From Candidatus Saccharimonadota bacterium (GTDB lineage: Bacteria > Patescibacteriota > Saccharimonadia > Saccharimonadales > Saccharimonadaceae): a stretch of 64,000 nucleotides of DNA. The stretch's first letter is position 1. Each line of letters opens with the position of its first letter. Of the stretch, positions 1 through 64,000 are shown piece after piece. Below the pieces are notes generated by a model. That model did no database searches. It was not told the origin of the DNA and saw only the letters and a program-made list of their open reading frames with translations. The position numbers and the translations under genes are program-made. The stretch is from assembly GCA_017480095.1 (NCBI GenBank), contig JAFVBG010000003.1, positions 62,001 through 126,000 on the forward strand. Reading direction: 5' to 3'.

Positions 1-854
1 TTGATAAGCTGGTCGAGTGTCATTTTGAGGGCAGCGGCCACTACTTCCAGGGCGGCTTCGGCGTTTTCGCGATTATGTGCACCGGGGATTTGCAAATTGT
101 CTAGTAACTGATCAAGCTTCTCACGATTTTCGACCAGTGGATATGGAATTAAATCACCATCGGAATATTCTGCAGTCTTCACTGAGTCGGCATTGTTGAC
201 GTAATAGATGCAGTAATCTCCTGGAACTTGGTGGCGAGCAATGTTGCTCTTGGCATTGACGTAATCGTTGAAATCGCGATGGATATCGAGGTGGTCGGGA
301 GAAATGCGAAGCACCGCGGCAACATGAGGAGATTTTTCCAAATCCCAGAGTTGGAAGCTGGACATTTCATAAACGACAAAATAGTCTGTGTCTGGTTCGG
401 CAATGATGTTATCGAGTGCCGTAATCGCTGGTGTGCCGATATTGCCGACGAGGTGGACGCGGTAGCCGAGATTTTTCAGTAAGGCGGTGGCGATACTACA
501 AGTAGTTCCCTTGCCCTTAGTACCAGTAATGCCAATGATACGATTGCGATTAACGAGATTATAGAAATATCTAGTCGAAGAAGTCCAAACTGGCTTTTCA
601 GGAATTAGGCTAGGATTTTTCAATAGCTCGAAAGCGTCCGGCTGGACGGGCGGGCGGACGGATGGGGAGCGAAAAATCACGTCGAAGCTGGACAAATCTG
701 GTAGATTATTGGCGTCAAACTTGTCAAAAACAGTTAGTTCGAGGTCTGTTGGCTCGACGTGAAGGCTTTTACTAGGGTCATCGTAAGGGTGGGTCTTAAA
801 ATAGTTTTCGATGGCTTTACCTTCTACGCCGTAGCCTAAAATCGCGATTTTCAT
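1..854 (-). CDS. murD: UDP-N-acetylmuramoylalanine--D-glutamate ligase, 3' end outside window
   Basis: MurD adds D-glutamate to UDP-MurNAc-L-Ala in cytoplasmic peptidoglycan precursor synthesis. I translated the first ~284 residues. They show an N-terminal Rossmann start (MKIAILGYGVEGKA), the ATP-binding loop GITGTKGKGTT, then GNIGTPAI, YEMSSFQLW and the HLDIHRDF...AKSNI stretch, and near the edge PGAHNRENAEAA. These match the Mur ligase central domain, and the order fits MurD rather than MurC, E or F. The C-terminal domain lies off the left edge. The start is ATG at 854, preceded on the minus strand by TACAAT and six bases, so the mRNA is probably leaderless. dnaE ends 16 bp upstream. Confidence 0.93.
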   Translation of the reverse strand, partial: MKIAILGYGVEGKAIENYFKTHPYDDPSKSLHVEPTDLELTVFDKFDANNLPDLSSFDVIFRSPSVRPPVQPDAFELLKNPSLIPEKPVWTSSTRYFYNLVNRNRIIGITGTKGKGTTCSIATALLKNLGYRVHLVGNIGTPAITALDNIIAEPDTDYFVVYEMSSFQLWDLEKSPHVAAVLRISPDHLDIHRDFNDYVNAKSNIARHQVPGDYCIYYVNNADSVKTAEYSDGDLIPYPLVENREKLDQLLDNLQIPGAHNRENAEAALEVVAAALKMTLDQLI

Positions 855-870
855 GATTCTATTGTAGCAC

Positions 871-3800
871 CTATTGGACTTTGACGCAATCTGTTCCTAG
901 TAGCTCTTCGAGTGGTTTGACGAGCTCGCTGTCGGCTTCGATGTGGAAAGGCAAACGAATCGGACGTTTTTCGCCGTTTTCTTTCAAAACGAGGATGATT
1001 TCTTGGAAGCCAGGATGTAAATCACAGAGGTGTTTAATTTCGGTCAAGACGTCGGTGTTGTTCGGGTCTTTGATTAGACAATAGAGACGTTCATGTCTGG
1101 TGTCCCTTGGAGCGGAAGCAATAGTGGAATTTCCGGCTACGCGTCCGTCCAGCCCGTCGCCACGGGTGGACGGCGCTGGTACTCGCGCTGCCGCGCTCCG
1201 TATCCCGCCGGATAATTCACTATTGCTTCCGCCACGGTTACCATTACTGACGCTCTCCTGTCTGGTTCTACTGCTCCTGAATCCGCCCCTTCCACCTCGT
1301 CCATTGTTTGGTGCCATCTTTGGTGCTGGTAGTTTTGTGCCAGTTGGCTGATAATTTGCCAACATCTCATCGGATACGACTTCGATACTTTCAGCCAGGA
1401 CTTTAACATCACTGGTAATATTACCGTCGCGGTCACGAGCGTTGACCTTGCCGGTGACTTTGATGACATTATCGACCACGAGTTTAGCGCCATACTCTTC
1501 AAATACGCTTGGGAAGACGATGATTTCCTGCTCGGAAGTCTTGCTTTCAATCTTGACAAAAGCCATTTTAGACTGAGACTTGGTGATAATACTGCGGATA
1601 TTAGTAATAATACCGCCGATGACTACTAGTTTATTGTCGTTTTCGGCAGTGACTACGGAAAAGTCGTGTGTCTGCTCCTCGAAGAAAGTATCGTATTTAT
1701 CGAGTGGGTGGGCAGAAAGGTAGAGCCCCATCAAGTCGCGTTCATTGAGTAGCATCTCCTTCTCTGGCATAGGGATTGGCGCGCGTTTAATCTCTGGCTC
1801 TGGCACTTCACCAGCACTACCAAGTAGTGCAAAAAGGTCGGTCTGGCCAGATACTTTGTCTTTCTGGATTTTAGTCCCATAAGCTTGAATTGGATCGAGA
1901 TTGAAGAGCAAGTCCGCACGGATTTGACCAGAAACTTCGGCCGGAGTCTTATTTTCGGTATCTACGCCTAAATCTTTGGCGAAACGGTCGAAAGCACCAG
2001 TCTTAATCGCTGCTTCCCAGGAGCGTTTGTTGAATTTGGTGGCGTTGACTCGTTTAGCAAAATCGCAGATGGAAGTAAACGGACCACCACGGTCACGTTC
2101 GGGGATAACTTCTTCCTCAATCAAGGCTTTACCCATGCTTTTGATGCCAGAGAGACCAAAACGGATGGTCTTTTGCCCGCCGACAATACCAAAGTCGCCG
2201 TAGGATTCATTAATGTCTGGCCCTAAAACTTTTAGCCCCATGCGCTTGCACTCGTTTATCTCAATCGCAAGGCGATCGGTCCAGCGCATATCAGAGGTCA
2301 TCAGAGCAGCCATGAAAGCGTCTGGATAGTGAGATTTGAGATAGGCTGTCCAGTAGGCGACCAGGGCGTAACACGCGGCGTGGGATTTATTGAAACAATA
2401 GTTCGCAAATTCTAGGAGCTGTTGCCAAAAAGTCTCGGCGATTTCTTCGGTCGCACCACCAACTTCCACAGCACCCTTGATGAACTTTGGCTTGAGTTCG
2501 TTCATGAGGGCGACTTTCTTTTTACCTACAGCCTTACGCAGGGTATCGGATTCACCACCGGTAAAGCCGCACCACTCACGCGAAATCTGCATGAACTGCT
2601 CCTGGTAAATCATGATGCCATAAGTGCTCTTGAGTGAGTTTTCGAGACCAGGATGGAGATAGGTAATTGGCTCTTCACCGTGCTTGCGGCGGATGAAACT
2701 CTCGATGAACTGCATAGGACCTGGGCGATAGAGGGCGACCATGGCGATAATATCATCAAAAGCGGAAGCTTTGAGATCGCGCAGATAACGTTTCATGCCG
2801 GCAGATTCTAGCTGGAAGACACCCGTAGTCTCGGCATTCTGCAATAATCTATAGGTATCTGGATCGTCAAGCGGTAGAGAGTACATATCAATATCTTCAT
2901 GATACACCTTGCGAATCATGCGTAAGGCATTATTAATCACGGAGAGGTTAGAAAGACCGAGAAAGTCCATCTTAAGCAGACCAAGCTCTTCTACCTGAGT
3001 GGATGGAAATTGAGTGGCGATTGGCCCCTTAGCCGAGACTTCCACAGGGAGGAACTTGACTAAATCATCTGGCGCAATCACCACACCACAAGCGTGTACG
3101 CCATGGGAACGGATGGTGCCTTCAAGGGTAATAGCAAGATCAATCACTTCCTTCGCGGTCGGGTTAGACTCGTATTCGCTCTTCAAGTCTGGATTGTCTT
3201 TGATGGCTTTCTTCAGCGGAACGTGATGCCCCATTTCTGGGTCTGGCACTAGCTTAGCGATACGGTCGGACTCGGCGTAAGGCACCTCTAGGACGCGCGC
3301 CACATCGCGTACGGCGGTTTTCCCCATCATTTTACCAAATGTACAGATGTTGGTAACGCGACCGTAGCCGTATTTTTGTGAACAATACTCAATCACTTCG
3401 TCGCGGCGGGTATCTTGGATGTCGGTATCAATATCTGGCATGGAGATACGGTCTGGATTCAAGAAACGCTCAAAGAGTAGGTCATATTTGAGTGGGTCTA
3501 GCTCGGTGATGCGCAGAGAATAAGCCAAGAGTGAACCAGCGGCAGAGCCACGCCCTGGGCCATAAACGATGCGCTGACGTTTGCCCCAGTTGATGAAGTC
3601 TTGGACGATTAGGAAGTAACCGTTATAACCCATCTTGTCCACCACGCCCAGCTCGTAATCAATGCGTTTTAGCACCTCATCGGAGAGTAACTTGCGGCAT
3701 TCTTCGACACTTAAATCTTTAGCTTCTTCCTCTGTCTTGCCACCATAACGGAAGGCGAGACCGCGGAAGACTAGCTTATCAAGATAGGTCTTTTCGTCTT

Positions 3801-4770
3801 CGCCCTCTGGGACTGGGAACTTTGGAATCAGGATGCGACCGAGTTGCAAATCGACATCGCACATCTCAGCAATACGCTTAGTATTGCGGATAGCTTCGGG
3901 GAAATCTTTGCCCCAGCGCTGGATGATTTCTTTAGGCGGTATGACGTGAAGCTCAAACTCTTTCAGACTCATGCGGTTTGGGTCGGAAAGGTTGGCGGCA
4001 GTGCCAATGCAGAGGAGAACTTCGTGCGAATCACGGTCTTCGTGTTTTAAGTAATGACCATCGCAAGTGACAACTAGCGGCAGACCAGTCTCCTTAGCGA
4101 TTTTTTGTAACCCTTCGTTGATTTTGGTCTGGACTGGCCAGTGCGTCGGTGAATCAGGGTGACCATGATCCTGCATTTCGAGGTAAAAATCATCACCAAA
4201 GATGGAGTGATACCACTCGACGAGCTTTTTGGCGCCTTCATAATCACCGTCTTTGAGATGAACGGAGATTTCGGAGCTAGCACAACCAGAGAGGCAGATG
4301 ATGCCCCCATGGTATTTCTCCATCACTTCGTGGTCGATACGGGGCTTGTAATATTTGCCTTCGGTTTCGGCGATGGAAATCAGGCGACAAAGGTTTTCGT
4401 AGCCCTGATTATTCTTAGCAAGTAAGGTGATGTGAAAACGCTCTTTGTCGTGAGCTGGGTCACGGTCGGCACGACCACGGGCGGCAACATAAGCTTCACA
4501 ACCAAGGATAGGCTTAATGCCGGCATCGTGAGCGGTTTTATAGAGCTCAACTAAACCAGACATAGTGCCGTGGTCGGTGACGGCGACGGCTTCCATCCCT
4601 TCGCTTTTGACAAAATCAATGAGGTCTGGAATCTTAGTTAGACCGTCAAGCAAAGAATAATGAGTGTGATTGTGCAGATGAACAAAATCCGCCGGGGTTA
4701 AGTCTGAACCATCTGGCGCCGTCGAAACTGGCGTCATTCCCTGTTTTTCTGATTTTTCCTCCACAGACAT
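871..4770 (-). CDS. dnaE: DNA polymerase III subunit alpha
   Basis: Replicative polymerase catalytic subunit, 1299 residues. The PHP domain starts near residue 30 (FVHLHNHTHYSLLDG). The polymerase core carries GPGRGSAAGSLLAY and the catalytic PDIDTD aspartates near residue 450. A helix-hairpin-helix region, an OB-fold near residue 1040 (VVIGGIITNIR) and a C-terminal domain follow. Between the OB-fold and the C-terminal domain lies a glycine/arginine/serine-rich linker of ~90 residues, part of which is encoded by a nested palindrome (1113-1231). The start ATG at 4770 follows TATAAT plus six bases, a leaderless arrangement. It lies just downstream of the M16 peptidase gene, with 12 bp between them. 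Confidence 0.97.
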   Translation of the reverse strand: MSVEEKSEKQGMTPVSTAPDGSDLTPADFVHLHNHTHYSLLDGLTKIPDLIDFVKSEGMEAVAVTDHGTMSGLVELYKTAHDAGIKPILGCEAYVAARGRADRDPAHDKERFHITLLAKNNQGYENLCRLISIAETEGKYYKPRIDHEVMEKYHGGIICLSGCASSEISVHLKDGDYEGAKKLVEWYHSIFGDDFYLEMQDHGHPDSPTHWPVQTKINEGLQKIAKETGLPLVVTCDGHYLKHEDRDSHEVLLCIGTAANLSDPNRMSLKEFELHVIPPKEIIQRWGKDFPEAIRNTKRIAEMCDVDLQLGRILIPKFPVPEGEDEKTYLDKLVFRGLAFRYGGKTEEEAKDLSVEECRKLLSDEVLKRIDYELGVVDKMGYNGYFLIVQDFINWGKRQRIVYGPGRGSAAGSLLAYSLRITELDPLKYDLLFERFLNPDRISMPDIDTDIQDTRRDEVIEYCSQKYGYGRVTNICTFGKMMGKTAVRDVARVLEVPYAESDRIAKLVPDPEMGHHVPLKKAIKDNPDLKSEYESNPTAKEVIDLAITLEGTIRSHGVHACGVVIAPDDLVKFLPVEVSAKGPIATQFPSTQVEELGLLKMDFLGLSNLSVINNALRMIRKVYHEDIDMYSLPLDDPDTYRLLQNAETTGVFQLESAGMKRYLRDLKASAFDDIIAMVALYRPGPMQFIESFIRRKHGEEPITYLHPGLENSLKSTYGIMIYQEQFMQISREWCGFTGGESDTLRKAVGKKKVALMNELKPKFIKGAVEVGGATEEIAETFWQQLLEFANYCFNKSHAACYALVAYWTAYLKSHYPDAFMAALMTSDMRWTDRLAIEINECKRMGLKVLGPDINESYGDFGIVGGQKTIRFGLSGIKSMGKALIEEEVIPERDRGGPFTSICDFAKRVNATKFNKRSWEAAIKTGAFDRFAKDLGVDTENKTPAEVSGQIRADLLFNLDPIQAYGTKIQKDKVSGQTDLFALLGSAGEVPEPEIKRAPIPMPEKEMLLNERDLMGLYLSAHPLDKYDTFFEEQTHDFSVVTAENDNKLVVIGGIITNIRSIITKSQSKMAFVKIESKTSEQEIIVFPSVFEEYGAKLVVDNVIKVTGKVNARDRDGNITSDVKVLAESIEVVSDEMLANYQPTGTKLPAPKMAPNNGRGGRGGFRSSRTRQESVSNGNRGGSNSELSGGIRSAAARVPAPSTRGDGLDGRVAGNSTIASAPRDTRHERLYCLIKDPNNTDVLTEIKHLCDLHPGFQEIILVLKENGEKRPIRLPFHIEADSELVKPLEELLGTDCVKVQ
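1113..1231. repeat. Nested palindrome inside dnaE coding sequence
   Basis: The outer arms 1113-1126 and 1218-1231 are perfectly complementary (CGGAAGCAATAGTG). They extend with small mismatches to 1136 and 1208 through a shared CCGG. An inner hairpin at 1145-1173 pairs CCGTCCA with TGGACGG and CCCGT with ACGGG around a CGCC loop. It lies in frame in the low-complexity linker of DnaE and contributes about 40 residues (roughly GGSNSELSGGIRSAAARV onward). The layout resembles palindromes at 13391-13509, 15883-15988 and 43946-44114. Confidence 0.8.
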
Positions 4771-4782
4771 ACTACTATTATA

Positions 4783-6054
4783 TCACAATCTAAGTTTAGC
4801 GGCGAGGTCGTTGATGACGGCTTTCTCACAAGAGCCAACGGCGACGAATCCGCGGATGCCCGAACCAGCAAATTCACGGGCGAGAGAGACCAGCTGGGTC
4901 TTGTCGATGGAGTTGATGACCTCTGGGACGCGATTGTAGTCCTCGATGTCTCCACCCTGGAAATAGGACTCCATGTAGAGCTCAGAAATCTGGGCGACGG
5001 TCTGAGCGCCCATCTGGTAGCGACCGAGGGCGTAACTTTTGGCGGCGTCGAGCTCGGCGTCGGTAATTTCGCTATTCAGCACTTTGACCAGCTCGGACTG
5101 AATCAAGTTAAATAGCTCATCGGCATTTTCGAGGTTGACCTCGCCATCGAAGTCCCAGGAAGAGTTTTCGATGCCATTACTAAGGACCGAGCATAAACTG
5201 TAAGCTAAACCACGTTTGCGGACTTCACCGAAGATGCGACTGTTCATAGTGCCAGTCAAGATGTGATTCAGACATTCCATGGTGCGGACTTCGACCAAAT
5301 CGAGCTTGCGCGGGGTGACAAAAGAGAAGCCAAAAGTGATGTTGCTGGCGTCTTTGCGTCGAATGAGAATTGGCTGGTCGGTATGGAGATTGTCGATTGG
5401 GATTTCGAGCCGCTCCCCTTCTTTCAAATCCCAATCCTCTAGCATCTTGATGATTTTGCGTTTGCGATGTTTAACCTGTCCGGTGATGATAAAACGGAGA
5501 TTAGAGGCGGTATGAGTACGACGGTAATGCTCGCGGATATCCTTTAGCTCGACGTTGTTGACGGTCTTCAGGCGTTCCTGTAGAGATGGCACGTTTTCGC
5601 CGATGGCAGCTTGCAATCTAGTCCAGACTAGACGCTGATAATCGTTGAGGTAGCCAGTCAGCTCGGCGCGGACATTCCCTTTTTCGCTTTTGAGTTCGTC
5701 CTCATTGAAGCGGGGATTGCAGATGGCGATGCGTTTGAGGTCTAAGATGCGATCCCATTCAAAATCAGCACACTCCGTCTCGTAACAAACCGAAAAATCT
5801 GAAGTCCAAGCGTTGTGATAGGCTCCGTTTTTGGTGAAGTCAGCTTCGTACTCTTGCTCATTTTGATATTTAGCATTAGCCCCAAAACTAAGATGCTCGA
5901 CAATATGGGCGATTTCGGCTAAATCGGCTTTTCGAGCGTAGCGCAAACCGGCACGAAATTGCATTTTCGTGTTCATTACGCTGGCGCCAGGGACATCAAT
6001 CAAGAGGCCTTTGGCGCCAGTTTTCAGGGTGACTAGTTCGACAGAATGTTTCAC
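4783..6054 (-). CDS. M16 family (pitrilysin-type) zinc peptidase
   Basis: 423 residues. The inverted zinc motif HxxEH is present near residue 48 (HIVEHLSFGA), the hallmark of M16 peptidases. A following region with conserved acidic residues (ELTGYLNDYQ) would supply the third ligand. A second, degenerate M16 half occupies the C-terminus, giving the usual two-lobed single-chain size. No signal peptide is visible, so the enzyme is probably cytoplasmic, degrading peptides or processing small substrates. The start appears to be GTG at 6054. A long hairpin (6068-6106) separates it from secA upstream, and dnaE follows closely downstream. Confidence 0.88.
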   Translation of the reverse strand: MKHSVELVTLKTGAKGLLIDVPGASVMNTKMQFRAGLRYARKADLAEIAHIVEHLSFGANAKYQNEQEYEADFTKNGAYHNAWTSDFSVCYETECADFEWDRILDLKRIAICNPRFNEDELKSEKGNVRAELTGYLNDYQRLVWTRLQAAIGENVPSLQERLKTVNNVELKDIREHYRRTHTASNLRFIITGQVKHRKRKIIKMLEDWDLKEGERLEIPIDNLHTDQPILIRRKDASNITFGFSFVTPRKLDLVEVRTMECLNHILTGTMNSRIFGEVRKRGLAYSLCSVLSNGIENSSWDFDGEVNLENADELFNLIQSELVKVLNSEITDAELDAAKSYALGRYQMGAQTVAQISELYMESYFQGGDIEDYNRVPEVINSIDKTQLVSLAREFAGSGIRGFVAVGSCEKAVINDLAAKLRL

Positions 6055-6067
6055 GGTATTATCTTGG

Positions 6068-6106
6068 GTTTGTATCGCAAGTGTGCTGCAGCTTGCGATA
6101 CAAACG
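6068..6106 (-). terminator. Hairpin between secA and the M16 gene
   Basis: A near-perfect inverted repeat (GTTTGTATCGCAAG with CTTGCGATACAAAC) surrounds a short loop directly after the secA stop. No clear U-run follows on the minus strand, so it may be an RNA-processing or stability hairpin rather than a true intrinsic terminator. Confidence 0.55.
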
Positions 6107-6108
6107 GT

Positions 6109-8910
6109 TTAGCGACGACCTTTCTTACGAGTAGATTTTTTAGTTTTCTTGGAAGATTTCTTGCCCTTACCAGCGCCTTTACTACCAGGTAATTTTGGTT
6201 TTTTATGTGTTGGCTTGAACTCGTCATCGAGGTTTTTATCACCAGCGGAAATCTCGTTGACACCCTTTTCGGTGGAGGATTCTGCCATCTTGGTGAGCTC
6301 AGAATCGTATTCTTCACCATCTTCAAGCTTATTCTCGGTAGCTTCTTGCATGGTTACGGTCAAGAGGATACGCAAGACTTCTTCGCGGAGATTCTTCTGG
6401 AGACCATCAAAGAGCTTTTGAGACTCGGCGCGGTATTCTACTAGCGGGTCACGCTGGCCAACGCTACGCCAGCCGATACCCTCACGGAGATGCTGCATAT
6501 TTTCAAGATGCTGCATCCAGAGTGTATCGAGGACTTTGAGATAGACTTCGCGCTCAATTTTGCGCATGATTTCAGGGGTAATCTCGGCTTCTTTGGCTTC
6601 GTAAGCCTCACGGACGGCGATTTCGGCTAAGCGTTGGCGCTCGGCTGGCTTGCGTAACAAACCGATGCTCTCGACTAAATCGTCGTCTAGGTTGAAGACG
6701 TTTTGGAACTCGGTCTGGAAGTTTTTGTTGACGCGAGAAGAGTCAAGCGTAAGGTCGGTCGTAGCTTCTTTGATTAGGCGGTCGATTTCTTTGGTGATGT
6801 TTTCGCCATCAAGAATCTTGCGACGCATTGAATAGACGACTTTGCGATGGCGGTTGATGACATTATCATACTGCACGACGTTTTTACGGGAATCAAAGTT
6901 GAATCCTTCGATACGTTTCTGGGCGGCTTCGAGAGTCTTAGAGACGGATTTAGTCTGAATCGGTTCATCTTCTGGCACGCCGAGGCGAGACATGATAGCA
7001 GCGATACGGTCGCCTTGGAAGATGCGCATGAGATCGTCTTCACATGAGACGAAGAACTGGGTAGTACCAGGGTCACCTTGACGACCACCGCGGCCACGAA
7101 GCTGATTATCGACACGACGAGAATCATGACGCTCAGAGCCAATTACGACGAGGCCGCCAAGGTCTTTGACTTCTTCAGTTAGCTTAATATCAGTACCACG
7201 ACCAGCCATGTTAGTAGCAAGAGTGACGGCGCCGACTTCGCCAGCGTGGGAGATGATTTCGGCCTCGCGTTCGTTGTTCTTGGCGTTTAGAATCTGATAT
7301 GGGATTTTTGCTTCGTCGAGATAGCGAGCAAGGAGCTCATTTTTAACGATGGAAGCCGAACCGATCAAAACTGGCTGACCCTTTTCGTGATATTCGCGAA
7401 CGGCTTTGACGATGGCACGAAGTTTGCCAGCTTCGGTGCGAAAAATGAGATCGTCTTTATCGACGCGTTTGATTGGTTTGTTTGGCGGAATCTGAATAAC
7501 GTCGAGGGCGTAAATTTGCTGAAACTCCTCGGCCTCGGTGAAGGCGGTACCAGTCATGCCAGAGAGCTTTTTATAAAGGCGGAAATAGTTCTGGAACGAA
7601 ATTGTAGCCAAGGTCATAGACTCTTCGCGGACTTGGACTTGCTCTTTAGCTTCAATCGCCTGGTGTAAACCTTCATTATAGCGGCGACCCTGCATGAGGC
7701 GACCAGTGTTTTCATCGACGATAATGACTTCACCAGAGTTGGTGACGACATAATCCTTATCGCGTTTGAAAACGACCTCGGCACGCAACGCTTGATCCAT
7801 GTGATAGACTAGACGAGTGTTTTCAACTGAATACAAATTATCAATGCCAAGTAGTTTTTGGACTTTATCAACACCTTCATCAGTCAGAGTGACCGAACGA
7901 CGCTTTTCGTCGAGAACGTAATCGTTTTCGCCAAGCTTAGAGGCAATTTTAGCAAACTGATAGTAGCTCTCTGGGTTATCGCCGGCTGGCGCAGAGATGA
8001 TGAGCGGAGTGCGCGCCTCATCAATCAGAATGGAGTCAACCTCATCCACAATGGCGAAATTAAGCTCGCGCTGGCGGAGGAACTTTGCTTCGCTAACCAT
8101 GTTATCACGGAGGTAGTCAAAGCCAAATTCGTTGTTGGTACCGTAAGTGACGTCGGCATTGTAGGCCTCTTTGCGGGTGCATGGGCGAAGATGCTTGAAA
8201 CGTTCATCGGCGTGCTCTTCATTTTCAAATTCACGGTCGTAAATAAAGCTAGCATTGTTGATAATAACCGAGACAGACATACCTAGAAAGTCATAAACTG
8301 GACCATTCCAGCCCGCATCACGTTGGGCGAGATAATCGTTGACCGTAACCACATGGACGCCATGACCGCCTAAGGCGTTGAGATAAGCTGGGAGCAGGGC
8401 GACGAGAGTTTTACCTTCACCAGTCTTCATCTCGGCGACGTTGCCTTCGTGTAGAGCAATACCACCGACTAGCTGGACATCATACGGACGCATACCGAGC
8501 ACGCGGCGAGAAGCTTCGCGCACAGTAGCAAAAGCGTCTGGGAGCAATGAGTTGAGAATTTCGTCGGATTTTTTCTCAGATGGTTTTTTGGATTTTTTCG
8601 GATGAGATTTTTTGGCGGCTTCAACTTCACCATCTTCGGCTTCGAGCTTGGCAGTCTCAAGGCCTAATTTTTCACGAAATTCGGCAGTCTTAGCGGCCAA
8701 CTCCTCGTCAGAGAGGGCTTGATATTTATCTTCGAGCTTGTTGATGCCAAGCACGATTTTATACATACGCTTGAGAGTTTTCTTTTGAGCATCACCAAAA
8801 ATCCCCTGGAGGAACTTGGTCATTGCGGTGCGATCGGCAAGTTTATCGGTTGGAGCTTTTTCTTTGCGAGACTTTACAGGCTTTTCTGATTTCGGGGACT
8901 TTTCTGACAT
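6109..8910 (-). CDS. secA: Preprotein translocase ATPase SecA
   Basis: SecA drives post-translational export through SecYEG. The protein has 933 residues. Walker A is MKTGEGKTLVAL near residue 160 and Walker B is VDEVDSILIDEARTPL near residue 289. Helicase motifs follow (TNMAGRGTDI, RGRGGRQGDPG). An insertion rich in lysine (residues ~105-130) sits in the N-terminal region. The C-terminus ends in a long Lys/Ser/Thr tail instead of the CxCxSGxxxxxCCH-type zinc motif that binds SecB in many bacteria. The RBS GAGG lies ten bases before ATG at 8910. hpf ends 4 bp upstream, so the two are probably co-transcribed. Confidence 0.97.
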   Translation of the reverse strand: MSEKSPKSEKPVKSRKEKAPTDKLADRTAMTKFLQGIFGDAQKKTLKRMYKIVLGINKLEDKYQALSDEELAAKTAEFREKLGLETAKLEAEDGEVEAAKKSHPKKSKKPSEKKSDEILNSLLPDAFATVREASRRVLGMRPYDVQLVGGIALHEGNVAEMKTGEGKTLVALLPAYLNALGGHGVHVVTVNDYLAQRDAGWNGPVYDFLGMSVSVIINNASFIYDREFENEEHADERFKHLRPCTRKEAYNADVTYGTNNEFGFDYLRDNMVSEAKFLRQRELNFAIVDEVDSILIDEARTPLIISAPAGDNPESYYQFAKIASKLGENDYVLDEKRRSVTLTDEGVDKVQKLLGIDNLYSVENTRLVYHMDQALRAEVVFKRDKDYVVTNSGEVIIVDENTGRLMQGRRYNEGLHQAIEAKEQVQVREESMTLATISFQNYFRLYKKLSGMTGTAFTEAEEFQQIYALDVIQIPPNKPIKRVDKDDLIFRTEAGKLRAIVKAVREYHEKGQPVLIGSASIVKNELLARYLDEAKIPYQILNAKNNEREAEIISHAGEVGAVTLATNMAGRGTDIKLTEEVKDLGGLVVIGSERHDSRRVDNQLRGRGGRQGDPGTTQFFVSCEDDLMRIFQGDRIAAIMSRLGVPEDEPIQTKSVSKTLEAAQKRIEGFNFDSRKNVVQYDNVINRHRKVVYSMRRKILDGENITKEIDRLIKEATTDLTLDSSRVNKNFQTEFQNVFNLDDDLVESIGLLRKPAERQRLAEIAVREAYEAKEAEITPEIMRKIEREVYLKVLDTLWMQHLENMQHLREGIGWRSVGQRDPLVEYRAESQKLFDGLQKNLREEVLRILLTVTMQEATENKLEDGEEYDSELTKMAESSTEKGVNEISAGDKNLDDEFKPTHKKPKLPGSKGAGKGKKSSKKTKKSTRKKGRR

Positions 8911-8914
8911 AAAA

Positions 8915-9274
8915 TTAACCTCGTTTGAATAGTTTTTTGAGTGGGTTCTTACGGAGATGAGGTGTGTTTTCGAGCTTAAAGCGGCGAATCTGCCCCATCA
9001 ATTTAGCTTCGATAATGTCAACCCCGGCAAAGACATTACTGGTCTCATCACGGGCGGCCAATACTTTGCCACCAGGGATTTCCATCGCGGCGGAAATCTC
9101 GTATTTATTACCATGAGCACGATCGACTTCGGTCACGACTACTTTAGCGATAACATCTTTTTTACAATTTCGTGGTAAATAGCGGTCTAGCTTGCCAATG
9201 CGCTTTTCGGTATATTTGCGAAAGCTATCAGTTGGCTTATAATTGCTACCAGAAATTTCAATTTTCTCAATCAT
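8915..9274 (-). CDS. hpf: Ribosome hibernation-promoting factor, short form
   Basis: 119 residues of the RaiA/HPF (S30AE) family, which binds the 30S decoding region and inactivates ribosomes during stress. The N-terminal EKIEISGSNYKPTDSFRKYTEKRIGKLDR and a basic C-terminus (LRKNPLKKLFKRG) fit the short form, which lacks the long-HPF dimerisation domain. A good RBS (AAAAGGAG) precedes ATG at 9274. A promoter with TATAAT lies about 25 bp upstream and probably drives hpf-secA together. Confidence 0.9.
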   Translation of the reverse strand: MIEKIEISGSNYKPTDSFRKYTEKRIGKLDRYLPRNCKKDVIAKVVVTEVDRAHGNKYEISAAMEIPGGKVLAARDETSNVFAGVDIIEAKLMGQIRRFKLENTPHLRKNPLKKLFKRG

Positions 9275-9337
9275 AAAACTCCTTTTTGCTGATTTTATTA
9301 TAGCATAGATTACGTGAAGTGGAAAGTGTTGTAAAAA

Positions 9338-10582
9338 TTACAACGTTTTGCGACCACCGAGATATGGCTGAAGTACTTCTGGTACCTTGAAAGTGCCATC
9401 TTCTTGAGCGTAATTTTCAAGTAAGACTACGAGCGCACGCGCAAGTGGAATCGCGGTGCCGTTGAGGGTGTGGACAAACTCTATGGTGCCATCTTTGCGA
9501 CGGACACGACAATTGACGGCACGCGCCTGAAAATCGGTACAGTTGGAACAACTGGTGATTTCCTGATATTTCTGGTTGACTGGTGACCAGTATTCCATGT
9601 CGTATTTTTTGGCGGCTGGAGCACCTAAGTCTCCTGCGGCGATATTGATGATATGATAAGGGATGCCGAGACCCTGCCAAATGTCTTCTTCGATAGCAAG
9701 AATCTTCTCGTGGATTTCCTTGGACTGCTCAGGGAGACAGAAGGCGTACATTTCGAGTTTATTAAACTGGTGGACACGGAAGAGACCGCGAGTGTATTTG
9801 CCATAAGCGCCGGCTTCTTTGCGGAAGCAAGCGGAGTAGCCAGCGTAAAAGAGTGGAAGCTGGTCTTCGTCTAAGATTTCATCCATGTGATAGCCGGTCA
9901 AAGGCATTTCGGCGGTGGCAATCAGAGCAAGATCTTCGCCTTCGATATAATATTCATCCGATTGATCTGAAGTGCGAGGGTTGAAACCGCAACCTTCAAG
10001 CACGCGCGAAGAAACGAGGTCTGGTACGGTCATGAAGGTAAAACCATGTTCGAGGACTTTTGAAAGACCGTATTGCAAAAGAGCGTTTTCAAGTAGCGCC
10101 AGGTCACCCTTGAGATAGTAGAACTTAGCACCAGCAACTTTGGCACCACGTTCAAAATCTAGCCAATCTTTCTTGGTGGCAAAATCGAGATGGTCAACAC
10201 CTGTCTGATGGTGCTCGCCCCAGGTCTTGATTTCCTTAGAACATTCTTCTCCGCCCAGTGGCACATCTTCAAAAATGATATTTGGGACGGTCTTGAGAAT
10301 AGCGTTGACCTTGGCAGTATCTTCGTCGAGCTCTTTTTCTAACTCGGCAAGATTCTCTTTGAGTTTTTTACCTTTCTCAATTAGCTCTGGGGTAGGCTTG
10401 CCGCCCTTCATTTGCTTGGCGATACTATTGCGTTCTGTGCGCATAGTCTCAACTTTTTGCAAAGTTTCGCGACGGTCGTCATCGAGCTTTAGTAGCTCCT
10501 TGATGTCGATCTTGTATCCCTTTTCTTTGGCAGATTTTTCTACCAACTGCGTGTTATTACGGATGAAGTTTATATCTAACAT
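9338..10582 (-). CDS. serS: Seryl-tRNA synthetase
   Basis: Class II synthetase charging tRNA-Ser, 414 residues, near the usual bacterial length. The N-terminal coiled-coil arm covers residues ~25-105 (rich in K/E/L) and reads into the tRNA long arm. The class II core contains the motif 2 region (FRKEAGAYGKYTRGLFRVHQF near residue 255) and motif 3 (LNGTAIPLARALVVLLENY near residue 375). The promoter is TTGTCA, 17 bp, TAATAT on the minus strand, with only nine bases before ATG at 10582. It is divergent from ldh. Confidence 0.97.
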   Translation of the reverse strand: MLDINFIRNNTQLVEKSAKEKGYKIDIKELLKLDDDRRETLQKVETMRTERNSIAKQMKGGKPTPELIEKGKKLKENLAELEKELDEDTAKVNAILKTVPNIIFEDVPLGGEECSKEIKTWGEHHQTGVDHLDFATKKDWLDFERGAKVAGAKFYYLKGDLALLENALLQYGLSKVLEHGFTFMTVPDLVSSRVLEGCGFNPRTSDQSDEYYIEGEDLALIATAEMPLTGYHMDEILDEDQLPLFYAGYSACFRKEAGAYGKYTRGLFRVHQFNKLEMYAFCLPEQSKEIHEKILAIEEDIWQGLGIPYHIINIAAGDLGAPAAKKYDMEYWSPVNQKYQEITSCSNCTDFQARAVNCRVRRKDGTIEFVHTLNGTAIPLARALVVLLENYAQEDGTFKVPEVLQPYLGGRKTL

Positions 10583-10659
10583 AATACCTTAATATTACCA
10601 CCTTTTCCCCAGTATGACAATATGGTATAATGGAGAAAAGAAAGGCGGTAATACATATT

Positions 10660-11571
10660 ATGGCAAATAAAGTGATGATAGTTGGCACGGGAAACGTGGG
10701 CGCGAGTTGTGCCTACTGTCTCGTGAATCAGCGCACGGCGGTCTCGGAATTAATCTTAACGGATATCATGTCGGAAGACGCTGAAGGTGAGGCGATGGAC
10801 TTGCGCGATACCCTGGCGGTAGCGCCGAGCTATCTCAAGATTCGTTCGGGTACTTATGCCGATGCGAGCGATTGTGACATCATCGTAATCACGGCGGGAG
10901 CACCACAAAAGCCAGGCGAGACTCGCATGGACTTACTTAAGAAAAATGCAGCCATCTTCAAAGATATGATTGGGCAGATTATGGAGTCTGGTTTCTCTGG
11001 CATCTTCATCGTCGTATCAAACCCGATGGATGTTTTGACATATTTGACTTGGCGCTATTCTGGCTTGCCAGCCGAGCAAGTGATTGGCTCTGGCACGATT
11101 CTCGATTCAGCACGTTTGCGCTATCGGATTGCCGAGCGTTTGGGGGTGCATCCAAAGTCTGTGCACGCCTTCCAGGTCGGTGAGCATGGTGATACCGAGT
11201 TCGCACTCTGGTCTTCTTCCACGCTCGGTGGTCAGCCGCTGACGGAGTTCTTAGATGAAAAAGCTAGGGCTGAGATTGAAAATTACGCTCGCAACGAGGC
11301 TTATGAGATTATTAGTAAGAAGGGCGCGACTTATTATGGTATCGGCGCCTGCGTGACGAAGATTATCAACTGTATCTTAGCAGATGAACGGCGAGTACTA
11401 TCGGTGTCCTCGTTGGATGATTTCACGGGTGTTTATACCGGTTTTCCAGCAGTAGTGGGGCGACATGGCGTCGTGCGCAGGCTGGGCGTGCACCTTTCGG
11501 AAGAAGAAGGCATGAAGATGCAAAAATCGGTCAATGCTCTGAAAGAGGCGATTAAACAAGTGGAAGGATAA
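10660..11571 (+). CDS. ldh: L-lactate dehydrogenase
   Basis: 303 residues from the ATG at 10660. An earlier in-frame ATG at 10630 overlaps the -10 box TATAATGG and cannot be in the transcript, while AAAGGCGG lies before 10660. The NAD-binding motif is GTGNVGASCAYCL. The specificity loop GAPQKPGETR carries the Gln typical of lactate rather than malate dehydrogenases. GSGTILDSARLR and the catalytic GEHGDTE follow. It regenerates NAD+ from pyruvate in a fermentative cell. A DUF2207 gene starts one base after its stop. Confidence 0.92.
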   Translation: MANKVMIVGTGNVGASCAYCLVNQRTAVSELILTDIMSEDAEGEAMDLRDTLAVAPSYLKIRSGTYADASDCDIIVITAGAPQKPGETRMDLLKKNAAIFKDMIGQIMESGFSGIFIVVSNPMDVLTYLTWRYSGLPAEQVIGSGTILDSARLRYRIAERLGVHPKSVHAFQVGEHGDTEFALWSSSTLGGQPLTEFLDEKARAEIENYARNEAYEIISKKGATYYGIGACVTKIINCILADERRVLSVSSLDDFTGVYTGFPAVVGRHGVVRRLGVHLSEEEGMKMQKSVNALKEAIKQVEG

Positions 11572-11572
11572 A

Positions 11573-13387
11573 ATGGCGCGTTCCTATAGCAATATCGAAG
11601 ATTTTACCGTAAATTATGTATTGTCGAAAAACGGCGATACGACTAAGTTGGAGGTCGAAGAAGAGTTTGACATGACTTTCCCAGAGTCGAACTCGAAACA
11701 TGGGCCGATTCGGGAGTTGCCCTACACTAATCAGGCGGGTAAAAATCTGATTTCAAATCGAGGTAAGAATCTGGATTTAACAGTCTTAATGGACGGCTCG
11801 CCGTTTCCGATTGCGCAGACGACGCAGAGCAAGATTGGGGATGATAAATCTAATATCTATTACATCGGTCGAGAATCCTCGTATCTGCATGGTACGCACA
11901 TTTTTACTTTGAAATATACTTATGATAATGTAATCTTAAATTCTGATACGCTTCAGGAGCTGTATTGGAATGCCAATGGTAATGGTTGGAGTGAATATAC
12001 TTTCTCAAAAGTAACGGCGAACTTGCACATTGCGGACAGCGAGGCACTAGCGGCAATAATGTCCGGCCAGACTTCTTGCTATGTCGGAAAATACGGTGCG
12101 AAGGGGTCGGAGCGTTGTGAAATCACCAAAACAGAAGATGGTTATAGCTTTACGGCGGAAGATTTGGACTACGGTGAAGGTTTGACTTTTGCCGTGGATT
12201 TTCAGCCGGGAACATACAATATACCAGAGCAGAAAGATGATTATACCGTGGTGATACTGGGCAGCCTAGTTGGTGTAGTGATTATTGCGATTATGGTGTT
12301 GATGATTAGGTCGTGCGTCAAGAAAGTAGCAAAGAAACGCGAGGTTTACAAATCGACCTTCGTGAAGCCAGAATACGAACCGACGAGAGGCTTGACCGTG
12401 GCCGAGGGTGAGCAACTGATGATGAGTGGTGCGAAGAAATCTTACGTGGCGACGCTGCTAGAGCTTGCCGTCACGAAAAAGGTGCAAATCTTGAAGGGTG
12501 AGCCGACTAAGATTCTAAAAAAGGATACTTGGAAAGTCAAGGTACTGACCATGGATGGAGTGACCGAGCCACAGGAAAATATGCTGAAACTGCTGGCTGG
12601 TGAGCATTCGGTGAGTGCGGGCGATGAAATAGAGGTCAAGCGGCGTACGGCAACATCCTACATGGCGTCGGTGGCGCGAGCTTATGCCACAAAAGCGGTC
12701 GCGATGCTACACAAGAAGGGTTTAACCGAAAAATCTTCGACGGTGCGGACGGGGGCGAGCACAACGATAATCGCCTCAATCATCATACTAGTGGCCTTGG
12801 GCGTGTGGATTTTTGCTTTGCCATGGATGATTGTTTATGGCTACGCAGAAAACACCTCCGCCAATGTGATTGGCTTGGATGTTGTGCCATTCGTGATTTC
12901 GGGACTAGTAATTCTAACTTGGGTGGTTGGCACGGTTTGTGCTACACTCCGAAGCAAGTATTCGTGGCATACCGAGGAGGGCTTACGCGCGGCGCGAGAG
13001 CTGGAAGGTTTGAAACTCTATATCAGCATGGCGGAAGCCGACAGGCTTAAGTTCTTGCAATCTACTAAGGGTGCTGATACTTCAACCGAAGGTATTGTAA
13101 AACTTTATGAAAAACTATTGCCGTGGGCGGCGTTATTTGGTGAGGAAGAATCTTGGCTGAAGGAACTCGGCAAGTATTATGATACGGTTGGTGATCCATA
13201 CTGGTGCGATTCGCGGGATATGCTGAATGTGGCAATGTTCCACGCGATGACAAACTCGATTTCTACTTCGGTGGCATCTACGTCGTCATACTCGTCTTCA
13301 AGTGGCGGTTCGTCTGGTGGCTTTGGTGGCGGAGGTGGGGGATTCTCCGGCGGCGGCGGAGGCGGCGGCGGAGGCGGAAGCTGGTAA
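11573..13387 (+). CDS. DUF2207-type membrane protein with Gly-rich tail
   Basis: 604 residues. The N-terminal ~220 residues look like the predicted extracellular DUF2207 domain (FDMTFPESNSKHGPIREL). A membrane span follows at ~228-250, then a cytoplasmic stretch and two more spans near 400-455. A Ser/Gly-rich tail ends in long glycine runs and SW, as seen in other DUF2207 proteins. The family's usual N-terminal signal peptide is absent, as the protein begins MARSYSNIEDF. Translation is probably coupled to ldh, one base upstream. Function unknown. Confidence 0.75.
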   Translation: MARSYSNIEDFTVNYVLSKNGDTTKLEVEEEFDMTFPESNSKHGPIRELPYTNQAGKNLISNRGKNLDLTVLMDGSPFPIAQTTQSKIGDDKSNIYYIGRESSYLHGTHIFTLKYTYDNVILNSDTLQELYWNANGNGWSEYTFSKVTANLHIADSEALAAIMSGQTSCYVGKYGAKGSERCEITKTEDGYSFTAEDLDYGEGLTFAVDFQPGTYNIPEQKDDYTVVILGSLVGVVIIAIMVLMIRSCVKKVAKKREVYKSTFVKPEYEPTRGLTVAEGEQLMMSGAKKSYVATLLELAVTKKVQILKGEPTKILKKDTWKVKVLTMDGVTEPQENMLKLLAGEHSVSAGDEIEVKRRTATSYMASVARAYATKAVAMLHKKGLTEKSSTVRTGASTTIIASIIILVALGVWIFALPWMIVYGYAENTSANVIGLDVVPFVISGLVILTWVVGTVCATLRSKYSWHTEEGLRAARELEGLKLYISMAEADRLKFLQSTKGADTSTEGIVKLYEKLLPWAALFGEEESWLKELGKYYDTVGDPYWCDSRDMLNVAMFHAMTNSISTSVASTSSYSSSSGGSSGGFGGGGGGFSGGGGGGGGGGSW

Positions 13388-13390
13388 CAG

Positions 13391-13509
13391 TCGGCCTAAG
13401 CTAACATTTTCTAGACACGCGTCAAAACCCCTGTCGCCACAGGGGTTTTTGCGCTACTACTCGGCTTGCCAGCCTCCGTACTGTCTTAGAAAATGTTATC
13501 TTAGACCGA
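13391..13509. repeat. Nested palindrome / bidirectional terminator between DUF2207 gene and trpS
   Basis: The outer arms 13391-13417 and 13482-13509 are ~27 nt and almost fully complementary. The right arm contains the last codons and stop of trpS, so the left arm is an inverted copy of the trpS 3' end. The inner hairpin (13424-13450) pairs AAAACCCCTGT with ACAGGGGTTTT around CGCC and is followed by a T-run, so it can terminate the plus-strand gene. Confidence 0.8.
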
Positions 13510-14509
13510 ACACTTGTTGGACTTGGAGGAGTTTTCTACTAGCGACAGTATTGGCATATTCCTCGCCACGGGTGAGGGCGTTGAGTATGACGTCGTCATC
13601 GATTTTAGCGAGTTTAGCTTGGAAAAGCTCAAGGAAGGCGGCGATGTCGGCGGCAACTTTTTTCTTCAAATCGCCATAATGCGTCTCGCCAGCCCAAGTA
13701 GAAATTACCTCTTGAAGTGGCGTATCGGTGACTAGGGCGTCAATCTGGAGGAGATTGCTGATGCCCGGCTGATTAATCATGTCGAACTTAATTACGCCGA
13801 GGCTGTCAGTGGTGGCGGACATAATCTTTTTAGCGGCTTTTTCTGGGGTGTCGGAAAGCATGATTTTGGAGTTTTCCGCCAGGGTAGATTTGCTCATCTT
13901 CTTCTCTGGATTTTGCAAGTCGCGGATTCTGATTCCCTCTTCGCTCCCCATGAACTTGGCCTGTTCGACTGTCTTTTTTGGCACAGTAAAGATTTCTTGG
14001 TTGAACTTATGGTTGACGCGGATAGCGAGGTTGCGGGTAAGCTCAAGGTGCTGGAACTGGTCTTCGCCGACCGGAATATACTTGGCATCATAAAGCAAAA
14101 TATCGGCTGCCATCAAGACTGGATAGGTAAAAATCCCACAGCCAACAGAGTCTTTACCGCCAGATTTATCCTTGAACTGGGTCATGCGAGAGAGTTCACC
14201 AGTGGTGGCGACGCAGTTGAGAATCCAGTTTAATTCGGAATGGGCTGGAACATGAGATTGGCGATAGAGGTGGACATTATCGTTCAAAACTAGACCAGCG
14301 GCGAGATAATATTTTAGAGATTTGATGATGTTACTCTGCAAATTACCATCAACGTCGGCGATAATGGTGTGTAAATCTGGAACAAAAATGTTGATTTGGT
14401 GTTCGCTGCTATATTTATTGGCCAGACGAGTCATCGGCACTAATGCGCCGAGGAAGTTGCCCAAGGTTAATTCACCATTGACTCTGATGCCAGTTAGAAT
14501 CGTACTCAT
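13496..14509 (-). CDS. trpS: Tryptophanyl-tRNA synthetase
   Basis: Class I synthetase charging tRNA-Trp, 337 residues from the ATG at 14509. This start begins the conserved STILTGIRVNGELTLGN block and is preceded by TATAAT and six bases, so a longer upstream reading is unlikely. The HIGH-like signature is LTLGNFLG and KMSKS is present as KKMSKST near residue 200. The C-terminal codons lie in a nested palindrome shared with the convergent gene. A second, stronger promoter with a terminator-like hairpin sits just upstream (14517-14587). Confidence 0.94.
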   Translation of the reverse strand: MSTILTGIRVNGELTLGNFLGALVPMTRLANKYSSEHQINIFVPDLHTIIADVDGNLQSNIIKSLKYYLAAGLVLNDNVHLYRQSHVPAHSELNWILNCVATTGELSRMTQFKDKSGGKDSVGCGIFTYPVLMAADILLYDAKYIPVGEDQFQHLELTRNLAIRVNHKFNQEIFTVPKKTVEQAKFMGSEEGIRIRDLQNPEKKMSKSTLAENSKIMLSDTPEKAAKKIMSATTDSLGVIKFDMINQPGISNLLQIDALVTDTPLQEVISTWAGETHYGDLKKKVAADIAAFLELFQAKLAKIDDDVILNALTRGEEYANTVASRKLLQVQQVFGLR

Positions 14510-14516
14510 AGGGGTA

Positions 14517-14552
14517 TTATAACACGAAAGAAAAGGTGCCGCAAGGCACCAT
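14517..14552 (-). CDS. Possible 11-codon leaderless leader ORF before trpS
   Basis: It reads MVPCGTFSFVL and stop. Its ATG lies exactly six bases after the TATAAT of a consensus promoter, the same geometry as leaderless genes elsewhere in the window. It overlaps a GGTGCC/GGCACC hairpin with a T-rich tail and stops seven bases before the trpS ATG. It holds no Trp codons. Translation is unproven. Confidence 0.3.
   Translation of the reverse strand: MVPCGTFSFVL
14535..14550 (-). terminator. Hairpin followed by TTTTCTTT before trpS
   Basis: GGTGCC-TTGC-GGCACC followed on the minus strand by TTTTCTTT. It could end tgt transcripts, or attenuate transcription from the promoter at 14559-14587. Confidence 0.7.
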
Positions 14553-14558
14553 ACTCTA

Positions 14559-14587
14559 ATTATAGCACAGATTAGCAAAAATGTCAA
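14559..14587 (-). promoter_or_regulatory. Consensus promoter upstream of trpS
   Basis: TTGACA at 14582-14587, a 17-bp spacer, and TATAAT at 14559-14564 on the minus strand. It is followed within about 10 bp by a terminator-like hairpin and then by the proximal trpS -10 box at 14516-14521. Confidence 0.75.
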
Positions 14588-14592
14588 TACCG

Positions 14593-15837
14593 CTAGTGGT
14601 AATACCTCTGTAAAAATTCGGTTTTATAGGTTTCAAAATTGTCGTTCAAGATGCTCTCGCGGATTTCTTCGGTTAAGCGGACGATGAAGCGGAGGTTATG
14701 GATGCTGGCGAGGCGCCAATATGCACGCTTAAGGTCTGGGTCGCCACTTTTCCAGAGGGCGCGGAGCGAAGCGCGAGTGTAGCCAGCTTTGCAGGTGGCG
14801 CAATCACAATCTAAATCGAGTGGTCTTTCGTCGTTTGCAAATTTGCGCAGGTTGATTTCGCCGTCACGAGTGTAGATTTTGCCGTGGCGGGCTTCGCGCG
14901 TTGGGGCGACACAGTCAAAAGTATCAGCGCCGTTTTCTACGCCGACGAAAATGTCGTCTGGATGAGAAAGGCCGAGGAGGTGACGAGGCTTATTGGCAGG
15001 CAGTTCCTCATTGCACCATCTTAAAATGTTGCCAAGGTCTTCTTTAAGAAAAGCACCGCCAAGACCGAAACCGTCGAACTGAGTACCAGCTACTGTCATT
15101 TTGGCGAGTTTTTTCGCCGTGGAGCGACGCAAATCTTCCCAACGTCCACCTTGCAGGACGGCATAAAGGCTCTGGTGATAGCCGAGGTCGTCGCGATGTT
15201 TTAAGTGCTCTTTCAAACTTCTGCGTGCCCATTTTTCGGTACGTTTTAGAGCTTCGACATTATAATCATAATCATCGGCGAGCGAGGTTAGCTCGTCAAA
15301 AGCCATGTGGATATCGGCACCGATGCGGCATTGAATCTGCATGGATTCTTCTGGTCCGATGAAATCTGGTTGACCATCAAAGGGGTCGGTGAAGCTCACT
15401 CCCTTATCGGTGATTTTGGCTAAGCGTTCTTTATGGGCGGTGTTGGTAGCCTTGATTCGGACGGTGCCGTTTTTTGACGCGCCACCCTCAAGCTCGGCGC
15501 GGTCATAAGAGACGACTTTGCCGAGCCCAGAGCCGAGCGACATAACCTGGAAACCGCCAGAATCGGTGAGGGTCGGGCCGTGCCAGGTACTCCAGCTGGC
15601 GAGTCCTCCAGCTTCGGCAATTTCGGGGCTTTGGCGACGGAGGTGGTAACCGTTGGAAAGCATGGCCTGAGCGCCAGTTTCGTGCAGGTCATCAAAAGAG
15701 AGGTATTTTACTTCTCCCTTTGTGCCGACTGCCATGAAAGCTGGCGTCCTGATGTCTCCGTGCGGAGTATGGATGATGCCAGCGCGACCGAGCGTGCCAA
15801 AGCGTTTAGTTTCTTCAAAATAAAATGGTCGTTTCAT
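14593..15837 (-). CDS. tgt: tRNA-guanine (queuine) transglycosylase
   Basis: 414 residues. It exchanges guanine 34 for a queuine precursor in GUN-anticodon tRNAs. The substrate-binding stretch DSGGFQVMSLG, the YAVLQGG segment near residue 225 and the GLSHPDDIFVGV/DCVAPTREARHG region with the nucleophile aspartate are all present. The zinc ligands are in CDCATCKAGYTRA and IHNLRF. No queuosine synthesis genes are visible nearby. The start is ATG at 15837 with no clear RBS. Confidence 0.95.
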   Translation of the reverse strand: MKRPFYFEETKRFGTLGRAGIIHTPHGDIRTPAFMAVGTKGEVKYLSFDDLHETGAQAMLSNGYHLRRQSPEIAEAGGLASWSTWHGPTLTDSGGFQVMSLGSGLGKVVSYDRAELEGGASKNGTVRIKATNTAHKERLAKITDKGVSFTDPFDGQPDFIGPEESMQIQCRIGADIHMAFDELTSLADDYDYNVEALKRTEKWARRSLKEHLKHRDDLGYHQSLYAVLQGGRWEDLRRSTAKKLAKMTVAGTQFDGFGLGGAFLKEDLGNILRWCNEELPANKPRHLLGLSHPDDIFVGVENGADTFDCVAPTREARHGKIYTRDGEINLRKFANDERPLDLDCDCATCKAGYTRASLRALWKSGDPDLKRAYWRLASIHNLRFIVRLTEEIRESILNDNFETYKTEFLQRYYH

Positions 15838-15882
15838 AATAAAAAATGAAAATGTGTCAGATCGGTGTTTCTTCTTATATGT

Positions 15883-15988
15883 CTTTCTGATAGAAAACTG
15901 TTCAAGACGGTATTTTCTTCATGCAAAGCGCGCCTTAACGGCGAGCGAGCATGAAAAAATGCCGTATTGGGCAGTTTTATTCAGAAAG
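15883..15988. repeat. Nested palindrome abutting the 3' end of tRNA-Ala
   Basis: The outer arms CTTTCTGATAGAAAACTG (15883-15900) and CAGTTTTATTCAGAAAG (15972-15988) pair. The inner arms (GACGGTATTTTCTTCATGC region with GCATGAAAAAATGCCGTAT) also pair, leaving a GC-rich centre. It begins one base past the encoded CCA of tRNA-Ala and could act as its terminator. Confidence 0.75.
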
Positions 15989-16064
15989 TGGTGGAGTATA
16001 GGAGATTCGAACTCCTCACCTCTTCCATGCCATGGAAGCGCTCTACCAAATGAGCTAATACCCC
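15989..16064 (-). tRNA. tRNA-Ala(GGC)
   Basis: Full cloverleaf on the minus strand. The acceptor is GGGGTAT with ATACTCC, giving the G3:U70 pair that identifies alanine tRNA. The anticodon stem CTTCC/GGAAG encloses loop ATGGCAT (anticodon GGC), and the T-loop is GTTCGAAT. The 3' CCA is encoded. Confidence 0.96.
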
Positions 16065-16180
16065 AAACCAGTTTGTAAAGCTTGCTAGCTTAAGTAAATT
16101 GTAGCATACATTCCCTGAAAAAGCAACCCTTGTAAAGCCTCAAGTTTTATGTTAGACTAGAAGTATAAAAAGGAGGTCGT

Positions 16181-17263
16181 ATGTCTAAATTGGTTGAAGT
16201 TGATACTAAGACGTTTGTTAGATTTTGGTTGGTGATTGCGGCGCTCTTTATCGTCTTGGCGCTGATTTGGCGTGCGAGGGGTGGGCTGCTGATTGTGGGA
16301 CTTTCAATCTTTTTGGCGATTGCGTTGCGGCCACTGGTGGCGAGGGTGCAAAAAGGCTTCAAGGGAAAGCTGAGCAAAGGTGCAGCCGCTGGTTTGACCG
16401 TGGGAGCGGTGGTATTAGCGTTTGGAGTTTTCTTTGCCACGGTGGGGCCAATGCTGGTAACAGAGACAGTGAAATTCTTTTCGACAGCGTCGGAGTCGCT
16501 AGAGACACATAGCGGTTTAGATGGGCTAGATTCTCTGGGGCAAAGATTCGGAATTGAAAACCTTTCGGGTGAGATTGTCGCTACGGTCAAGAGCTTCAGT
16601 GCGGAGCTAGTGTCAAATCTTTCTAGCTCGGTGATTTCGAGTGTATCGGCACTAGCGAATTTCTTGACTGGTCTGATTTTGACGATTGTCTTGACTATTC
16701 TCTGTCTAGTGCAGGGGCCAGAGATAGCGAACAGTTTTTGGAAAAAGATTGATGGCCGAAATGGCAAGACTGGCGTGGTGGTGCGCAGGATTACGATGAA
16801 GATTGCCGATGTAATCGCAAAATATGTAGGTGGGCAGGCGGTAGTGGCGCTCATTGATGGCATAGTGGTCGGGGTTGCGACCTTTATCCTGTCGCTCATC
16901 TTTGGGTTTTCGAGTGGACTAGCCTTCCCGATGGCGATGATTGCAGGGCTTTTCATCTTGATTCCGATGTTTGGCGCGATTATTGCGATCGTCTTGATTT
17001 CGATGATGATTTTCTTCCAGAGTCCAGTGGCGGGTCTAGTCTTCGTGGTTTTCTATGCGATTTATTTGCAGGTTGAGAACAACGTGATTTCACCGAAGAT
17101 TCAGGCCAACTCGCTAGAACTGCCGAGCTTGGTAGTTCTGATGGCGGTGACGATTGGTATGTATATGTTCGGTCTGGCTGGTGCCATCATCTCAATCCCA
17201 GTGGCTGGCATCGTTAAAGTTTTGATTGATGAATATCCAGCTATCAAAGCGTTGGAACAGTAG
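16181..17263 (+). CDS. AI-2E family transporter-like permease
   Basis: 360 residues, polytopic. There are two N-terminal hydrophobic segments (~15-55), another near 70-90, and a long amphipathic region. The family-typical C-terminal block with repeated hydrophobic spans includes a PMFGAIIAIV stretch near residue 265, then QVENNVISPKI. The family includes the TqsA AI-2 exporter and Na+/H+ antiporter-like members, and the substrate here is unknown. A strong RBS (AAGGAGG) precedes ATG at 16181, and a promoter (TTGTAA, 17 bp, TAGACT) lies upstream. Confidence 0.88.
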   Translation: MSKLVEVDTKTFVRFWLVIAALFIVLALIWRARGGLLIVGLSIFLAIALRPLVARVQKGFKGKLSKGAAAGLTVGAVVLAFGVFFATVGPMLVTETVKFFSTASESLETHSGLDGLDSLGQRFGIENLSGEIVATVKSFSAELVSNLSSSVISSVSALANFLTGLILTIVLTILCLVQGPEIANSFWKKIDGRNGKTGVVVRRITMKIADVIAKYVGGQAVVALIDGIVVGVATFILSLIFGFSSGLAFPMAMIAGLFILIPMFGAIIAIVLISMMIFFQSPVAGLVFVVFYAIYLQVENNVISPKIQANSLELPSLVVLMAVTIGMYMFGLAGAIISIPVAGIVKVLIDEYPAIKALEQ

Positions 17264-17290
17264 AGAAACTAAAGAGTTTTTAGTTTCTCT
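17262..17290. terminator. Bidirectional terminator
   Basis: AGAGAAACTAAA (17262-17273) pairs with TTTAGTTTCTCT (17279-17290) between convergent genes, with A- and T-rich flanks. It includes the stop codon of the DHH gene. Confidence 0.75.
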
Positions 17291-18327
17291 AAGGCTTCAA
17301 TGGTTTCATGGATTGCATCATCATAAGATAAATCATAAGTGCGGAAGCCAGCGGCATAAGGGTGTCCGCCGCCACCAAAGTAGCCAGCTAGCTTATCGGC
17401 AATAGGTGTACTACTGCGGATTTTGCCAGTGATTTTGCCGTCTGGGTAGGTTTTGTAGCAGATAGCTACCTCTACCCCCTCGACTAGTCGTAGCTCTTCT
17501 AGAATGAGTACGCTTGGATTATATTCGTGTGAGTATTCTTGGATTTCTTCCCATGGGATATGAACCGTAGCCAGTGTGCCGTCATTCCAGTATTCGACTT
17601 TTTTGATGAGGTCGGCCTTGTAGTTCAGGATTTTTTGCGATTTCTTCATGAATTCACGGCGTTTTTCTTCGAGTTCGGCAATATCTAGACCATAATCGAG
17701 CAGGTCGGCGCAGAGGCGGTAGGTATCTGCCGTAACATTGGCAGAGGTCAGCCCCAGGGTGTCCGAGAAGATGCCGTAAACCAGATAAGTAGCAATGGCT
17801 TTATAGCGTGCTAGGTCTGCAACCTCATCTGCACTGACTTCAAGGTTTTGCTCGGAGATTTCGGTCAGGCGAGCTTTGATGGCGGACGGCTCTGGCAGGA
17901 GCTTCTGTTCCCTGGCGATTTGATAGATGAGATCACAGCAGGCTGGCAGAGTCTGCACTAGCCCCTGATGGGCGAAGGTCAAGTCATCCTCCGTCTCGTG
18001 ATGGTCTAGCACAAAAACAGGCGCAGAAATCAGGCGGTTGCGGATGGCGGGGTCGTCGAGTAACTTAGAAAGTAAGATATTAGAAGCGGTATCGACAATG
18101 ATATAGCCGTCCGCATTAAAATCAAAATCATGAGAGACTCGAGACCAGTCTGCCATATAATGTAGATATTTTGGAATGTCAACTGGACAATAGAGTGAGA
18201 TTTCGTGGTCTTTCAGCAAAAAGTCGAGCGCAAGGGCGGAGCCGAGCGAATCGCCATCGGGATTTTCGGCCTGAATAATAGAGAGGCGCTTCTTATCCTT
18301 GATAAAGTCGGTAAAAGTATCGTACAT
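17269..18327 (-). CDS. DHH family phosphoesterase (NrnA/RecJ-like)
   Basis: 352 residues from the ATG at 18327 (MYDTFTDFIKDKKRL), since upstream codons read into promoter sequence. The DHH domain motifs are NPDGDSLGS, IIVDTAS and LDHHETEDD. A C-terminal DHHA1 domain carries GKITGKIRSS and GGGGHPYAAGFR. This layout matches NrnA-type enzymes that degrade nano-RNA or pAp, or related cyclic-dinucleotide phosphodiesterases. No membrane or sensory domains are attached. It is divergent from the DUF167 gene. Confidence 0.88.
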   Translation of the reverse strand: MYDTFTDFIKDKKRLSIIQAENPDGDSLGSALALDFLLKDHEISLYCPVDIPKYLHYMADWSRVSHDFDFNADGYIIVDTASNILLSKLLDDPAIRNRLISAPVFVLDHHETEDDLTFAHQGLVQTLPACCDLIYQIAREQKLLPEPSAIKARLTEISEQNLEVSADEVADLARYKAIATYLVYGIFSDTLGLTSANVTADTYRLCADLLDYGLDIAELEEKRREFMKKSQKILNYKADLIKKVEYWNDGTLATVHIPWEEIQEYSHEYNPSVLILEELRLVEGVEVAICYKTYPDGKITGKIRSSTPIADKLAGYFGGGGHPYAAGFRTYDLSYDDAIHETIEALEKLKTL

Positions 18328-18367
18328 ATATGATATAATTGTAACAGATATATAAACGATTGTCAAA

Positions 18368-18583
18368 ATGTTATACCAGATTAAAGTCAAACCAGGCTCA
18401 TCTCAAGAAAAAGTCATCCAAAATGACGATGGCACGCTGATAGTCTATCTGCGCGCCAAGCCACACGATGGCGAGGCAAATACGGCACTGATAAAAATAT
18501 TGGCGAAATATTTTGACGTACCAAAGACCACGATTACGATTAAAAGTGGCGCAAAAGGCAGGCTAAAGACTGTCGAGTTTTAA
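18368..18583 (+). CDS. DUF167/YggU family protein
   Basis: 71 residues. The sequence ([41 protein letters not shown]) is a clear match to the small YggU family, widely conserved and of uncertain function. Here it is close to the minimum length. It is followed at once by a strong terminator. Confidence 0.88.
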
Positions 18584-18585
18584 AA

Positions 18586-18612
18586 ATAGCCCCTAAGCTA
18601 GGGGCTATTTGT
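18586..18612 (+). terminator. Intrinsic terminator
   Basis: ATAGCCCCTA-AGC-TAGGGGCTAT followed by TT lies directly after the DUF167 stop and ahead of the convergent yebC gene. Confidence 0.85.
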
Positions 18613-18624
18613 ATCTATAAGAAG

Positions 18625-19326
18625 TTAGGCCAAGTTCGTATGAACCGCTACGACGTCGTCGAGGTCGTCGATAGCGTCGAGTAATTTTTCCGCCTTTTCT
18701 AAATCTTCACCGTCAAGCTCGATTGGATTGGTGCCGAGATATTTTAATTCGGCTGAAGCGACAGTAATACCACTGTCAATCAGGGCTTGGCGAACTTTCA
18801 TCAAATCTGAAGCGGCAGTAGTGATAGTAGAGCCATCTTCTTCATCTGCTACATCTTCAGCACCAGCATCGAGCGCAGCCATCATTACGTCGTCGCCTTT
18901 CTGCTCGGTAAAAATCACGCCTTTGCGTTCAAACTGGAACATGACTGAGCCTGGGTCAGCCATGCGACCACCGTTTTTCTGTAAAGCGTTACGTACATCT
19001 GGCATCGTGCGATTTTTGTTATCGGTTGCTACCTCGATGATGATACCGATGCCACCAGGACCATAAGCCTCATAAGTCTCCTCGATTAGAGCGGCAGCCT
19101 CTTTAGAAGTGGCACGCGCGATTGCGCGCTCGATATTGGCTTTTGGCATATTGGCATGGCGGGCTTTCTCAAGTACCATGGCCAGGCTTGGGTTCATCGA
19201 CGGGTCGGCACCGCCACGAGCGGCAATTGCAATCTGATTGCCAATCTTAGTAAAAAGTGCGCCGCGCTTTGCATCGACCACGGCCTTCTGGCGCTTGGTG
19301 GTAGCCCATTTACTATGTCCGGACAT
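18625..19326 (-). CDS. yebC: YebC/PmpR family protein
   Basis: 233 residues, the standard length. It begins MSGHSKWATTKRQKAVVDAK, the diagnostic YebC N-terminus, and contains GPGGIGIIIEVATDNKNRT. Members act as transcription regulators or as translation activators that relieve stalling at polyproline stretches (YebC and TACO1 lineage). Which applies here cannot be told. RBS AAGGAG precedes ATG at 19326. Confidence 0.95.
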   Translation of the reverse strand: MSGHSKWATTKRQKAVVDAKRGALFTKIGNQIAIAARGGADPSMNPSLAMVLEKARHANMPKANIERAIARATSKEAAALIEETYEAYGPGGIGIIIEVATDNKNRTMPDVRNALQKNGGRMADPGSVMFQFERKGVIFTEQKGDDVMMAALDAGAEDVADEEDGSTITTAASDLMKVRQALIDSGITVASAELKYLGTNPIELDGEDLEKAEKLLDAIDDLDDVVAVHTNLA

Positions 19327-19409
19327 AAAACTCCTTATATATAATTACAAAATAATATCAAAACTTAGTCTAATTATAACAGATATATGAGAAAAAAGCT
19401 AGTAAGCGG

Positions 19410-19438
19410 TTGAAAAAAAGAAGGTGATATGCTACAAT
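19410..19438 (+). promoter_or_regulatory. Promoter of tRNA-CAU
   Basis: TTGAAA (19410-19415), a 17-bp spacer, and TACAAT (19433-19438), 25 bp before the tRNA. Confidence 0.75.
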
Positions 19439-19463
19439 AATAGAGGAATAGTTTTTTATATGT

Positions 19464-19540
19464 GGTACCGTAGCTCAGATGGTTAGAGCGTGGGACTCAT
19501 AAGCCCAAGGTCACTGGTTCGATCCCAGTCGGTACTACCA
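19464..19540 (+). tRNA. tRNA with CAT anticodon (Met elongator or Ile2)
   Basis: 77 nt with an encoded CCA end. The acceptor is GGTACCG with CGGTACT (G1:U72), the D-arm is GCTC/GAGC, the anticodon loop is CTCATAA, and the T-loop is GTTCGATC. The anticodon stem TGGGA/GCCCA has an A31:G39 mismatch. It lacks the C1xA72 mismatch of initiator tRNA. An Ile2 role would need tRNA lysidine synthetase acting on C34, and sequence alone does not settle Met versus Ile. Confidence 0.9.
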
Positions 19541-19549
19541 TACTGGAAT

Positions 19550-19574
19550 TAGAGTCATGAGTTGGCTCTTTTTT
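19550..19574 (+). terminator. Terminator after tRNA-CAU
   Basis: AGAGTCA pairs with TGGCTCT (one G:U) and is followed by TTTTTT. Confidence 0.7.
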
Positions 19575-19598
19575 GAACTAGGATATAAACCTTGTGTA

Positions 19599-19742
19599 TT
19601 GATTCTTTTATGCTTTTGTGATAAAATAGAATTACAAATGATTCGCCTCTCGAATTGGCGTCGTTATGGCGATACTTTCCAGGTGAGAAATCTGCTGGAT
19701 AGAAGGCGAATCGACCAAGTAGCGCCGTCTGGCGCTTTTTTG
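19599..19742 (+). ncRNA. Candidate small structured RNA with its own promoter and terminator
   Basis: Promoter TTGATT (19599-19604), 17-bp spacer, TAAAAT (19622-19627). The putative ~105-nt transcript folds with a basal stem GATTCGCCT (19640-19648) / AGGCGAATC (19704-19712) and an internal stem around TTTCCAG/CTGGATA. It ends in a canonical terminator, AGCGCC-GTCT-GGCGCT plus a T-run (19721-19741). The short reading frames across it in both directions have no RBS or recognisable content. I do not recognise the family. Confidence 0.5.
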
Positions 19743-19745
19743 GTG

Positions 19746-20354
19746 TCATAAATCGGTCTTCATACTAACGATATGCTTATTGACGATCCTGATATAGCTA
19801 GAGTCCTTATCTCGCCCCACTAAGCGGTGTGCCGCACCAGCAATCATATCTGCGAGCTGTATAAGATTATTATCTACTGAATCACGATAAGTAAGTTGTT
19901 CCATGGCGCCTTTTGTAAGGCTTTGGCGAAAAAAGGTCTTCACATGTCTTCGATATGTAGAACCGCCTTCTCCATCGATAAGAATATGAGCTCGCTCTAA
20001 CTCGAAAGATTTAATAGCTTTCAGAATAGTGGCATTGTAAAATTTGCTAGCATCTTTTCCGAACGTTTTATTATTTTTAAAAGTTGTTTTATCAAGAATG
20101 ACGAGAGAAATATCAAAATTACAGCTTTTTAGTTCGGTTAAGAAGAGTTTTCTAATCTCTGGGGAAGTCTTGCGAAACTTAAACTCGTGCTTTGGCTTCC
20201 AATTAAGCTTCTGCCGCAAACGTTTGATTTTTAACGCGACCTCTTCGGCATCCAGATCATCCTTGAATAGAATTGCAGCAATAACAAAATATGCGCTAGA
20301 GCCCCTTTCCAACTTTAGCCCAGGATCACCAGAGTCATCTACGGAAACAATCAT
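19746..20354 (-). CDS. DUF3800 domain protein
   Basis: 202 residues. The N-terminal VSVDDSGDPGL motif and the C-terminal NNLIQLADMIAGAAHR stretch match DUF3800, which has an RNase H-like fold with conserved acidic residues. It is common near mobile or defence genes but has no established role. A -10 box TATAAT lies seven bases before ATG at 20354, so the mRNA is probably leaderless. The gene sits just upstream of the DGR on the other strand, and nothing ties it to the DGR beyond position. Confidence 0.8.
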   Translation of the reverse strand: MIVSVDDSGDPGLKLERGSSAYFVIAAILFKDDLDAEEVALKIKRLRQKLNWKPKHEFKFRKTSPEIRKLFLTELKSCNFDISLVILDKTTFKNNKTFGKDASKFYNATILKAIKSFELERAHILIDGEGGSTYRRHVKTFFRQSLTKGAMEQLTYRDSVDNNLIQLADMIAGAAHRLVGRDKDSSYIRIVNKHIVSMKTDL

Positions 20355-20445
20355 GTAGTTTATTATACCAGAGACGTACAGCTTGGCAAATAGTATTTCA
20401 AATAGCTAGGAATGCTAGATGTGTTTAACTTTACCATTTTGACCG

Positions 20446-20474
20446 TTGAATTTTTGTTTTGGCTGTGCTATAAT
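20446..20474 (+). promoter_or_regulatory. Promoter of the DGR target leader
   Basis: TTGAAT (20446-20451), a 17-bp spacer, and TATAAT (20469-20474). It drives the ~340-nt structured leader ahead of the variable protein gene. Confidence 0.8.
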
Positions 20475-20478
20475 GGAA

Positions 20479-20820
20479 TTACGACAACATTTTAACACAA
20501 TCGATTATTTTATTGCTGAAAAGCAGTAGCATCGGCTGTATCGTAAGCGTATAAGGCTTGGAGTCACAAGGCTCACACTAGTACTACGTTTATGATACGG
20601 TCGATTGTGAGATGTTGTCGTAAATACCTTGTGGCTCCATTCTTACGACGACTAGATTACAATCTGGAGAAAGTAGAATGGGTTCCGCGAGGGACCTGAT
20701 TTTAATCTTACTATGACTCGGCAGAAGTTGATTGCGAGCTTACAAGCTTAAAGATCAGGAGAGAGAATAATTTAATCTGTCACGAGCCCCGATCATTATC
20801 GGATGGTTGGGGTTATTTTT
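20479..20820 (+). ncRNA. Highly structured leader RNA with pseudoknot and terminator-like hairpin
   Basis: Stem P1 pairs 20479-20490 with 20612-20623 (12 bp). P2 pairs 20496-20504 with 20601-20609. P3 pairs 20536-20546 with 20590-20600, with G:U pairs. In the P3 loop, 20560-20571 (GGAGTCACAAGG) pairs with 20627-20638 (CCTTGTGGCTCC), a 12-bp pseudoknot closing outside P1. Further stems include 20639-20643/20675-20679 and a GCGA-tetraloop hairpin (20681-20696). At the 3' end AGCCCC (20785-20790) pairs with GGGGTT (20809-20814) and TATTTTT follows. An alternative hairpin CCGAT-CATT-ATCGG (20789-20802) competes with it. This suggests a cis-regulatory attenuator or a free-standing RNA. It lacks the consensus of RNase P, tmRNA, SRP or common riboswitches that I know. 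Confidence 0.65.
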
Positions 20821-20845
20821 GTGACAACAAAAGAGAGGTGTATCT

Positions 20846-23119
20846 ATGGGTCAACGCAAGAATCAAACTAAGTATCGGGACAGAGGCAGTTTCAGCGGCC
20901 TTCTCTCTCCCGTCGCTGAAACTACCTCTATACCGATACGGTTCTTGCCTTATGCAGTAGGAGTTTTTGGATTGGCATTTATCGCTAGTTGTATTACGGC
21001 AAGTATTACAACGCCAGTCCAAAACTCAGATGCGACGAGTGGATTAAACCTGAATACAAACGCAGTATCATATTATGTTAACATCGCATCCAACAATGGC
21101 AGTGGCGGCACAATTAGCAAAGACATTCAGGCGACCTATGCCGGCACGATGGGCGTGATTACTGATACTCTGAAGATTACGTCCAACACGCCAAACGGCT
21201 ACTATGTCTATCTTTCAGCGGCGAACGGACATAACCAGAATCTAACTAATACTTCCGATAGCACTTATGTCCTCGCACCAATCGACACCGAGACCTATAG
21301 CCTTTCTAATCCAGGCAACCTTTCTACGGTGAACACTTGGGGCGTGGCCGTGGCAAATACTTATAATAATGCCTACGACGCCGCATCTAGCTACACAGAT
21401 GCCACCGTCTCCCAGACCACGAAGTTTGCTCCAGTTCCAGCCTATGGCGCTGAGGAACTGCTAATCACTCGCACTGGCAGCACGGTTGTTCCTGGCGCTG
21501 AGAGTGATACTTCCCTGGCCAATGTTGATACTATCCCAGTCTATTACGGCTATTATGCTAACTCTGCTCTGCCATCCGGTACTTATGCGGACACGGTGCT
21601 CTACACAGCTTACGCTGAGGCGACCGACCAGAGTGGTGGTATTGCGACCTACACGGGTGATGTAAACTACAAGACCGGTGGCACGGCGACCTTTACGACC
21701 TCGCTCTACACCGACCGCGAAGTAGCAGTTGGCGATGTGGAATTGACTGTGGGTGGAATTGCGGCTACCGTAACTGGTGTCTCCAAGGTGAATGCTGGTG
21801 TCAACGATTCCGTAGTGGTGACTGCTACTCTCCCAGCTCAAGCCAAGCCAGGCAATTATGATGCCGTCTTGACCATCTCGAAGTTTGGACATGCTTCGAC
21901 TACTTCGGTAGCCTATGACACAGACGGAATTGTAATTTCCTCTGGGACTTATGCCGGCACTTACAAAACGATGCAGAGCATGACCTCTAATATCTGTAAT
22001 GCTTGGGCAACCACTCCAGACGCCTTTACTTCTGGTAGTGGCCCAGAATATAAGTATGGTTCCAGTCTAAACGTTGCCGAAAGCACCATCGTCAGCGATC
22101 CAGCTTCCAACTGGTCTAGCGTGACAGGTGTAGCGGGCGTCACCAGCGGTTCTGCTGTCGCTAACATCAATACCGATGTGCCAGAAACCTATCTCCGTGA
22201 TTCTCGCGACGGTAACTATTATCGCATCCGCAAACTAGCAGACGGTAACTGCTGGATGACGGAGAACCTTCGCCTCGTCTTCTCAACAGACGGCTCGAAT
22301 ACCATCGGTCAAGTCAACGCAGATGGCACTATTACTGCCACCGAAGAAACTATCAACGAGAACAACTCTAACGTTGGTGCAAGCGCCGTAGGTGGCTCTA
22401 GTGCTTCAAATTTCAACGCCACCAGTTTCGCCAGCTCGATTGCTTACACCGAAACCTCTGCTTCCCACTCGATTTGGGGTAAAGAAACTGGCCAGAGACA
22501 CAGTACTGCTACTGGTAGCGTAGATAATAACGAAGCCAACTCCGCTATCTCCATGGAATACAGCCGCAGTTATTATAATCCAGATACTAGAAGCAATGCA
22601 AACTTTATCAACGATGGTGATGAACAGACTGTGGGTACTTACTACAACTGGAAGACTGCTACCGCCGGTACTGGCACAACCGCCAACGCTAGTACGACTG
22701 ACTCTATTTGTCCAAAAGGTTGGCAACTCCCGGTGAATGCCGATGCCGGTAAATCTTGGAACAATCTTATCTTCAACACCTATGGTGGTGGCAAGGGCTA
22801 TGATGCAACGAACAATCCAGATGGCATCACGCAAGGCAATGCTGGTTCTGGTCAGGCTTACTACCAGACTGTAAATGGCGCTCATATCTACGCCATGAGC
22901 CAAGCCATGCGCCGCGCGCCGCTTTCAGTGCCTTTCTCCGGCTACTACAACTACTACTCTGGTGGTGTCGCCGTTGTCGGCAGCGGTGGCTACTTCTGGT
23001 CTTCTGCTTCCGCTTCCGCGCCTAGCGCTCACGGCCTCAACTTCTACAGCTACTACCTGTACCCGCAGAATAGCAATTATAAGGGCGTCGGATTCACAGT
23101 CCGCTGCGTGGCTCAGTAG
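20846..23119 (+). CDS. DGR variable target: membrane-anchored surface protein with C-type-lectin-like variable tail
   Basis: 757 residues. A short cytoplasmic N-terminus and one membrane segment (~32-55, FLPYAVGVFGLAFIASC) precede a long Thr/Ser/Asn-rich extracellular region. From ~445 on it resembles the FISUMP module, with DSRDGNYYRIRKLADG, NCWMTENLRL and ICPKGWQLP. The last 66 residues (from ~692) are the variable repeat ending in FTVRCVAQ, on a C-lectin-type scaffold as in other DGR targets. It is probably a surface receptor or adhesin whose binding face is diversified. The RBS GAGAGGTG precedes ATG at 20846. Codons ~10-31 form a long hairpin. Confidence 0.9.
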   Translation: MGQRKNQTKYRDRGSFSGLLSPVAETTSIPIRFLPYAVGVFGLAFIASCITASITTPVQNSDATSGLNLNTNAVSYYVNIASNNGSGGTISKDIQATYAGTMGVITDTLKITSNTPNGYYVYLSAANGHNQNLTNTSDSTYVLAPIDTETYSLSNPGNLSTVNTWGVAVANTYNNAYDAASSYTDATVSQTTKFAPVPAYGAEELLITRTGSTVVPGAESDTSLANVDTIPVYYGYYANSALPSGTYADTVLYTAYAEATDQSGGIATYTGDVNYKTGGTATFTTSLYTDREVAVGDVELTVGGIAATVTGVSKVNAGVNDSVVVTATLPAQAKPGNYDAVLTISKFGHASTTSVAYDTDGIVISSGTYAGTYKTMQSMTSNICNAWATTPDAFTSGSGPEYKYGSSLNVAESTIVSDPASNWSSVTGVAGVTSGSAVANINTDVPETYLRDSRDGNYYRIRKLADGNCWMTENLRLVFSTDGSNTIGQVNADGTITATEETINENNSNVGASAVGGSSASNFNATSFASSIAYTETSASHSIWGKETGQRHSTATGSVDNNEANSAISMEYSRSYYNPDTRSNANFINDGDEQTVGTYYNWKTATAGTGTTANASTTDSICPKGWQLPVNADAGKSWNNLIFNTYGGGKGYDATNNPDGITQGNAGSGQAYYQTVNGAHIYAMSQAMRRAPLSVPFSGYYNYYSGGVAVVGSGGYFWSSASASAPSAHGLNFYSYYLYPQNSNYKGVGFTVRCVAQ
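20872..20939 (+). repeat. Long imperfect inverted repeat in the first codons of the DGR target
   Basis: The arms 20872-20897 and 20914-20939 match at about 22 of 26 positions (core CAGTTTCAGCG with CGCTGAAACT) around a 16-nt spacer. It begins 27 bases into the gene and could fold in the mRNA just behind the start codon. Confidence 0.75.
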
Positions 23120-23137
23120 TGTAGGTGTGTCTGCCAC
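22919..23137 (+). repeat. DGR variable repeat (VR)
   Basis: A 219-bp stretch homologous to TR1 (25876-26094, minus strand). Seventeen positions differ, and each is A in TR1: nine A-to-T and eight A-to-G. The last changed bases are at 23087-23088. The following stretch up to 23137, which includes the stop codon and 18 bases beyond it, is identical and would contain the initiation-of-mutagenic-homing region. Confidence 0.96.
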
Positions 23138-23214
23138 TGGGTTCCCTTTGGCACGGCACTGAATAGCTTCAGGCTAGTATAAGGTATAAAGTAAAAGGAA
23201 AGATAAAATGATTT

Positions 23215-23273
23215 GTCTGGCGAGCACCCTCGCCAGACCCCTCCAAGGCGGGCTTGCCCGCCGCTGGAGGGGG
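23215..23273 (+). repeat. Two tandem GC-rich hairpins downstream of VR
   Basis: Hairpin 1 is a perfect 10-bp stem, GTCTGGCGAG (23215-23224) with CTCGCCAGAC (23229-23238) and a CACC loop. Hairpin 2 pairs CCCCTCCA (23238-23245) with TGGAGGGG (23265-23272) and GGCGGGC with GCCCGCC inside. No T-run follows on either strand. A GC-rich hairpin with a four-base loop downstream of VR is known in the Bordetella phage DGR as a target-recognition element. Confidence 0.75.
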
Positions 23274-23290
23274 AGGATTAAAAAAGAAAA

Positions 23291-24442
23291 ATGACAACCA
23301 AAACCAATAACCTCTCATCAACTACAGCCGCCCAAAAAGCGGCTGTAGCGCGTACCAAAAATACAACTGCGCCGCAAGCGGTCAAGAATACAATGATCGA
23401 AACTAGACCACTCAAAAAACTGTCGAAACCTCGGCGGACTAATAAGACCTCTGCTTCTAACACTCCCGAAGAGGTGGAGCGCAAGAAAGAGGATGCGCGA
23501 GAACAGCTAAAGCATTTCAAAGAAGTTAAGGCCGAGGCCTACGAGCTGGAACGTCAGAATGTCAACAAGATTATTGCTTTCGATTCTGGTGAGCCATGGT
23601 ACAAAATCGGCTTCAAGTCGAACCTAATCTACGAATTTTATGTTCTGCCCCACCTGAAAGAGGCGCATTTCAAACCGCGACAAGATAGCGACCATTACAC
23701 TTACTCTAAGACTGGCGTAACTAGCATCAGTGATATTATAGTCTTTGCGGAGGAGTTGAAGAAGCGTGGTGCCATCATTCCAGAGAGTCTAGAGAAGTAT
23801 TTTGACGGTAGTCTGCCGTCGGATGCACGTCCGCATGGTGAAGAGCGTCAATCGATTTATGTCTTTGAGTTTAAGGGTCTAACCAGAGCGAACATCGACA
23901 CTTTCTTCAAGGCGAAGATGAAGACGATGGAAGATCTCAATGAACTAGTTTTACCTTATTATATTCCCCAAGAACTATATGCCGATTTGCACTCACTGGC
24001 CCAGATGACTTGTGATATGCTTTTGCGCTTACCAACCGCGGTGCGCAATGTTTATGGCGAGATTCTGGCTAATCTAACTGTCGCTATGCTACGCGATATT
24101 AATGCGACTTGTAATGGTTATGGCGCCGAGGGTAGTCTTTCACGAGTTCTAAACTTAATATTATATCGTTGTGCCGAGATACAGGAGGTTGTGCGGATAC
24201 TGCTAGATTCTAACCATCTTCGTTTTGGCGCTTGCCAAGTATTACTGCGTCTCACGCTAAAGGTACAACAAGATGCTAAGGAAGAACTGGCGCATATCGA
24301 GAAAAAGGGTAATCCCGTGGTGGAGGCCATCAAAAAGGCGAAGGATTTTCCAAAATTGAAAGGTGTGAAGCTAGATGACATTATCGGCGAGCCAAAAGCG
24401 GGCAGTGCGGGGATTATCAAAACAAGGTCGCCACAACAATGA
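23291..24442 (+). CDS. avd: DGR accessory protein, Avd-like helical bundle with long N-terminal extension
   Basis: 383 residues. The C-terminal part (~215-345) is helical (LPTAVRNVYGEILANLTVAM, then LSRVLNLILYRCAEIQEVV) and fits the Avd four-helix bundle that binds RT and template RNA. The first ~60 residues are basic and low-complexity. Residues ~80-190 form an unfamiliar α/β-looking domain (NKIIAFDSGEPWYKIGF), with weak similarity to the first domain of MutS. The usual Avd is ~125 residues, so this is about three times longer. The stop TGA overlaps the RT start (ATGA), so translation is coupled. The RBS GGAGG lies ~14 bp upstream, just after hairpin 2. Confidence 0.75.
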   Translation: MTTKTNNLSSTTAAQKAAVARTKNTTAPQAVKNTMIETRPLKKLSKPRRTNKTSASNTPEEVERKKEDAREQLKHFKEVKAEAYELERQNVNKIIAFDSGEPWYKIGFKSNLIYEFYVLPHLKEAHFKPRQDSDHYTYSKTGVTSISDIIVFAEELKKRGAIIPESLEKYFDGSLPSDARPHGEERQSIYVFEFKGLTRANIDTFFKAKMKTMEDLNELVLPYYIPQELYADLHSLAQMTCDMLLRLPTAVRNVYGEILANLTVAMLRDINATCNGYGAEGSLSRVLNLILYRCAEIQEVVRILLDSNHLRFGACQVLLRLTLKVQQDAKEELAHIEKKGNPVVEAIKKAKDFPKLKGVKLDDIIGEPKAGSAGIIKTRSPQQ

Positions 24443-25803
24443 TTTATAGGCCAGATGATAGCCTAGTGACGGCGGAAGATTTGAACCTGGCCACAGAACT
24501 TCCCGACGAACTGACCTTGCCGACCAACGAAGATTTAGAAAAACTTGCCACGGTGATACATGGCGACTTCTTTGATGAAAATCCCGTGGACTACCGACCG
24601 ATGAAGCCCTATCTCGACCCAAGGACTCCTTTCCCTTACACGGAAAAAGCGGAAAGATTTTTTGCGGCGACTACGCAACGCGTGTTTACGCATGATCGTC
24701 CGTCTTATTCTGAGCTGGTCTGCGCATTACACAAGGCATACGTCGAGGCGCGTCGAGCGAAACGTGGGACACTCGACGAAATTCGCTTTGAGGCAAACTT
24801 GTTTCAAAACTTAGAAAATCTGGCGAAGACGATTATGTCGCGGACTTATGAACCGAGTCGGGGCATTGCTTTTATTGTGAACCGCCCAGTGATACGCGAG
24901 ATTTTTGCTGCACCTTTTCGCGATCGTGTAGTCCATCATCTACTTTTTGACCTCTGTTCGGAATGGTGGGATAGGAGATTTATCGGCAATTCGTTTGCTT
25001 GTAGAATTGGTAAAGGTACGATTTATGGTTGGAAACATATCCAGCGTGATATGCGCACTTGTTCTAATCTTGGTAAAATCCCTGCCCTCGTACAGAAAAA
25101 TGACCTTTCGGGGTATTTTATGAGTTTGGATCGAAGACTATTGTTTCAGCGAGTATGCTGGGGCTTAGAGCAACAATTCGCCCAGGCGCCGTGGCTCTAT
25201 AGTTTGACGAAGTATCTCTGGCGGAAGATTATTTTTGACGACCCTACGCGTAATGTGCAGATACGAGGTTCGGCTAACGATTGGAAAAAGCTCCCACGCA
25301 ACAAGAGTTTGTTTTTTCAGAAGCCTGGGGTCGGGATTGTAATCGGAAATCTGACATCGCAACTACTATCTAACATTTTCTTAGATCAGCTCGACCATTA
25401 TGTGCGGTTTGAGTTGGGGTATAGATTTTATGGGCGGTATGTGGATGACTTTTATATTGTAGTGACAGAAGAGGAACGAGATCAACTAGCGCGAGACATG
25501 AAACAAATTGATGCCTATCTCAAATCGATTGGGTTAAAATTACATCCGAAGAAGTGCTATAACCAAGACGTCAAACACGGCATCGACTTTTTAGGAGCGA
25601 GAGTATATCTGCAACATGTGCAGCCTGGGCCTAGGGTAGTGAAAAACTTTCGCCAGGCCGTGCATAATATTGCTAGCGGTAAGACTGATGACCTAGACGT
25701 GCTGACGAGCTATGATGGATTGATTAGCCACATGCAAGCGCAACGGATGATTGGGCAGACTTATCGATCTGTGGGTTGGGAATATGGAGAACTGACGATT
25801 TAG
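24439..25803 (+). CDS. DGR reverse transcriptase
   Basis: 454 residues. The fingers/palm motifs are in order: RDRVVHHLLFDLCSEWW near 160, NDLSGYFMSLDRR near 220 (first catalytic Asp), GIVIGNLTSQ near 298 and RYVDDFYIVV near 332 (catalytic DD). The SQ in motif 4 distinguishes DGR RTs from group II intron and retron RTs. The C-terminal thumb includes KLHPKKCYNQ. There is no maturase or nuclease domain. It reads template RNA and produces adenine-mutagenised cDNA for homing into VR. It overlaps the accessory gene by four bases. Confidence 0.96.
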   Translation: MIYRPDDSLVTAEDLNLATELPDELTLPTNEDLEKLATVIHGDFFDENPVDYRPMKPYLDPRTPFPYTEKAERFFAATTQRVFTHDRPSYSELVCALHKAYVEARRAKRGTLDEIRFEANLFQNLENLAKTIMSRTYEPSRGIAFIVNRPVIREIFAAPFRDRVVHHLLFDLCSEWWDRRFIGNSFACRIGKGTIYGWKHIQRDMRTCSNLGKIPALVQKNDLSGYFMSLDRRLLFQRVCWGLEQQFAQAPWLYSLTKYLWRKIIFDDPTRNVQIRGSANDWKKLPRNKSLFFQKPGVGIVIGNLTSQLLSNIFLDQLDHYVRFELGYRFYGRYVDDFYIVVTEEERDQLARDMKQIDAYLKSIGLKLHPKKCYNQDVKHGIDFLGARVYLQHVQPGPRVVKNFRQAVHNIASGKTDDLDVLTSYDGLISHMQAQRMIGQTYRSVGWEYGELTI

Positions 25804-25826
25804 GGCTCGATGGGTTCAGTCGTAAA

Positions 25827-25854
25827 CTGGCTAGCACCTTTTTGGTCTAGCCAG
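25827..25854. terminator. Hairpin between the RT and TR1
   Basis: CTGGCTAG (25827-25834) pairs with CTAGCCAG (25847-25854), and ACC with GGT around TTTTT. It could end both the RT mRNA and the convergent template RNA. The T-run is weak on either side. Confidence 0.6.
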
Positions 25855-25875
25855 GACTATTGAAGGGGGAACGCT

Positions 25876-26094
25876 GTGGCAGACACACCTACACTACTGA
25901 GCCACGCAGCGGACTGTGAATCCGTTGCCCTTATAATTGCTATTCTGCGGGTTCAGGTTGTTGCTGTTGAAGTTGAGGTTGTGAGCGTTAGGCGCGGAAG
26001 CGGAAGTAGAAGACCAGAAGTTGCCATTGCTGCCGACATTGGCGACACCACCAGAGTTGTAGTTGTAGTTGCCGGAGAAAGGCACTGAAAGCGG
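25876..26094 (-). repeat. DGR template repeat 1 (TR1)
   Basis: 219 bp, minus strand. It is identical to VR except at 17 adenines. Conceptual translation is rich in Asn (AAC/AAT) at exactly the diversified codons, the usual TR design. An open frame crosses it, but it has no RBS and is best read as non-coding template RNA. It lies opposite to and convergent with the RT, not between accessory gene and RT on the same strand as in the Bordetella phage element. Confidence 0.95.
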
Positions 26095-26180
26095 ACGATT
26101 TTTTGGGTATCTGTTTTTTGCGGCACGCTTGACTTTTTGGCTCTAAGACCCACCTCGGAAGATTTTTGAAGGGGAACGCT

Positions 26181-26395
26181 GTGGCAGACACACCTACACT
26201 ACTGTGCTACGCACCGGACAGTTAACCCGTTGCCCTTAGAATTGTTGTTCTGCGGGTTCAGGTTGTTGCTGTTGAAGTTGAGGTTGTAAGCGTTACGCGA
26301 GGAATTGGAAGTAGAAGACCAGAAGTCGCCTTCGCTGCCGACATTGACGACATCACCAGCGTAGTGCCGGTAGTTGCCGGAGAAAGGCACTGAAA
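26181..26395 (-). repeat. Second template repeat (TR2)
   Basis: About 215 bp, in tandem with TR1 at a ~305-bp period. The flanking GGGGAACGCTGTGGCAGAC segment is also repeated. It is Asn-rich in its second half like TR1. Differences from TR1 and VR include many non-adenine changes, so VR did not come from it. The 3' end reads LTVRCVAQ rather than FTVRCVAQ. Probably a template for another variable gene outside the window, or a decaying duplicate. Confidence 0.8.
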
Positions 26396-26459
26396 TCACG
26401 AGGATTTTTGACCTTTTTACAGCTTTTTGTCGTATGTATAGATGCACACCTTAGAGTTT

Positions 26460-26712
26460 TTAGTTTCAGAGGATGCGAACTAGACAAAATCGACCGCGAA
26501 AGTTCTAAACGCGCACGAGTACATTTGATTATTGACCGCCTTGGAGGGCGGTCGCTAGCTCCGTAAAACTAGGGCATAAATTTATCTCTTGTGGATAGGG
26601 TTATAACTATGGAATACCCCATTCATCAAAAGAAGTACTCGGGGGTTCCCTTTGTTATAGAGTAATGTTGGGGAAGGAAGACCAATTCCATTCCCCTAAC
26701 ATAATTATTATA
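26460..26712 (-). ncRNA. Structured stretch upstream of the template repeats, with minus-strand promoter
   Basis: No gene lies in 25804-26746 apart from TR1 and TR2. On the minus strand an extended -10 (TGATATAAT, box at 26707-26712) faces the TRs. Downstream are hairpins 26666-26703 (~15 bp with two bulges), 26602-26660 (TATAAC/GTTATA, GGAA/TTCC, CCCC/GGGG in order) and 26534-26553 (GACCGCC/GGCGGTC). I infer one long RNA carrying both templates, though transcription is not shown. Confidence 0.45.
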
Positions 26713-26746
26713 TCATGCTTTTGGGCTGGTATTCGTCTAAATATTC

Positions 26747-27838
26747 TCACCTGTCCCAATCGAATCCTTCGCCGAAGTGGCCGTATTCGGCGGTCTGCTC
26801 GTAAATCGGGCGGAGCAGGTCGAGCGTCTTGATGATTCCTCGCGGAGTTAAGTCATAACGCTCGGCGGGGATTTCTTCGGCAATACCGTCGATGATGACA
26901 GTGCGCTCTAGCGGCTCGGCGTAACCAATAGCATAGGCCAGGCGGACGTAAACTTCGTGTGCTTCACGTTCGCGGAGGTAGTCCACGGCGATGCGGCGAG
27001 CGATATAAGCGGCAGAACGATCCACCTTTGACGGGTCTTTACCAGAGAAAGCCCCGCCGCCGACTGGGATGCTAGGACCATAATTATCTACGGCCAGCTT
27101 GCGCCCGGTGAGACCAGAGTCGGCATCAAAGCCGCCGAGATTCCAGTCGCCAGCTGGGTTGATATGTAGTGCAATCGGCGTCTTAGACTCGGTATTGACG
27201 ACATCCTCATCTTTCTGGGCGAGCAAATCTTCGCCGTCAGCGCTGGTGGCTAGTTGCTCTTGGACGAGCCAAGCCAGAATACGGTTGCGCAAATCGCCTT
27301 GCGAGACATTTTGGAAGCTAGCGACGATAGAATCAATATCACGGCCATGCAAGGTAACTTGAGTTTTACCATCATAAGGGTATTTTTTGTAAATAAACTT
27401 GTTGAGATTGCGTGATAAGACTACTTCGCGCGGCAGTAACTCTGGCGTCTCGTCGGTAGCGTAGCCAATCATAATTCCCTGGTCGCCAGCGCCGCCAGTA
27501 TCGACGCCTTGGGCGATCTCTGGACTCTGGGAGACAACCGAAAGTACGACCTCGACTTGATTGCCAGCGATGCGATGGACGATTTTCTCAATATTGACGT
27601 TCTTGGCGCGCGAAGTGATTTCGGCGGCGACGAAGACTTTGCCGTGCCCACCAGCGACATCAACGGCGACGCGAGCCTTTTCGTCTTCGGCAAGGTGCGC
27701 GTCGAGAATCGCATCAGAGATGCGGTCACAGAGCTTGTCGGGATGTTTAGGCGAGACGGATTCGGCGGTGCGATAGCCGTCCAAGTTACGAAGTGGGTTT
27801 TTGACAATAGTGTTTTTGACAGTATTAGAAGTTGTCAT
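26747..27838 (-). CDS. metK: S-adenosylmethionine synthetase
   Basis: 363 residues, a little shorter than the typical ~385. It makes SAM from methionine and ATP. The conserved TAESVSPKHPDKLCDRISDA start, the GGAGDQGIMIGYAT loop and the GGGAFSGKDPSKVDRSAAY loop are present. RBS GAAAGGAAAG precedes ATG at 27838. A SAM riboswitch occupies the 5' leader, so expression should fall when SAM is abundant. It is divergent from the GT4 gene. Confidence 0.97.
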   Translation of the reverse strand: MTTSNTVKNTIVKNPLRNLDGYRTAESVSPKHPDKLCDRISDAILDAHLAEDEKARVAVDVAGGHGKVFVAAEITSRAKNVNIEKIVHRIAGNQVEVVLSVVSQSPEIAQGVDTGGAGDQGIMIGYATDETPELLPREVVLSRNLNKFIYKKYPYDGKTQVTLHGRDIDSIVASFQNVSQGDLRNRILAWLVQEQLATSADGEDLLAQKDEDVVNTESKTPIALHINPAGDWNLGGFDADSGLTGRKLAVDNYGPSIPVGGGAFSGKDPSKVDRSAAYIARRIAVDYLREREAHEVYVRLAYAIGYAEPLERTVIIDGIAEEIPAERYDLTPRGIIKTLDLLRPIYEQTAEYGHFGEGFDWDR

Positions 27839-27847
27839 ATCTTTCCT

Positions 27848-27932
27848 TTCTTGGCTGGATTTACCACCTTGCGATTGTAGGTTGGTAGCAGGTCAAAGGG
27901 CCAGTCCCTCGCTGCTTCTTGATATTAGTTGT
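27848..27932 (-). promoter_or_regulatory. SAM-I type riboswitch (S-box) in the metK leader
   Basis: On the minus strand the core reads ATCAAGA, then GAGGGACTGGCCC, TTTGACC, CAACCT, AAGGTGGTAAATCC. These are the S-box blocks in order: kink-turn/P2 with GCAG/CTGC and GGG/CCC stems, P3 with CCAACCT/AGGTGG, and the P4-P1 junction. The metK RBS lies within ~12 bases of the aptamer with no terminator between, so control is probably translational. Promoter TTGTAA, 17 bp, TAAACT lies just upstream. Confidence 0.9.
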
Positions 27933-27972
27933 TAATGTTCTTAGTTTAGCATAATTATGATATAATTACAAT

Positions 27973-29322
27973 ATGAGAATCGCGGTTTTTACGGATGTTT
28001 TCTTGGAAGTGCCGGGGGGGATTTGCTCGTCCATCCGAGCGCAACGAGATGGCTTGGTAAAATATGGGCATCAGGTGACGATTTTCTGTCCTGGTTGGCG
28101 GGCGACGAAGGAGCATTATGCGATTGTCGATGGAAAAGTGGACGAAGGTGTGATTATCGTGCCGACACACAAGTGGCTGAAGCCGGGTGGTGCGCCACTT
28201 TCAAAATCGCCAGAGGCGGTACAACAGTTTATCGAGACAGAGATTCCGAATTTTGGCATGAATTTTGACTTGGTTCACGTGCATTACGAGGCGAGTTGTT
28301 CGTTGGCGGGGATGCTACTGGCGCGAAAGTTCGGTTTGGGGCTGATTCAGACTATGCATGGGCGCGAGGATATGGCAGTGGCGATGAATGTACCGCATCC
28401 GTTGAAGACGCTGACTGGTAGCCTGTTGAATTATCTGCACGGTAAATATCTGCCACATCCAGTGAAAGTGGAGCGTGATGCGATGGTGGGGGTGGGCGAT
28501 GAATACGTCCAGCGGGGCGAGCGAGGGTTTGACTTTGGCTTGGCGCCGACTGTGGCGCGAGCGCAGATGTGGACGATGATGGTGAACCATGCGAACTTTG
28601 CTGATGCCGTAGTGGTGCCGTCTGCACATTTTGCGAGAAAGTTGAAACATTACGGTATGACTACGCCGACGGCAATCATCTCAAACGGAGTGGCGGACGA
28701 GATGGTGGAGCGGTTTGACCAGGGCGGAGCGAAGGTGCGCGAAGTGGGTGATGATGGAATCTTGCGTCTGCTTTGGAACTCGCGCGTGTCGAGTGAAAAA
28801 CGAATCATGCCGATGCTGGAAGCGGTTTCGCTGATGAAGCGCCCCGTGGAGTTGGCAGTGTTTGGCGATGGTAATGAGTTCAAAAAGGCCCAGCGGTTCG
28901 TCCGAAGTCATCGGCTGAAAAATCAGGTGAAGTTCTATGGGCGAGTGAGCCATGACGAGATTTTGGAGAAAATGCGCGACGCACATCTGTCGGTGATGGG
29001 GTCGTTTGGCTTTGATAATCAGTCGATGATACTACTAGAGGCGGAGGCGACGGGTTTACCGACGTTCTTTGTGGACCCGGACATGGCGGAGGTGGTGCCA
29101 GCGGCTGGGGCGATTAACTGCGTAAAAGAGCTGATTAAGCTAGGCCGGTGGACTCCGGGTCGGCGGAGTGCGCCGACGGCGGCCGAGATGGCAGAAGTTT
29201 TGGACAATATCGAGGAGAAGCGCATTCAGAAGATGAGTGAAGCGATGCTCAAACACCGCAAAGAAGTCTTACAATCCACCCAGTTAGAGAAGTTACTGAA
29301 GCTCTACGATAGCTGGTGCTAA
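27973..29322 (+). CDS. GT4-family glycosyltransferase
   Basis: 449 residues, GT-B fold. The N-terminal domain has MRIAVFTDVFLEVPGGICSS, a DLVHVHYEASCSLAG stretch and TMHGRED. The C-terminal donor site has RLLWNSRVSSEKRIMPMLEA, FGDGNEFKKAQ, KFYGRVSHDEILEKM and the EAEATGLPTFFVD segment, with the E(x7)E region near 380. It probably adds sugar to a lipid or envelope glycan, since it resembles monoglucosyldiacylglycerol and mannosyl transferases. TATAAT lies six bases before ATG (leaderless). Confidence 0.9.
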   Translation: MRIAVFTDVFLEVPGGICSSIRAQRDGLVKYGHQVTIFCPGWRATKEHYAIVDGKVDEGVIIVPTHKWLKPGGAPLSKSPEAVQQFIETEIPNFGMNFDLVHVHYEASCSLAGMLLARKFGLGLIQTMHGREDMAVAMNVPHPLKTLTGSLLNYLHGKYLPHPVKVERDAMVGVGDEYVQRGERGFDFGLAPTVARAQMWTMMVNHANFADAVVVPSAHFARKLKHYGMTTPTAIISNGVADEMVERFDQGGAKVREVGDDGILRLLWNSRVSSEKRIMPMLEAVSLMKRPVELAVFGDGNEFKKAQRFVRSHRLKNQVKFYGRVSHDEILEKMRDAHLSVMGSFGFDNQSMILLEAEATGLPTFFVDPDMAEVVPAAGAINCVKELIKLGRWTPGRRSAPTAAEMAEVLDNIEEKRIQKMSEAMLKHRKEVLQSTQLEKLLKLYDSWC

Positions 29323-29337
29323 GATGGATTATGGCAG

Positions 29338-29378
29338 AAAACCTTTCACGTCGAAGGTGCTAGGCGTGAAAGGTTTTT
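29338..29378. terminator. Bidirectional terminator
   Basis: AAAACCTTTCACG (29338-29350) pairs with CGTGAAAGGTTTT (29365-29377), between convergent genes. Confidence 0.85.
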
Positions 29379-29382
29379 AGTC

Positions 29383-30213
29383 CTACTTTAGGATGGCGGC
29401 GGCGGTAGCTTCGAGCGGCTGAGTTGGAGTCCAGAGGTTCATAGCCGTGATATGCGAGGCTAGTTCCCCGCTCCAGAGGGAAATCGGGGTGTACTTAGTA
29501 TTCTCAATCGGGGTGGAGATAATCTTGCCAGCGTTTGCGACCAAGATTTGACCTTCGTGGAAAGTAGCGATGGTGGCGGGATAGGACAAGGTGAACTTGT
29601 GCAGGGTCTCTACGATTTGCATGAGTGGTGCAGAGAGCAAGATGGCGCGTGGATAATAAACTGCCCGAAAGACTTTCTGGAGTTGCACCATCGAGGCGAC
29701 GTAGATTGTACCGCTACCGAGCAAGAATTCACTCTCGGCGATTAGTAAATCTACGGCGTCGCGCGTGAGGAGGATTTTTGCACGATCTGGAGTCAGCTCA
29801 AAATCTGGGTCGGACGGGTCTTGATAGAGGGTTTTCAAGGCTTCGGAGAGGGCGACCGCCGTGATGGAGTTTTTGGTTAAATCGCCAGCGAAGAAGAGGA
29901 AGTCGGCTCTCGCCAGAGTCTCGGCGAGGAGCGGCGAGCGGTCAAAAGAGCCGGAGGTGGTACTGGGCAGGAAAGTGAGATTTGGCAGGGCGGGTGGCAG
30001 CTTAGACTTGAGCGCGTCTGGCAGAATAGTCTCGACAGTCTTGACTGGGTAACTCGTGGCGAGGAACTCGGAGATTTTGACGATTGGTGCGAAGTTTTGG
30101 CTGTTGCCGCCGATGATGGCGACGTGATTTGACTTCTGCTCTGGGATGTTCCAGTCTAAATCTTTGAAGAGAGGCTTGTCTTGCTTTTTCCAGTAGCTAA
30201 AATTAGTTGGCAT
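29383..30213 (-). CDS. Ribokinase-fold protein resembling NAD(P)H-hydrate dehydratase, probably degenerate
   Basis: 276 residues from ATG 30213, with CAGGAGC ahead of it. Segments run in the order of YjeF C-terminal/NnrD proteins: VAIIGGNSQNFAP, RADFLFFAGDLTKNS (where the family has a GPGLG segment), AKILLTRDAVDLL (lDaDaL-like), then a gTP-H-like segment. The catalytic GSGD near the C-terminus is not found; WSGELASHITAMN stands there. It is either a diverged sugar/metabolite-kinase relative or an inactive paralogue. The match is by eye and weak. Confidence 0.45.
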   Translation of the reverse strand: MPTNFSYWKKQDKPLFKDLDWNIPEQKSNHVAIIGGNSQNFAPIVKISEFLATSYPVKTVETILPDALKSKLPPALPNLTFLPSTTSGSFDRSPLLAETLARADFLFFAGDLTKNSITAVALSEALKTLYQDPSDPDFELTPDRAKILLTRDAVDLLIAESEFLLGSGTIYVASMVQLQKVFRAVYYPRAILLSAPLMQIVETLHKFTLSYPATIATFHEGQILVANAGKIISTPIENTKYTPISLWSGELASHITAMNLWTPTQPLEATAAAILK

Positions 30214-30269
30214 CAAAAAGCTCCTGTTTATAGGGGTTTATGCTAGTGGCAAAAATAAACACGCTCATG

Positions 30270-31166
30270 CTAAAACTCCAGTTCGATACTAATCGGGCAG
30301 TGGTCTGAGCCGAGCTGACTATCGTAGATTTCGGCGGATTTGAGATGATTTTTCAGGCTTTCAGAAATAAAGAAATAGTCGATGCGCCAGCCAACGTTAT
30401 TCTCGCGGGCGTGCCCCCAGTGGCTCCACCAGGTGTAACGCTGAGCGTCGGGATTAAGGCTGCGGAAAGTGTCGATAAAGCCAGCATTGAGTAGATTCGT
30501 AATGCCCTGGCGTTCCTCATCGGTAAAGCCGGCGTTGTGATGATTGGTCTTTGGTCTGGCGAGGTCGATTTCCGCGTGAGCAGCATTGAAATCACCGCAG
30601 GTGACGACGGGCTTAACCTTTTCTAGCTCCTGGAGATAATTCAGAAAAGCTGGATCCCATTTTTTGGAGCGGAGGTTTAGGCGTTCGAGCGCGTTTTTGC
30701 TATTCGGCGTATAGACTGTGACGAGGTAAAACTCTGGCAGTTCGAGCGTGGTGACGCGACCCTCACGACAGGGGTCGCCAAACTGGTCTGCCGCATCGAG
30801 CGAATCAATGAAGCCAAGATGAACTCTAGTATCCTCGCCGGGCGGAGTATCATAAGGATTATCGCTAACGGATTTCTCTAGCGCGCCTGCTAGAGGTAAA
30901 TCAGCTAGCGCGGAGGGCTCGCGAAAATCTGGCAGGAGTTCGGCCTTGGCAAAAATGGCCGTGCCAGCGTAGCCAGGGCGGTCGGCAGAATGCCAAATCT
31001 CGATATAATCTGGCAAATCTAGCTCGGTCTGGTCACGACGAGCCTTGGTCTCTTGTAGGCAGAGCAAATCGGGCTGATATTTTTCGATAAACTGCTGAAA
31101 ATCACCCTTACGGAGTACGGCGCGCAGGCCGTTGACGTTCCAAGAAAAGATACTGTATCTACTCAT
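30270..31166 (-). CDS. xth: Exodeoxyribonuclease III / AP endonuclease
   Basis: 298 residues of the EEP nuclease family. SWNVNGLRA, CLQETKA (metal-binding Glu), YTPNS, CGDFNAAH, WWSHWGHARENNVGWRIDYFF and the SDHCPI end with the catalytic His are all present. It repairs abasic sites. The annotated ATG at 31166 lies inside the TATAAT of a perfect consensus promoter (TTGACA-17-TATAAT, 31065-region spanning 31165-31193). Messages from that promoter would lack it, so translation may rely on read-through from smpB. Confidence 0.93.
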   Translation of the reverse strand: MSRYSIFSWNVNGLRAVLRKGDFQQFIEKYQPDLLCLQETKARRDQTELDLPDYIEIWHSADRPGYAGTAIFAKAELLPDFREPSALADLPLAGALEKSVSDNPYDTPPGEDTRVHLGFIDSLDAADQFGDPCREGRVTTLELPEFYLVTVYTPNSKNALERLNLRSKKWDPAFLNYLQELEKVKPVVTCGDFNAAHAEIDLARPKTNHHNAGFTDEERQGITNLLNAGFIDTFRSLNPDAQRYTWWSHWGHARENNVGWRIDYFFISESLKNHLKSAEIYDSQLGSDHCPISIELEF

Positions 31167-31247
31167 TATACCACACTTTCGCTATTTTGTCAATAGGATT
31201 AAGCATTAGCATGTTCTCTGAGGACATTTTAGATGTAATTTTAAGCA

Positions 31248-31673
31248 TTAGCGCATTCTCCGGCGGTCTTCGCGGTCGAGGTCGCGACCTTTGATGGTCT
31301 GGCGCTTGTCGTATTTTTTCTTGCCCTTGCCGACGGCGATTTCGAGTTTAATATGGCGACCACCTGCGAGGAGCTTGGTCGGAACAATGGTCGAACCGGC
31401 GACCTTTTTGCGTTCAAGCTCGCGGATTTGACGCTTCGTGGCGAGCAGGCGGATGTTCGGTGCGGTCTCAGCGCCGAGCGTAAGGTTGTTGAGCCAGAGC
31501 TCACTACCGCGGATAGTGACAAAACTACCCTTGAGTTGGACGTGGTGGTCGCGAATCAAGCGGACTTCGGGGCCGGTTAAGCTCATGCCACAGACGAGTT
31601 TATCCCCCAACGCATAGTCGAAACTGGCGCGGCGGTTGACGGTGACAGTGCTAGGGGTTTTCTTCTTTTTCAT
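31248..31673 (-). CDS. smpB: SsrA-binding protein SmpB
   Basis: 141 residues, standard length. It partners tmRNA in rescuing stalled ribosomes. NRRASFDYALGDKLVCGMSL, TGPEVRLIRDHHVQL and the C-terminal KKYDKRQTIKGRDLDREDRRRM match the family well, including the basic C-terminal tail that enters the mRNA channel. Promoter TTTACA, 16 bp, TATAAT, with eight bases to ATG (leaderless). No tmRNA gene is seen in the window. Confidence 0.95.
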   Translation of the reverse strand: MKKKKTPSTVTVNRRASFDYALGDKLVCGMSLTGPEVRLIRDHHVQLKGSFVTIRGSELWLNNLTLGAETAPNIRLLATKRQIRELERKKVAGSTIVPTKLLAGGRHIKLEIAVGKGKKKYDKRQTIKGRDLDREDRRRMR

Positions 31674-31717
31674 CTGAGATAATTATAGCATTTTTTAGTA
31701 CAATGTAAACATGCGAG

Positions 31718-31899
31718 AGATGAGGGATACGGAATTTGCTACACAAATTCCTTTTCCTCCGGGCGTCGCCTCGCAAATGGAAATGCAAGCATTTCCGCTT
31801 GACTCGGCTCCTACGGAGGTCGAACCCTACGGGTTCGTACCCTCTCCGAATCAATCTAATAAAATATTCTTGACGTATAGTCAAGAATCTTTTATTATA
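31718..31899. repeat. Cluster of hairpins between smpB and tRNA-Gln
   Basis: No gene is visible in 31690-31900. Hairpins include GGAATTTG/AAATTCC, GGAAATG-CAA-GCATTTCC, GAACCC/GGGTTC, and outer arms near GAGGGATACGGA (31725) and TTCGTACCCTCTC (31833). The last hairpin (31857-31899), ATTCTTGAC/GTCAAGAAT flanked by TAATAAAA/TTTTATTA, ends one base from the tRNA CCA and probably terminates tRNA-Gln. Confidence 0.6.
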
Positions 31900-31900
31900 T

Positions 31901-31975
31901 TGGCTGGGGATGAGGGATTCGAACCCCCGAATGTCGGGACCAGAACCCGATGCCTTACCACTTGGCGAATCCCCA
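31901..31975 (-). tRNA. tRNA-Gln(CTG)
   Basis: Cloverleaf on the minus strand. Acceptor TGGGGAT with ATCCCCA, D-arm GCC/GGC, anticodon stem TCGGG/CCCGA, loop TTCTGGT (anticodon CTG), T-loop GTTCGAAT, discriminator G, encoded CCA. U1:A72 and G73 are usual for tRNA-Gln. Confidence 0.95.
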
Positions 31976-32081
31976 ACAGGGGTAAAATTAGCTTCTTCTC
32001 TGGTAACCTCTTTATTATATCACACTTTTGTGGTAAAATAAAGGGTAATCGCACAAAAGTTCTTTAAAAGGAGGGTTTTTC

Positions 32082-33056
32082 ATGAAAAAGAAGTATTTGT
32101 CCCCAGAAGAATTGAACGACCAATCAACCGACGTAATTATCTTTGGTTTGCGGATGCGCAGACTGTCGGTATTGAAGACGTTTGGACTGTCGGCTTATTA
32201 TTGCCTGCTGTTGCCAATCCGCCTGCTAGTAAGGCTAGCTTTGCGGCTAATCTTCAATTACAAGGAAGAGACCAAAATATTCAACAATATCGACATGAGC
32301 GCGAGAAATCATGCGCGAGAACTACTGGAAAAGTTTACTCCCTACACGGAGGCGGGCAACTATCCTCCAGCGCGGATACGCTTGGCGAGTGGGCAGCTTT
32401 CGGGTCCAGATTTCCCTGTGGTGATTGGCTTTAATCATCCGTCGCTCGGTGAAATTGCTCGGCTCGCAGCTTACTGCTTTAAGTACTATCCAGAGAAACA
32501 GATCTTTTTCCCGGTCACTTTGCCATGGTATGAAATGTTGGCGCCGTTTAGCAGTAAACTTCGGCGTCTAGGCATCGCCATGACTCCGCTCATCACTCCC
32601 CATGCAGTGGCCACGCTCGAAAAGAGCCAGCGCAAACATGCTGAAAACTTGAAGCATATTGCAAATCTGCGCAATCGTTTCCAGTTCCGTTACCTGAATC
32701 TTTGTAAAAAGATGGCGGCAGAGAATAACGTCATCCTAGTCGCGCCATCCGCGAAGCGTCAGGCTACGATTTTCCCAGACGAAGAGACGTTTCATGGCAA
32801 AAAGAAGCTACCTAAGGTAATGGAGCTGATGGGCAAGATTGCTCCGCAAGCCTATTTCCTGCCGATTTGCGTGATTCCGCCGAATCATTATCTGCGCACG
32901 GTCAATCTCTTCCGGTCTTACATCTTGATGCCGGCAGAGCATTTTACTCCTGAGCAGGTCAAAGAATACTGCAAGACAAAGGATTTTGACTTCAATTTCT
33001 ATACGCGGCTCTTGATGCATAGCGCACAGAGCTTCTGGTACCCCAGAGAAAATTAA
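32082..33056 (+). CDS. PlsC-like acyltransferase (putative)
   Basis: 324 residues. A hydrophobic N-terminal segment (residues ~35-60, YYCLLLPIRLLVRLALRL) precedes a soluble domain. VVIGFNHPSLGEIARL looks like the NHxS(x)nD-type acyltransferase motif with the Asp changed to Glu. Later VILVAPSAKRQATIFPDEE sits where the FPEGtRS-type block is expected. It is probably a membrane-associated lipid acyltransferase, though the catalytic motif is atypical and the substrate unknown. AAAAGGAGG lies before ATG at 32082. Confidence 0.6.
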   Translation: MKKKYLSPEELNDQSTDVIIFGLRMRRLSVLKTFGLSAYYCLLLPIRLLVRLALRLIFNYKEETKIFNNIDMSARNHARELLEKFTPYTEAGNYPPARIRLASGQLSGPDFPVVIGFNHPSLGEIARLAAYCFKYYPEKQIFFPVTLPWYEMLAPFSSKLRRLGIAMTPLITPHAVATLEKSQRKHAENLKHIANLRNRFQFRYLNLCKKMAAENNVILVAPSAKRQATIFPDEETFHGKKKLPKVMELMGKIAPQAYFLPICVIPPNHYLRTVNLFRSYILMPAEHFTPEQVKEYCKTKDFDFNFYTRLLMHSAQSFWYPREN

Positions 33057-33063
33057 CTCCTTT

Positions 33064-33090
33064 AAGCTCATCTTCGGATGGGCTTTTTTA
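33064..33090 (+). terminator. Terminator of the acyltransferase gene
   Basis: AGCTCATC-TTCG-GATGGGCT plus TTTTTT, with a UUCG tetraloop. It overlaps the 3' end of the convergent HELLH gene. Confidence 0.85.
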
Positions 33091-34899
33091 TCGCTCATCC
33101 GTAAGGCCGATGAGCTCGTGGTTGAGGTTGCCAGACCAGAGTGAGTCGGTCATGTAACGCGGCGATTTCTTACGGCTGTAGTCCAGCGTTAGCGACTGAA
33201 GGTCAGAAAGCACGCGGTGGGACAGGCGCTTGTAGCCTTCGTGGACATTGTTTGGCCAATCTCGACCAAAATCAGTCGTAAACCCGCGCCAGAATTGCTC
33301 AAAGTCGCCGTCACTATAAGTATGATTAGTAGAAGTCAGCTCGTGGAAACGACAAATTTCCTTGAAACCGGGGTCAAAGCCCAGTTCTTGATAGTCGGCA
33401 CTGTCGATGCCGCGCATAGCATAGGTGGCAACTCGTTCGACGTATGACATAGCTTGAATAAAATCTGGCGTGAGTTCGGTTTTGCCCTGTTTTTCGATTA
33501 AAGTTTTGTTGGCTTTGGCGATTAACTCGGTAGCTGGTCTGAATTGGACGCTATTCTCACCATCTGCACTTTGGAAAATTGGTAATTTCTCAATCATTTG
33601 GTCGAGCTCAGCGTTGCCGGAGTGCGGTTTTTCGAGCTTGGTCTGGTCGGTATTTTGGTCTAGGCGACGCAAGATGTCGATAGCTGGGATATGGTCGTAT
33701 TCTACTTCATTCCGAGTCCCGGCGCGGATTGAACCCTCGATAAGTTTATCATAATTAGCCAAGTCAAAACACCTTTCGCCGTCAAAACCAGTATAGAGAT
33801 AGCGATTATGTTGATCTTTGCGGATGTTCACTATATCTTGAAGTGTTTTGGTCTTTTCGGCGTGAATTGCTGGATTGTCCTTTGAGTCATAAAATTCAAC
33901 CATGGCGTGCAAGAGCTCATGTATGCCAGGGCGTTCATCATGGATGAAGTCACGACCATCCCAGAGCGTCCCTTGCAGGGCAATGGCGTCGCGGCGGTTG
34001 GATTCAAATTTGGCATAGTCGCCAGTTGGAATAGTGCGATAAATCTGCATTAAATCGCGGATATTGCGAGGGTTGGCCTCAGAGGTCAGAACGTGAATAG
34101 CGTAGTCGGAGATGCCAAATTCGCCCGGCGAAGTACCAAAGGAGTTGCCAGAGTGCGAAAGACAGTCGTAAATCGGTATTCCAGAGTCGATGGCAGGGAT
34201 GACATTATCTTTGAAAGCCTGGATGCGTTCGGCGTTGATGCCGTGGTTGAAAGCATAGCTGCGCAGGAGACTAGATTTGGTATTCCAGTTGGAGCCGTCG
34301 ATACTGTCATCTGGGGATTGGCGCAGTTCGGTAAAATAATCATAGTATTGCTCAAAGACTTCGGGGTCGCGTTGTTTACTGGCGACTTGAATGGCATCTT
34401 CGATATAACCAAAAGCAGTACCAACTCCCCGCGGGGTGTCAGTTTGGGCTACCCCTCTGGCGCGCTCTAGAATGGCATCGGTGGTCTCGTTGGTAAAAAC
34501 CGCTTCGTCATAACAAGAGACATAGGCGATAGCTAGATTTTCAAAACCGAACTTGACTTGGTGGGCGATTTTAGGGTCTTCTGGCTCGATTTGCGCGTAA
34601 AAATCGGCAAACTGTTCAAGTCGTCCAGAAATCTGGGCGATTTTTTCGTCGTTAGCACGGGCAAGATTGGGCGCGGCAAGATGCTGGTTTGCGCCTAAGC
34701 TGGAGTAGATACGGTACATCTCCGCTTCAGCTGCGGGAGATTTTGGCGTGAGTTCGGCCCCAGAACGTTTAGCCCAGTCAGCAAAGCTAGTTTTTATCCT
34801 CTCCTCTTCGGACGTTGTATCTTCTTCAAGATTATCCCAGTCACTCCAATCGTCCCAGTCACTAGAAGTATCAATAGAAATTGTTGGCTGTTTTTCCAT
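33088..34899 (-). CDS. Large soluble protein with HELLH zinc-peptidase-like motif
   Basis: 603 residues, no signal peptide or membrane span, with an acidic Asp/Trp-rich N-terminus (SSDWDDWSDWDNLEEDT). HELLH at residues 327-331 fits HExxH zinc peptidases. The flanking GIHELLHAMVEFYD is helical as required, but the third ligand cannot be assigned by eye. The rest is predicted α-helical, perhaps repeat-like. I do not recognise a family. TATAAT lies 11 bases before ATG, giving a leader of only a few bases. It is flanked by membrane and lipid genes on the other strand. Confidence 0.7.
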   Translation of the reverse strand: MEKQPTISIDTSSDWDDWSDWDNLEEDTTSEEERIKTSFADWAKRSGAELTPKSPAAEAEMYRIYSSLGANQHLAAPNLARANDEKIAQISGRLEQFADFYAQIEPEDPKIAHQVKFGFENLAIAYVSCYDEAVFTNETTDAILERARGVAQTDTPRGVGTAFGYIEDAIQVASKQRDPEVFEQYYDYFTELRQSPDDSIDGSNWNTKSSLLRSYAFNHGINAERIQAFKDNVIPAIDSGIPIYDCLSHSGNSFGTSPGEFGISDYAIHVLTSEANPRNIRDLMQIYRTIPTGDYAKFESNRRDAIALQGTLWDGRDFIHDERPGIHELLHAMVEFYDSKDNPAIHAEKTKTLQDIVNIRKDQHNRYLYTGFDGERCFDLANYDKLIEGSIRAGTRNEVEYDHIPAIDILRRLDQNTDQTKLEKPHSGNAELDQMIEKLPIFQSADGENSVQFRPATELIAKANKTLIEKQGKTELTPDFIQAMSYVERVATYAMRGIDSADYQELGFDPGFKEICRFHELTSTNHTYSDGDFEQFWRGFTTDFGRDWPNNVHEGYKRLSHRVLSDLQSLTLDYSRKKSPRYMTDSLWSGNLNHELIGLTDER

Positions 34900-34955
34900 A
34901 AGCTTATTTTATTATAATTACCCCAAAAAGTCTAGAATGTGATACAATAATAGTT

Positions 34956-35978
34956 ATGAATAAAAATGTGATTAAGCAGCTAGTTTGGAATGCTATCTTT
35001 TTTATGATTCTGATGTTCGGCACGTTTTGGCTAGTTCTAAAGGATCAAGACCCAGCTGAGCTGATTGAGATTGCTAAAGGGGTAGATACTAAGTTCCTGC
35101 TGGTTGGCTTCGGTGCGATGTTGCTCTATTTTGCGATGGAGGCTTGGAATATTCGCAATATCTTACGCTCCTTTGGCGAAAAAGAGAGCTTTTGGCGAGC
35201 ATATAAACATACTCTGATTGGCTTTTTCTTTGCTGCGGTCACTCCGGGGGCTTCTGGTGGTCAGCCGATTGAGGTGTATTATATGACGAAAGATGGGATT
35301 TCGGCTGGGCATGGTTCCCTAGCGCTCCTGGTGCAGGTCTGTGGCGTGCAGATTTCGATGATGACATTAGGCATTATCGGGATGTTTTTTAACGCTGGAT
35401 TGCTCTCTGGTCCGCTTTTGACATTGGTGATTATCGGTCTAATCGTGAATGGTGCGGCACTGCTGCTCATGTGGATTGCGATTTTCTCGCCGAAGTTGAC
35501 GAAGAAAATCGTGCATTTTTTCGTAGGTTTCATCGCGAAAATCGGTTTCAAGAAGGTGCTTGAGAAGAGGAAAGATATTGATAAGAGCCTTGAACAATAC
35601 GCTAAGGGTTCGGTTTATCTGAAGAAACATCCGAAGGAGTTCTGGGCTTGCATTTTTCGAGTGTTTATCCAGTTTACCTGTTATTTTTCGGTGCCGTATT
35701 TTGTTTACAAGGCGTTTGGATTGTCTGAATATAGCTTTGTGCAAATCTTTGCGATGCAGTCGTTGATTTTTATGGCGACTTCTGCCCTGCCGATTCCAGG
35801 GGCGATTGGGGCGAGCGAGGCAACATTTCTCGACCTCTTTGGCATGGTCTTTGGCGCAGAACTTTTGCGGAGTGCTACCCTGCTCAATCGCGGAATCACC
35901 TTTTATGCATTCGTATTTTTGACCATGTTGGTGGTGTTTGTCAATAACCTGTTGCTTGGTCGAAAAGAGAAGAAATAG
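34956..35978 (+). CDS. Lysylphosphatidylglycerol synthase TM-region / flippase-like membrane protein
   Basis: 340 residues with about eight membrane spans. The sequence TLIGFFFAAVTPGASGGQPIEVYYM and the C-terminal SALPIPGAIGASEATFLDLFG are signatures of the UPF0104/MprF flippase domain. The cytosolic lysyl-transfer domain of MprF is absent, as in many stand-alone members. It probably moves or helps synthesise an envelope lipid. TACAAT lies seven bases before ATG (leaderless). An AGAGG/CCTCT hairpin follows at 36033-36055. Confidence 0.9.
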   Translation: MNKNVIKQLVWNAIFFMILMFGTFWLVLKDQDPAELIEIAKGVDTKFLLVGFGAMLLYFAMEAWNIRNILRSFGEKESFWRAYKHTLIGFFFAAVTPGASGGQPIEVYYMTKDGISAGHGSLALLVQVCGVQISMMTLGIIGMFFNAGLLSGPLLTLVIIGLIVNGAALLLMWIAIFSPKLTKKIVHFFVGFIAKIGFKKVLEKRKDIDKSLEQYAKGSVYLKKHPKEFWACIFRVFIQFTCYFSVPYFVYKAFGLSEYSFVQIFAMQSLIFMATSALPIPGAIGASEATFLDLFGMVFGAELLRSATLLNRGITFYAFVFLTMLVVFVNNLLLGRKEKK

Positions 35979-36082
35979 GCAGTTTTGAGGCTTTTTAGGA
36001 TTTTGGCGATTTTGGGGTGATTTTTGGGATTTTTAGAGGGGATTTTCACCTCTGTTATTGCGTAAAAAAGCTTATGCTACTA

Positions 36083-36111
36083 TTGACTTTTTCGCTAAAA
36101 TATGCTATAAT
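36083..36111 (+). promoter_or_regulatory. Promoter of the exported protein at 36205
   Basis: TTGACT (36083-36088), 17 bp, TATAAT (36106-36111). It gives a leader of ~87 nt with hairpins ATAGCT/AGCTAT and CGAGGT/CACCTCG and a strong AAGGAGG. Confidence 0.8.
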
Positions 36112-36204
36112 GGAGACATAGCTACATTTGGGAGCTATAAGCTACACATCACGATCGAGGTTGAGACACCTCGCGCACTTTTATAGGAAGGAGGTAGTCT
36201 TATT

Positions 36205-36888
36205 ATGAAGAAGACTATCAAAGTTACTACGTTGACCCTGGCACTGACACTGGCGATGACCTGGCTGTTTTCAACTAACGCTTTTGCGGCTGCTAAGAGC
36301 AGTATCCAGAAGCGCGCCGATAAACAGACGACGACACTTACCAACTACGGTGATTTTTACGGTTGGACTCCAACTGTGAGGGTTACCAATAATACTACTG
36401 GCAAGGTTGTAAAGAGGATAACTCTGAGGAACTCGAAGTATGTCTTCGACATCACCCAGACAACCAAGAAGTCTGGAAGTAGCATTGCCACAACATTCAA
36501 AGTCCACGGCTCGAAATATAGCCTGAACGGCATCAAGCTGTCGCTGAAGAAATATGCTGTAAAGGCAGATTTCAAGTCTCGTCTTGAAGACCGGGCTGGG
36601 CTGAAAGCTGATGAACTGATGCGGAAAGCGTCGAAGAATCAGTGGACAGTCACCCAGGCGACATCCATCTACAAAGGTGGTGTGGCCGCGGTCGAGCAGC
36701 TGGTGGTAAACAGTAAGTATCAATTTAAGATGACCGTGAGCGCTGTGCGCAAGGGCGGCAAAATTGTACTTAGCTACACCAGAAACGGTAAGGCTTGTAA
36801 AGCTGCCGATATCGAAGATTGGCTGGTCAACTACAAGGCTGAGCCGCTCAGCGGCACAAAAGCGGGCAACTCATCCGCTACGCAGTAA
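36205..36888 (+). CDS. Small exported lysine-rich protein
   Basis: 227 residues. The signal peptide is clear (MKKTIKVTTLTLALTLAMTW, cleavage after ANAFA near residue 28). The mature part is basic and rich in Lys, Thr and Ser, with alternating β-like stretches (YGWTPTVRVTNNTTGKVVKR, then KYQFKMTVSAVRKGGKIVL). I recognise no family. Size and β content suggest one or two small domains. AAGGAGG is eight bases before ATG. A strong terminator follows, so it is a single-gene unit, perhaps well expressed. Confidence 0.85.
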   Translation: MKKTIKVTTLTLALTLAMTWLFSTNAFAAAKSSIQKRADKQTTTLTNYGDFYGWTPTVRVTNNTTGKVVKRITLRNSKYVFDITQTTKKSGSSIATTFKVHGSKYSLNGIKLSLKKYAVKADFKSRLEDRAGLKADELMRKASKNQWTVTQATSIYKGGVAAVEQLVVNSKYQFKMTVSAVRKGGKIVLSYTRNGKACKAADIEDWLVNYKAEPLSGTKAGNSSATQ

Positions 36889-36952
36889 GCCTGCAGTCTC
36901 TTGATCTAACCAGTCTGTTAGGATACGGTAACTCATTAACCCCCTTTCTTCT

Positions 36953-36977
36953 GCCCTCCCCTAGTGGAGGGCTTTTT
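36953..36977 (+). terminator. Terminator of the exported protein gene
   Basis: GCCCTCC-CCTAGT-GGAGGGC followed by TTTTT. Confidence 0.9.
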
Positions 36978-37077
36978 CTATGGTCATTATTTAAAGTTGA
37001 GAGGTCGGTGTAACAGGGGTTATTACTTAAAGTGGCGATTTCTTGTTATTTAAAGTTAAACCTAATAGTACAAAAAA

Positions 37078-37153
37078 TGGAGCTGCGACCGGGATTTGAA
37101 CCCGGGACCTCATCCTTACCATGGATGCGCTCTACCTACTGAGCTATCACAGC
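37078..37153 (-). tRNA. tRNA-Thr(GGT)
   Basis: Acceptor GCTGTGA with TCGCAGC, anticodon stem CATCC/GGATG with loop ATGGTAA (anticodon GGT), T-loop GTTCAAAT, discriminator T, encoded CCA. The body closely resembles bacterial tRNA-Thr. Confidence 0.96.
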
Positions 37154-37228
37154 AACTAACACTCAGTATAACACAGAATAGTTTTTTTGAAAACCCCCAA
37201 TCAAAAATAATCGAGGAATAATCAAAAA

Positions 37229-37258
37229 AAATACCGCCCATATTGGGCGGTATTTTGG
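37229..37258. terminator. Bidirectional-looking terminator
   Basis: AATACCGCCC pairs with GGGCGGTATT. On the minus strand it is followed by a long T-run and ends the DUF5684 gene. Confidence 0.88.
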
Positions 37259-37266
37259 TGAGCTGT

Positions 37267-37797
37267 TTAGTTCTTCAAAGCTTTTTTATTGAACTTAGCC
37301 TTGCCGAGACCCAAGATGAGCCAGCAGATATTTGGGAAAAGAATCATCGCAACGATGAAACCAGTGCCCTTACCAAAGGCTTTGCCCAGGGCGATGGAGT
37401 GTTTGATGTCTGCGACGAGCGCAAAGAGACTTGCGGCTAGCATGGCGATGATTACCCAGATATGAGCGCCAAAATCGTAGGCCTGAACCTCTTCTGCGGT
37501 CATGTTGGTATTGAAGCCATTGAGCGAGAATACGAGATTGGCAGCAAAGTAAGCGATAATCATCCACCAGAACCAGTTTTGCATCCCGACAATCTTGTAT
37601 AGAAGGTAGTTATTATAGATTGGGATTAGGGATTTCCAACCTTTTTCACCAGCTTTTTCAAAGATTTTCCAACCAGCAATGACGGTCAGAATATAAAATA
37701 AGAGCCCGAAGGTAAAAATGGACCCTAAGAGCCCACCTGCAATGGCGGTAGCCGCCTGTTCGTCGGTGAGCGTTACTGTTTCTGCAAATGCATACAT
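37267..37797 (-). CDS. DUF5684-type membrane protein
   Basis: 176 residues with four predicted spans (near 20-42, 72-92, 112-132 and 145-165). The block WKIFEKAGEKGWKSLIPIYN and YLLYKIVG is typical of DUF5684 proteins, often annotated as signal peptidase-associated or simply hypothetical. Function unknown. RBS AAGGAG lies before ATG at 37797, and it is followed by its own terminator. Confidence 0.8.
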   Translation of the reverse strand: MYAFAETVTLTDEQAATAIAGGLLGSIFTFGLLFYILTVIAGWKIFEKAGEKGWKSLIPIYNNYLLYKIVGMQNWFWWMIIAYFAANLVFSLNGFNTNMTAEEVQAYDFGAHIWVIIAMLAASLFALVADIKHSIALGKAFGKGTGFIVAMILFPNICWLILGLGKAKFNKKALKN

Positions 37798-37888
37798 TTA
37801 TAAAACTCCTTGTTTTTAATCTTAATTTAATTTTAGCATGACCAAAATAGCCTGTCAAGAATCGTGGGGGAGTAGAACTAAGTAAAAA

Positions 37889-38743
37889 TTATTGGATTTT
37901 GCGTTTTTTCAGGGTGGCGCGGCGAGCAGAGACGACTCTAGGGGTGGCGGCAGGGGATTTGACCTGTGTCTTGACGGTGGCATGGCGATTGGGGGTTGCG
38001 GCGGCGCGACGCTCGATAGACGGAGCTGGGCGTGGCACTGGGCGCGAAACCATGCGAGTGGCACGCTCGCGGCTAAGCCTGGAGGCTCGGCGAGAAGCAG
38101 AAGTGGTGCGTTCACGACGTTTGCTATTCTCGGCAATCTGAGCTTCGATGCGAGCGGTAGTAGCGGTGACCATTTCGGTATCTTCAGCTGCTTCATAGAT
38201 TGCTAAGATTTGACGCAAAGTAGCAGTGGAGTGGTCTAAATCGTAAGCGGTCTCAAGAGCTTCGATGGCGTTTTTGCGATTCCCCATTTTCTCCTCGGCT
38301 TTTGCTAGGGCAATATAGCGAGCTGGCAAATCCCCCTCTAGTTCAAGGGCCTGGTGAAAAGCCATGGCAGCCTTTTCATAAGCGCCAGTTTCTAAATAAA
38401 TCAGACCGACGTTATGTAGGGAGCTGGCGTTGCTATCGAGCGACTGGGCAATCTCAAAACACTCGATGGCCTCGTCGTATTTTTGGTCTTTTGCATAGAG
38501 AATGCCAAGACGGTTATAGGCGGCGGCATTTTTCTCGTCAAATTTCAAGATGGTAAGCAGGGCTTTCTCGGCGCGCATTGGCTTGCGCTCGCGCATGGAA
38601 GATTGGGCGATAGACCAGAGCTTTTTCATCTGGAGTTCGCGTTTGGGGTCTTTCTGCTCGGAGTTCTTTTTGCGCCCAGCAAAAAGTGGGTAAAGAATGG
38701 CAAGGTAGAGGCTGAAAAATAGAATTAGCAGAATGCCAAGCAT
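37889..38743 (-). CDS. Membrane-anchored TPR protein
   Basis: 284 residues. One N-terminal membrane span (residues 2-22), then three to four TPR units (AAYNRLGILYAKDQKYDEAI, then SLHNVGLIYLETGAYEKAA, then ARYIALAKAEEKMGNRKNAI). A basic, disordered Arg/Ala/Pro tail covers the last ~80 residues. It is likely a scaffold on the inner face of the membrane. TACAAT is six bases before ATG (leaderless). It starts 18 bp downstream of the holB stop. Confidence 0.85.
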   Translation of the reverse strand: MLGILLILFFSLYLAILYPLFAGRKKNSEQKDPKRELQMKKLWSIAQSSMRERKPMRAEKALLTILKFDEKNAAAYNRLGILYAKDQKYDEAIECFEIAQSLDSNASSLHNVGLIYLETGAYEKAAMAFHQALELEGDLPARYIALAKAEEKMGNRKNAIEALETAYDLDHSTATLRQILAIYEAAEDTEMVTATTARIEAQIAENSKRRERTTSASRRASRLSRERATRMVSRPVPRPAPSIERRAAATPNRHATVKTQVKSPAATPRVVSARRATLKKRKIQ

Positions 38744-38761
38744 AATGTTATTGTATCACAA

Positions 38762-39478
38762 TTAGATAAGATTCGCAACGAGTTGGAGCTTGATATTGCC
38801 GTTCCCCCTGAGATTTTGCTCCAGCGTGAGCAGGTGTGGCAACTTTTTTAGAAAAGCTGGATTTTTTGTAATAAAATACGATTTATAGGCTAGTTCGATG
38901 GCAGTAGTGGTAATCTGTAAAACTGGCTCACGGGGAGTTTTGAAAAGTTTTGGGTTAGTCAGCTCTTCGGCGAAGGCTGGCACATCACGCGCAGAGACGG
39001 TGAGCATTTTTTTAGCCAAAACTAGTATATCGTTATCGACTGCGGGTGGGTTTTTGATGAGATTTTTGTGACGCTGGACAAAAATGTTGGCGCGCGAACG
39101 GACAGTCTCTAGAATAGGGCCGAGGTCAGTGGTAAAAATCACAAAATGATAATTCTCACGAGGTTCTTCCAGGAGCTTCAGGAGGGCGTCTTGGGACACT
39201 TGCGAGAGAGCGGCGGCATCTTCGATGATGATATAATGGTCACTGGTTTGCTTGGCGCGGCAATGCTCGATGATTTCGCGTACTTCGTCGATGCCGATTT
39301 TGCCAGTGTCAGATTTAGTCGGTGCGACGTAGGACTGGAGTTTTGGGAAGAAATCTTTTGGAGTTTTAGCAGTCTTGAGGTTAGAATTTGGCTTAATGAC
39401 AGCTTGATCGACTACAAAAATCGAGAATCCCGTCTTGAGCGCGAGAGTTTTGATTTGTGTGAGGTCGTCAAAGAACAT
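38762..39478 (-). CDS. holB: DNA polymerase III delta-prime-like clamp-loader subunit
   Basis: 238 residues. IGIDEVREIIEHC, YIIIEDAAALSQVSQDALLK and LLEEPRENYHFVIFTTDLGP are the AAA+ clamp-loader blocks, with SRA in the sensor-1/arginine-finger region. The P-loop is absent, as expected for delta-prime, and the N-terminus is short. It should join the DnaX/HolA complex that loads the sliding clamp for DnaE. It lies between the RluA-type gene and the TPR gene in one minus-strand operon. Confidence 0.85.
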   Translation of the reverse strand: MFFDDLTQIKTLALKTGFSIFVVDQAVIKPNSNLKTAKTPKDFFPKLQSYVAPTKSDTGKIGIDEVREIIEHCRAKQTSDHYIIIEDAAALSQVSQDALLKLLEEPRENYHFVIFTTDLGPILETVRSRANIFVQRHKNLIKNPPAVDNDILVLAKKMLTVSARDVPAFAEELTNPKLFKTPREPVLQITTTAIELAYKSYFITKNPAFLKKLPHLLTLEQNLRGNGNIKLQLVANLI

Positions 39479-39487
39479 CGAGGAGAC

Positions 39488-40513
39488 TTACTCCGAGCGC
39501 ATCTGCTCAATGTTAAGCTGTTTTTTGAGTAGAGTGCGTTTGCAACTAGCTAAAAATTCATTAAAATCGGTCGGTAGCGGCGCGGTAAAGACAGTGCGAT
39601 TCCCTCCTGGCAAGGTGATTTCAAGTGATGAGGCGTGCAGGAGCAAACGGTGAACACCAGATTTATCATTAGCCTTAGCGTCGCCGTAAACTGGGTCACC
39701 AAGAATCGGATGGCCGAGGTATTTAAGATGGACGCGGAGCTGGTGGGTGCGACCAGTGAGCGGATGCAGCTCGATTAGTGAGTAGGTTTGACCGTCTTTC
39801 TCTAGCAGTTCGGCCACTTGATAATAGGTCTGAGACGGCTTACCATTAGCATCAACCATAAAGGTAGTCGGGTGTTTCATATTACGGATGATGGGCAGGT
39901 CGATTTTGGCAGCGTCCAACTTTGGTCGGCCTTCGACGATGGCAAAATAGGTTTTGTGGGTGTTTCTTTCCTGAAATTGGCGACGCAGATTGGACTGAAC
40001 GGCAGGATTTTTGGCCAAAATTACCACGCCAGAGGTGTCACGGTCTAGACGATGGACTAGCAGGCCGTAATCTTCCAGAGTCGGCTCGGTAGTAAACTCG
40101 CCCTTCGCCATGCTTAGAAGCCCGGCTGGTTTGTTGATGACGAGTACATTATCGTCTTCGTAAATTGTGAAATCTTTGACGCTCGGCGGAGTTTGACGGG
40201 CTGGCACAATTAAGATGATTTCAGGGTTTTGCGGACGCTCATTCTCTGGCAAATCTTGTGCCGCATTAAGAGCCTCTTGGTCGTAATAGATAATCTCGGC
40301 ATTCGGCTTGGTAACAATGCGACCATCGACGGAAACATAGCCTGATTTGATGAAGTTTTGCAGGGTACTGCGGTTGTATTCTGGGTGCTTAGCCACCAAA
40401 AGTAAATCTAAACGCTGGCGGGGCTTTTTGGTGTCGTTTTGCTTAAGCTCGGTATCGCCATTGATTACGCGCGACATGGCTGGCTTGCTAAACTTCTTCC
40501 CAGTAATAATCAT
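39488..40513 (-). CDS. RluA-family pseudouridine synthase
   Basis: 341 residues. An S4 RNA-binding domain (RLDLLLVAKHPEYNRSTLQNFI) is followed by the catalytic domain with HRLDRDTSGVVILAKN (catalytic Asp) and LHPLTGRTHQLRVHLKYLGHPI. It isomerises uridines in 23S rRNA or tRNA, resembling RluD/RluC, but the exact site cannot be told. TATAAT lies six bases before ATG (leaderless). It is divergent from the methylase at 40568. Confidence 0.93.
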   Translation of the reverse strand: MIITGKKFSKPAMSRVINGDTELKQNDTKKPRQRLDLLLVAKHPEYNRSTLQNFIKSGYVSVDGRIVTKPNAEIIYYDQEALNAAQDLPENERPQNPEIILIVPARQTPPSVKDFTIYEDDNVLVINKPAGLLSMAKGEFTTEPTLEDYGLLVHRLDRDTSGVVILAKNPAVQSNLRRQFQERNTHKTYFAIVEGRPKLDAAKIDLPIIRNMKHPTTFMVDANGKPSQTYYQVAELLEKDGQTYSLIELHPLTGRTHQLRVHLKYLGHPILGDPVYGDAKANDKSGVHRLLLHASSLEITLPGGNRTVFTAPLPTDFNEFLASCKRTLLKKQLNIEQMRSE

Positions 40514-40532
40514 AGGGATATTATACCATAAC

Positions 40533-40561
40533 TTGACTTTTTGTTCAATCTGTGGTATAAT
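40533..40561 (+). promoter_or_regulatory. Promoter placing the methylase start at +1
   Basis: TTGACT (40533-40538), 17-bp spacer, TGGTATAAT with box at 40556-40561. The ATG at 40568 falls exactly seven bases past the box. Confidence 0.8.
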
Positions 40562-40567
40562 GGAAGT

Positions 40568-41806
40568 ATGTATATTGCGATTCTAGGTCGGCAGCCAGAG
40601 ATTTCTCTGGCGGAAATATGCGCCCAATTTGGCAACGCCAAGCGTATTTCGGGGAAAATAGCGGAATTTGAGCTTCCAGAGGCGGAAAAGCTTGATTTTT
40701 TGCGTCAAACTTCAGTTCTAACAGAGGTGGGTGAGCCGAATATTGACCGTTTTGGTGGTAGTCTAAAATTTGCAAAAAAGTTGGAACAGAAACCATTGGA
40801 TTATCTAAAAACCTTGCCTGAGGGTAAGATTGTTTTAGGGGTATCAGATTATTCAAAACGAGCTTCAAAAGGGCACGCAATTCACGAGGCGCTGAAGCTT
40901 AAACAGATCTTGAAAAAACAGGGGCGAAATGTGCGTGTTTTGCCAAATTCTACGCCAGAGATTTCTTCGGCGGTGGCCTGCCACGAAAAATTAGGACGCA
41001 AACCTCTTCATGTTGAATTGATTAGCTTTGAGAGAAATTGGTATCTCTCGCTCGGTTCGCAAGATATTGAGGCCTACAGCCGTCGCGATCAAGCGCGCCC
41101 AGCCAGAGATGCGAAGGTGGGGATGTTGCCACCAAAGCTAGCGCAGATTTTGATTAACCTCTGTGGCCCACTGAAGGCTGATTCTACCGTACTAGACCCC
41201 TTCTGTGGAACAGGGGTAGTGTTGCAGGAAGCCAGATTGATGGGCTACTTGGCTTATGGTACGGATATTTCAGAGCGCATCGTTGATTTTGCGCAGAAAA
41301 ATCTGGACTGGCAGACGGAAAAAACCAGTAAAAAGCCTTTGTCAACAGAGGTAAACCGAACAGATGTTCGGTTGCCAGATTGTACCGTGGAGGTGGGCGA
41401 TGCGACAAACTTTGTCTGGAAAAAACAAATTGATGCCGTGGCGGCGGAGATTTACCTCGGTCCACCAATGTCTCAGGCGCCAGTGGAGATTAAACTCAAG
41501 ACTGCCCAGCAAGAGTGTGGTACAATTTTGCAAGGCTTCTTGAAAAATGTTAGCGCGCAGGTTAAGAGTGGTACGCCGGTCGTGCTGGCAATTCCGGCTT
41601 GGATTCGTCCAGACGGCTCTTATGCCCATCTTAACGTTGACGCCAGCGAGTATGGTTTTAAAGTGATGAGTTACGCTAGAAAACCCCTTGACGAAAAAGG
41701 CAAGATGGGGTATAATGATTCTAATAAGTTGGGCTTTTCTGGCTTGCTTTATGCACGCCCGGATCAAGTTGTAGCCCGTGAGATAATAGTATTAAGGAAA
41801 AATTAA
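40568..41806 (+). CDS. Trm11/TrmG10-like RNA methyltransferase
   Basis: 412 residues from ATG 40568. A THUMP-like N-terminal half precedes YSRRDQARPARDAKVGMLPP, VLDPFCGTGVVLQEARLMGY and YGTDIS, the typical SAM-binding block of Trm11/TrmG10 m2G10 tRNA methylases, better known from archaea and eukaryotes. The catalytic (D/N)PPY appears as EIYLGPPMS, an altered form, so chemistry is less certain. rpmA follows 3 bp after the stop. Confidence 0.8.
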   Translation: MYIAILGRQPEISLAEICAQFGNAKRISGKIAEFELPEAEKLDFLRQTSVLTEVGEPNIDRFGGSLKFAKKLEQKPLDYLKTLPEGKIVLGVSDYSKRASKGHAIHEALKLKQILKKQGRNVRVLPNSTPEISSAVACHEKLGRKPLHVELISFERNWYLSLGSQDIEAYSRRDQARPARDAKVGMLPPKLAQILINLCGPLKADSTVLDPFCGTGVVLQEARLMGYLAYGTDISERIVDFAQKNLDWQTEKTSKKPLSTEVNRTDVRLPDCTVEVGDATNFVWKKQIDAVAAEIYLGPPMSQAPVEIKLKTAQQECGTILQGFLKNVSAQVKSGTPVVLAIPAWIRPDGSYAHLNVDASEYGFKVMSYARKPLDEKGKMGYNDSNKLGFSGLLYARPDQVVAREIIVLRKN

Positions 41807-41809
41807 GTC

Positions 41810-42082
41810 ATGTCACATGTGAAAGCTGGCGGTACCGCCAAGAATATCCACAACAACGCCGGCCAGCGCCTCGGTGTGAAGCGCTTTGGTGGCCAAAGAG
41901 TTAAAAACGGTGAAGTGATTGTGCGCCAGACTGGTAGCACGAAGATTGCTGGCGAAGGCACTTATATGTCTCGCAACTTCACGATTCACGCCGCGAAAGA
42001 CGGCATCGTTACCTTCGTCAAGACGAAGAAAACTCATTTCTCAGGCAAGTCCTTACCTCGCGTTCGTGTTGAAGTACGATAA
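41810..42082 (+). CDS. rpmA: 50S ribosomal protein L27
   Basis: 90 residues. It begins MSHVKAGGTAKNIHNNAGQR, with LGVKRFGGQ and VRQTGSTKIAGEGTYMSR as in L27, whose N-terminus reaches the peptidyl-transferase centre. The usual partner rplU (L21) is not adjacent here. AAGGA lies ahead of ATG, three bp after the methylase stop. Ended by a terminator at 42087-42112. Confidence 0.96.
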   Translation: MSHVKAGGTAKNIHNNAGQRLGVKRFGGQRVKNGEVIVRQTGSTKIAGEGTYMSRNFTIHAAKDGIVTFVKTKKTHFSGKSLPRVRVEVR

Positions 42083-42086
42083 GAAA

Positions 42087-42112
42087 AATCCCCTTTTATT
42101 AGGGGATTTTTT
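42087..42112 (+). terminator. Terminator after rpmA
   Basis: AATCCCC-TTTTATTA-GGGGATT with TTTT. The next gene's -10 box follows at 42117. Confidence 0.85.
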
Positions 42113-42128
42113 GTGCTACAATATAAGC

Positions 42129-43958
42129 ATGAGTAATGTGCTAGTTGTTGGGAATATCTTGAAAGATGTTTATCTGCGTCTAGATGAGCGTCGGAATAAA
42201 TTTGAAATTGGCGAGGATGGAACACCTTGGCTCGATTTAGCTTTCAACGGTAGCACAACGAAGTTCTTTCGTCGTAGTGCGATTTATGGTGGTGCCGCAG
42301 TGGCGCTTGAGGTTTTGAATCGCTTTGGTCAAAATGCGCGGATTGCCGGTTCGAAGCTCGGCTTTGTGGATGGGGAAATTGTGCCGAACGGTCAGGAGGC
42401 GAAGGGCTATCGCTACATGCTCTGCCGGGGTAATCGCATTACTTACCTTACTTCCAACGACGCTGAGAATACTGAGTGGGTTAATCCGACCGAGCTGATT
42501 GATTGGATTTATTTTGACCGTGCTACTGGGGTGACAGACGAATTGATTGAGGGTCTGAAGAGTTTTCTTTCGATGTCCACCCATACGCGCGTGGCAGTTT
42601 ATCTTCCGCATGATGCAACCGATAAACACAAACAACTTTTGCAGTTTGCCGAGATGGTTTTTACCGATGGTAGTCTGAAGAAAGATGAGTTTAAGGGTGC
42701 GATTTGCGAGATTACCGATCGAGATATTACCCTCTCTGGCACGCGTCAGATTTGGCGGATTGAGCGTACGGATTTGATGACCCACTTGACTTGTCACTCG
42801 ATTATTGCAGCGAGTGTGTTTGGCGCACTCCTCTCTGGCAAATCGGTGCGTGATGCCCTGCTTTATGCAAAGGTGAATGTGGAGAACTCCACCCTGGCTG
42901 GCAGTTTGCCGATAGATAAGGTGGCAGAGATGGCGGCAAACCAGAAGTCCGACCAGATTGATATTTCGATGATTGCAGCTCAGTTAATGACGCCAGGTAA
43001 AGGTATTTTGGCGGCGGATGAAAGTGGCGGTTCGATTAAGAAGAAGTTTGCCCAGCTCAACATCCCAGATGACGAGCAGCATCGCCGGGATTATCGTAAT
43101 ATTTTCCTCTCGACGCCAGAGCTGGAACGTTACGTTTCGGGTGTGATTCTCTTTGATGAAACGACCAAACAGAAGTCTGATGATGGGCGTGATTTTGTCT
43201 CCTACTTGACTGCGCATGGGATTATTCCAGGGGTGAAAGTCGATCAGGGTTTGGTTAATTTTTCAAATTCGGACGAAAAGTATACCGAGGGTCTAGAGAA
43301 TCTGGCGGAGCGGCTAGCGGCGTATTATGATGCAGGCTTGCGCTTTGCGAAGTGGCGAGCAGCTTTTGAGATAAAAGTGAATCCCATCGGCATCGCCGAG
43401 AGCCCGACTGAGATGGCGATTCAGAAGAACGCTGAGATTTTGGCAGAGTATGCTAAGACTTGCCAGGCGGCGAATATCGTGCCGATTGTCGAGCCAGAAG
43501 TGGTCTACGATGGCAATTATACACTGGAACAGTCGATTGATATTACCTCGAAGATTCTCGACGCAGTATTTGATGAGCTATCAAAGCAAAATGTCTTGCT
43601 GGAAGGTTGTATTTTGAAGGTAAACATGGTGCTAGCTGGCAAAAAATATCCGATTCAGAGCTCTCCAGAAGAAGTTGGGCAGGCGACGGCGAATGTTTTG
43701 CGGGCACACGTGCCAGACCGTTTGGCGGGCGTAGTATTCCTCTCTGGTGGACAGTCGCCAGAACAAGCTACGGAAGATTTGCAAGAAGTGACGAACAATG
43801 GTCCATTCCCATGGCCAGTGACCTTCTCATTTGCACGTGCGTTGCAAGACCCAGCGCTCTTCTCGTGGCAAGGTAATAATGTGAATAAAGAAATCGCCCA
43901 ACTAGAGTTTAAGAAACGGCTAGTGGCGAATACTCAAGCACTTAAGAAGAATAAATAA
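42129..43958 (+). CDS. Fusion of a PfkB-like kinase domain with class I fructose-bisphosphate aldolase
   Basis: 609 residues from the leaderless ATG at 42129 (TACAAT plus six bases). Residues 1-~275 look like a PfkB sugar kinase (NVLVVGNILKDVYL, YGGAAVALEVLNRFGQ). The catalytic GAGD is replaced near 215-222 by THLTCHSI, so kinase activity is doubtful. From ~278 it is a class I aldolase (PGKGILAADESGGS, KWRAAFEI, VPIVEPEV). The Schiff-base lysine is K497 in LEGCILKVNMV (usual form KPNMV), with LSGGQSPEQAT after. The two halves correspond to consecutive glycolytic steps. Confidence 0.85.
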   Translation: MSNVLVVGNILKDVYLRLDERRNKFEIGEDGTPWLDLAFNGSTTKFFRRSAIYGGAAVALEVLNRFGQNARIAGSKLGFVDGEIVPNGQEAKGYRYMLCRGNRITYLTSNDAENTEWVNPTELIDWIYFDRATGVTDELIEGLKSFLSMSTHTRVAVYLPHDATDKHKQLLQFAEMVFTDGSLKKDEFKGAICEITDRDITLSGTRQIWRIERTDLMTHLTCHSIIAASVFGALLSGKSVRDALLYAKVNVENSTLAGSLPIDKVAEMAANQKSDQIDISMIAAQLMTPGKGILAADESGGSIKKKFAQLNIPDDEQHRRDYRNIFLSTPELERYVSGVILFDETTKQKSDDGRDFVSYLTAHGIIPGVKVDQGLVNFSNSDEKYTEGLENLAERLAAYYDAGLRFAKWRAAFEIKVNPIGIAESPTEMAIQKNAEILAEYAKTCQAANIVPIVEPEVVYDGNYTLEQSIDITSKILDAVFDELSKQNVLLEGCILKVNMVLAGKKYPIQSSPEEVGQATANVLRAHVPDRLAGVVFLSGGQSPEQATEDLQEVTNNGPFPWPVTFSFARALQDPALFSWQGNNVNKEIAQLEFKKRLVANTQALKKNK

Positions 43959-44114
43959 GATAGATTTAGCTACGCTTCCTCGCGCCTCTTGAAAAAAGTT
44001 AACTTTCAGTCAAGTTCCTCACGAAATTACCAGTTTCGTTCGTCACTTGTGAAAGTTAACTTTTTTCAAATAGGGCTCGTCGCTATCCGCTCGAATCTAT
44101 CTTATTTATTCTTC
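43946..44114. repeat. Large nested palindrome at the aldolase 3' end
   Basis: The outer arms 43946-43966 and 44094-44114 are 21 bp and perfectly complementary. The left arm includes the last codons and stop of the aldolase. The inner arms TTGAAAAAAGTTAACTTTCA (43989-44008) and its complement (44050-44069) are 20 bp and perfect. A smaller ACGAAA/TTTCGT hairpin lies at the centre. Confidence 0.88.
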
Positions 44115-44120
44115 GAAAAA

Positions 44121-44147
44121 GGTCTGGAGTAGTCTCCAGGCCTTTTT
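44121..44147. terminator. Bidirectional terminator
   Basis: GGTCTGGAG-TAGT-CTCCAGGCC with AAAAA on the left and TTTTT on the right, serving the convergent aldolase and rplY genes. Confidence 0.9.
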
Positions 44148-44155
44148 ATTCTAAA

Positions 44156-44830
44156 TTATTTGGATTCTTCGGCGTTTTCTTCAGGCTTAGAACCATTGTC
44201 GGAAGGAACGTCAGCAGCGTCAACGGCTTCTTTAGTGTCTTCAGCTTCACGAGCAGCAGCTTCGGCAGCTGGGTCATAGACGTTAGCTACGATTTGCTCT
44301 GGGTCGAGTTCCTTATCGGCGAGCTCTACGCCCTTTGGCAGAGGAAGATCTTTAATCATGATGCGATCTTCGCTAGTAGCAAGATTGGTTGCATCGACCA
44401 CGATTTCCTTTGGCAGGTCGGCAGGCTTGGCCTTGACGTCGATTTCTTCCATAACTTGAGAAAGAACAAGGTGAATTTTATTAGCCTCGGAAGCCTCGAA
44501 GTTGATAATGGTAATAGGAGTGGTGGCTTCGACAGCCTGGTCGGCGGAGACGGCCTGGAACTCAACATTGACAATCCGACGAGAGACTGGATTGAGGTCG
44601 ATATTCTTGACAAGAGCCATCTGGGTCTTACCCTCGATATCGAGGTCGAGCGTAGAGTGATAGCCAGCCGCAAGCAGGGCTTTCTCGGTTTCATTGTAAG
44701 CAGACTGAGCGAGAACAGGTTCACTTTTACCGCCATAGATAACAGAAGGGATGATCCCAGATTCGCGGAGAGCGCCTAATTTTTTGCCAGTCGCAGTGCG
44801 TTTTGCTAGAGTAAGCTTAATTTCTGACAT
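44156..44830 (-). CDS. rplY: 50S ribosomal protein L25/general stress protein Ctc
   Basis: 224 residues from ATG 44830 (MSEIKLTLAKRTATGKKLG), chosen because the family begins here and AAGGA precedes it. The N-terminal 5S-rRNA-binding domain is followed by the β-rich TL5/Ctc C-terminal domain (HLVLSQVMEEIDVKAKPADL, IMIKDLPLPKGV) and an acidic Ala/Glu tail. It is the longer, Ctc type rather than the ~95-residue E. coli L25. Confidence 0.93.
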   Translation of the reverse strand: MSEIKLTLAKRTATGKKLGALRESGIIPSVIYGGKSEPVLAQSAYNETEKALLAAGYHSTLDLDIEGKTQMALVKNIDLNPVSRRIVNVEFQAVSADQAVEATTPITIINFEASEANKIHLVLSQVMEEIDVKAKPADLPKEIVVDATNLATSEDRIMIKDLPLPKGVELADKELDPEQIVANVYDPAAEAAAREAEDTKEAVDAADVPSDNGSKPEENAEESK

Positions 44831-44944
44831 ATTATTCCTTATTATATATAAACTGGGGTCTATTATATCAAATTTTTGGGAAAAATGCAAGGGGTGGAGA
44901 GGTTGCAATTCTCCACCCGTCTATACCAGTAACATCTGTACGGT

Positions 44945-46441
44945 CTATTCCCTGCTCTTAATCAGTGGGAATGGCACGCCTTCGCGACCAGAGACGCCTT
45001 CGAGGAGCCAGAAATTGCGTTCACTGTTGCCCCAACCACAGGTCGGCGGCATACCGTATTCTAGCATTTCAACAAAGTCCATGTCGAGCATCTGAGCTTC
45101 TTCGTCGCCAGCATCGCGGGCGGCCTGCTGCTCGTTAAAGCGTTCATATTGATCAAGCGGATCATTGAGCTCGGAGAAACCATTTCCCATCTCTGTCCCA
45201 GCGATGATTGGGTGGAAGCGCTCGGTGACGAGCGGATTATCGGACTTCATCTTCGCCAGCGGCGAGAGGGCAGTCGGTTCTTCTACTAGCCAATATGGGC
45301 CGGCCGAAGTTTTGCGGATTAACTTCCAGACGGAATCAATCAGGCGGGCGTCAGAGGCAACTTCGAGAGTATGCTCTAGCGACTTGCGGGCGGCCTTATC
45401 ATTGCGGTCGGCAGAACTGTTGAAATCATCCAGCAGGATTTGTTTTAGCTGCTCGCGGTCAGGATGAAAGACGTCAACATTGTATTTTTCTTTCAAAAGC
45501 TCAGAGTATTTGACGCGTGGCCACTTCTGGTCGAGGTTGATTTCAAAGCCACCCACGTTGAACTGGAGTGTACCCCAAGTCTCTTTGGCGACATATTTTA
45601 TCATCTCTTCGTAGAGGTTCATGCCGTCTTCGTAGTTATCGTAAGCCGAATAGCTTTCAAAGGCGATATGCTCTGGCAGGTGCTCATCGTCCACCCCCTC
45701 ATTACGGAAGCGTGGGCCAATATCAAAGACTTTCTCAAAGCCAGCGCCGATTAGGCGTTTAAGCGGTAGCTCGTGCGAAATGCGAAGGTAAAAATCTTCA
45801 TCAAGTGCGTCCATGTGCGTGACAAAAGGATTAGCATCAGCGCCACCAGTGGTATGTTCAAGCACTGGTACATTGATTTCAATAAAGCCGTGGTCCACCA
45901 TGAATTTGCGGGTGGCGGCCCAGAACTTGCTGCGGCGCACCATGCGTTCGCGTACTTCGAGATTGACGTTCATGTCAACGTAGCGGCGGCGATAACGTTC
46001 TTCTTTGTTGGTGAAGCCATCGCGTCCTGGGAGCGGACGGAGAGATTTAGTCAGCAGGCGGACTTGATTAGAGAAGACGGAGATTTCGCCAGTGCTGGAC
46101 TTAGCAACTTGGCCGGTAGCCTCGATGAAGTCACCGTTGTCGAGTAGCTTCAAGAGCTTCGTATTGAATAAACCAGGTTGCTCATCTTCTTGCTGCATGA
46201 AGATCTGGACTTCATCGGTATAATCGCGGATACGCACGAAAGCAAGCTTGCCGAAAGAGCGAATAGCCGTGATGCGTCCAGCCACAGTAACGGTCTTACC
46301 TTCCATAGCATCAAAATCACTAGTGACGGTACTAATCTTAGTGTCGCGGTGAGATTTGGATGGATACGGATCAATGCCACGGGCTTTAATGTCTTGAAGT
46401 TTGCGTAGGCGTTCGTCTCTATAATCGGCTAAAGTTGTCAT
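44945..46441 (-). CDS. lysS: Lysyl-tRNA synthetase, class II
   Basis: 498 residues from ATG 46441 (MTTLADYRDERLRKLQDIK). TATAAT ends six bases upstream, so a longer upstream reading is not supported. The OB anticodon-binding domain (GKTVTVAGRITAIRSFGKLAF) is followed by motif 2 (FRNEGVDDEHLPEH) and motif 3 (MLEYGMPPTCGWG). GVSGREGVPFPLIKSRE ends the protein. Divergent from the exported protein at 46553, whose promoter overlaps. Confidence 0.96.
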   Translation of the reverse strand: MTTLADYRDERLRKLQDIKARGIDPYPSKSHRDTKISTVTSDFDAMEGKTVTVAGRITAIRSFGKLAFVRIRDYTDEVQIFMQQEDEQPGLFNTKLLKLLDNGDFIEATGQVAKSSTGEISVFSNQVRLLTKSLRPLPGRDGFTNKEERYRRRYVDMNVNLEVRERMVRRSKFWAATRKFMVDHGFIEINVPVLEHTTGGADANPFVTHMDALDEDFYLRISHELPLKRLIGAGFEKVFDIGPRFRNEGVDDEHLPEHIAFESYSAYDNYEDGMNLYEEMIKYVAKETWGTLQFNVGGFEINLDQKWPRVKYSELLKEKYNVDVFHPDREQLKQILLDDFNSSADRNDKAARKSLEHTLEVASDARLIDSVWKLIRKTSAGPYWLVEEPTALSPLAKMKSDNPLVTERFHPIIAGTEMGNGFSELNDPLDQYERFNEQQAARDAGDEEAQMLDMDFVEMLEYGMPPTCGWGNSERNFWLLEGVSGREGVPFPLIKSRE

Positions 46442-46460
46442 ACAGATATTATACCACATA

Positions 46461-46489
46461 TTGACAAAAAAGACAATCTGTGGTATAAT
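46461..46489 (+). promoter_or_regulatory. Consensus promoter of the exported protein at 46553
   Basis: TTGACA (46461-46466), 17 bp, TATAAT (46484-46489). The ~57-nt leader holds a GCCTC/GAGGC hairpin and AGGAGGT before the ATG. Confidence 0.85.
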
Positions 46490-46552
46490 AAGGGTACGTA
46501 TTGTTCCCCGCCTCATCAGAGGCGAGACCAAAGAACTTTAGGAGGTGTTATC

Positions 46553-47650
46553 ATGAGGAAATTCGTAAACGAACTCGCAAAATTTGTTACTCGCTTAACT
46601 GCTGGAATGGTAGTGGGCATCATAGCGGTCGTCATGGCCGTGATATGCCTCATTGCGCTACCAGCGCGCGCGGAATCGTCAGAGCCTGGCGACGAGCTGG
46701 AGATTACCGAGACGACCTTCATCTGGCGTGCTTCTGGTTGTGCCAGTGAAGATGCGCGCAACTTGGCGTATGACTACAATGCTGATGTGTGGGATGGTTA
46801 CCTTATCTATTCATCAGACGGTAAGCATATTGCCAGTGTGAATCAGGAGACCGGTCGTATTTGGATTGACAATCAGGATACGGCTTACTCTGTGGACTAC
46901 AAGTATGCCGCGGGAGAGTTTCTCCTGCGGACGGCAGACGGCTCTTACTTACGGGATCCGCGCTCCGGGCAGATTACGCTCTATAAAGGTGGCATAGAAG
47001 TCGCCAAAGTGGAGAGTGTCGAACAGCCAGAACCAAAGGCGGCCGAACCCTTGAAGCTCGGAGACGAGAAGCTGTTTCACATTCTACAAGATGCTTATTA
47101 TGATAAGACTTGGAATGGGCAGAACATCGAAGTTTCGAGCTTGCCTTGTGGCTGGTCACGCACAAACGAGTATAGGGGCATTTTCGCTAAAATAGCGTAT
47201 AACGACGTCGTATTCGTCAATAATACTCCAGCGTTTCACCTCGGCTCAAACCGGGCGTGGAAGATTGCCTACACTACCGATGGCTACGACATCCGTCACG
47301 AGTATGTTCAGACCTATGCTAAGACGATTTTTACCCTAGACGGGCGAGAAATTCGTGGCGAAAGTTTGAATCATTACGTCTCAGCCGGAGCGATTGACTG
47401 TTTACATCTGCACGTGCAGATTCCGAGTGGTGGCAAACCAGCTCTGGTGCGGGCTTACAGTAACTATCTGGTCATTTTCACACTAGAGAAGCTAGTGGAT
47501 AATGATAAGGTTTACGAAGTCTATCAGACTGTGCCGGGCGACGAAATCAAGCTCATCGCAGAGAACGTCGTCACGGTCGAGCCAGAGTGGAACGGCATTG
47601 CTTTGACCTATGTGAACGGTTCGTCTCATTTTCTGCAACTGATTGATTAA
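46553..47650 (+). CDS. Exported or membrane-anchored protein of unknown function
   Basis: 365 residues. A long hydrophobic N-terminal segment (residues ~17-38, AGMVVGIIAVVMAVICLI) ends in LPARAESS, a likely signal-peptidase site. The mature part is β-rich with short repeats of the form YLIYSSDGKHIASVNQETG and FLLRTADGSYLRDP, suggestive of β-propeller or YD-like strands, with two Cys pairs possible. I recognise no family. AGGAGGT is seven bases before ATG, and a terminator follows the stop. Confidence 0.8.
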   Translation: MRKFVNELAKFVTRLTAGMVVGIIAVVMAVICLIALPARAESSEPGDELEITETTFIWRASGCASEDARNLAYDYNADVWDGYLIYSSDGKHIASVNQETGRIWIDNQDTAYSVDYKYAAGEFLLRTADGSYLRDPRSGQITLYKGGIEVAKVESVEQPEPKAAEPLKLGDEKLFHILQDAYYDKTWNGQNIEVSSLPCGWSRTNEYRGIFAKIAYNDVVFVNNTPAFHLGSNRAWKIAYTTDGYDIRHEYVQTYAKTIFTLDGREIRGESLNHYVSAGAIDCLHLHVQIPSGGKPALVRAYSNYLVIFTLEKLVDNDKVYEVYQTVPGDEIKLIAENVVTVEPEWNGIALTYVNGSSHFLQLID

Positions 47651-47655
47651 CATCA

Positions 47656-47682
47656 ATCCCCCTCTTACGAGGGGGATTTTTC
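47656..47682 (+). terminator. Terminator
   Basis: ATCCCCCTC-TTAC-GAGGGGGAT followed by TTTT. Confidence 0.92.
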
Positions 47683-47734
47683 TAAATCATGATATTGCTA
47701 GATGTTCTTTGGGCAGCAATATCAGTCAAGGTGA

Positions 47735-48181
47735 CTAGGCGATTTCGAGAATCTTGCCAGTTTTACCGTTTGGTAGGGTGAACTCGTCCCCCACTTTGCG
47801 GCCGAGCATGGCTTTGCCGATTGGGGATTGGTCAGAAATCCGCTTGGCGGCAGGGTCGGCCTCAACTGGACCAACAATCGAGTATTCAACTTCTTTACCA
47901 CCAAGCTCAATCTTGACCGTTGCGCCAATGCCGACGGTACTTTTAGTCCCAGAGCGGATGATTTTAGCGTTTTTTAGGGTTTCTTCGATTTCGAGAATGC
48001 GATTTTCGACCATTTTTTGTTCGGCACGAGCGTCGGTATATTCCTGATTCTCAGAAAGATCACCAAAAGCACGGGCGGTAGCTAGACGCTCGGCGATTTG
48101 TGGGCGCTGAGCGGTGAGTTCGGCAAGCTCCTTTTCGAGGGCGGCTTTACCGTCTTTGGTCAGACTAACAGTCTTCTTCAT
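47735..48181 (-). CDS. greA: Transcription elongation factor GreA
   Basis: 148 residues from ATG 48181 (MKKTVSLTKDG), preceded by GAGGAC. An in-frame ATG at 48196 is also possible. The N-terminal coiled coil carries ARAFGDLSENQEYTDAR, with the acidic tip residues that reach the RNA polymerase active site. The C-terminal FKBP-like domain (SIVGPVEADPAAKRISDQSP, IGKAMLGRKVGDEF) is complete. It rescues backtracked polymerase. proS ends 26 bp upstream, so both are on one strand but separated by a -10-like TATAAT. Confidence 0.95.
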   Translation of the reverse strand: MKKTVSLTKDGKAALEKELAELTAQRPQIAERLATARAFGDLSENQEYTDARAEQKMVENRILEIEETLKNAKIIRSGTKSTVGIGATVKIELGGKEVEYSIVGPVEADPAAKRISDQSPIGKAMLGRKVGDEFTLPNGKTGKILEIA

Positions 48182-48206
48182 AGCGAGAGTCCTCATTTAT
48201 AACTTA

Positions 48207-49436
48207 TTATAGATTATCACAAAAGTTTTCAAAGCGCAATAGTTTTGTTTCGCCAGTTTTGCGATTAGTAAACTCTACCTCACCACTAGCCAAAGTCTTA
48301 TCAGAAATAACTACGCGATATGGCATACCCATGAGATCAGCATCGGCAAATTTGGCTCCTGGACGCATATCACGGTCGTCTAGCAAGATTTCTGCTGGAT
48401 GCTTGGCTTCTAGCTCGGCAGCAGTCTTAGAGCCTTCCTCGCCAATACCGATAATATGATATTTATATGGTGCGACATTTTCTGGCCAGACTAAGCCTTT
48501 GTCGTCGAGAAACTTCTCGGCAATCACGCCCATCACGCGGGAAACGCCAATGCCATAGCAGCCCATATAGACGATTTGCTCCTTATTCTCTTTATCGGTG
48601 AATTTGAGGCCGAGTGGTTCGGAGTATTTATATTTCAAGGTAAAGATATTCCCCACCTCGGCGGCGTTTTCGGACTGCAAATCTTCTTTTTTGAGTCCAA
48701 ATTCGTCTAGGACTTCTGGTAATAGGACTTCTTCGTTCAAAACGACGCTTTTGTCTTTATTATAATATACGGTATCTTCGCCAACTGGGAGTAGAGTCTG
48801 AAATTCGTGACTAAACTTGGCAAAAATCCCGCCCGAAGCGAAGGTCTGGTAGGTGCAGTCGCCAATGCCACAACGCTCGTAGATACGAGCATAGGCTTTT
48901 TCGACCTCATGGTAGAAGGCGTTATGAGTCTCCTCGTCGGCACAGAAGGAATAGAGGTCTTTCATCAGGAACTCGCGCGTGCGCATGATACCAGATTTAG
49001 CACGGAGCTCGTTGCGGAACTTAGTCTGGAACTGATAGGCGTAAATCGGCAAGTCTTTATAACTTTTGACGTAAGATTTCATCAGGTTGGTGATAGGTTC
49101 TTCGTGAGTTGGAGCTAGGCCTAGTTCGCCGCCAGCCGAAAGTGCAGTTTTGAACCAAATATCGACCTGCTGGTCGCTCCAGCGGTTAGTTTTTTGCCAT
49201 AATTCTGGATTTTGGAGTGCGGTAAGCTGGAGTTCTTGACAACCGATAGCGTTTAGCTCTTCGCGGATGATGTGTTTGATGTTTTCAAGCACGCGCAGGC
49301 CCAGAGGGAGAAAATCATAGACTCCGGCTAGCTCCTTATGAACGTAGCCAGCACGGATTAAGGCCTTAGCAGAAGCGGCAGTCTCGTCGGCAGGAGTGTC
49401 GCGCAGGGTTTTGACAAAAGAATTCGATAGTTTCAT
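48207..49436 (-). CDS. proS: Prolyl-tRNA synthetase, short form
   Basis: 409 residues. The class II core (motif 2 FRNELRAKSGIMRTREFLMKD; motif 3 CYGIGVSRVMGVIAE) and the C-terminal anticodon-binding domain are present. The ~180-residue INS editing domain of the E. coli enzyme is absent; only a short stretch (ENAAEVGNIFTLKYKYSEP) lies between motifs 2 and 3. Mischarged Ala-tRNA-Pro would thus need another editor or go uncorrected. TATAAT is seven bases before ATG (leaderless). Confidence 0.94.
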   Translation of the reverse strand: MKLSNSFVKTLRDTPADETAASAKALIRAGYVHKELAGVYDFLPLGLRVLENIKHIIREELNAIGCQELQLTALQNPELWQKTNRWSDQQVDIWFKTALSAGGELGLAPTHEEPITNLMKSYVKSYKDLPIYAYQFQTKFRNELRAKSGIMRTREFLMKDLYSFCADEETHNAFYHEVEKAYARIYERCGIGDCTYQTFASGGIFAKFSHEFQTLLPVGEDTVYYNKDKSVVLNEEVLLPEVLDEFGLKKEDLQSENAAEVGNIFTLKYKYSEPLGLKFTDKENKEQIVYMGCYGIGVSRVMGVIAEKFLDDKGLVWPENVAPYKYHIIGIGEEGSKTAAELEAKHPAEILLDDRDMRPGAKFADADLMGMPYRVVISDKTLASGEVEFTNRKTGETKLLRFENFCDNL

Positions 49437-49449
49437 GCACTACATTATA

Positions 49450-50265
49450 TCATAAACCTAGGGTAAAGAGAAGTAAGAATGCTATCGTATTCTTTAAGAC
49501 ATGGAGCAGGATGCCGGCGTAGATGGTGCCGGTGATTTCGCGGAGGAAACAGGCAGCCGCGCCCATCGCACCAACGGTGAGCGCTACGTTCCACTGTCCA
49601 TGCATGAGCCCAAAGAAGATAGCATTGAGGATAATCGCGAAGAAGGCGCCGAGTTTGGTGCGCTGTTTGCCATAGAGCCAACCGCGGAAAAGGAGTTCTT
49701 CGGCGATTGGCGCCACGATACAAATGGCGACGAAGGCATAAATCCGATCTAATCCCATGATGGTGGTGGAGTAGCCGATTTCTTGTGTCTGTTCGGCGTT
49801 GAACCAAGGGAAAATGGCAGAAAATATTGCGGTGAGTAGCGCCCCAATGATTAGTGCGACGACAAAAGCGATTGGTGCCAGCCCAATGTCCGTCCAAGTC
49901 GGTAGTCCAGTCAGACCAAGGCTATCGCGGGTGTTTTTCTGCGCTAGAGTGAGGGGGTCTTTTTGGGCAACTTTTTGCAGGGATTTTATTTTTTCTACGG
50001 CTTGAGCGAGTTTTGGCAACAAGAATAAGATTAATGCTACGGCGCTAATGTAGGTAATGGCTTGATAAACGGTAGTCCAGACCGGTAGGGTGATTTTATC
50101 ACGCAGGATGATAGCCATAATAAACGACACGACGAAGGCCGAAAGGAAGATGCTGGCATAAATCAAGGCGAAAAGTGCTACTGAGAAGAGCGTTTGCCAG
50201 CCCAAATTCTTTGCGATTTTGCTGAATTTTTGTGATTTTTTCTGTGTGGAGTCTTTTTTACTCAT
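49450..50265 (-). CDS. CPBP family intramembrane metalloprotease
   Basis: 271 residues, polytopic with about seven to eight spans. The catalytic motifs of the ABI/CPBP family are present: EELLFRGWLYG near residue 180 and FFGLMHGQWN near 215. The family includes Rce1-like prenyl-protein proteases and bacteriocin-immunity proteins. It starts right after the stop of the site-2 protease gene, so the two membrane proteases form one operon, suggesting a shared role in membrane proteolysis. Confidence 0.9.
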   Translation of the reverse strand: MSKKDSTQKKSQKFSKIAKNLGWQTLFSVALFALIYASIFLSAFVVSFIMAIILRDKITLPVWTTVYQAITYISAVALILFLLPKLAQAVEKIKSLQKVAQKDPLTLAQKNTRDSLGLTGLPTWTDIGLAPIAFVVALIIGALLTAIFSAIFPWFNAEQTQEIGYSTTIMGLDRIYAFVAICIVAPIAEELLFRGWLYGKQRTKLGAFFAIILNAIFFGLMHGQWNVALTVGAMGAAACFLREITGTIYAGILLHVLKNTIAFLLLFTLGL

Positions 50266-51588
50266 CTAGAATAACCTTATTATATCTAATACGGCGATGA
50301 GGAAGAATAGTGCGAGCAGGACGATGAAGGCGCGGGAGACGATTTTTTCTTCCATCTCCTTCGATAGCCGCTTTCCGCGCAAGCGCGAGAGCGCGATTAG
50401 TAGCCAACGTCCGCCGTCGAGGGCTGGGATGGGCAGGACATTCATACAGGCCAGCGAGATAGAGATTAGAGCGGCGAGAAAAGCGAGATTAGTAGCGCCG
50501 GCACTAGTAAAGGCTGGGAAGATAACGCCGATGATGCCGATTGGGCCGGAGACTGAGTCGCCAGCAGTGCCGATGGCAGTGCGACCAGCTTCGCGCGTGG
50601 CATCATCTGGGCTAAACTGACGAGCAACGCCAGAGACTAGATTACCAATCATACTGGCAATTCCCTTGTAGGTTTCTACGGTGATCTGCACGGTAGTACC
50701 AGCGCCGACGATTGGTGCCGACCAAGTAGAACGATAAAGGGTCTGCCCCTCTTGGGACATTTTGATGCCGAGAGTATATTCGGAACCTTCGGGGCTTAGA
50801 GTGACGGAGAGTTCTTTAGTCTGGCTGACGAGCGGGCAAATGTCGGAGGTTTTTTCTGCGTCGCAATTCTCGCGCTCGACAGTATAGATGACGGTCTGGC
50901 CGAGGTGGTGGTTGTTGAAAGTGACGACGTCGTTGGCAGTGCCAAAAATGACGGTCTCGGCAGTCGGGCAAGGGGATTCATCACATGGGGTATTAGCATT
51001 TGAACTGGCAGAGATTAGTCGATCGCCAGATCGAAGACCAGCCTCGGCGGCAGGGGTGTTTTTAATCACTTCGGCGACTGTAACTGTGCCATATTCAGGA
51101 TGAAAGTCCGAGTCGATTTTGAACTGGTTTTCAAGGAAGACCGGCATTCCCGTCCAGGCAAGGACGGTTAAAATCACAAAAGCAGTGAGCCAGTTCATCG
51201 CTACGCCAGCGAAGAGGATTTTGGTCTTTGCCCAGAAGCTAGTGGCGCCAAAAGTGCCTTTTCTGGTGTCCGCGTCCGACTCCCCGTCCATAGCACAGAA
51301 GCCTCCTAGTGGCAACCAGTTGATAGAAAAAATCAGAGTATCCTGGGGCTTACCATAATCTTTTTTGGCGAGTCGTAGCCATTTTTTCGGTTGGTCGCCT
51401 TTTTTAGTCTTTTGCCATTCAAGATATTTTGGATTCTTGACCCAGGCGGCGACTTTTGGACCAAAACCGATGGCAAATTCCAGAACACGTACGCCATTTC
51501 TAATGGCGGTGCGATAATGCCCGTATTCATGCAGGACAATTAGTGCAGTTAAAACTAATATGCCTACTATGATTCCCAATGTTGTCAT
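50266..51588 (-). CDS. rseP: Site-2 protease, RseP/MtfE-type intramembrane zinc metalloprotease
   Basis: 440 residues. HEYGH in the first span (LIVLHEYGHYRTA) and NVLPIPALDGGRWL in the third core span supply the zinc ligands (HExxH and the LDG Asp). A PDZ domain lies between (VIKNTPAAEAGLRSGDRLI), as in RseP. It cleaves membrane-anchored anti-sigma factors or signal-peptide remnants. TATAAT lies six bases before ATG at 51588 (leaderless). The CPBP gene follows at once. Confidence 0.93.
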   Translation of the reverse strand: MTTLGIIVGILVLTALIVLHEYGHYRTAIRNGVRVLEFAIGFGPKVAAWVKNPKYLEWQKTKKGDQPKKWLRLAKKDYGKPQDTLIFSINWLPLGGFCAMDGESDADTRKGTFGATSFWAKTKILFAGVAMNWLTAFVILTVLAWTGMPVFLENQFKIDSDFHPEYGTVTVAEVIKNTPAAEAGLRSGDRLISASSNANTPCDESPCPTAETVIFGTANDVVTFNNHHLGQTVIYTVERENCDAEKTSDICPLVSQTKELSVTLSPEGSEYTLGIKMSQEGQTLYRSTWSAPIVGAGTTVQITVETYKGIASMIGNLVSGVARQFSPDDATREAGRTAIGTAGDSVSGPIGIIGVIFPAFTSAGATNLAFLAALISISLACMNVLPIPALDGGRWLLIALSRLRGKRLSKEMEEKIVSRAFIVLLALFFLIAVLDIIRLF

Positions 51589-51632
51589 AGGATAATTATA
51601 ACACTAGACGAGTACTGTCGCAAGGCTAAAAA

Positions 51633-52328
51633 TTAGTGTCCGAATCTGCGTTGACGATGGGAGAAGTTTTCTAAAACATCATCGAGGTCTGGAATATCGA
51701 AGTCTGGGAAGTATTTTTTGACAAAAAGGAATTCGGAGTAGGCGGCACGCCAGAGTTGGAAGCCCGAAATACGCTCTTCACCGCTAGTGCGGACGATGAG
51801 ATCGCAAGGTGGCACTTCGGGATGATAGAGATATTGTGCTAAAATTTCTGGCGTAATGTCGCCTTCGATTTTAGCTTGGCGCATCTTGTTGAATGCATCG
51901 GCGATTTCCCATTGACCACCATAGTTGAAGCAGATGGCGACAGTGCCACGTGAGCCGTCTTTAGTCTCTTCCTCACACTTCATCAAACTTTCCCAGACGT
52001 CATCTGGTGCGGGCTCTTTGCGCCCCAGGATGACGCAACGGATGTTGTTTTTCTTGAATTTTTTGGTTAGGCGGACGATATTTTTGCGAACTAAGTCCAT
52101 CAGGTAGGAGACTTCCTCCTTAGAGCGATTCCAGTTCTCGGTCGAAAAGATATAGAAACTGACGAATTTGATGCCTCGGTCGATGGCGGCTTCGGCAACT
52201 TTCTCTACGCGGTCAAAACCACGACGATGCCCTTCTAGTGTGGGCAGATTCCGCTCTCTAGCCCAGCGACGATTACCATCGACGATGAAGGCTAGATGAT
52301 TTGGGATAACAGGGGTAGTTTCTTCCAA
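51633..52328 (-). CDS. uppS: Isoprenyl transferase (undecaprenyl diphosphate synthase)
   Basis: 231 residues. It makes the C55 lipid carrier for peptidoglycan and other envelope glycans. LAFIVDGNRRWARERN (catalytic Asp), GHRRGFDRVEKV, FSTENWNRS and the C-terminal DLIVRTSGEERISGFQLW are all family signatures. The start is TTG at 52328 with GAGGAG nine bases upstream. The next gene downstream is rseP. Confidence 0.95.
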   Translation of the reverse strand: MEETTPVIPNHLAFIVDGNRRWARERNLPTLEGHRRGFDRVEKVAEAAIDRGIKFVSFYIFSTENWNRSKEEVSYLMDLVRKNIVRLTKKFKKNNIRCVILGRKEPAPDDVWESLMKCEEETKDGSRGTVAICFNYGGQWEIADAFNKMRQAKIEGDITPEILAQYLYHPEVPPCDLIVRTSGEERISGFQLWRAAYSEFLFVKKYFPDFDIPDLDDVLENFSHRQRRFGH

Positions 52329-52343
52329 TTTCGCGTTCTCCTC

Positions 52344-52372
52344 TTGACTTTTATGCTATTTTGTGGTATAAT
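52344..52372 (+). promoter_or_regulatory. Orphan consensus promoter pointing antisense into frr
   Basis: TTGACT (52344-52349), 17 bp, TGGTATAAT with box at 52367-52372, on the plus strand between uppS and frr, both of which are on the minus strand. No start codon or credible reading frame follows. Transcripts would be antisense to the frr 3' end. Confidence 0.6.
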
Positions 52373-52395
52373 GGAGAGATAGAGCTTATTTTCGG

Positions 52396-52938
52396 CTAAA
52401 TCTTCATAATCTCCGCTTCTTTCGCCTTGAAAGTAGCATCAATCTTATCGGTGTATTCTTTGGTTAGATCGTCGATTTCCTTTTCGGCGCGTTTGCGAGC
52501 GTCCTCCGGCAGCTCGGCGGCTTTGATGTCTTTTCTAGCATCTTCACGTACGTTGCGGATTTGGACTTTGGCTTCTTCTACTTTGGTGCTGGCGGTTTTG
52601 ACAATTTCGCGGCGACGCTCTTCGGTCAGCGGAGGAATCGGCACGCGGATAACGCGACCATCGTCGGCTGGATTGAGACCGAGACTCTGATCGCTGCGAA
52701 TAGCAGAGGAGATACTCTGAATCGTAGATGGGTCAAACGGAGTGATGAGAAGCATGGTGGCATCGCCAGCGGTAACATTTGCTACCTGGTTGAGTGGCAT
52801 CCATTGGCCATAAGCTTCAACTTTGACGCCAGAAAGCATATCTGGATGAGCACGACCGGTGCGAACCTTTTTCAGCTCGGCTTCAAAATGCTCGATGACG
52901 GCGGCCATGGCTTTTTGCTCTTCTTTGGTATCAAACAT
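52396..52938 (-). CDS. frr: Ribosome recycling factor
   Basis: 180 residues from ATG 52938 (MFDTKEEQKAMAAVIEHFEA), preceded by CTGGAGT. It splits post-termination ribosomes with EF-G. LKKVRTGRAHPDMLSGVKVE, GDATMLLITPFDPSTIQSI, LNPADDGRVIRVPIPPLTEERR and the helical C-terminus match RRF throughout. pyrH and tsf, common neighbours elsewhere, are absent. uppS follows downstream as in many bacteria. Confidence 0.96.
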   Translation of the reverse strand: MFDTKEEQKAMAAVIEHFEAELKKVRTGRAHPDMLSGVKVEAYGQWMPLNQVANVTAGDATMLLITPFDPSTIQSISSAIRSDQSLGLNPADDGRVIRVPIPPLTEERRREIVKTASTKVEEAKVQIRNVREDARKDIKAAELPEDARKRAEKEIDDLTKEYTDKIDATFKAKEAEIMKI

Positions 52939-52972
52939 ATAATAACTCCAGTTAATTGTCTTAATTATATCA

Positions 52973-53926
52973 TTAGACGACAAAGATTGCAACGTAATAG
53001 GCGGTGAACGCGAGTAGCATCGCTGCTCCCTCGACGCGAGAAATCTTATGGTTGGTTACACTGAAGATAAATAGGAGGACTGCAGAGCCGATGAGCATGG
53101 CTAGGTCGAGCATCTGGAACGAGGCTGGAGTGACGGTGCCAAAAATTGCTACCGGGATACCTAAAACTACGCAGATGTTGAAAATGTTGGAACCAAGGAT
53201 GTTGCCGAGTACGAGGTCGGTCTCGCCCTTTTTTGCCGAAACGATAGTGGTCACCAGCTCTGGTAGAGATGTGCCAAAAGCGATGATGGTAAGGGCGATG
53301 ATGCGTTCGGAGACGCCAAGTGTAGTAGCGATGGCAGTGGCGTTATCAACGACGAAGTTTGAACCGAAAATAATACCAGCCAGACCGATGGCCGTGAAAA
53401 GAAGTGAGCCACCAATTCCCCATCTTGGCTTTTCGATGGCATTTTTGTTGCGGTCGTGCATCGCCATAGAGATGAGATAATAGATGAATATAGCAAAGAA
53501 AAGCAGGATTGAGAGGCCGTCTTGACGGGAGATTTGGTCAACGCTGCCACTCTTGAGCTGGACATCTAAGAAAAGCGTGACCAGTAAGGTAGAAATTAGG
53601 ACGGTAATCGGGATTTCTTTGCGGATGGTGTTATTGCGGACGCGCAGTGGGCGGATGACAGCGGCGACACCGAGAATGAGCAAGATATTGAGAATGTTGG
53701 AGCCGATGACGTTGCCCAGCACCATATCAGTTGAACCAGAAGCAAGGGCTTTCATCGAGACGGCAAACTCTGGCGCCGAGGTCCCGAAGGCGATAATGGT
53801 GAGACCAATGAGGATTTTTGGCACTTTGAAGTTTGAAGCCGTGCTGGATGCGCCGTCCACAAATAAATCGGCACCCTTAATAAGTAAAATGAAACCTAGA
53901 ACGAGTAATAATATATTAATAATCAT
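52973..53926 (-). CDS. Calcium/sodium antiporter (CaCA, YrbG-like)
   Basis: 317 residues, about ten spans in two inverted halves. Each half carries an α-repeat: GTSAPEFAVSMKA with LGNVIGSNILN in the first, and GTSLPELVTTIVSA with LGNILGSNIFN in the second. These hold the ion-binding acidic residues. It probably exports Ca2+ using the Na+ gradient. TACAAT lies six bases before ATG (leaderless). It overlaps its promoter region with the divergent exported protein gene. Confidence 0.95.
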   Translation of the reverse strand: MIINILLLVLGFILLIKGADLFVDGASSTASNFKVPKILIGLTIIAFGTSAPEFAVSMKALASGSTDMVLGNVIGSNILNILLILGVAAVIRPLRVRNNTIRKEIPITVLISTLLVTLFLDVQLKSGSVDQISRQDGLSILLFFAIFIYYLISMAMHDRNKNAIEKPRWGIGGSLLFTAIGLAGIIFGSNFVVDNATAIATTLGVSERIIALTIIAFGTSLPELVTTIVSAKKGETDLVLGNILGSNIFNICVVLGIPVAIFGTVTPASFQMLDLAMLIGSAVLLFIFSVTNHKISRVEGAAMLLAFTAYYVAIFVV

Positions 53927-53945
53927 AAGTATATTGTAGCACTAC

Positions 53946-53974
53946 TTGACTTTTTCGGCAAAATGGTATATAAT
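53946..53974 (+). promoter_or_regulatory. Promoter of the VanY-like lipoprotein gene
   Basis: TTGACT (53946-53951), 17 bp, TATAAT (53969-53974). Leader ~45 nt with TGGAGGTG before ATG. It shares the TTGACTTTTTCG motif with the promoter at 36083. Confidence 0.8.
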
Positions 53975-54024
53975 AATAGATGCTATTTGCATAAATTGTA
54001 CTTTTATAAAATGGAGGTGTACTC

Positions 54025-54960
54025 ATGAAGAGAATGGTTACTACTTTGGCTGTCGTGATGATGCTGGTCTTGACCGCCGCCTGCTCTGCGCAGGCTGAGA
54101 ATCCTGAGCCCGAACCAAGCTCTGAGAAACCCGTAGTTGAATCTAACGCAGCAGACACAAAACTCGTTGATACTGTGACAAAATTTGAAGCGAATGCAGA
54201 GGACGCCTGGGCGGATGCTCTGACCCCTGGGCTGGACTATCTAACCCTGGTGAACCGCAATCACCCCTATGAGTTCAGCGGTCCATACGACCGTAACCTG
54301 CACGAACGTGGCAACATGGTTACGTTTGCCGATGCAGTGGACGGCGATCTGATTCAGCTGGAAAAAGGCGCATTTGCGGCCTTTACCCTGCTCAAAGTGT
54401 ATCTGGATAACTATTGTGATATGCAGATTGGCATCTATGACGCGTATCGTGATTATGATACGCAGCTTGGCTACTATACCAATTCTTTGCGGATGTTCTA
54501 TGGGGATTTGAAAGATGACCCCAGCTATGACAGCGCACGTGATTGGCAGAGTCGTAATCCTCTGGCCGAGCCAGGCTATTCAGAAACTCATACGGGGCTA
54601 CTATTTAATGTAGTCATCAAACATCCGAGGAGCGTTGAAGACCTGGAGAGTGAATCGGCGGATACTCCCGATTGGGAATGGTACACGGAGACGCCAGAAC
54701 GGACAGCGACGATTGAACGCTTTAAGATTCTGCACGAGAACTTGGCAGATTTTGGCTTTATTGACCGTTTCCCGGCCGGCAAAGAGGAGTGGACTGGCGT
54801 TCCGAATGAGCCATATCAGATTCGGTTCGTAGGCTCGTCAAAAATTGCGCACGAAATTATGGATAATGGTCTATCTCTTGAAGAATATCTCGGCGAGACC
54901 GAAAAGTTTGACCTAAATTATGAACCTTCGGCCGAGACATTGGAGAAGTATCTCCCGTAA
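54025..54960 (+). CDS. VanY-like (M15B) lipoprotein lacking zinc ligands
   Basis: 311 residues. The signal peptide has a lipobox-like LTAAC ending at Cys20. The rest follows the D-Ala-D-Ala carboxypeptidase fold: YDAYRDYDTQ, PGYSETHTGLLFN (183-195; family form SxHxxGxAxD) and EPYQIRFVG (262-270; family form EPWHxRYVG). His, Asp and His zinc ligands appear as Thr/Asn/Gln, while the Glu before the last ligand is kept. It is likely a non-catalytic binding protein in the envelope. Strong RBS. A terminator at 55019 follows. Confidence 0.75.
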   Translation: MKRMVTTLAVVMMLVLTAACSAQAENPEPEPSSEKPVVESNAADTKLVDTVTKFEANAEDAWADALTPGLDYLTLVNRNHPYEFSGPYDRNLHERGNMVTFADAVDGDLIQLEKGAFAAFTLLKVYLDNYCDMQIGIYDAYRDYDTQLGYYTNSLRMFYGDLKDDPSYDSARDWQSRNPLAEPGYSETHTGLLFNVVIKHPRSVEDLESESADTPDWEWYTETPERTATIERFKILHENLADFGFIDRFPAGKEEWTGVPNEPYQIRFVGSSKIAHEIMDNGLSLEEYLGETEKFDLNYEPSAETLEKYLP

Positions 54961-55018
54961 TCTTGGCGTAATGTTTTTTGAAGAATAGTTCTTTACCGTA
55001 AGATTGCAAATAGCAAGA

Positions 55019-55044
55019 GCGGAGCCCACGGGCTCCGCATTTTC
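55019..55044 (+). terminator. Terminator of the VanY-like gene
   Basis: GCGGAGCCC-AC-GGGCTCCGC followed by ATTTTC. Confidence 0.88.
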
Positions 55045-55086
55045 ATGGTTTTACTTTTTGGAGAAAATATGCTAAGATAGTTATAT

Positions 55087-55163
55087 GGATCTTTAGCTCA
55101 GTTGGCTAGAGCGTACGATTCACATTCGTAAGGTCAGAGGTTCGAGCCCTCTAAGATCCACCA
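55087..55163 (+). tRNA. tRNA-Val(CAC)
   Basis: Acceptor GGATCTT with AAGATCC, D-arm GCTC/GAGC, anticodon stem TACGA/TCGTA with loop TTCACAT (anticodon CAC), T-loop GTTCGAGC, encoded CCA. Promoter TTTACT, 17 bp, TAAGAT upstream. prfA starts 17 bases after the CCA. Confidence 0.94.
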
Positions 55164-55179
55164 AAATTCCACACTTATT

Positions 55180-56235
55180 ATGGAACAGCTACAAAAGTTT
55201 GAAACTGAGATTCAAGAGATTACGGATTTTCTGGCGAAGCCAGATGCTTTTTCTAATCCAGAATTTGCTGGTAAATCCCGTAGGTTGTCCGAGCTAAATG
55301 AAATTGTAGCTTTAATCAAAGAGATTGATAATTTAGAAAAGAATTTACAGGAAGCCAAAGAGCTTGCGAGCGATCCAGAGCTTAGCGAGATGGCGCGTTT
55401 AGACGCCGAAGAGACTGAGGCTAAATTAACGACCAAGAAAGCCGAGCTGGAAGAAAAATTGATTCCGCGTGACCCAGATGACGACAAGCCAGCCATCATG
55501 GAAATCCGGGCTGGTGCTGGTGGTGATGAAGCTTCACTCTTTGCCGGTGAATTATACCGGATGTATGTTCGCTTTGCCGAGAATCATGGCTTAAAAGCTG
55601 AGCTGATTTCGCAAAACGAAAACGAAGCTGGTGGCATGAAAGAAGTAATCGTCCGCATTTCGGGCGAGAACGCCTATGGACTTTTGAAATTTGAAGGTGG
55701 CGTACACCGCGTGCAACGTGTACCGGTAACGGAGAGTCAGGGTCGCATCCACACTTCCACGGCCACAGTTGCCGTTCTGCCAGAAGCTTCCGAACGCGAT
55801 TTAGAGATTAAGCCTGAAGACTTGCGCATTGATATTTATCGTTCGGGTGGGCACGGCGGTCAGGGTGTTAATACCACCGATTCCGCCGTCCGCATTACTC
55901 ATTTGCCGACCGGTATCGTGGTAGCGATGCAAGATGAACGCTCCCAGCAGCAAAATCGCGTCAAAGCCATGACGGTGCTACGTTCTCGCCTCATTGAGCG
56001 TCAGAAACTTGAGGATCAGGCTAACGCCTCGGCGGCGCGCAAAAGTTTAATTGGTACGGGCGACCGTTCGGAAAAAATTCGCACTTATAATTTCCCGCAA
56101 GACCGCGTGACCGACCATCGCATTCACTACTCGCGCTCCAATATTCCGGCTGTAATGGATGGCGACATTGATGACATTGTAACCGAGCTAATTAAGCACG
56201 AGCGCGAACTAAAAGCTGAAGATGCCAACAATTAA
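55180..56235 (+). CDS. prfA: Peptide chain release factor 1
   Basis: 351 residues. It reads UAA and UAG and triggers peptide release. The GGQ motif sits in [20 protein letters not shown] near residue 225. The anticodon-like loop region and the N-terminal helices ([16 protein letters not shown]) match RF1. The 16 bases between tRNA-Val and ATG hold neither promoter nor RBS, so the message probably comes from tRNA processing. It overlaps prmC by 14 bases. Confidence 0.96.
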
Positions 56236-57025
56236 ACAATTCTTGGAAAAGGCTGGGGATTTGCGACTAGATGCGGAAGTAATCCTGGCTAAAGTTCTGG
56301 CGAAAGACCGTAGTTTTTTGGCGGCTCATCCTGAAGAAGATGTGCCAGGTCAAGTTGTAGCCCTCTTTCAGAAACGAAAAAACGGCGAACCATTGGCTTA
56401 TGTGCTTGGTGAGAAAGAGTTTTATGGGCGAACTTTTAAAGTTTCGCCAGACGTCCTGATCCCACGACCAGAAACTGAAGGCGTGGTTGAAATGGTACTT
56501 AATCGGATTGATAAAACTGAGCTGAAAGATGGAGATTTTATCACTATTATAGATGTGGGCACGGGCAGTGGAGCGATTGCGGCGACGCTCGATTTAGAGG
56601 CAAAAAAACCTGTTAATGTTATTGGCTTAGATATTTCGGAAAAGGCTTTGGCTGTTGCTGAAGAAAATTGTAACAATCTAGGCGCACGCGTGAAGCTAAT
56701 AGAATCTGACTTGCTTGAAGTTTTTGACGAAGGAGTTAAAAACAGTGGCGAGACGATTTTGGTAGCAAATTTGCCCTATGTTTCTAGAGATTGGGACTGG
56801 ACTTCGGAAGAATTAAAATACGAGCCGAGCTTGGCATTATATGCCGAAGACAATGGCCTAAAAATCATTTACGATTTTCTAGAGCAAGTGGGCGATAAAG
56901 TCGATGAGGGTTGGGTTTATTTGGAAGCAGACCCTTGTCAGCATGAATCTATTCGGAAAAAGGTCAAGGCGCTCGGTATGCGTTTTGTGCAGAGCAAAGA
57001 TTTCGGTATCGAGATAGAGATTTAG
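56222..57025 (+). CDS. prmC: Release factor glutamine methyltransferase
   Basis: 267 residues. It N5-methylates the GGQ glutamine of release factors, fitting its overlap with prfA. SAM-binding [15 protein letters not shown] is followed by the catalytic NPPY-type motif, here ANLPYVS (Asn-Leu-Pro-Tyr), a known variant. [11 protein letters not shown] is the conserved PrmC signature. The N-terminal helical domain that binds RF is complete. Confidence 0.94.
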
Positions 57026-57040
57026 ACATAGAAACAGGGA

Positions 57041-59185
57041 CTATACTAGCTGCTTTTTGATTTGAAATTCATTAATAATATCTTCTAGCTCGTTAATAAA
57101 TTTGCTACGCCCTACTTTTTTCGGATTGCAAAGAATGACCGTGGCATTGCGAGTCCTAGTTAGTGCGACATAAAACAACCTACGATGCTCTGGAAACTCA
57201 ATTCCTTCGACTGGTGGACGATTGCGGAACAGCTCCTTAATCCAAAAATCACTAACATTTGATGGGAAATTTCCGCCGAGCGGGGCAAGTATTACCCAGT
57301 CATAAGTTAGCCCCTTAGACTTATGCATTGTCATGAGGTCAAAATAGAAATTCGGTATTTCTTTTGTTTTTACCTTACTATCGGCGGAATCAATCAAATT
57401 TTCTTCGCGCATAATTCGCCTTATTTCTCTATTTGTACGTGTTAGCACGCAAACTGTATCATTTGGATAGCGCTGATGAATGATTTTTACGGCGCCGACT
57501 ATGCCATATTTATCGGAAATAATCTGAACAGGCTTAGCCTTTGGTACTATGTTAGATTTTAAATCCTTTCGTATTTGAAAATTATTCCGCATGATAAATT
57601 CACCGGCGCAATCTATTAGGCTTTGCGCATTTCGATAGGTATTCGTGATGTGATAAATCGTTGCACCTGGAAAATATGATTTGAAATTGTAAATGAATTC
57701 AATATTACTGCCGGTAAAAGAATAAATTGATTGCCAATCATCGCCTACGGCAACCAATTTGGCATGGGATCGTTGCAAGGTTTCACGCAGAAGTTGATAG
57801 CGTTTATCTGTAATGTCCTGATACTCGTCAACAATGACATATTGATACTTAAATTCATTCGGGTCTAACTCGTAGAGTCTATTAAGCGGTAACGATAGCA
57901 TATCTATATAGTCAATCATTTCACAATTAGGCCTGTGGCAATATGTACGATAATAAACCCAAAAACGTACTATCCAGTCCATCTGTCGCCACATGATTCG
58001 TTGCATTCCGGGGTCGGACTTTTTGATTTTCTGCTCGCACTGTTTAATAAATGACTTTTCGCCATTATATTTTAGAGAGCCACGTACCATATTAATAATA
58101 TCAAAGATAAACTTGCGCAGTCGAAAGAACTCGGCCAGCTTATTCTGCCTTAATTGTTCGAGATAAATCTCTTGGATCGGGCGCTCTCGCATTTTCACAT
58201 TTAAAGATAGTAGGGCATTTTTTAAATCTTCAAGATAGCCACGATTTGGTTTGTACTGTAGGCCAATTAGCTTGATATGATGGTCACGACAATATTCTTC
58301 TTTTATCCGACGAATTTTATCATAGCTTTTATTATCATATTCGTTACCAGAAAGCCCAAAATACTCGATTATAATCTTTTCTCCACCAACATCTATTGTA
58401 AAATCTGGCCTATATGTCTTCTGGTCATCAACCAGCTCATCATATAAGCGTTCGTAGTGATAATCTATGCAATGAGAATACAAATAATTAGCAATCACCG
58501 CTTCACCTTTAGATTTTACATATTCGCCTAAAATAGTATGCGGAGATTCAGCGTTTACACCTCGTTCCGCTATGTCGATAGACCGTTTAACAATATCATC
58601 GGTTTCTGCTAACTTTCTAGCAATATATTCCTCAAAATAATCGTCAAAATTATTAAACTTCATGTAGTTATGCAGAAAGAACTTTCCGAGCAAGCTTCCA
58701 CCATTGGCATCTATATTGGTAAAAAGCTCGGCTAGCTCTTGAAGTTTCTCTGGATACGGAAAAATCATTTTTGCCAAGTATTCTAGAAAAACCTCATCTT
58801 GTTCATTTTCCCCGATAACAGCAAAGTGTTTAGTATTGTCAATGTGACGAATGTATTTATATCCCAAAGAGTGAAAAGTTGAGACGTTGGCTGGAATATT
58901 CATATCGACGTTTATCCGCCTAATTAACTCTTCCGTCGCTTTCTTTGTGTAGCTTAAAACCAATATTTTATCTGGATCAATATGCTTTCGATCGACTAGA
59001 TATTTTACTTTTGCTGCCACCGTGGTCGTTTTGCCAGTTCCAGCACCAGCTAATACTAGAGAATATTCACTATCAGATGTTACCACCTTCCGCTGTTCTT
59101 CATCGAGTTTGATTTTTGGATTAATATCATCAAAAATATGGTCAAGATAATCAGCCTCATCTTTTTGTCGAGTTTCATCTATCAT
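57041..59185 (-). CDS. UvrD/HelD-type superfamily 1 helicase with inserted domain
   Basis: 714 residues. Motif I is LAGAGTGKTTTVAAKVK (residue ~45), motif Ia VLSYTKKATEEL, motif II VDEYQDITD near 455, motif III VGDDWQSIYSFTGS, motif IV NTYRN, motif VI LFYVALTRTRNA. An insertion between Ia and II carries YRPDFTI and IIIEYFGL, a segment also seen in HelD helicases and reminiscent of PD-(D/E)xK folds. The gene is visibly richer in A/T than its neighbours, so recent acquisition is possible. The extended -10 TGCTAGAAT lies ten bases before ATG. Confidence 0.9.
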   Translation of the reverse strand: MIDETRQKDEADYLDHIFDDINPKIKLDEEQRKVVTSDSEYSLVLAGAGTGKTTTVAAKVKYLVDRKHIDPDKILVLSYTKKATEELIRRINVDMNIPANVSTFHSLGYKYIRHIDNTKHFAVIGENEQDEVFLEYLAKMIFPYPEKLQELAELFTNIDANGGSLLGKFFLHNYMKFNNFDDYFEEYIARKLAETDDIVKRSIDIAERGVNAESPHTILGEYVKSKGEAVIANYLYSHCIDYHYERLYDELVDDQKTYRPDFTIDVGGEKIIIEYFGLSGNEYDNKSYDKIRRIKEEYCRDHHIKLIGLQYKPNRGYLEDLKNALLSLNVKMRERPIQEIYLEQLRQNKLAEFFRLRKFIFDIINMVRGSLKYNGEKSFIKQCEQKIKKSDPGMQRIMWRQMDWIVRFWVYYRTYCHRPNCEMIDYIDMLSLPLNRLYELDPNEFKYQYVIVDEYQDITDKRYQLLRETLQRSHAKLVAVGDDWQSIYSFTGSNIEFIYNFKSYFPGATIYHITNTYRNAQSLIDCAGEFIMRNNFQIRKDLKSNIVPKAKPVQIISDKYGIVGAVKIIHQRYPNDTVCVLTRTNREIRRIMREENLIDSADSKVKTKEIPNFYFDLMTMHKSKGLTYDWVILAPLGGNFPSNVSDFWIKELFRNRPPVEGIEFPEHRRLFYVALTRTRNATVILCNPKKVGRSKFINELEDIINEFQIKKQLV

Positions 59186-59232
59186 TCTTATGTTTATTCT
59201 AGCATATTTACGCTAAATTAACTAGGCATGAA

Positions 59233-59258
59233 AATGGGGCGACGTGGTAGTCGCCCCG
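59233..59258 (-). terminator. Terminator of the zinc-ribbon pair
   Basis: GGGGCGAC pairs with GTCGCCCC across a six-base loop. On the minus strand ATTTTC follows. Between it and the helicase gene, 59186-59230 holds only the helicase promoter, and 59260-59337 holds nothing I recognise. Confidence 0.75.
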
Positions 59259-59337
59259 TGGGAAATGGAGGTGCCTTTTATGAAAGGCGAAAAAGGTTGA
59301 TGCGTTGCTTTGTCTGCGTTAGCACGCAATAATGAGG

Positions 59338-59544
59338 CTACCAGAGCCAATGCGTGCCACCGCATTCTTTGCAGTCGTGATTCGGCTCGAAGATACCGCC
59401 AGCTTGACGGCCTTCGTCGTCGCAGCTGGGGCATTCGTGCCCGAACGGGTGAAAATGCTGCTCGTCGTACGAGTTGCGTTCCCTTTCGGACTCGAAGACC
59501 TTGCCATCATAGCTGGACGTAAAAGTGCCATATAGGAACCCCAC
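59338..59544 (-). CDS. Zinc-ribbon miniprotein A
   Basis: 68 residues using GTG at 59544, with AAAGGAGG eight bases ahead. An ATG two bases earlier is in another frame whose product has no motif. Cys pairs CPSC and CKECGG near the C-terminus form a DnaJ-type zinc ribbon. The N-terminal half (GTFTSSYDGKVFESERERNS) resembles that of the next gene, so the two are paralogues. Function unknown. Confidence 0.6.
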   Translation of the reverse strand: MGFLYGTFTSSYDGKVFESERERNSYDEQHFHPFGHECPSCDDEGRQAGGIFEPNHDCKECGGTHWLW

Positions 59545-59588
59545 ATGTCTCACCTCCTTTCAAAAGGCCAATCTGTAGAATAGCTACA

Positions 59589-59807
59589 TTAGATTCTGGC
59601 ATAACCAGATCCTTTGCAGAGTGGACAAGTGCGCTTGCCGCCGAATAGGCCAGGTCTTCCCTCGCCACTGCCGCCACAGACTGGACATCTTGTCTGGCTG
59701 CGGAGAATGCTGCAGCGATGAACACTGGTTTCCCGGTAGGGTTCACGGTTAATTTCGCGAACAAAGAGCGGACCCACCATCGGTGAGAAAACATAGGTTT
59801 CTAACAC
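59589..59807 (-). CDS. Zinc-ribbon miniprotein B
   Basis: 72 residues using GTG at 59807, eight bases after AGGAGG. CPVCGGSGEG and CPLCKGSGY form two CxxCxGxG repeats as in the DnaJ cysteine-rich domain, without any J domain. N-terminal MVGPLFVREINREPYRETS aligns with miniprotein A. Promoter TTGACA (59886-59891), 17 bp, TATAAT (59863-59868) gives a ~55-nt leader with a TGAAAC/GTTTCA hairpin. Confidence 0.7.
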   Translation of the reverse strand: MLETYVFSPMVGPLFVREINREPYRETSVHRCSILRSQTRCPVCGGSGEGRPGLFGGKRTCPLCKGSGYARI

Positions 59808-59862
59808 GATATACACCTCCTAATGTACATGAAACCTTGGGTAAAATTGTTTCAGCTTTACT

Positions 59863-59891
59863 ATTATACCACTAGAGCAAAAATATGTCAA
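59863..59891 (-). promoter_or_regulatory. Consensus promoter of the zinc-ribbon pair
   Basis: TTGACA, a 17-bp spacer and TGGTATAAT on the minus strand, among the strongest matches in the window. Confidence 0.85.
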
Positions 59892-59898
59892 TACTAAA

Positions 59899-60447
59899 TT
59901 AATGTGTGAAAAAGCCAAGTTGGCAGCCGGCATAGGTCTTCTGGCTGATTAATCTCAAATTTGGCACGTCTGGGTTAGCATTGACAGGGTTTGAAAGAAT
60001 AAAAATCCCGTCATCAGTCAAAAAGTTGGCGATATTTTGCAAAAAATCTGGCTGTAAATCATCGTAAGGTGGATCGGCAAAGATAAAGTCAAACTTTGAA
60101 CCAGTAAGTTCGCCTAACACAGTGAGGGCATTTTTGGGTAGAACCGTTGCGTATCCAAAGACTTCAAGCTTCTCAAGGTTGGATTTTAGCTGATTGGCCA
60201 GAGTGTGATTTTTTTCGACGAAAACGGCGTGAGCGGCACCACGAGATAAGGCTTCGATACCGAGCGCGCCCGAACCGGCAAACAGATCTAGGATTCTAAC
60301 ATTGTCAAAATCACGGCTTGCGGAGAGCGAATTAAAAAGTGCCAATCTTTCCCTTTCACCCATTGGGTGGCAGAGATTGCTTGGGAAAGTGAGTTTGCGT
60401 CCGCTTAAGATTCCGCCAGTGATACGTAAAGTGCCTAGATTTACCAT
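59899..60447 (-). CDS. rsmD: RsmD-family 16S rRNA methyltransferase
   Basis: 182 residues. LRITGGILSGRKLTFP, MGERERLALFNSL (R-E-A-lFN type), RILDLFAGSGALGIEALSRGA and FIFADPPYDDL match RsmD, which forms m2G966 in 16S rRNA. The gene follows the PLC-like gene with 2 bp between, in the recG operon. Confidence 0.92.
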   Translation of the reverse strand: MVNLGTLRITGGILSGRKLTFPSNLCHPMGERERLALFNSLSASRDFDNVRILDLFAGSGALGIEALSRGAAHAVFVEKNHTLANQLKSNLEKLEVFGYATVLPKNALTVLGELTGSKFDFIFADPPYDDLQPDFLQNIANFLTDDGIFILSNPVNANPDVPNLRLISQKTYAGCQLGFFTH

Positions 60448-60449
60448 CG

Positions 60450-61274
60450 TTAATCTCCCTGTTTTGAAGCAGTTTTTGGCAAGCAGGAGTACCAGCCGAG
60501 AGTGATGGCGCGGACGATTTCTGGGAGTAAGATTTCTTTTGATTCTTGGGCTAGTTCGTTCGTCCAGCCCTTATTGAGAAATCTTTGATACATGTCGAGA
60601 TTATGTACGCGTTGGAGCGACTCGTAAAACTCTTTTTTATAATCGAGGTTGTCGAGTTCGCTTTTGACGATGCGTGGCATTAATGAATGATTAGGCTGGG
60701 CAGCGGCAATCATGGCTACACCATATTCAAAGGCGATGTGCTTCGTCATGTAGCCTTCTGGGCCGAGATAGAGCCAGTTGTTGCGCATGGTTTCGCCAAG
60801 GTTGCGCCCGCGCATGATACCCTTAAAAGGTTTACCAAAAATCTTGACGTATTCTTTGTCGGACATGAGTTCTTTGACAGCTTCTTGATAAGGATAATGA
60901 TGAGCCGGTGTGAGGCCATCGGTGATGGCATGTGCCATCCAGGCCGCTTCGAAAGCGGCGCGAGTAGAATCTTTAGCCTTCAAGGCTTGACGAAGATTGT
61001 ATTGATGATCCATAATCATCTGGATTAGTTTGCCATCGTCATGATTTGGCAAGATGAAGTGCATTGGTTCGTCAATACCAGGTGATTTCCATTTGAGGCC
61101 ATCCGGGCCACGGCTGCCCTCGAAGTGCAAAATATCCTTAATGTCTGGAAAAAATGTATCTTGCGGGATGAGCTCAAAAAGTTGTTTCCTGGCGATGCGA
61201 TCTAGTTTCTGGTGAGTGCCAGTAAGATTGCCAGATTTTTTGGCGTTACGGAGAAGTCCTACGGTGGAATACAT
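60450..61274 (-). CDS. Zinc-dependent phospholipase C/P1-nuclease-like protein
   Basis: 274 residues, helical. WMAHAITDGLTPAHHYPY (residues 112-129) fits the HxxxDxxxPxHH zinc-cluster segment of the phospholipase C / S1-P1 nuclease fold. Other candidate ligands are HFEGSRGPD (50) and MDHQYNLRQALK (88). No signal peptide is seen, unlike secreted members, so it would act inside the cell or leave by another route. Its ATG overlaps the recG stop (TAATG). Confidence 0.6.
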   Translation of the reverse strand: MYSTVGLLRNAKKSGNLTGTHQKLDRIARKQLFELIPQDTFFPDIKDILHFEGSRGPDGLKWKSPGIDEPMHFILPNHDDGKLIQMIMDHQYNLRQALKAKDSTRAAFEAAWMAHAITDGLTPAHHYPYQEAVKELMSDKEYVKIFGKPFKGIMRGRNLGETMRNNWLYLGPEGYMTKHIAFEYGVAMIAAAQPNHSLMPRIVKSELDNLDYKKEFYESLQRVHNLDMYQRFLNKGWTNELAQESKEILLPEIVRAITLGWYSCLPKTASKQGD

Positions 61275-63313
61275 TAGTTTAGAGTAGTTAACTGTTGATA
61301 TTTCTGTATCGCTTGGGATAACTCTTTATATTTTAACACATCTTCTGGGTGTTTGGCAAGTTCGCCGACTTGGGCTTGAGCTAGTGAAATCAAGTGCGTG
61401 TCCGACAGTGTGGCGATCCTGAGGTCGAGTGCGCCATGCTGAAGTGAACCGTAGATTTCACCTGGGCCGCGGATTTTCAAATCGACTTCGGCAAGATGAA
61501 AACCGTCAGTAGATTTTTCCATTTCGCGTAGGCGGCGAGTGGGTTTTTCGTTCTCGGTGATGAGATAGCAATAGCTCTGATGCTCGCCACGACCAACACG
61601 TCCGCGCAACTGATGGAGCTGGGCGAGACCATAGCCTTCGGCATCCATAATTACCATCAACGTGGCGTTTGGCACATTGACGCCGACTTCGACCACAGTG
61701 GTAGAAACTAGGATATCAATTTTCCCTTCCGAGAAACGTGTCATAATGTCATCTTTTTCGTCTGGCTTCATGCGACCATGTAAAAATTCGATGTGCATAT
61801 CGGGGAAAAGTTCGACTAGTTTGGCAGCCTGCTTCTTGACCGAGGTGGTTTCTTGGCGTGGGCTGTCTTCAATCGTGCGACAAATCCAGTAAACTTGCCG
61901 ACCGGCCTGTAATTCTTCGCGGACTTTTGGATAAAGTTCGTCGCGCATATTGATGCCCTGCATGACGATAGTCTGGATGGGTTGACGACCTTTTGGTAGC
62001 TGTTTGATGGTTGAAACGTCCAAATCGCCGAAGATGGTGAGTTGGAGTGAACGTGGGATTGGAGTGGCGGTCATCATCAGGAGGTGCGGAATGCTCTTAG
62101 TGAGTAGTTTTTGACGTTGACTAACGCCGAAACGATGTTGCTCGTCGATGACGCAGAAGGCGAGATTGTGAAAGACGGTAGTCTCTGTTAAAATTGCATG
62201 GGTCCCGACGATTAAATCGACATCGCCTTGAGCAATATGCTTCTTGAGATGTTCTTTTTGCTTAGTAGAGCCAATCAGGAGCGCAGTATTGACGCCAAAA
62301 GGACGCAAAAGTTTATCTAGAGATTCGGCATGCTGGGCGGCCAGGACGGAAGTAGGAGCGAGAATGGCCACTTGGTGACCTTGTTTGATTACTTGAAGAG
62401 CGGCGGCAGCGGCAACAACGGTTTTACCTGCGCCGACATCTCCTTGTAGTAAACGGTTCATCGGTGTAGTTTTGCTTAGATCTTGGATGATTTGCCAAGT
62501 GGCGGCTTTTTGGGCTGGCGTGAGCTCAAATGGCAATTTAGCTAAAAACTGGTGCATAAGTTGGTCGTCGTAGGGGATGGCGATGGTTTTGAGCTTCTGA
62601 TTTTCGAGCTCATTCAGCCTAGCGGCTAGAATCAACTCAAATAACTCTTCGTAGGCTAAATAATTACGGGCGTGGTCGATGTCGGCTTGATTATCGGCAA
62701 AATGAGCTTTAAAAAGTGCATCGGCGCGTGCGCCAGGATAGACAAAGTCGGGCTTCTTCTCTGACATTGGCAATAAGTCTGGAATGTCGGCAAACTTGCT
62801 GCGGAGATTATTGATAATCTTTTTAAAATCCTCCGCCGTGAGAGTACGCTTGGCGGGATAAACCGGCTGAAAAGAAGCTTCGTTGGTGGATTTTTGAGCT
62901 TTGTTCTTCGGAATGACGCGGACGATTGGATTAGATAAGCCATAGCGACCAGCGCGGAGCTCATAGGGGCCAGAAAAAATATATTCACGGTCTTTTTCAA
63001 ATTGACGGCAGCGGTAGGGTTGATTGAACCAAGTAGCACGAATCGAATCGACGCCGTCAGTGATGGTGGCCTCGGTGATGGTAAGATTGCGCCCGCGCGC
63101 GTGTTTATTAAAAACGGATTCGACAGTACCCCGCACAGTGATGCGGCCAGGGCGAAGCTCGCTGAGTTTGGTGACAGTCTGATAATCGTCGTAAGTACGC
63201 GGAAGATAATAAAGCAAATCGCGAACGGTATTAATCCCAATCGTACTCAAGGCATGGGCCGTACGTGGTCCAACGCCAGGAATCGATTCCGTGCTCTCCG
63301 TCATCTCCAACAT
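61274..63313 (-). CDS. recG: ATP-dependent DNA helicase RecG
   Basis: 679 residues. It remodels stalled forks and Holliday junctions. The N-terminal wedge/OB domain (SIPGVGPRTAHALSTIGI, ITVRGTVESVF) precedes helicase motifs: I LLQGDVGAGKTVVAAA, II VIDEQHRFGVSQR, III MMTATPIPRSL, then VSTTVVEVGVNVPNAT and QLRGRVGRGEHQSYCYL. TACAAT lies seven bases before ATG (leaderless). It heads a recG, PLC-like, rsmD run. Confidence 0.96.
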   Translation of the reverse strand: MLEMTESTESIPGVGPRTAHALSTIGINTVRDLLYYLPRTYDDYQTVTKLSELRPGRITVRGTVESVFNKHARGRNLTITEATITDGVDSIRATWFNQPYRCRQFEKDREYIFSGPYELRAGRYGLSNPIVRVIPKNKAQKSTNEASFQPVYPAKRTLTAEDFKKIINNLRSKFADIPDLLPMSEKKPDFVYPGARADALFKAHFADNQADIDHARNYLAYEELFELILAARLNELENQKLKTIAIPYDDQLMHQFLAKLPFELTPAQKAATWQIIQDLSKTTPMNRLLQGDVGAGKTVVAAAAALQVIKQGHQVAILAPTSVLAAQHAESLDKLLRPFGVNTALLIGSTKQKEHLKKHIAQGDVDLIVGTHAILTETTVFHNLAFCVIDEQHRFGVSQRQKLLTKSIPHLLMMTATPIPRSLQLTIFGDLDVSTIKQLPKGRQPIQTIVMQGINMRDELYPKVREELQAGRQVYWICRTIEDSPRQETTSVKKQAAKLVELFPDMHIEFLHGRMKPDEKDDIMTRFSEGKIDILVSTTVVEVGVNVPNATLMVIMDAEGYGLAQLHQLRGRVGRGEHQSYCYLITENEKPTRRLREMEKSTDGFHLAEVDLKIRGPGEIYGSLQHGALDLRIATLSDTHLISLAQAQVGELAKHPEDVLKYKELSQAIQKYQQLTTLN

Positions 63314-63420
63314 ATAATATATTGTAGCATTTTTTGGAGAGTTTTGACAGATAGAATCTGGGGTTTACTGTAAAAGATTTGGGACTTGAAAAAACGCTCA
63401 TGCCAATATATAATATGGTT

Positions 63421-64000
63421 ATGGCTGAGAAGGTCTATTATCGGGGTGAAGGTGATGAAAACACCTTTCATAACACGGAGGTAGATCGCCTGCGCGAGGC
63501 AGAAGATGCGGCAGGTGAGGATTTTTCTGAGTTTTCTAATGGGGATTATAATTCGGAGATGAACAATCGACGAAGTGCCGAAAATCGTCCGATTCTTTTA
63601 AATGGGCGGCCAGTGGACGGTAATGGTAATGAGATTCAGCACCATACAAATAGTGGGTATTGGCGTGGCAAGGGACGCGAGGCAAACGAGGTGAATCCTG
63701 GCGCTATGAAGAAGAAGCGTCGCTTTGGCCCGGCCGCTTTGATTATTATGGCGCTTTTTGGCGCTGGCGGCGTGGCGTTCATGGGGACTTCGCTTGGGCC
63801 TTTCGCGTTGGTTGGTAATGCACTTGATCAATTTAATGTCATGCGCACGGCGATGAACCGACGTTCGACTTATTTTATGCGTTTTCAGATGGATGAAACG
63901 CTTAATACTTCCCTGACAAACAGACGTTTTGGGATTTTTAGCGCAGAGAAGTTTAAGATTTCGAATAAAATGCAGAAAAAACTGGCGAAGCAGAGTATTG
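63421..64000 (+). CDS. Start of a large membrane protein, cut by window edge
   Basis: 193 codons seen. A hydrophilic, acidic N-terminus of ~95 residues (YYRGEGDENTFHNTEVDRLR) is followed by a KKKRR block and a membrane span near 100-125 (AALIIMALFGAGGVAFMGTS). GPFALVGNALDQFNVMR and many charged residues come after. Type IV secretion-like clusters of this group carry comparable proteins, but I cannot assign a family from this part. Promoter TTGAAA, 17 bp, TATAAT, with six bases to ATG (leaderless). Confidence 0.7.
   Translation, partial: MAEKVYYRGEGDENTFHNTEVDRLREAEDAAGEDFSEFSNGDYNSEMNNRRSAENRPILLNGRPVDGNGNEIQHHTNSGYWRGKGREANEVNPGAMKKKRRFGPAALIIMALFGAGGVAFMGTSLGPFALVGNALDQFNVMRTAMNRRSTYFMRFQMDETLNTSLTNRRFGIFSAEKFKISNKMQKKLAKQSI

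Follow-up and report, generated by a model that had tools for sequence, protein, structure and literature searches.

We estimate a probability of about 0.85 that the locus described here is a complete, recently active diversity-generating retroelement (DGR), in which the target, accessory and reverse transcriptase (RT) genes form a row on the plus strand, a separate RNA from the minus strand supplies the template, and the template repeat TR1 is copied into the variable repeat (VR) of the target gene. The locus lies in a 64,000-nt stretch of a Candidatus Saccharimonadota contig (the window; Table 1). Target, accessory gene and RT are all on the plus strand, and the template alone is on the minus strand, beyond the RT.

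Table 1. Features of the DGR locus, with positions in the window
Feature	Position	Strand	Basis or remark
Likely promoter of the target-accessory-RT gene row, extended -10 GGCTGTGCTATAATGG	20461-20476	+	Consensus match only
Highly structured 5′ leader of the target mRNA	20480-20845	+	Folding prediction
Target gene, 757-aa surface-type protein; C-terminal FISUMP (Fib_succ_major) domain holding the VR	20846-23119	+	ORF, domain matches
Variable repeat (VR)	22919-23137	+	3′ end of target gene plus 18 nt past the stop
Hairpin/cruciform candidate, 10-bp stem, 4-nt loop CACC	23215-23238	+	Downstream of VR
Accessory protein, 383 aa	23291-24442	+	AlphaFold2 model, fold search
DGR reverse transcriptase, 454 aa	24439-25803	+	ORF, RVT_1 (E 4.1e-11), motifs
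Inverted repeat CTGGCTAG/CTAGCCAG	25827-25854	.	Between RT stop and TR1 3′ end; no T-run
Template repeat TR1, source of the present VR	25876-26094	-	VR/TR1 alignment
Template repeat TR2, tandem diverged copy, 305-bp period	26181-26399	-	Repeat comparison
Predicted structured 5′ leader of the template RNA	26400-26706	-	Folding prediction
Candidate template-RNA promoter, extended -10 TGATATAAT	26707-26715	-	Just past metK end; TATAAT placement in relatives
metK	26747-27838	-	ORF; about 30 bp separate its end from the candidate -10 box
SAM riboswitch of metK	27834-27928		RNA-family search

Adenine-Specific Differences Between VR and TR1

The VR and TR1, themselves on opposite strands, align without gaps over 219 bp with 17 mismatches, every one of them at an adenine of TR1 (9 A to T and 8 A to G); TR1 contains 51 A in 219 positions, giving p of about 1.6e-12 for 17 out of 17 on A. 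The mismatches alter 13 codons of a 66-codon frame, each change being nonsynonymous, and 12 of the 13 are AAY (Asn) codons. Our alignment agrees with the initial annotation on the coordinates of both repeats, their length, and the 17 differences confined to TR1 adenines; and since A-only differences between TR1 and VR point to past mutagenic retrohoming, its claim that this process has acted on the target gene is borne out. The locus was also correctly described as a complete DGR: a target, an Avd-type accessory protein, a DGR RT, and a TR/VR pair are all present.

One could argue that the element is a relic, which formerly diversified the VR and is now inactive, so that the VR would be a frozen variant: the data come from a single genome, a target of TR2 has been lost or was never present, and C is absent among the 17 changes. 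However, the three ORFs are intact, TR1 keeps all of its A-rich codons, and the VR equals TR1 at every non-A position over the 219 bp, a match that ordinary drift would break; moreover, the contig carries, at another position, a second DGR of identical layout, which is likewise A-biased (21 of its 23 TR/VR mismatches are at A). We regard a relic as quite unlikely.

TR2 differs from the VR at 40 positions, only 23 of them at A, and from TR1 at 28 positions, without A bias; it is therefore not the source of the present VR. No second VR matching TR2 was found in the 97.9%-complete genome, and the comparison of TR1 and TR2 gave no signal of purifying selection on TR2 (pN/pS 0.94). Judged from the repeat comparison, TR2 appears to be a tandem duplicate template that has kept both homing ends and is unused for the present VR. 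A literature search of limited reach returned no useful paper on two-template DGRs or on Saccharibacteria DGRs. The tandem arrangement of two cassettes that differ in part but share their ends exactly, with differences from each other spread over all bases, might also recall silent-locus antigenic variation, with host recombination converting the gene from silent cassettes TR1 and TR2 without reverse transcription. Gene conversion yields mosaics of existing sequence, whereas the VR contains zero TR2-specific bases and its differences from TR1 are all new letters at adenines; with a DGR RT and an Avd fold also present, this explanation is extremely improbable.

Target, Accessory and RT Genes

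Residues 467-755 of the target match PF09603 (E 4.7e-11), the protein also matches TIGR02145 (E 2.6e-13), and its N-terminus reads as a hydrophobic stretch. As for the C-type lectin fold expected of a DGR target at the VR, the structure model (pLDDT 63) gave just four fold matches with Z > 2; these include the C-terminal domain of Lcl at Z 6.6, as well as NKR-P1 and langerin at Z 4-5. Upstream of the gene, the likely promoter GGCTGTGCTATAATGG is an exact pattern match at C5:82461-82476, and the leader, taken as 371 nt, is predicted to fold with an MFE of -135.7 (z -8.1; 0 of 100 shuffles as low), matching no Rfam family at gathering score. Sites resembling this promoter, GTGNTATAATGG, occur elsewhere in the genome.

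Stem-loops of phage DGRs have a GRNA loop consensus and lie 4-34 bp from the VR (PMC3240598); the hairpin candidate found here is 77 bp from the VR, outside that range, and its loop does not fit the consensus (PMC3240598). Among 73 related loci, a stem of at least 7 bp with a 4-nt loop is found within 110 nt of the VR in 11, versus 0.2 expected, and after the TR in one.

In the AlphaFold2 model of the accessory protein (pLDDT 83), an N-terminal domain (about residues 59-222) is fused to an Avd-type four-helix bundle (223-339). The fold search, which covered the four-helix part, matched residues 227-339 to the S23 family (2gsc, Z 16.9) and to the Avd of BPP-1 (4dwl_D; Z 13.8, rmsd 2.0 over 107 residues); helical bundles inflate Z, and the Avd assignment rests on the top matches all being S23 or Avd. 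We conclude that the C-terminus (223-339) has, as modeled, the Avd/S23 four-helix fold. The homologous protein of the second DGR has a weak sequence match to the PHROG “Avd protein of DGR” (E 0.059). A likeness by eye of the N-terminal domain to MutS-I was discarded, having no Pfam match.

The start codon of the RT gene and the stop codon of the accessory gene overlap, by 4 bp. The RT carries IGNLTSQ and YVDD, matching the DGR motifs (I/V/L)GxxxSQ and YxDD, and the best PDB match of the RT-family profile is the BPP-1 DGR RT (8ub7, E 9.4e-50).

Layout of the Locus and Its Relatives

Similar to BPP-1 (mtd-avd-TR-brt), the locus combines a DGR RT, an Avd four-helix partner, A-specific transfer from TR to VR, a VR at the 3′ end of the target, and a stem-loop downstream of the VR. 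In BPP-1, however, the TR is between avd and brt on the same strand, while here it follows the RT and occupies the opposite strand; the BPP-1 TR is 134 bp long, as compared with about 219 bp; and the accessory protein carries an extra N-terminal domain relative to BPP-1 Avd. Two further claims of the initial annotation stand. Both templates lie beyond the RT and face it, TR1 and TR2 being on the minus strand past the RT stop (25803); and the RT mRNA and template RNA, on opposite strands, would be distinct and partly convergent transcripts, meeting at about 25804-25875. The independent control of the two RNAs that the annotation drew from this is a possibility.

The template lies just past the RT on the opposite strand in 73 of the 77 related loci with a detectable TR/VR pair, and in 62 of these 73 convergent-TR loci the TR and VR are on opposite strands, as here. 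Across the 73 distinct loci, 1550 of 1663 mismatches are at A, which makes up 26% of the TR; these loci were picked by A bias, and the count is a description rather than a test. The layout is clustered on the RT tree, with all 8 canonical pairs outside the clade; among other Patescibacteria, 14 of 24 TR/VR pairs are canonical and one is convergent. The convergent-template layout is standard in a Saccharimonadota RT clade, not a local oddity, and is mostly absent from DGRs of other lineages.

These counts also bear on a possible assembly artefact, in which the segment flanked by the VR and TR1 inverted repeats would have been turned around, the real order being TR-accessory-RT and then the target. 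TR and VR do form inverted repeats of 228 bp, and exactly the flipped order is found in two related loci (L133 and L160); but VR and TR1 are identical over at most 49 consecutive bp, short relative to current assembly word sizes, and 62 distinct RT loci repeat the order seen here, so that an artefact is very improbable.

That RT and TR can be on different strands has been known since 2012 (PMC3521204): in the “group 4 inverted” DGRs of Shewanella, Vibrio and Photobacterium, RT and TR are on different strands, and TR and VR on the same one (PMC3521204). The present locus resembles group 4 of Schillinger 2012 in that the RT and TR strands differ, so the RT mRNA and template RNA are never one molecule. 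In group 4, however, the RT alone is inverted and TR, VR and target stay together, whereas here the TR alone is opposite to VR, target, accessory gene and RT; group 4 is defined by the RT strand against that of TR, VR and target, and here VR and target share the RT strand. Eleven related loci are ordered RT >, < TR < VR, matching group 4. A TR opposite to the VR is a rarer feature than RT and TR on different strands. TR and VR can occupy opposite strands because homing acts in trans, and BPP-1 homing functions with an inverted target (PMC3240598).

It is known from the 122 DGR cassette patterns of Yan 2019 (PMC6642488) and from the Pseudogulbenkiania DGR, with VRs on both strands (PMC3521204), that the order and orientation of cassettes differ and group on the RT tree. 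The Patescibacteria-restricted DGR clade 2 of Roux 2021 (PMC8144416) is likewise one of cell-encoded DGRs in candidate-phyla bacteria; its main text does not discuss cassette orientation (PMC8144416). In literature of limited coverage, we found no description of a TR convergent with the RT and opposite to the VR as a fixed lineage layout; a prior description is possible.

The Template RNA

It is plausible, from sequence patterns, that the template has its own separate promoter. The candidate TGATATAAT was not listed by the sigma-70 scan because no -35 box matches; of 72 related loci, 50 have TATAAT upstream of the TR on the TR strand, and 26 have it on the opposite one (p 5e-5). Alternatively, the template is promoterless and TR RNA arises where transcription of metK runs on past the gene, its supply following SAM-riboswitch-controlled metK expression. 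The genes would fit: metK is on the same strand, has the riboswitch, and ends close to the candidate -10 box, which has no recognizable -35 box, and terminator prediction placed no T-run terminator in the interval from metK to TR2. We consider read-through unlikely, given that TATAAT boxes on the TR strand upstream of the TR are a conserved feature of the related loci and that, in the second DGR, a TATAAT of its own precedes a hairpin.

Downstream of the putative template promoter, the region 26395-26712 of the minus strand is predicted to fold at -85.6 (z -3.4; 0 of 100 shuffles as low). Leader stems covary in two related subclades of 5 and 3 sequences, with two-sided changes in 15 of 33 pairs and in 7 of 10 pairs; 0 to 1 of 500 shuffles scored as high. 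The covariance model R1 found only the eight loci of its own subclade plus weak matches in L068 (E 0.022) and L151 (E 0.11), and had no match to the leader at 26400-26706, which also matched no Rfam family. Folding energy alone was rejected as a leader signature: over all 72 loci, leaders were no lower than control flanks and could not be separated from them.

The inverted repeat between RT and TR1, which terminator calling did not flag, may possibly be an end point for one or both convergent RNAs, as far as its sequence suggests. Canonical terminators between TR and RT were found in 9 of 73 loci on the TR side and 4 of 73 on the RT side, too few for intrinsic terminators to be a general feature.

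In BPP-1, a structured spacer 3′ of the TR binds RT-Avd and primes the cDNA. That spacer is long, whereas the gap between TR and RT stop is about 63 bp here (median 41 bp in the 73 loci); and the conserved structure in relatives of the present locus precedes the TR, unlike the BPP-1 spacer. Extra synonymous conservation at the RT 3′ end, which would be a sign that its antisense serves as a stand-in spacer, was looked for in the last 40 RT codons and not found (0.45 vs. 0.44 identical codons at conserved residues, in 73 non-independent pairs). We tentatively suggest, as a possibility short of an even chance, that this lineage makes its template as a permuted DGR RNA, with its own promoter, a conserved structured leader 5′ of the TR that takes over the recruiting or priming role of the BPP-1 3′ spacer, and the TR at its 3′ end, running antisense into the RT gene.

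In the proposed mechanism, the target ending in the VR, the accessory protein ending in the Avd fold, and the RT are encoded one after another on the plus strand. A minus-strand RNA, probably starting from a promoter near 26707-26715, would run through the leader, TR2 and TR1 toward the RT 3′ end and supply the template. The RT and its Avd-type partner would copy TR1 into cDNA with errors opposite adenines; and, considering DGR biology and the A-only differences, this cDNA would replace the VR at its conserved 3′ end and change Asn codons of the exposed face of the target.

Implications

Among the known systems of programmed protein hypervariation in bacteria, DGRs are the principal one. Components of the locus are candidates for building a split mutagenesis tool that acts in trans, and the locus also provides a natural test of which RNA part the RT needs, as there is almost no room for a post-TR spacer here; in two subclades, by contrast, the pre-TR region is a covarying RNA. 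If the permuted-RNA reading is true, template dose, and even convergent interference with the RT, could be set independently of the RT operon. Within one RT clade of host-dependent Saccharibacteria, almost all detected DGRs carry the template on the strand opposite to the RT and, in most cases, opposite to the VR as well; such a clade-wide opposite template would show that the template RNA of DGRs stands on its own and is controlled separately.

DGR Components of the Locus

Re-alignment of the VR with TR1 gave a 219-bp ungapped match with 17 mismatches, all of them at adenines of TR1 (nine A-to-T and eight A-to-G), just as the initial annotation had described. Adenine occupies 51 of the 219 TR1 positions, and the probability that all 17 mismatches would fall on it is ∼1.6e-12. 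The mismatches alter 13 of 66 codons, 12 of them asparagine codons, and every change replaces an amino acid.

The second repeat, TR2, differs from the VR at 40 positions (only 23 at adenine) and from TR1 at 28 positions with no base preference, a pattern that rules it out as the source of the present VR. A genome-wide match search found no plausible target for TR2, the other matches being the genome's second DGR and weak FISUMP paralogues. FISUMP-domain matches lie elsewhere in the genome (C2:49328-49828, C5:305212-305661, and C4:22810-22956, by contig); no template was linked to them in the searches made. Tandem templates exist but are rare; two other loci, L119 (2449-2524 and 2779-3034) and L115 (9160-9357 and 9613-9810), carry an additional TR-like repeat on the strand of the TR.

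Coordinates of DGR features and their neighbors in the window
Feature	Position	Strand	Description
Target 5′ leader	20480-20850	+	371 nt; extremely structured (z -8.1); starts directly past the target promoter
Target gene	20846-23119	+	757 aa; FISUMP domain at the end, containing the VR
VR	22919-23137	+	
Stem	23215-23238		10 bp, 4-nt loop; 77 bp past the VR
Accessory gene	23291-24442	+	383 aa
RT	24439-25803	+	IGNLTSQ and YVDD motifs
TR1	25876-26094	-	
TR2	26181-26399	-	305 bp from TR1
Candidate template promoter	26707-26715	-	TGATATAAT; directly past metK
SAM riboswitch	27834-27928	-	upstream of metK, the gene directly before the candidate template promoter

The second DGR of this 813-kb genome (C5:1-3010, equal to 1-3010 of locus L008) repeats the window layout, running from a target end with VR (+) through the gene for a 392-aa accessory protein (+) and the RT (+) to TR (-). 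Its RT is 62% identical to the window RT, and 21 of its 23 mismatches are at TR adenines. Its target is truncated by the contig end, and at many loci (L008, L049, L058, L064, L065, L070, L077, L079, and L082) the contig ends within a few hundred bases upstream of the VR; such breaks possibly reflect a VR that varied within the populations sampled, or repeated target genes.

Distribution of the Convergent Layout

We surveyed RT loci of the same family together with 80 named loci, mostly from Candidatus Saccharibacteria MAGs (goat, sheep, deer, and yak guts), and detected TR/VR pairs by a strand-neutral self-comparison (adenine-bias threshold 1e-5). Pairs were detected for 89 of 116 distinct RTs: 62 have the window layout (VR(+), accessory gene, RT, TR(-)), 11 have the RT followed by TR(-) and VR(-), six a downstream TR(+), and two an upstream TR(+) with a downstream VR(-); the remaining eight have the canonical layout, and all eight lie outside the clade containing the window. 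Inside this clade 73 of 77 pairs are convergent (the TR beyond the RT on the opposite strand), as are all five additional loci from the same genus, vs. 1 of 24 pairs from other Patescibacteria, mostly of other families or genera (14 of the 24 are canonical). Over the 73 convergent loci, which were picked for adenine bias, 1550 of 1663 mismatches are at adenine; a median of only 41 bp separates the RT stop from the TR.

An RT and TR on different strands were reported in 2012 for three marine gammaproteobacterial DGRs (group 4; PMC3521204), in which TR and VR lie together. The same authors considered a TR opposite to the VR possible in theory and mentioned a single DGR whose VRs occupy both strands. 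Yan 2019 lists 122 cassette patterns (PMC6642488). We found no description of the present layout as the standard of a lineage in the literature searched, whose coverage is incomplete (Wu 2018 and Paul 2017 lie outside it).

Target, Accessory, and RT Proteins

The FISUMP domain of the target matches PF09603 (E 4.7e-11) and TIGR02145 (E 2.6e-13). A structure model of the last 330 residues, of middling quality (pLDDT 63), has few structural matches, mainly C-type-lectin-like domains (Z 4 to 7), and is at most suggestive of such a fold. The target 5′ leader has no Rfam match; in the genus, several further DGR targets have leaders that are just as structured (z down to -10.5; the 5′ regions compared were those of L048, L040, L150, L121, and L103), and it may be an undescribed leader RNA. 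Another surface-type gene, at about 1500-2090 of locus L227, has a similar start, TATAATGG followed by a stem closed by GCAACAA/TTGTTGC.

The accessory protein has no Pfam family. Its AlphaFold2 model (pLDDT 83) has a C-terminal four-helix bundle that resembles both the Avd of Bordetella phage BPP-1 (4dwl_D; Z 13.8, 107 residues at rmsd 2.0) and S23 proteins. A weak match (E 0.059) links the homologous protein of the second DGR to the PHROG entry “Avd protein of DGR”. The N-terminal domain (placed at about residues 59-222 and, by window positions 23361-23907, at residues 24-205) carries clade-conserved K80, N90, S110, D132, and D134. The best PDB match of the RT-family profile is the BPP-1 DGR RT (8ub7, E 9.4e-50).

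Homing End and Inverted Repeats

Stems like the one past the VR occur there in 11 of 73 relatives vs. 0.2 expected, and past the TR in one of 73. This enrichment agrees with the DGR hairpin of PMC3240598, although the window hairpin differs from the phage consensus in its loop and its distance from the VR. BPP-1 homing tolerates an inverted target (PMC3240598), so nothing in the mechanism speaks against a TR and VR that face opposite ways.

TR and VR form inverted repeats flanking the accessory-RT block. In L133 and L160, whose tree neighbors have the usual order, this block is flipped relative to TR and VR; this is in line with recombination between the inverted repeats, though misassembly in those two loci could also explain it. 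The longest exact run shared by VR and TR in the window is only 49 bp, so the gene order here is probably correct.

Transcription of the Template

The layout observed in the initial annotation stands, and its interpretation, separate RT and template RNAs that would allow independent control, holds in part: judged from strand, the TR is excluded from the RT transcript. In 50 of 72 loci TATAAT lies upstream of the TR on the TR strand; on the other strand it does so in 26 of 72 (p 5e-5). Within the interval 150-260 nt upstream, the counts are 28 and 7 loci, respectively (p 4e-5). The 318 nt starting at the candidate template promoter have a folding z of -3.4. In two subclades the stretch between promoter and TR shows covariation: two-sided changes were found in 15 of 33 leader pairs in one (five sequences) and in 7 of 10 pairs in the other (three sequences; a stem in which a bulged A is conserved), and the signal was lost when partners were slid. 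However, a covariance model built from the first subclade did not reach the window leader, and leader folding energy across all loci was no lower than in control flanks; a structured template leader is therefore supported in relatives and plausible here. A spacer RNA overlapping the RT 3′-end should leave extra synonymous conservation there; none was seen. About 70 nt upstream of the TR in L141 and L149, the template leader contains CCCAT..CCGCTATTTTC..ATGGG..AAATAGCGG, which resembles an H-type pseudoknot. One hypothesis is that the template leader acts in place of the 3′ spacer described for BPP-1 (PMC12875486; PMC8867640).
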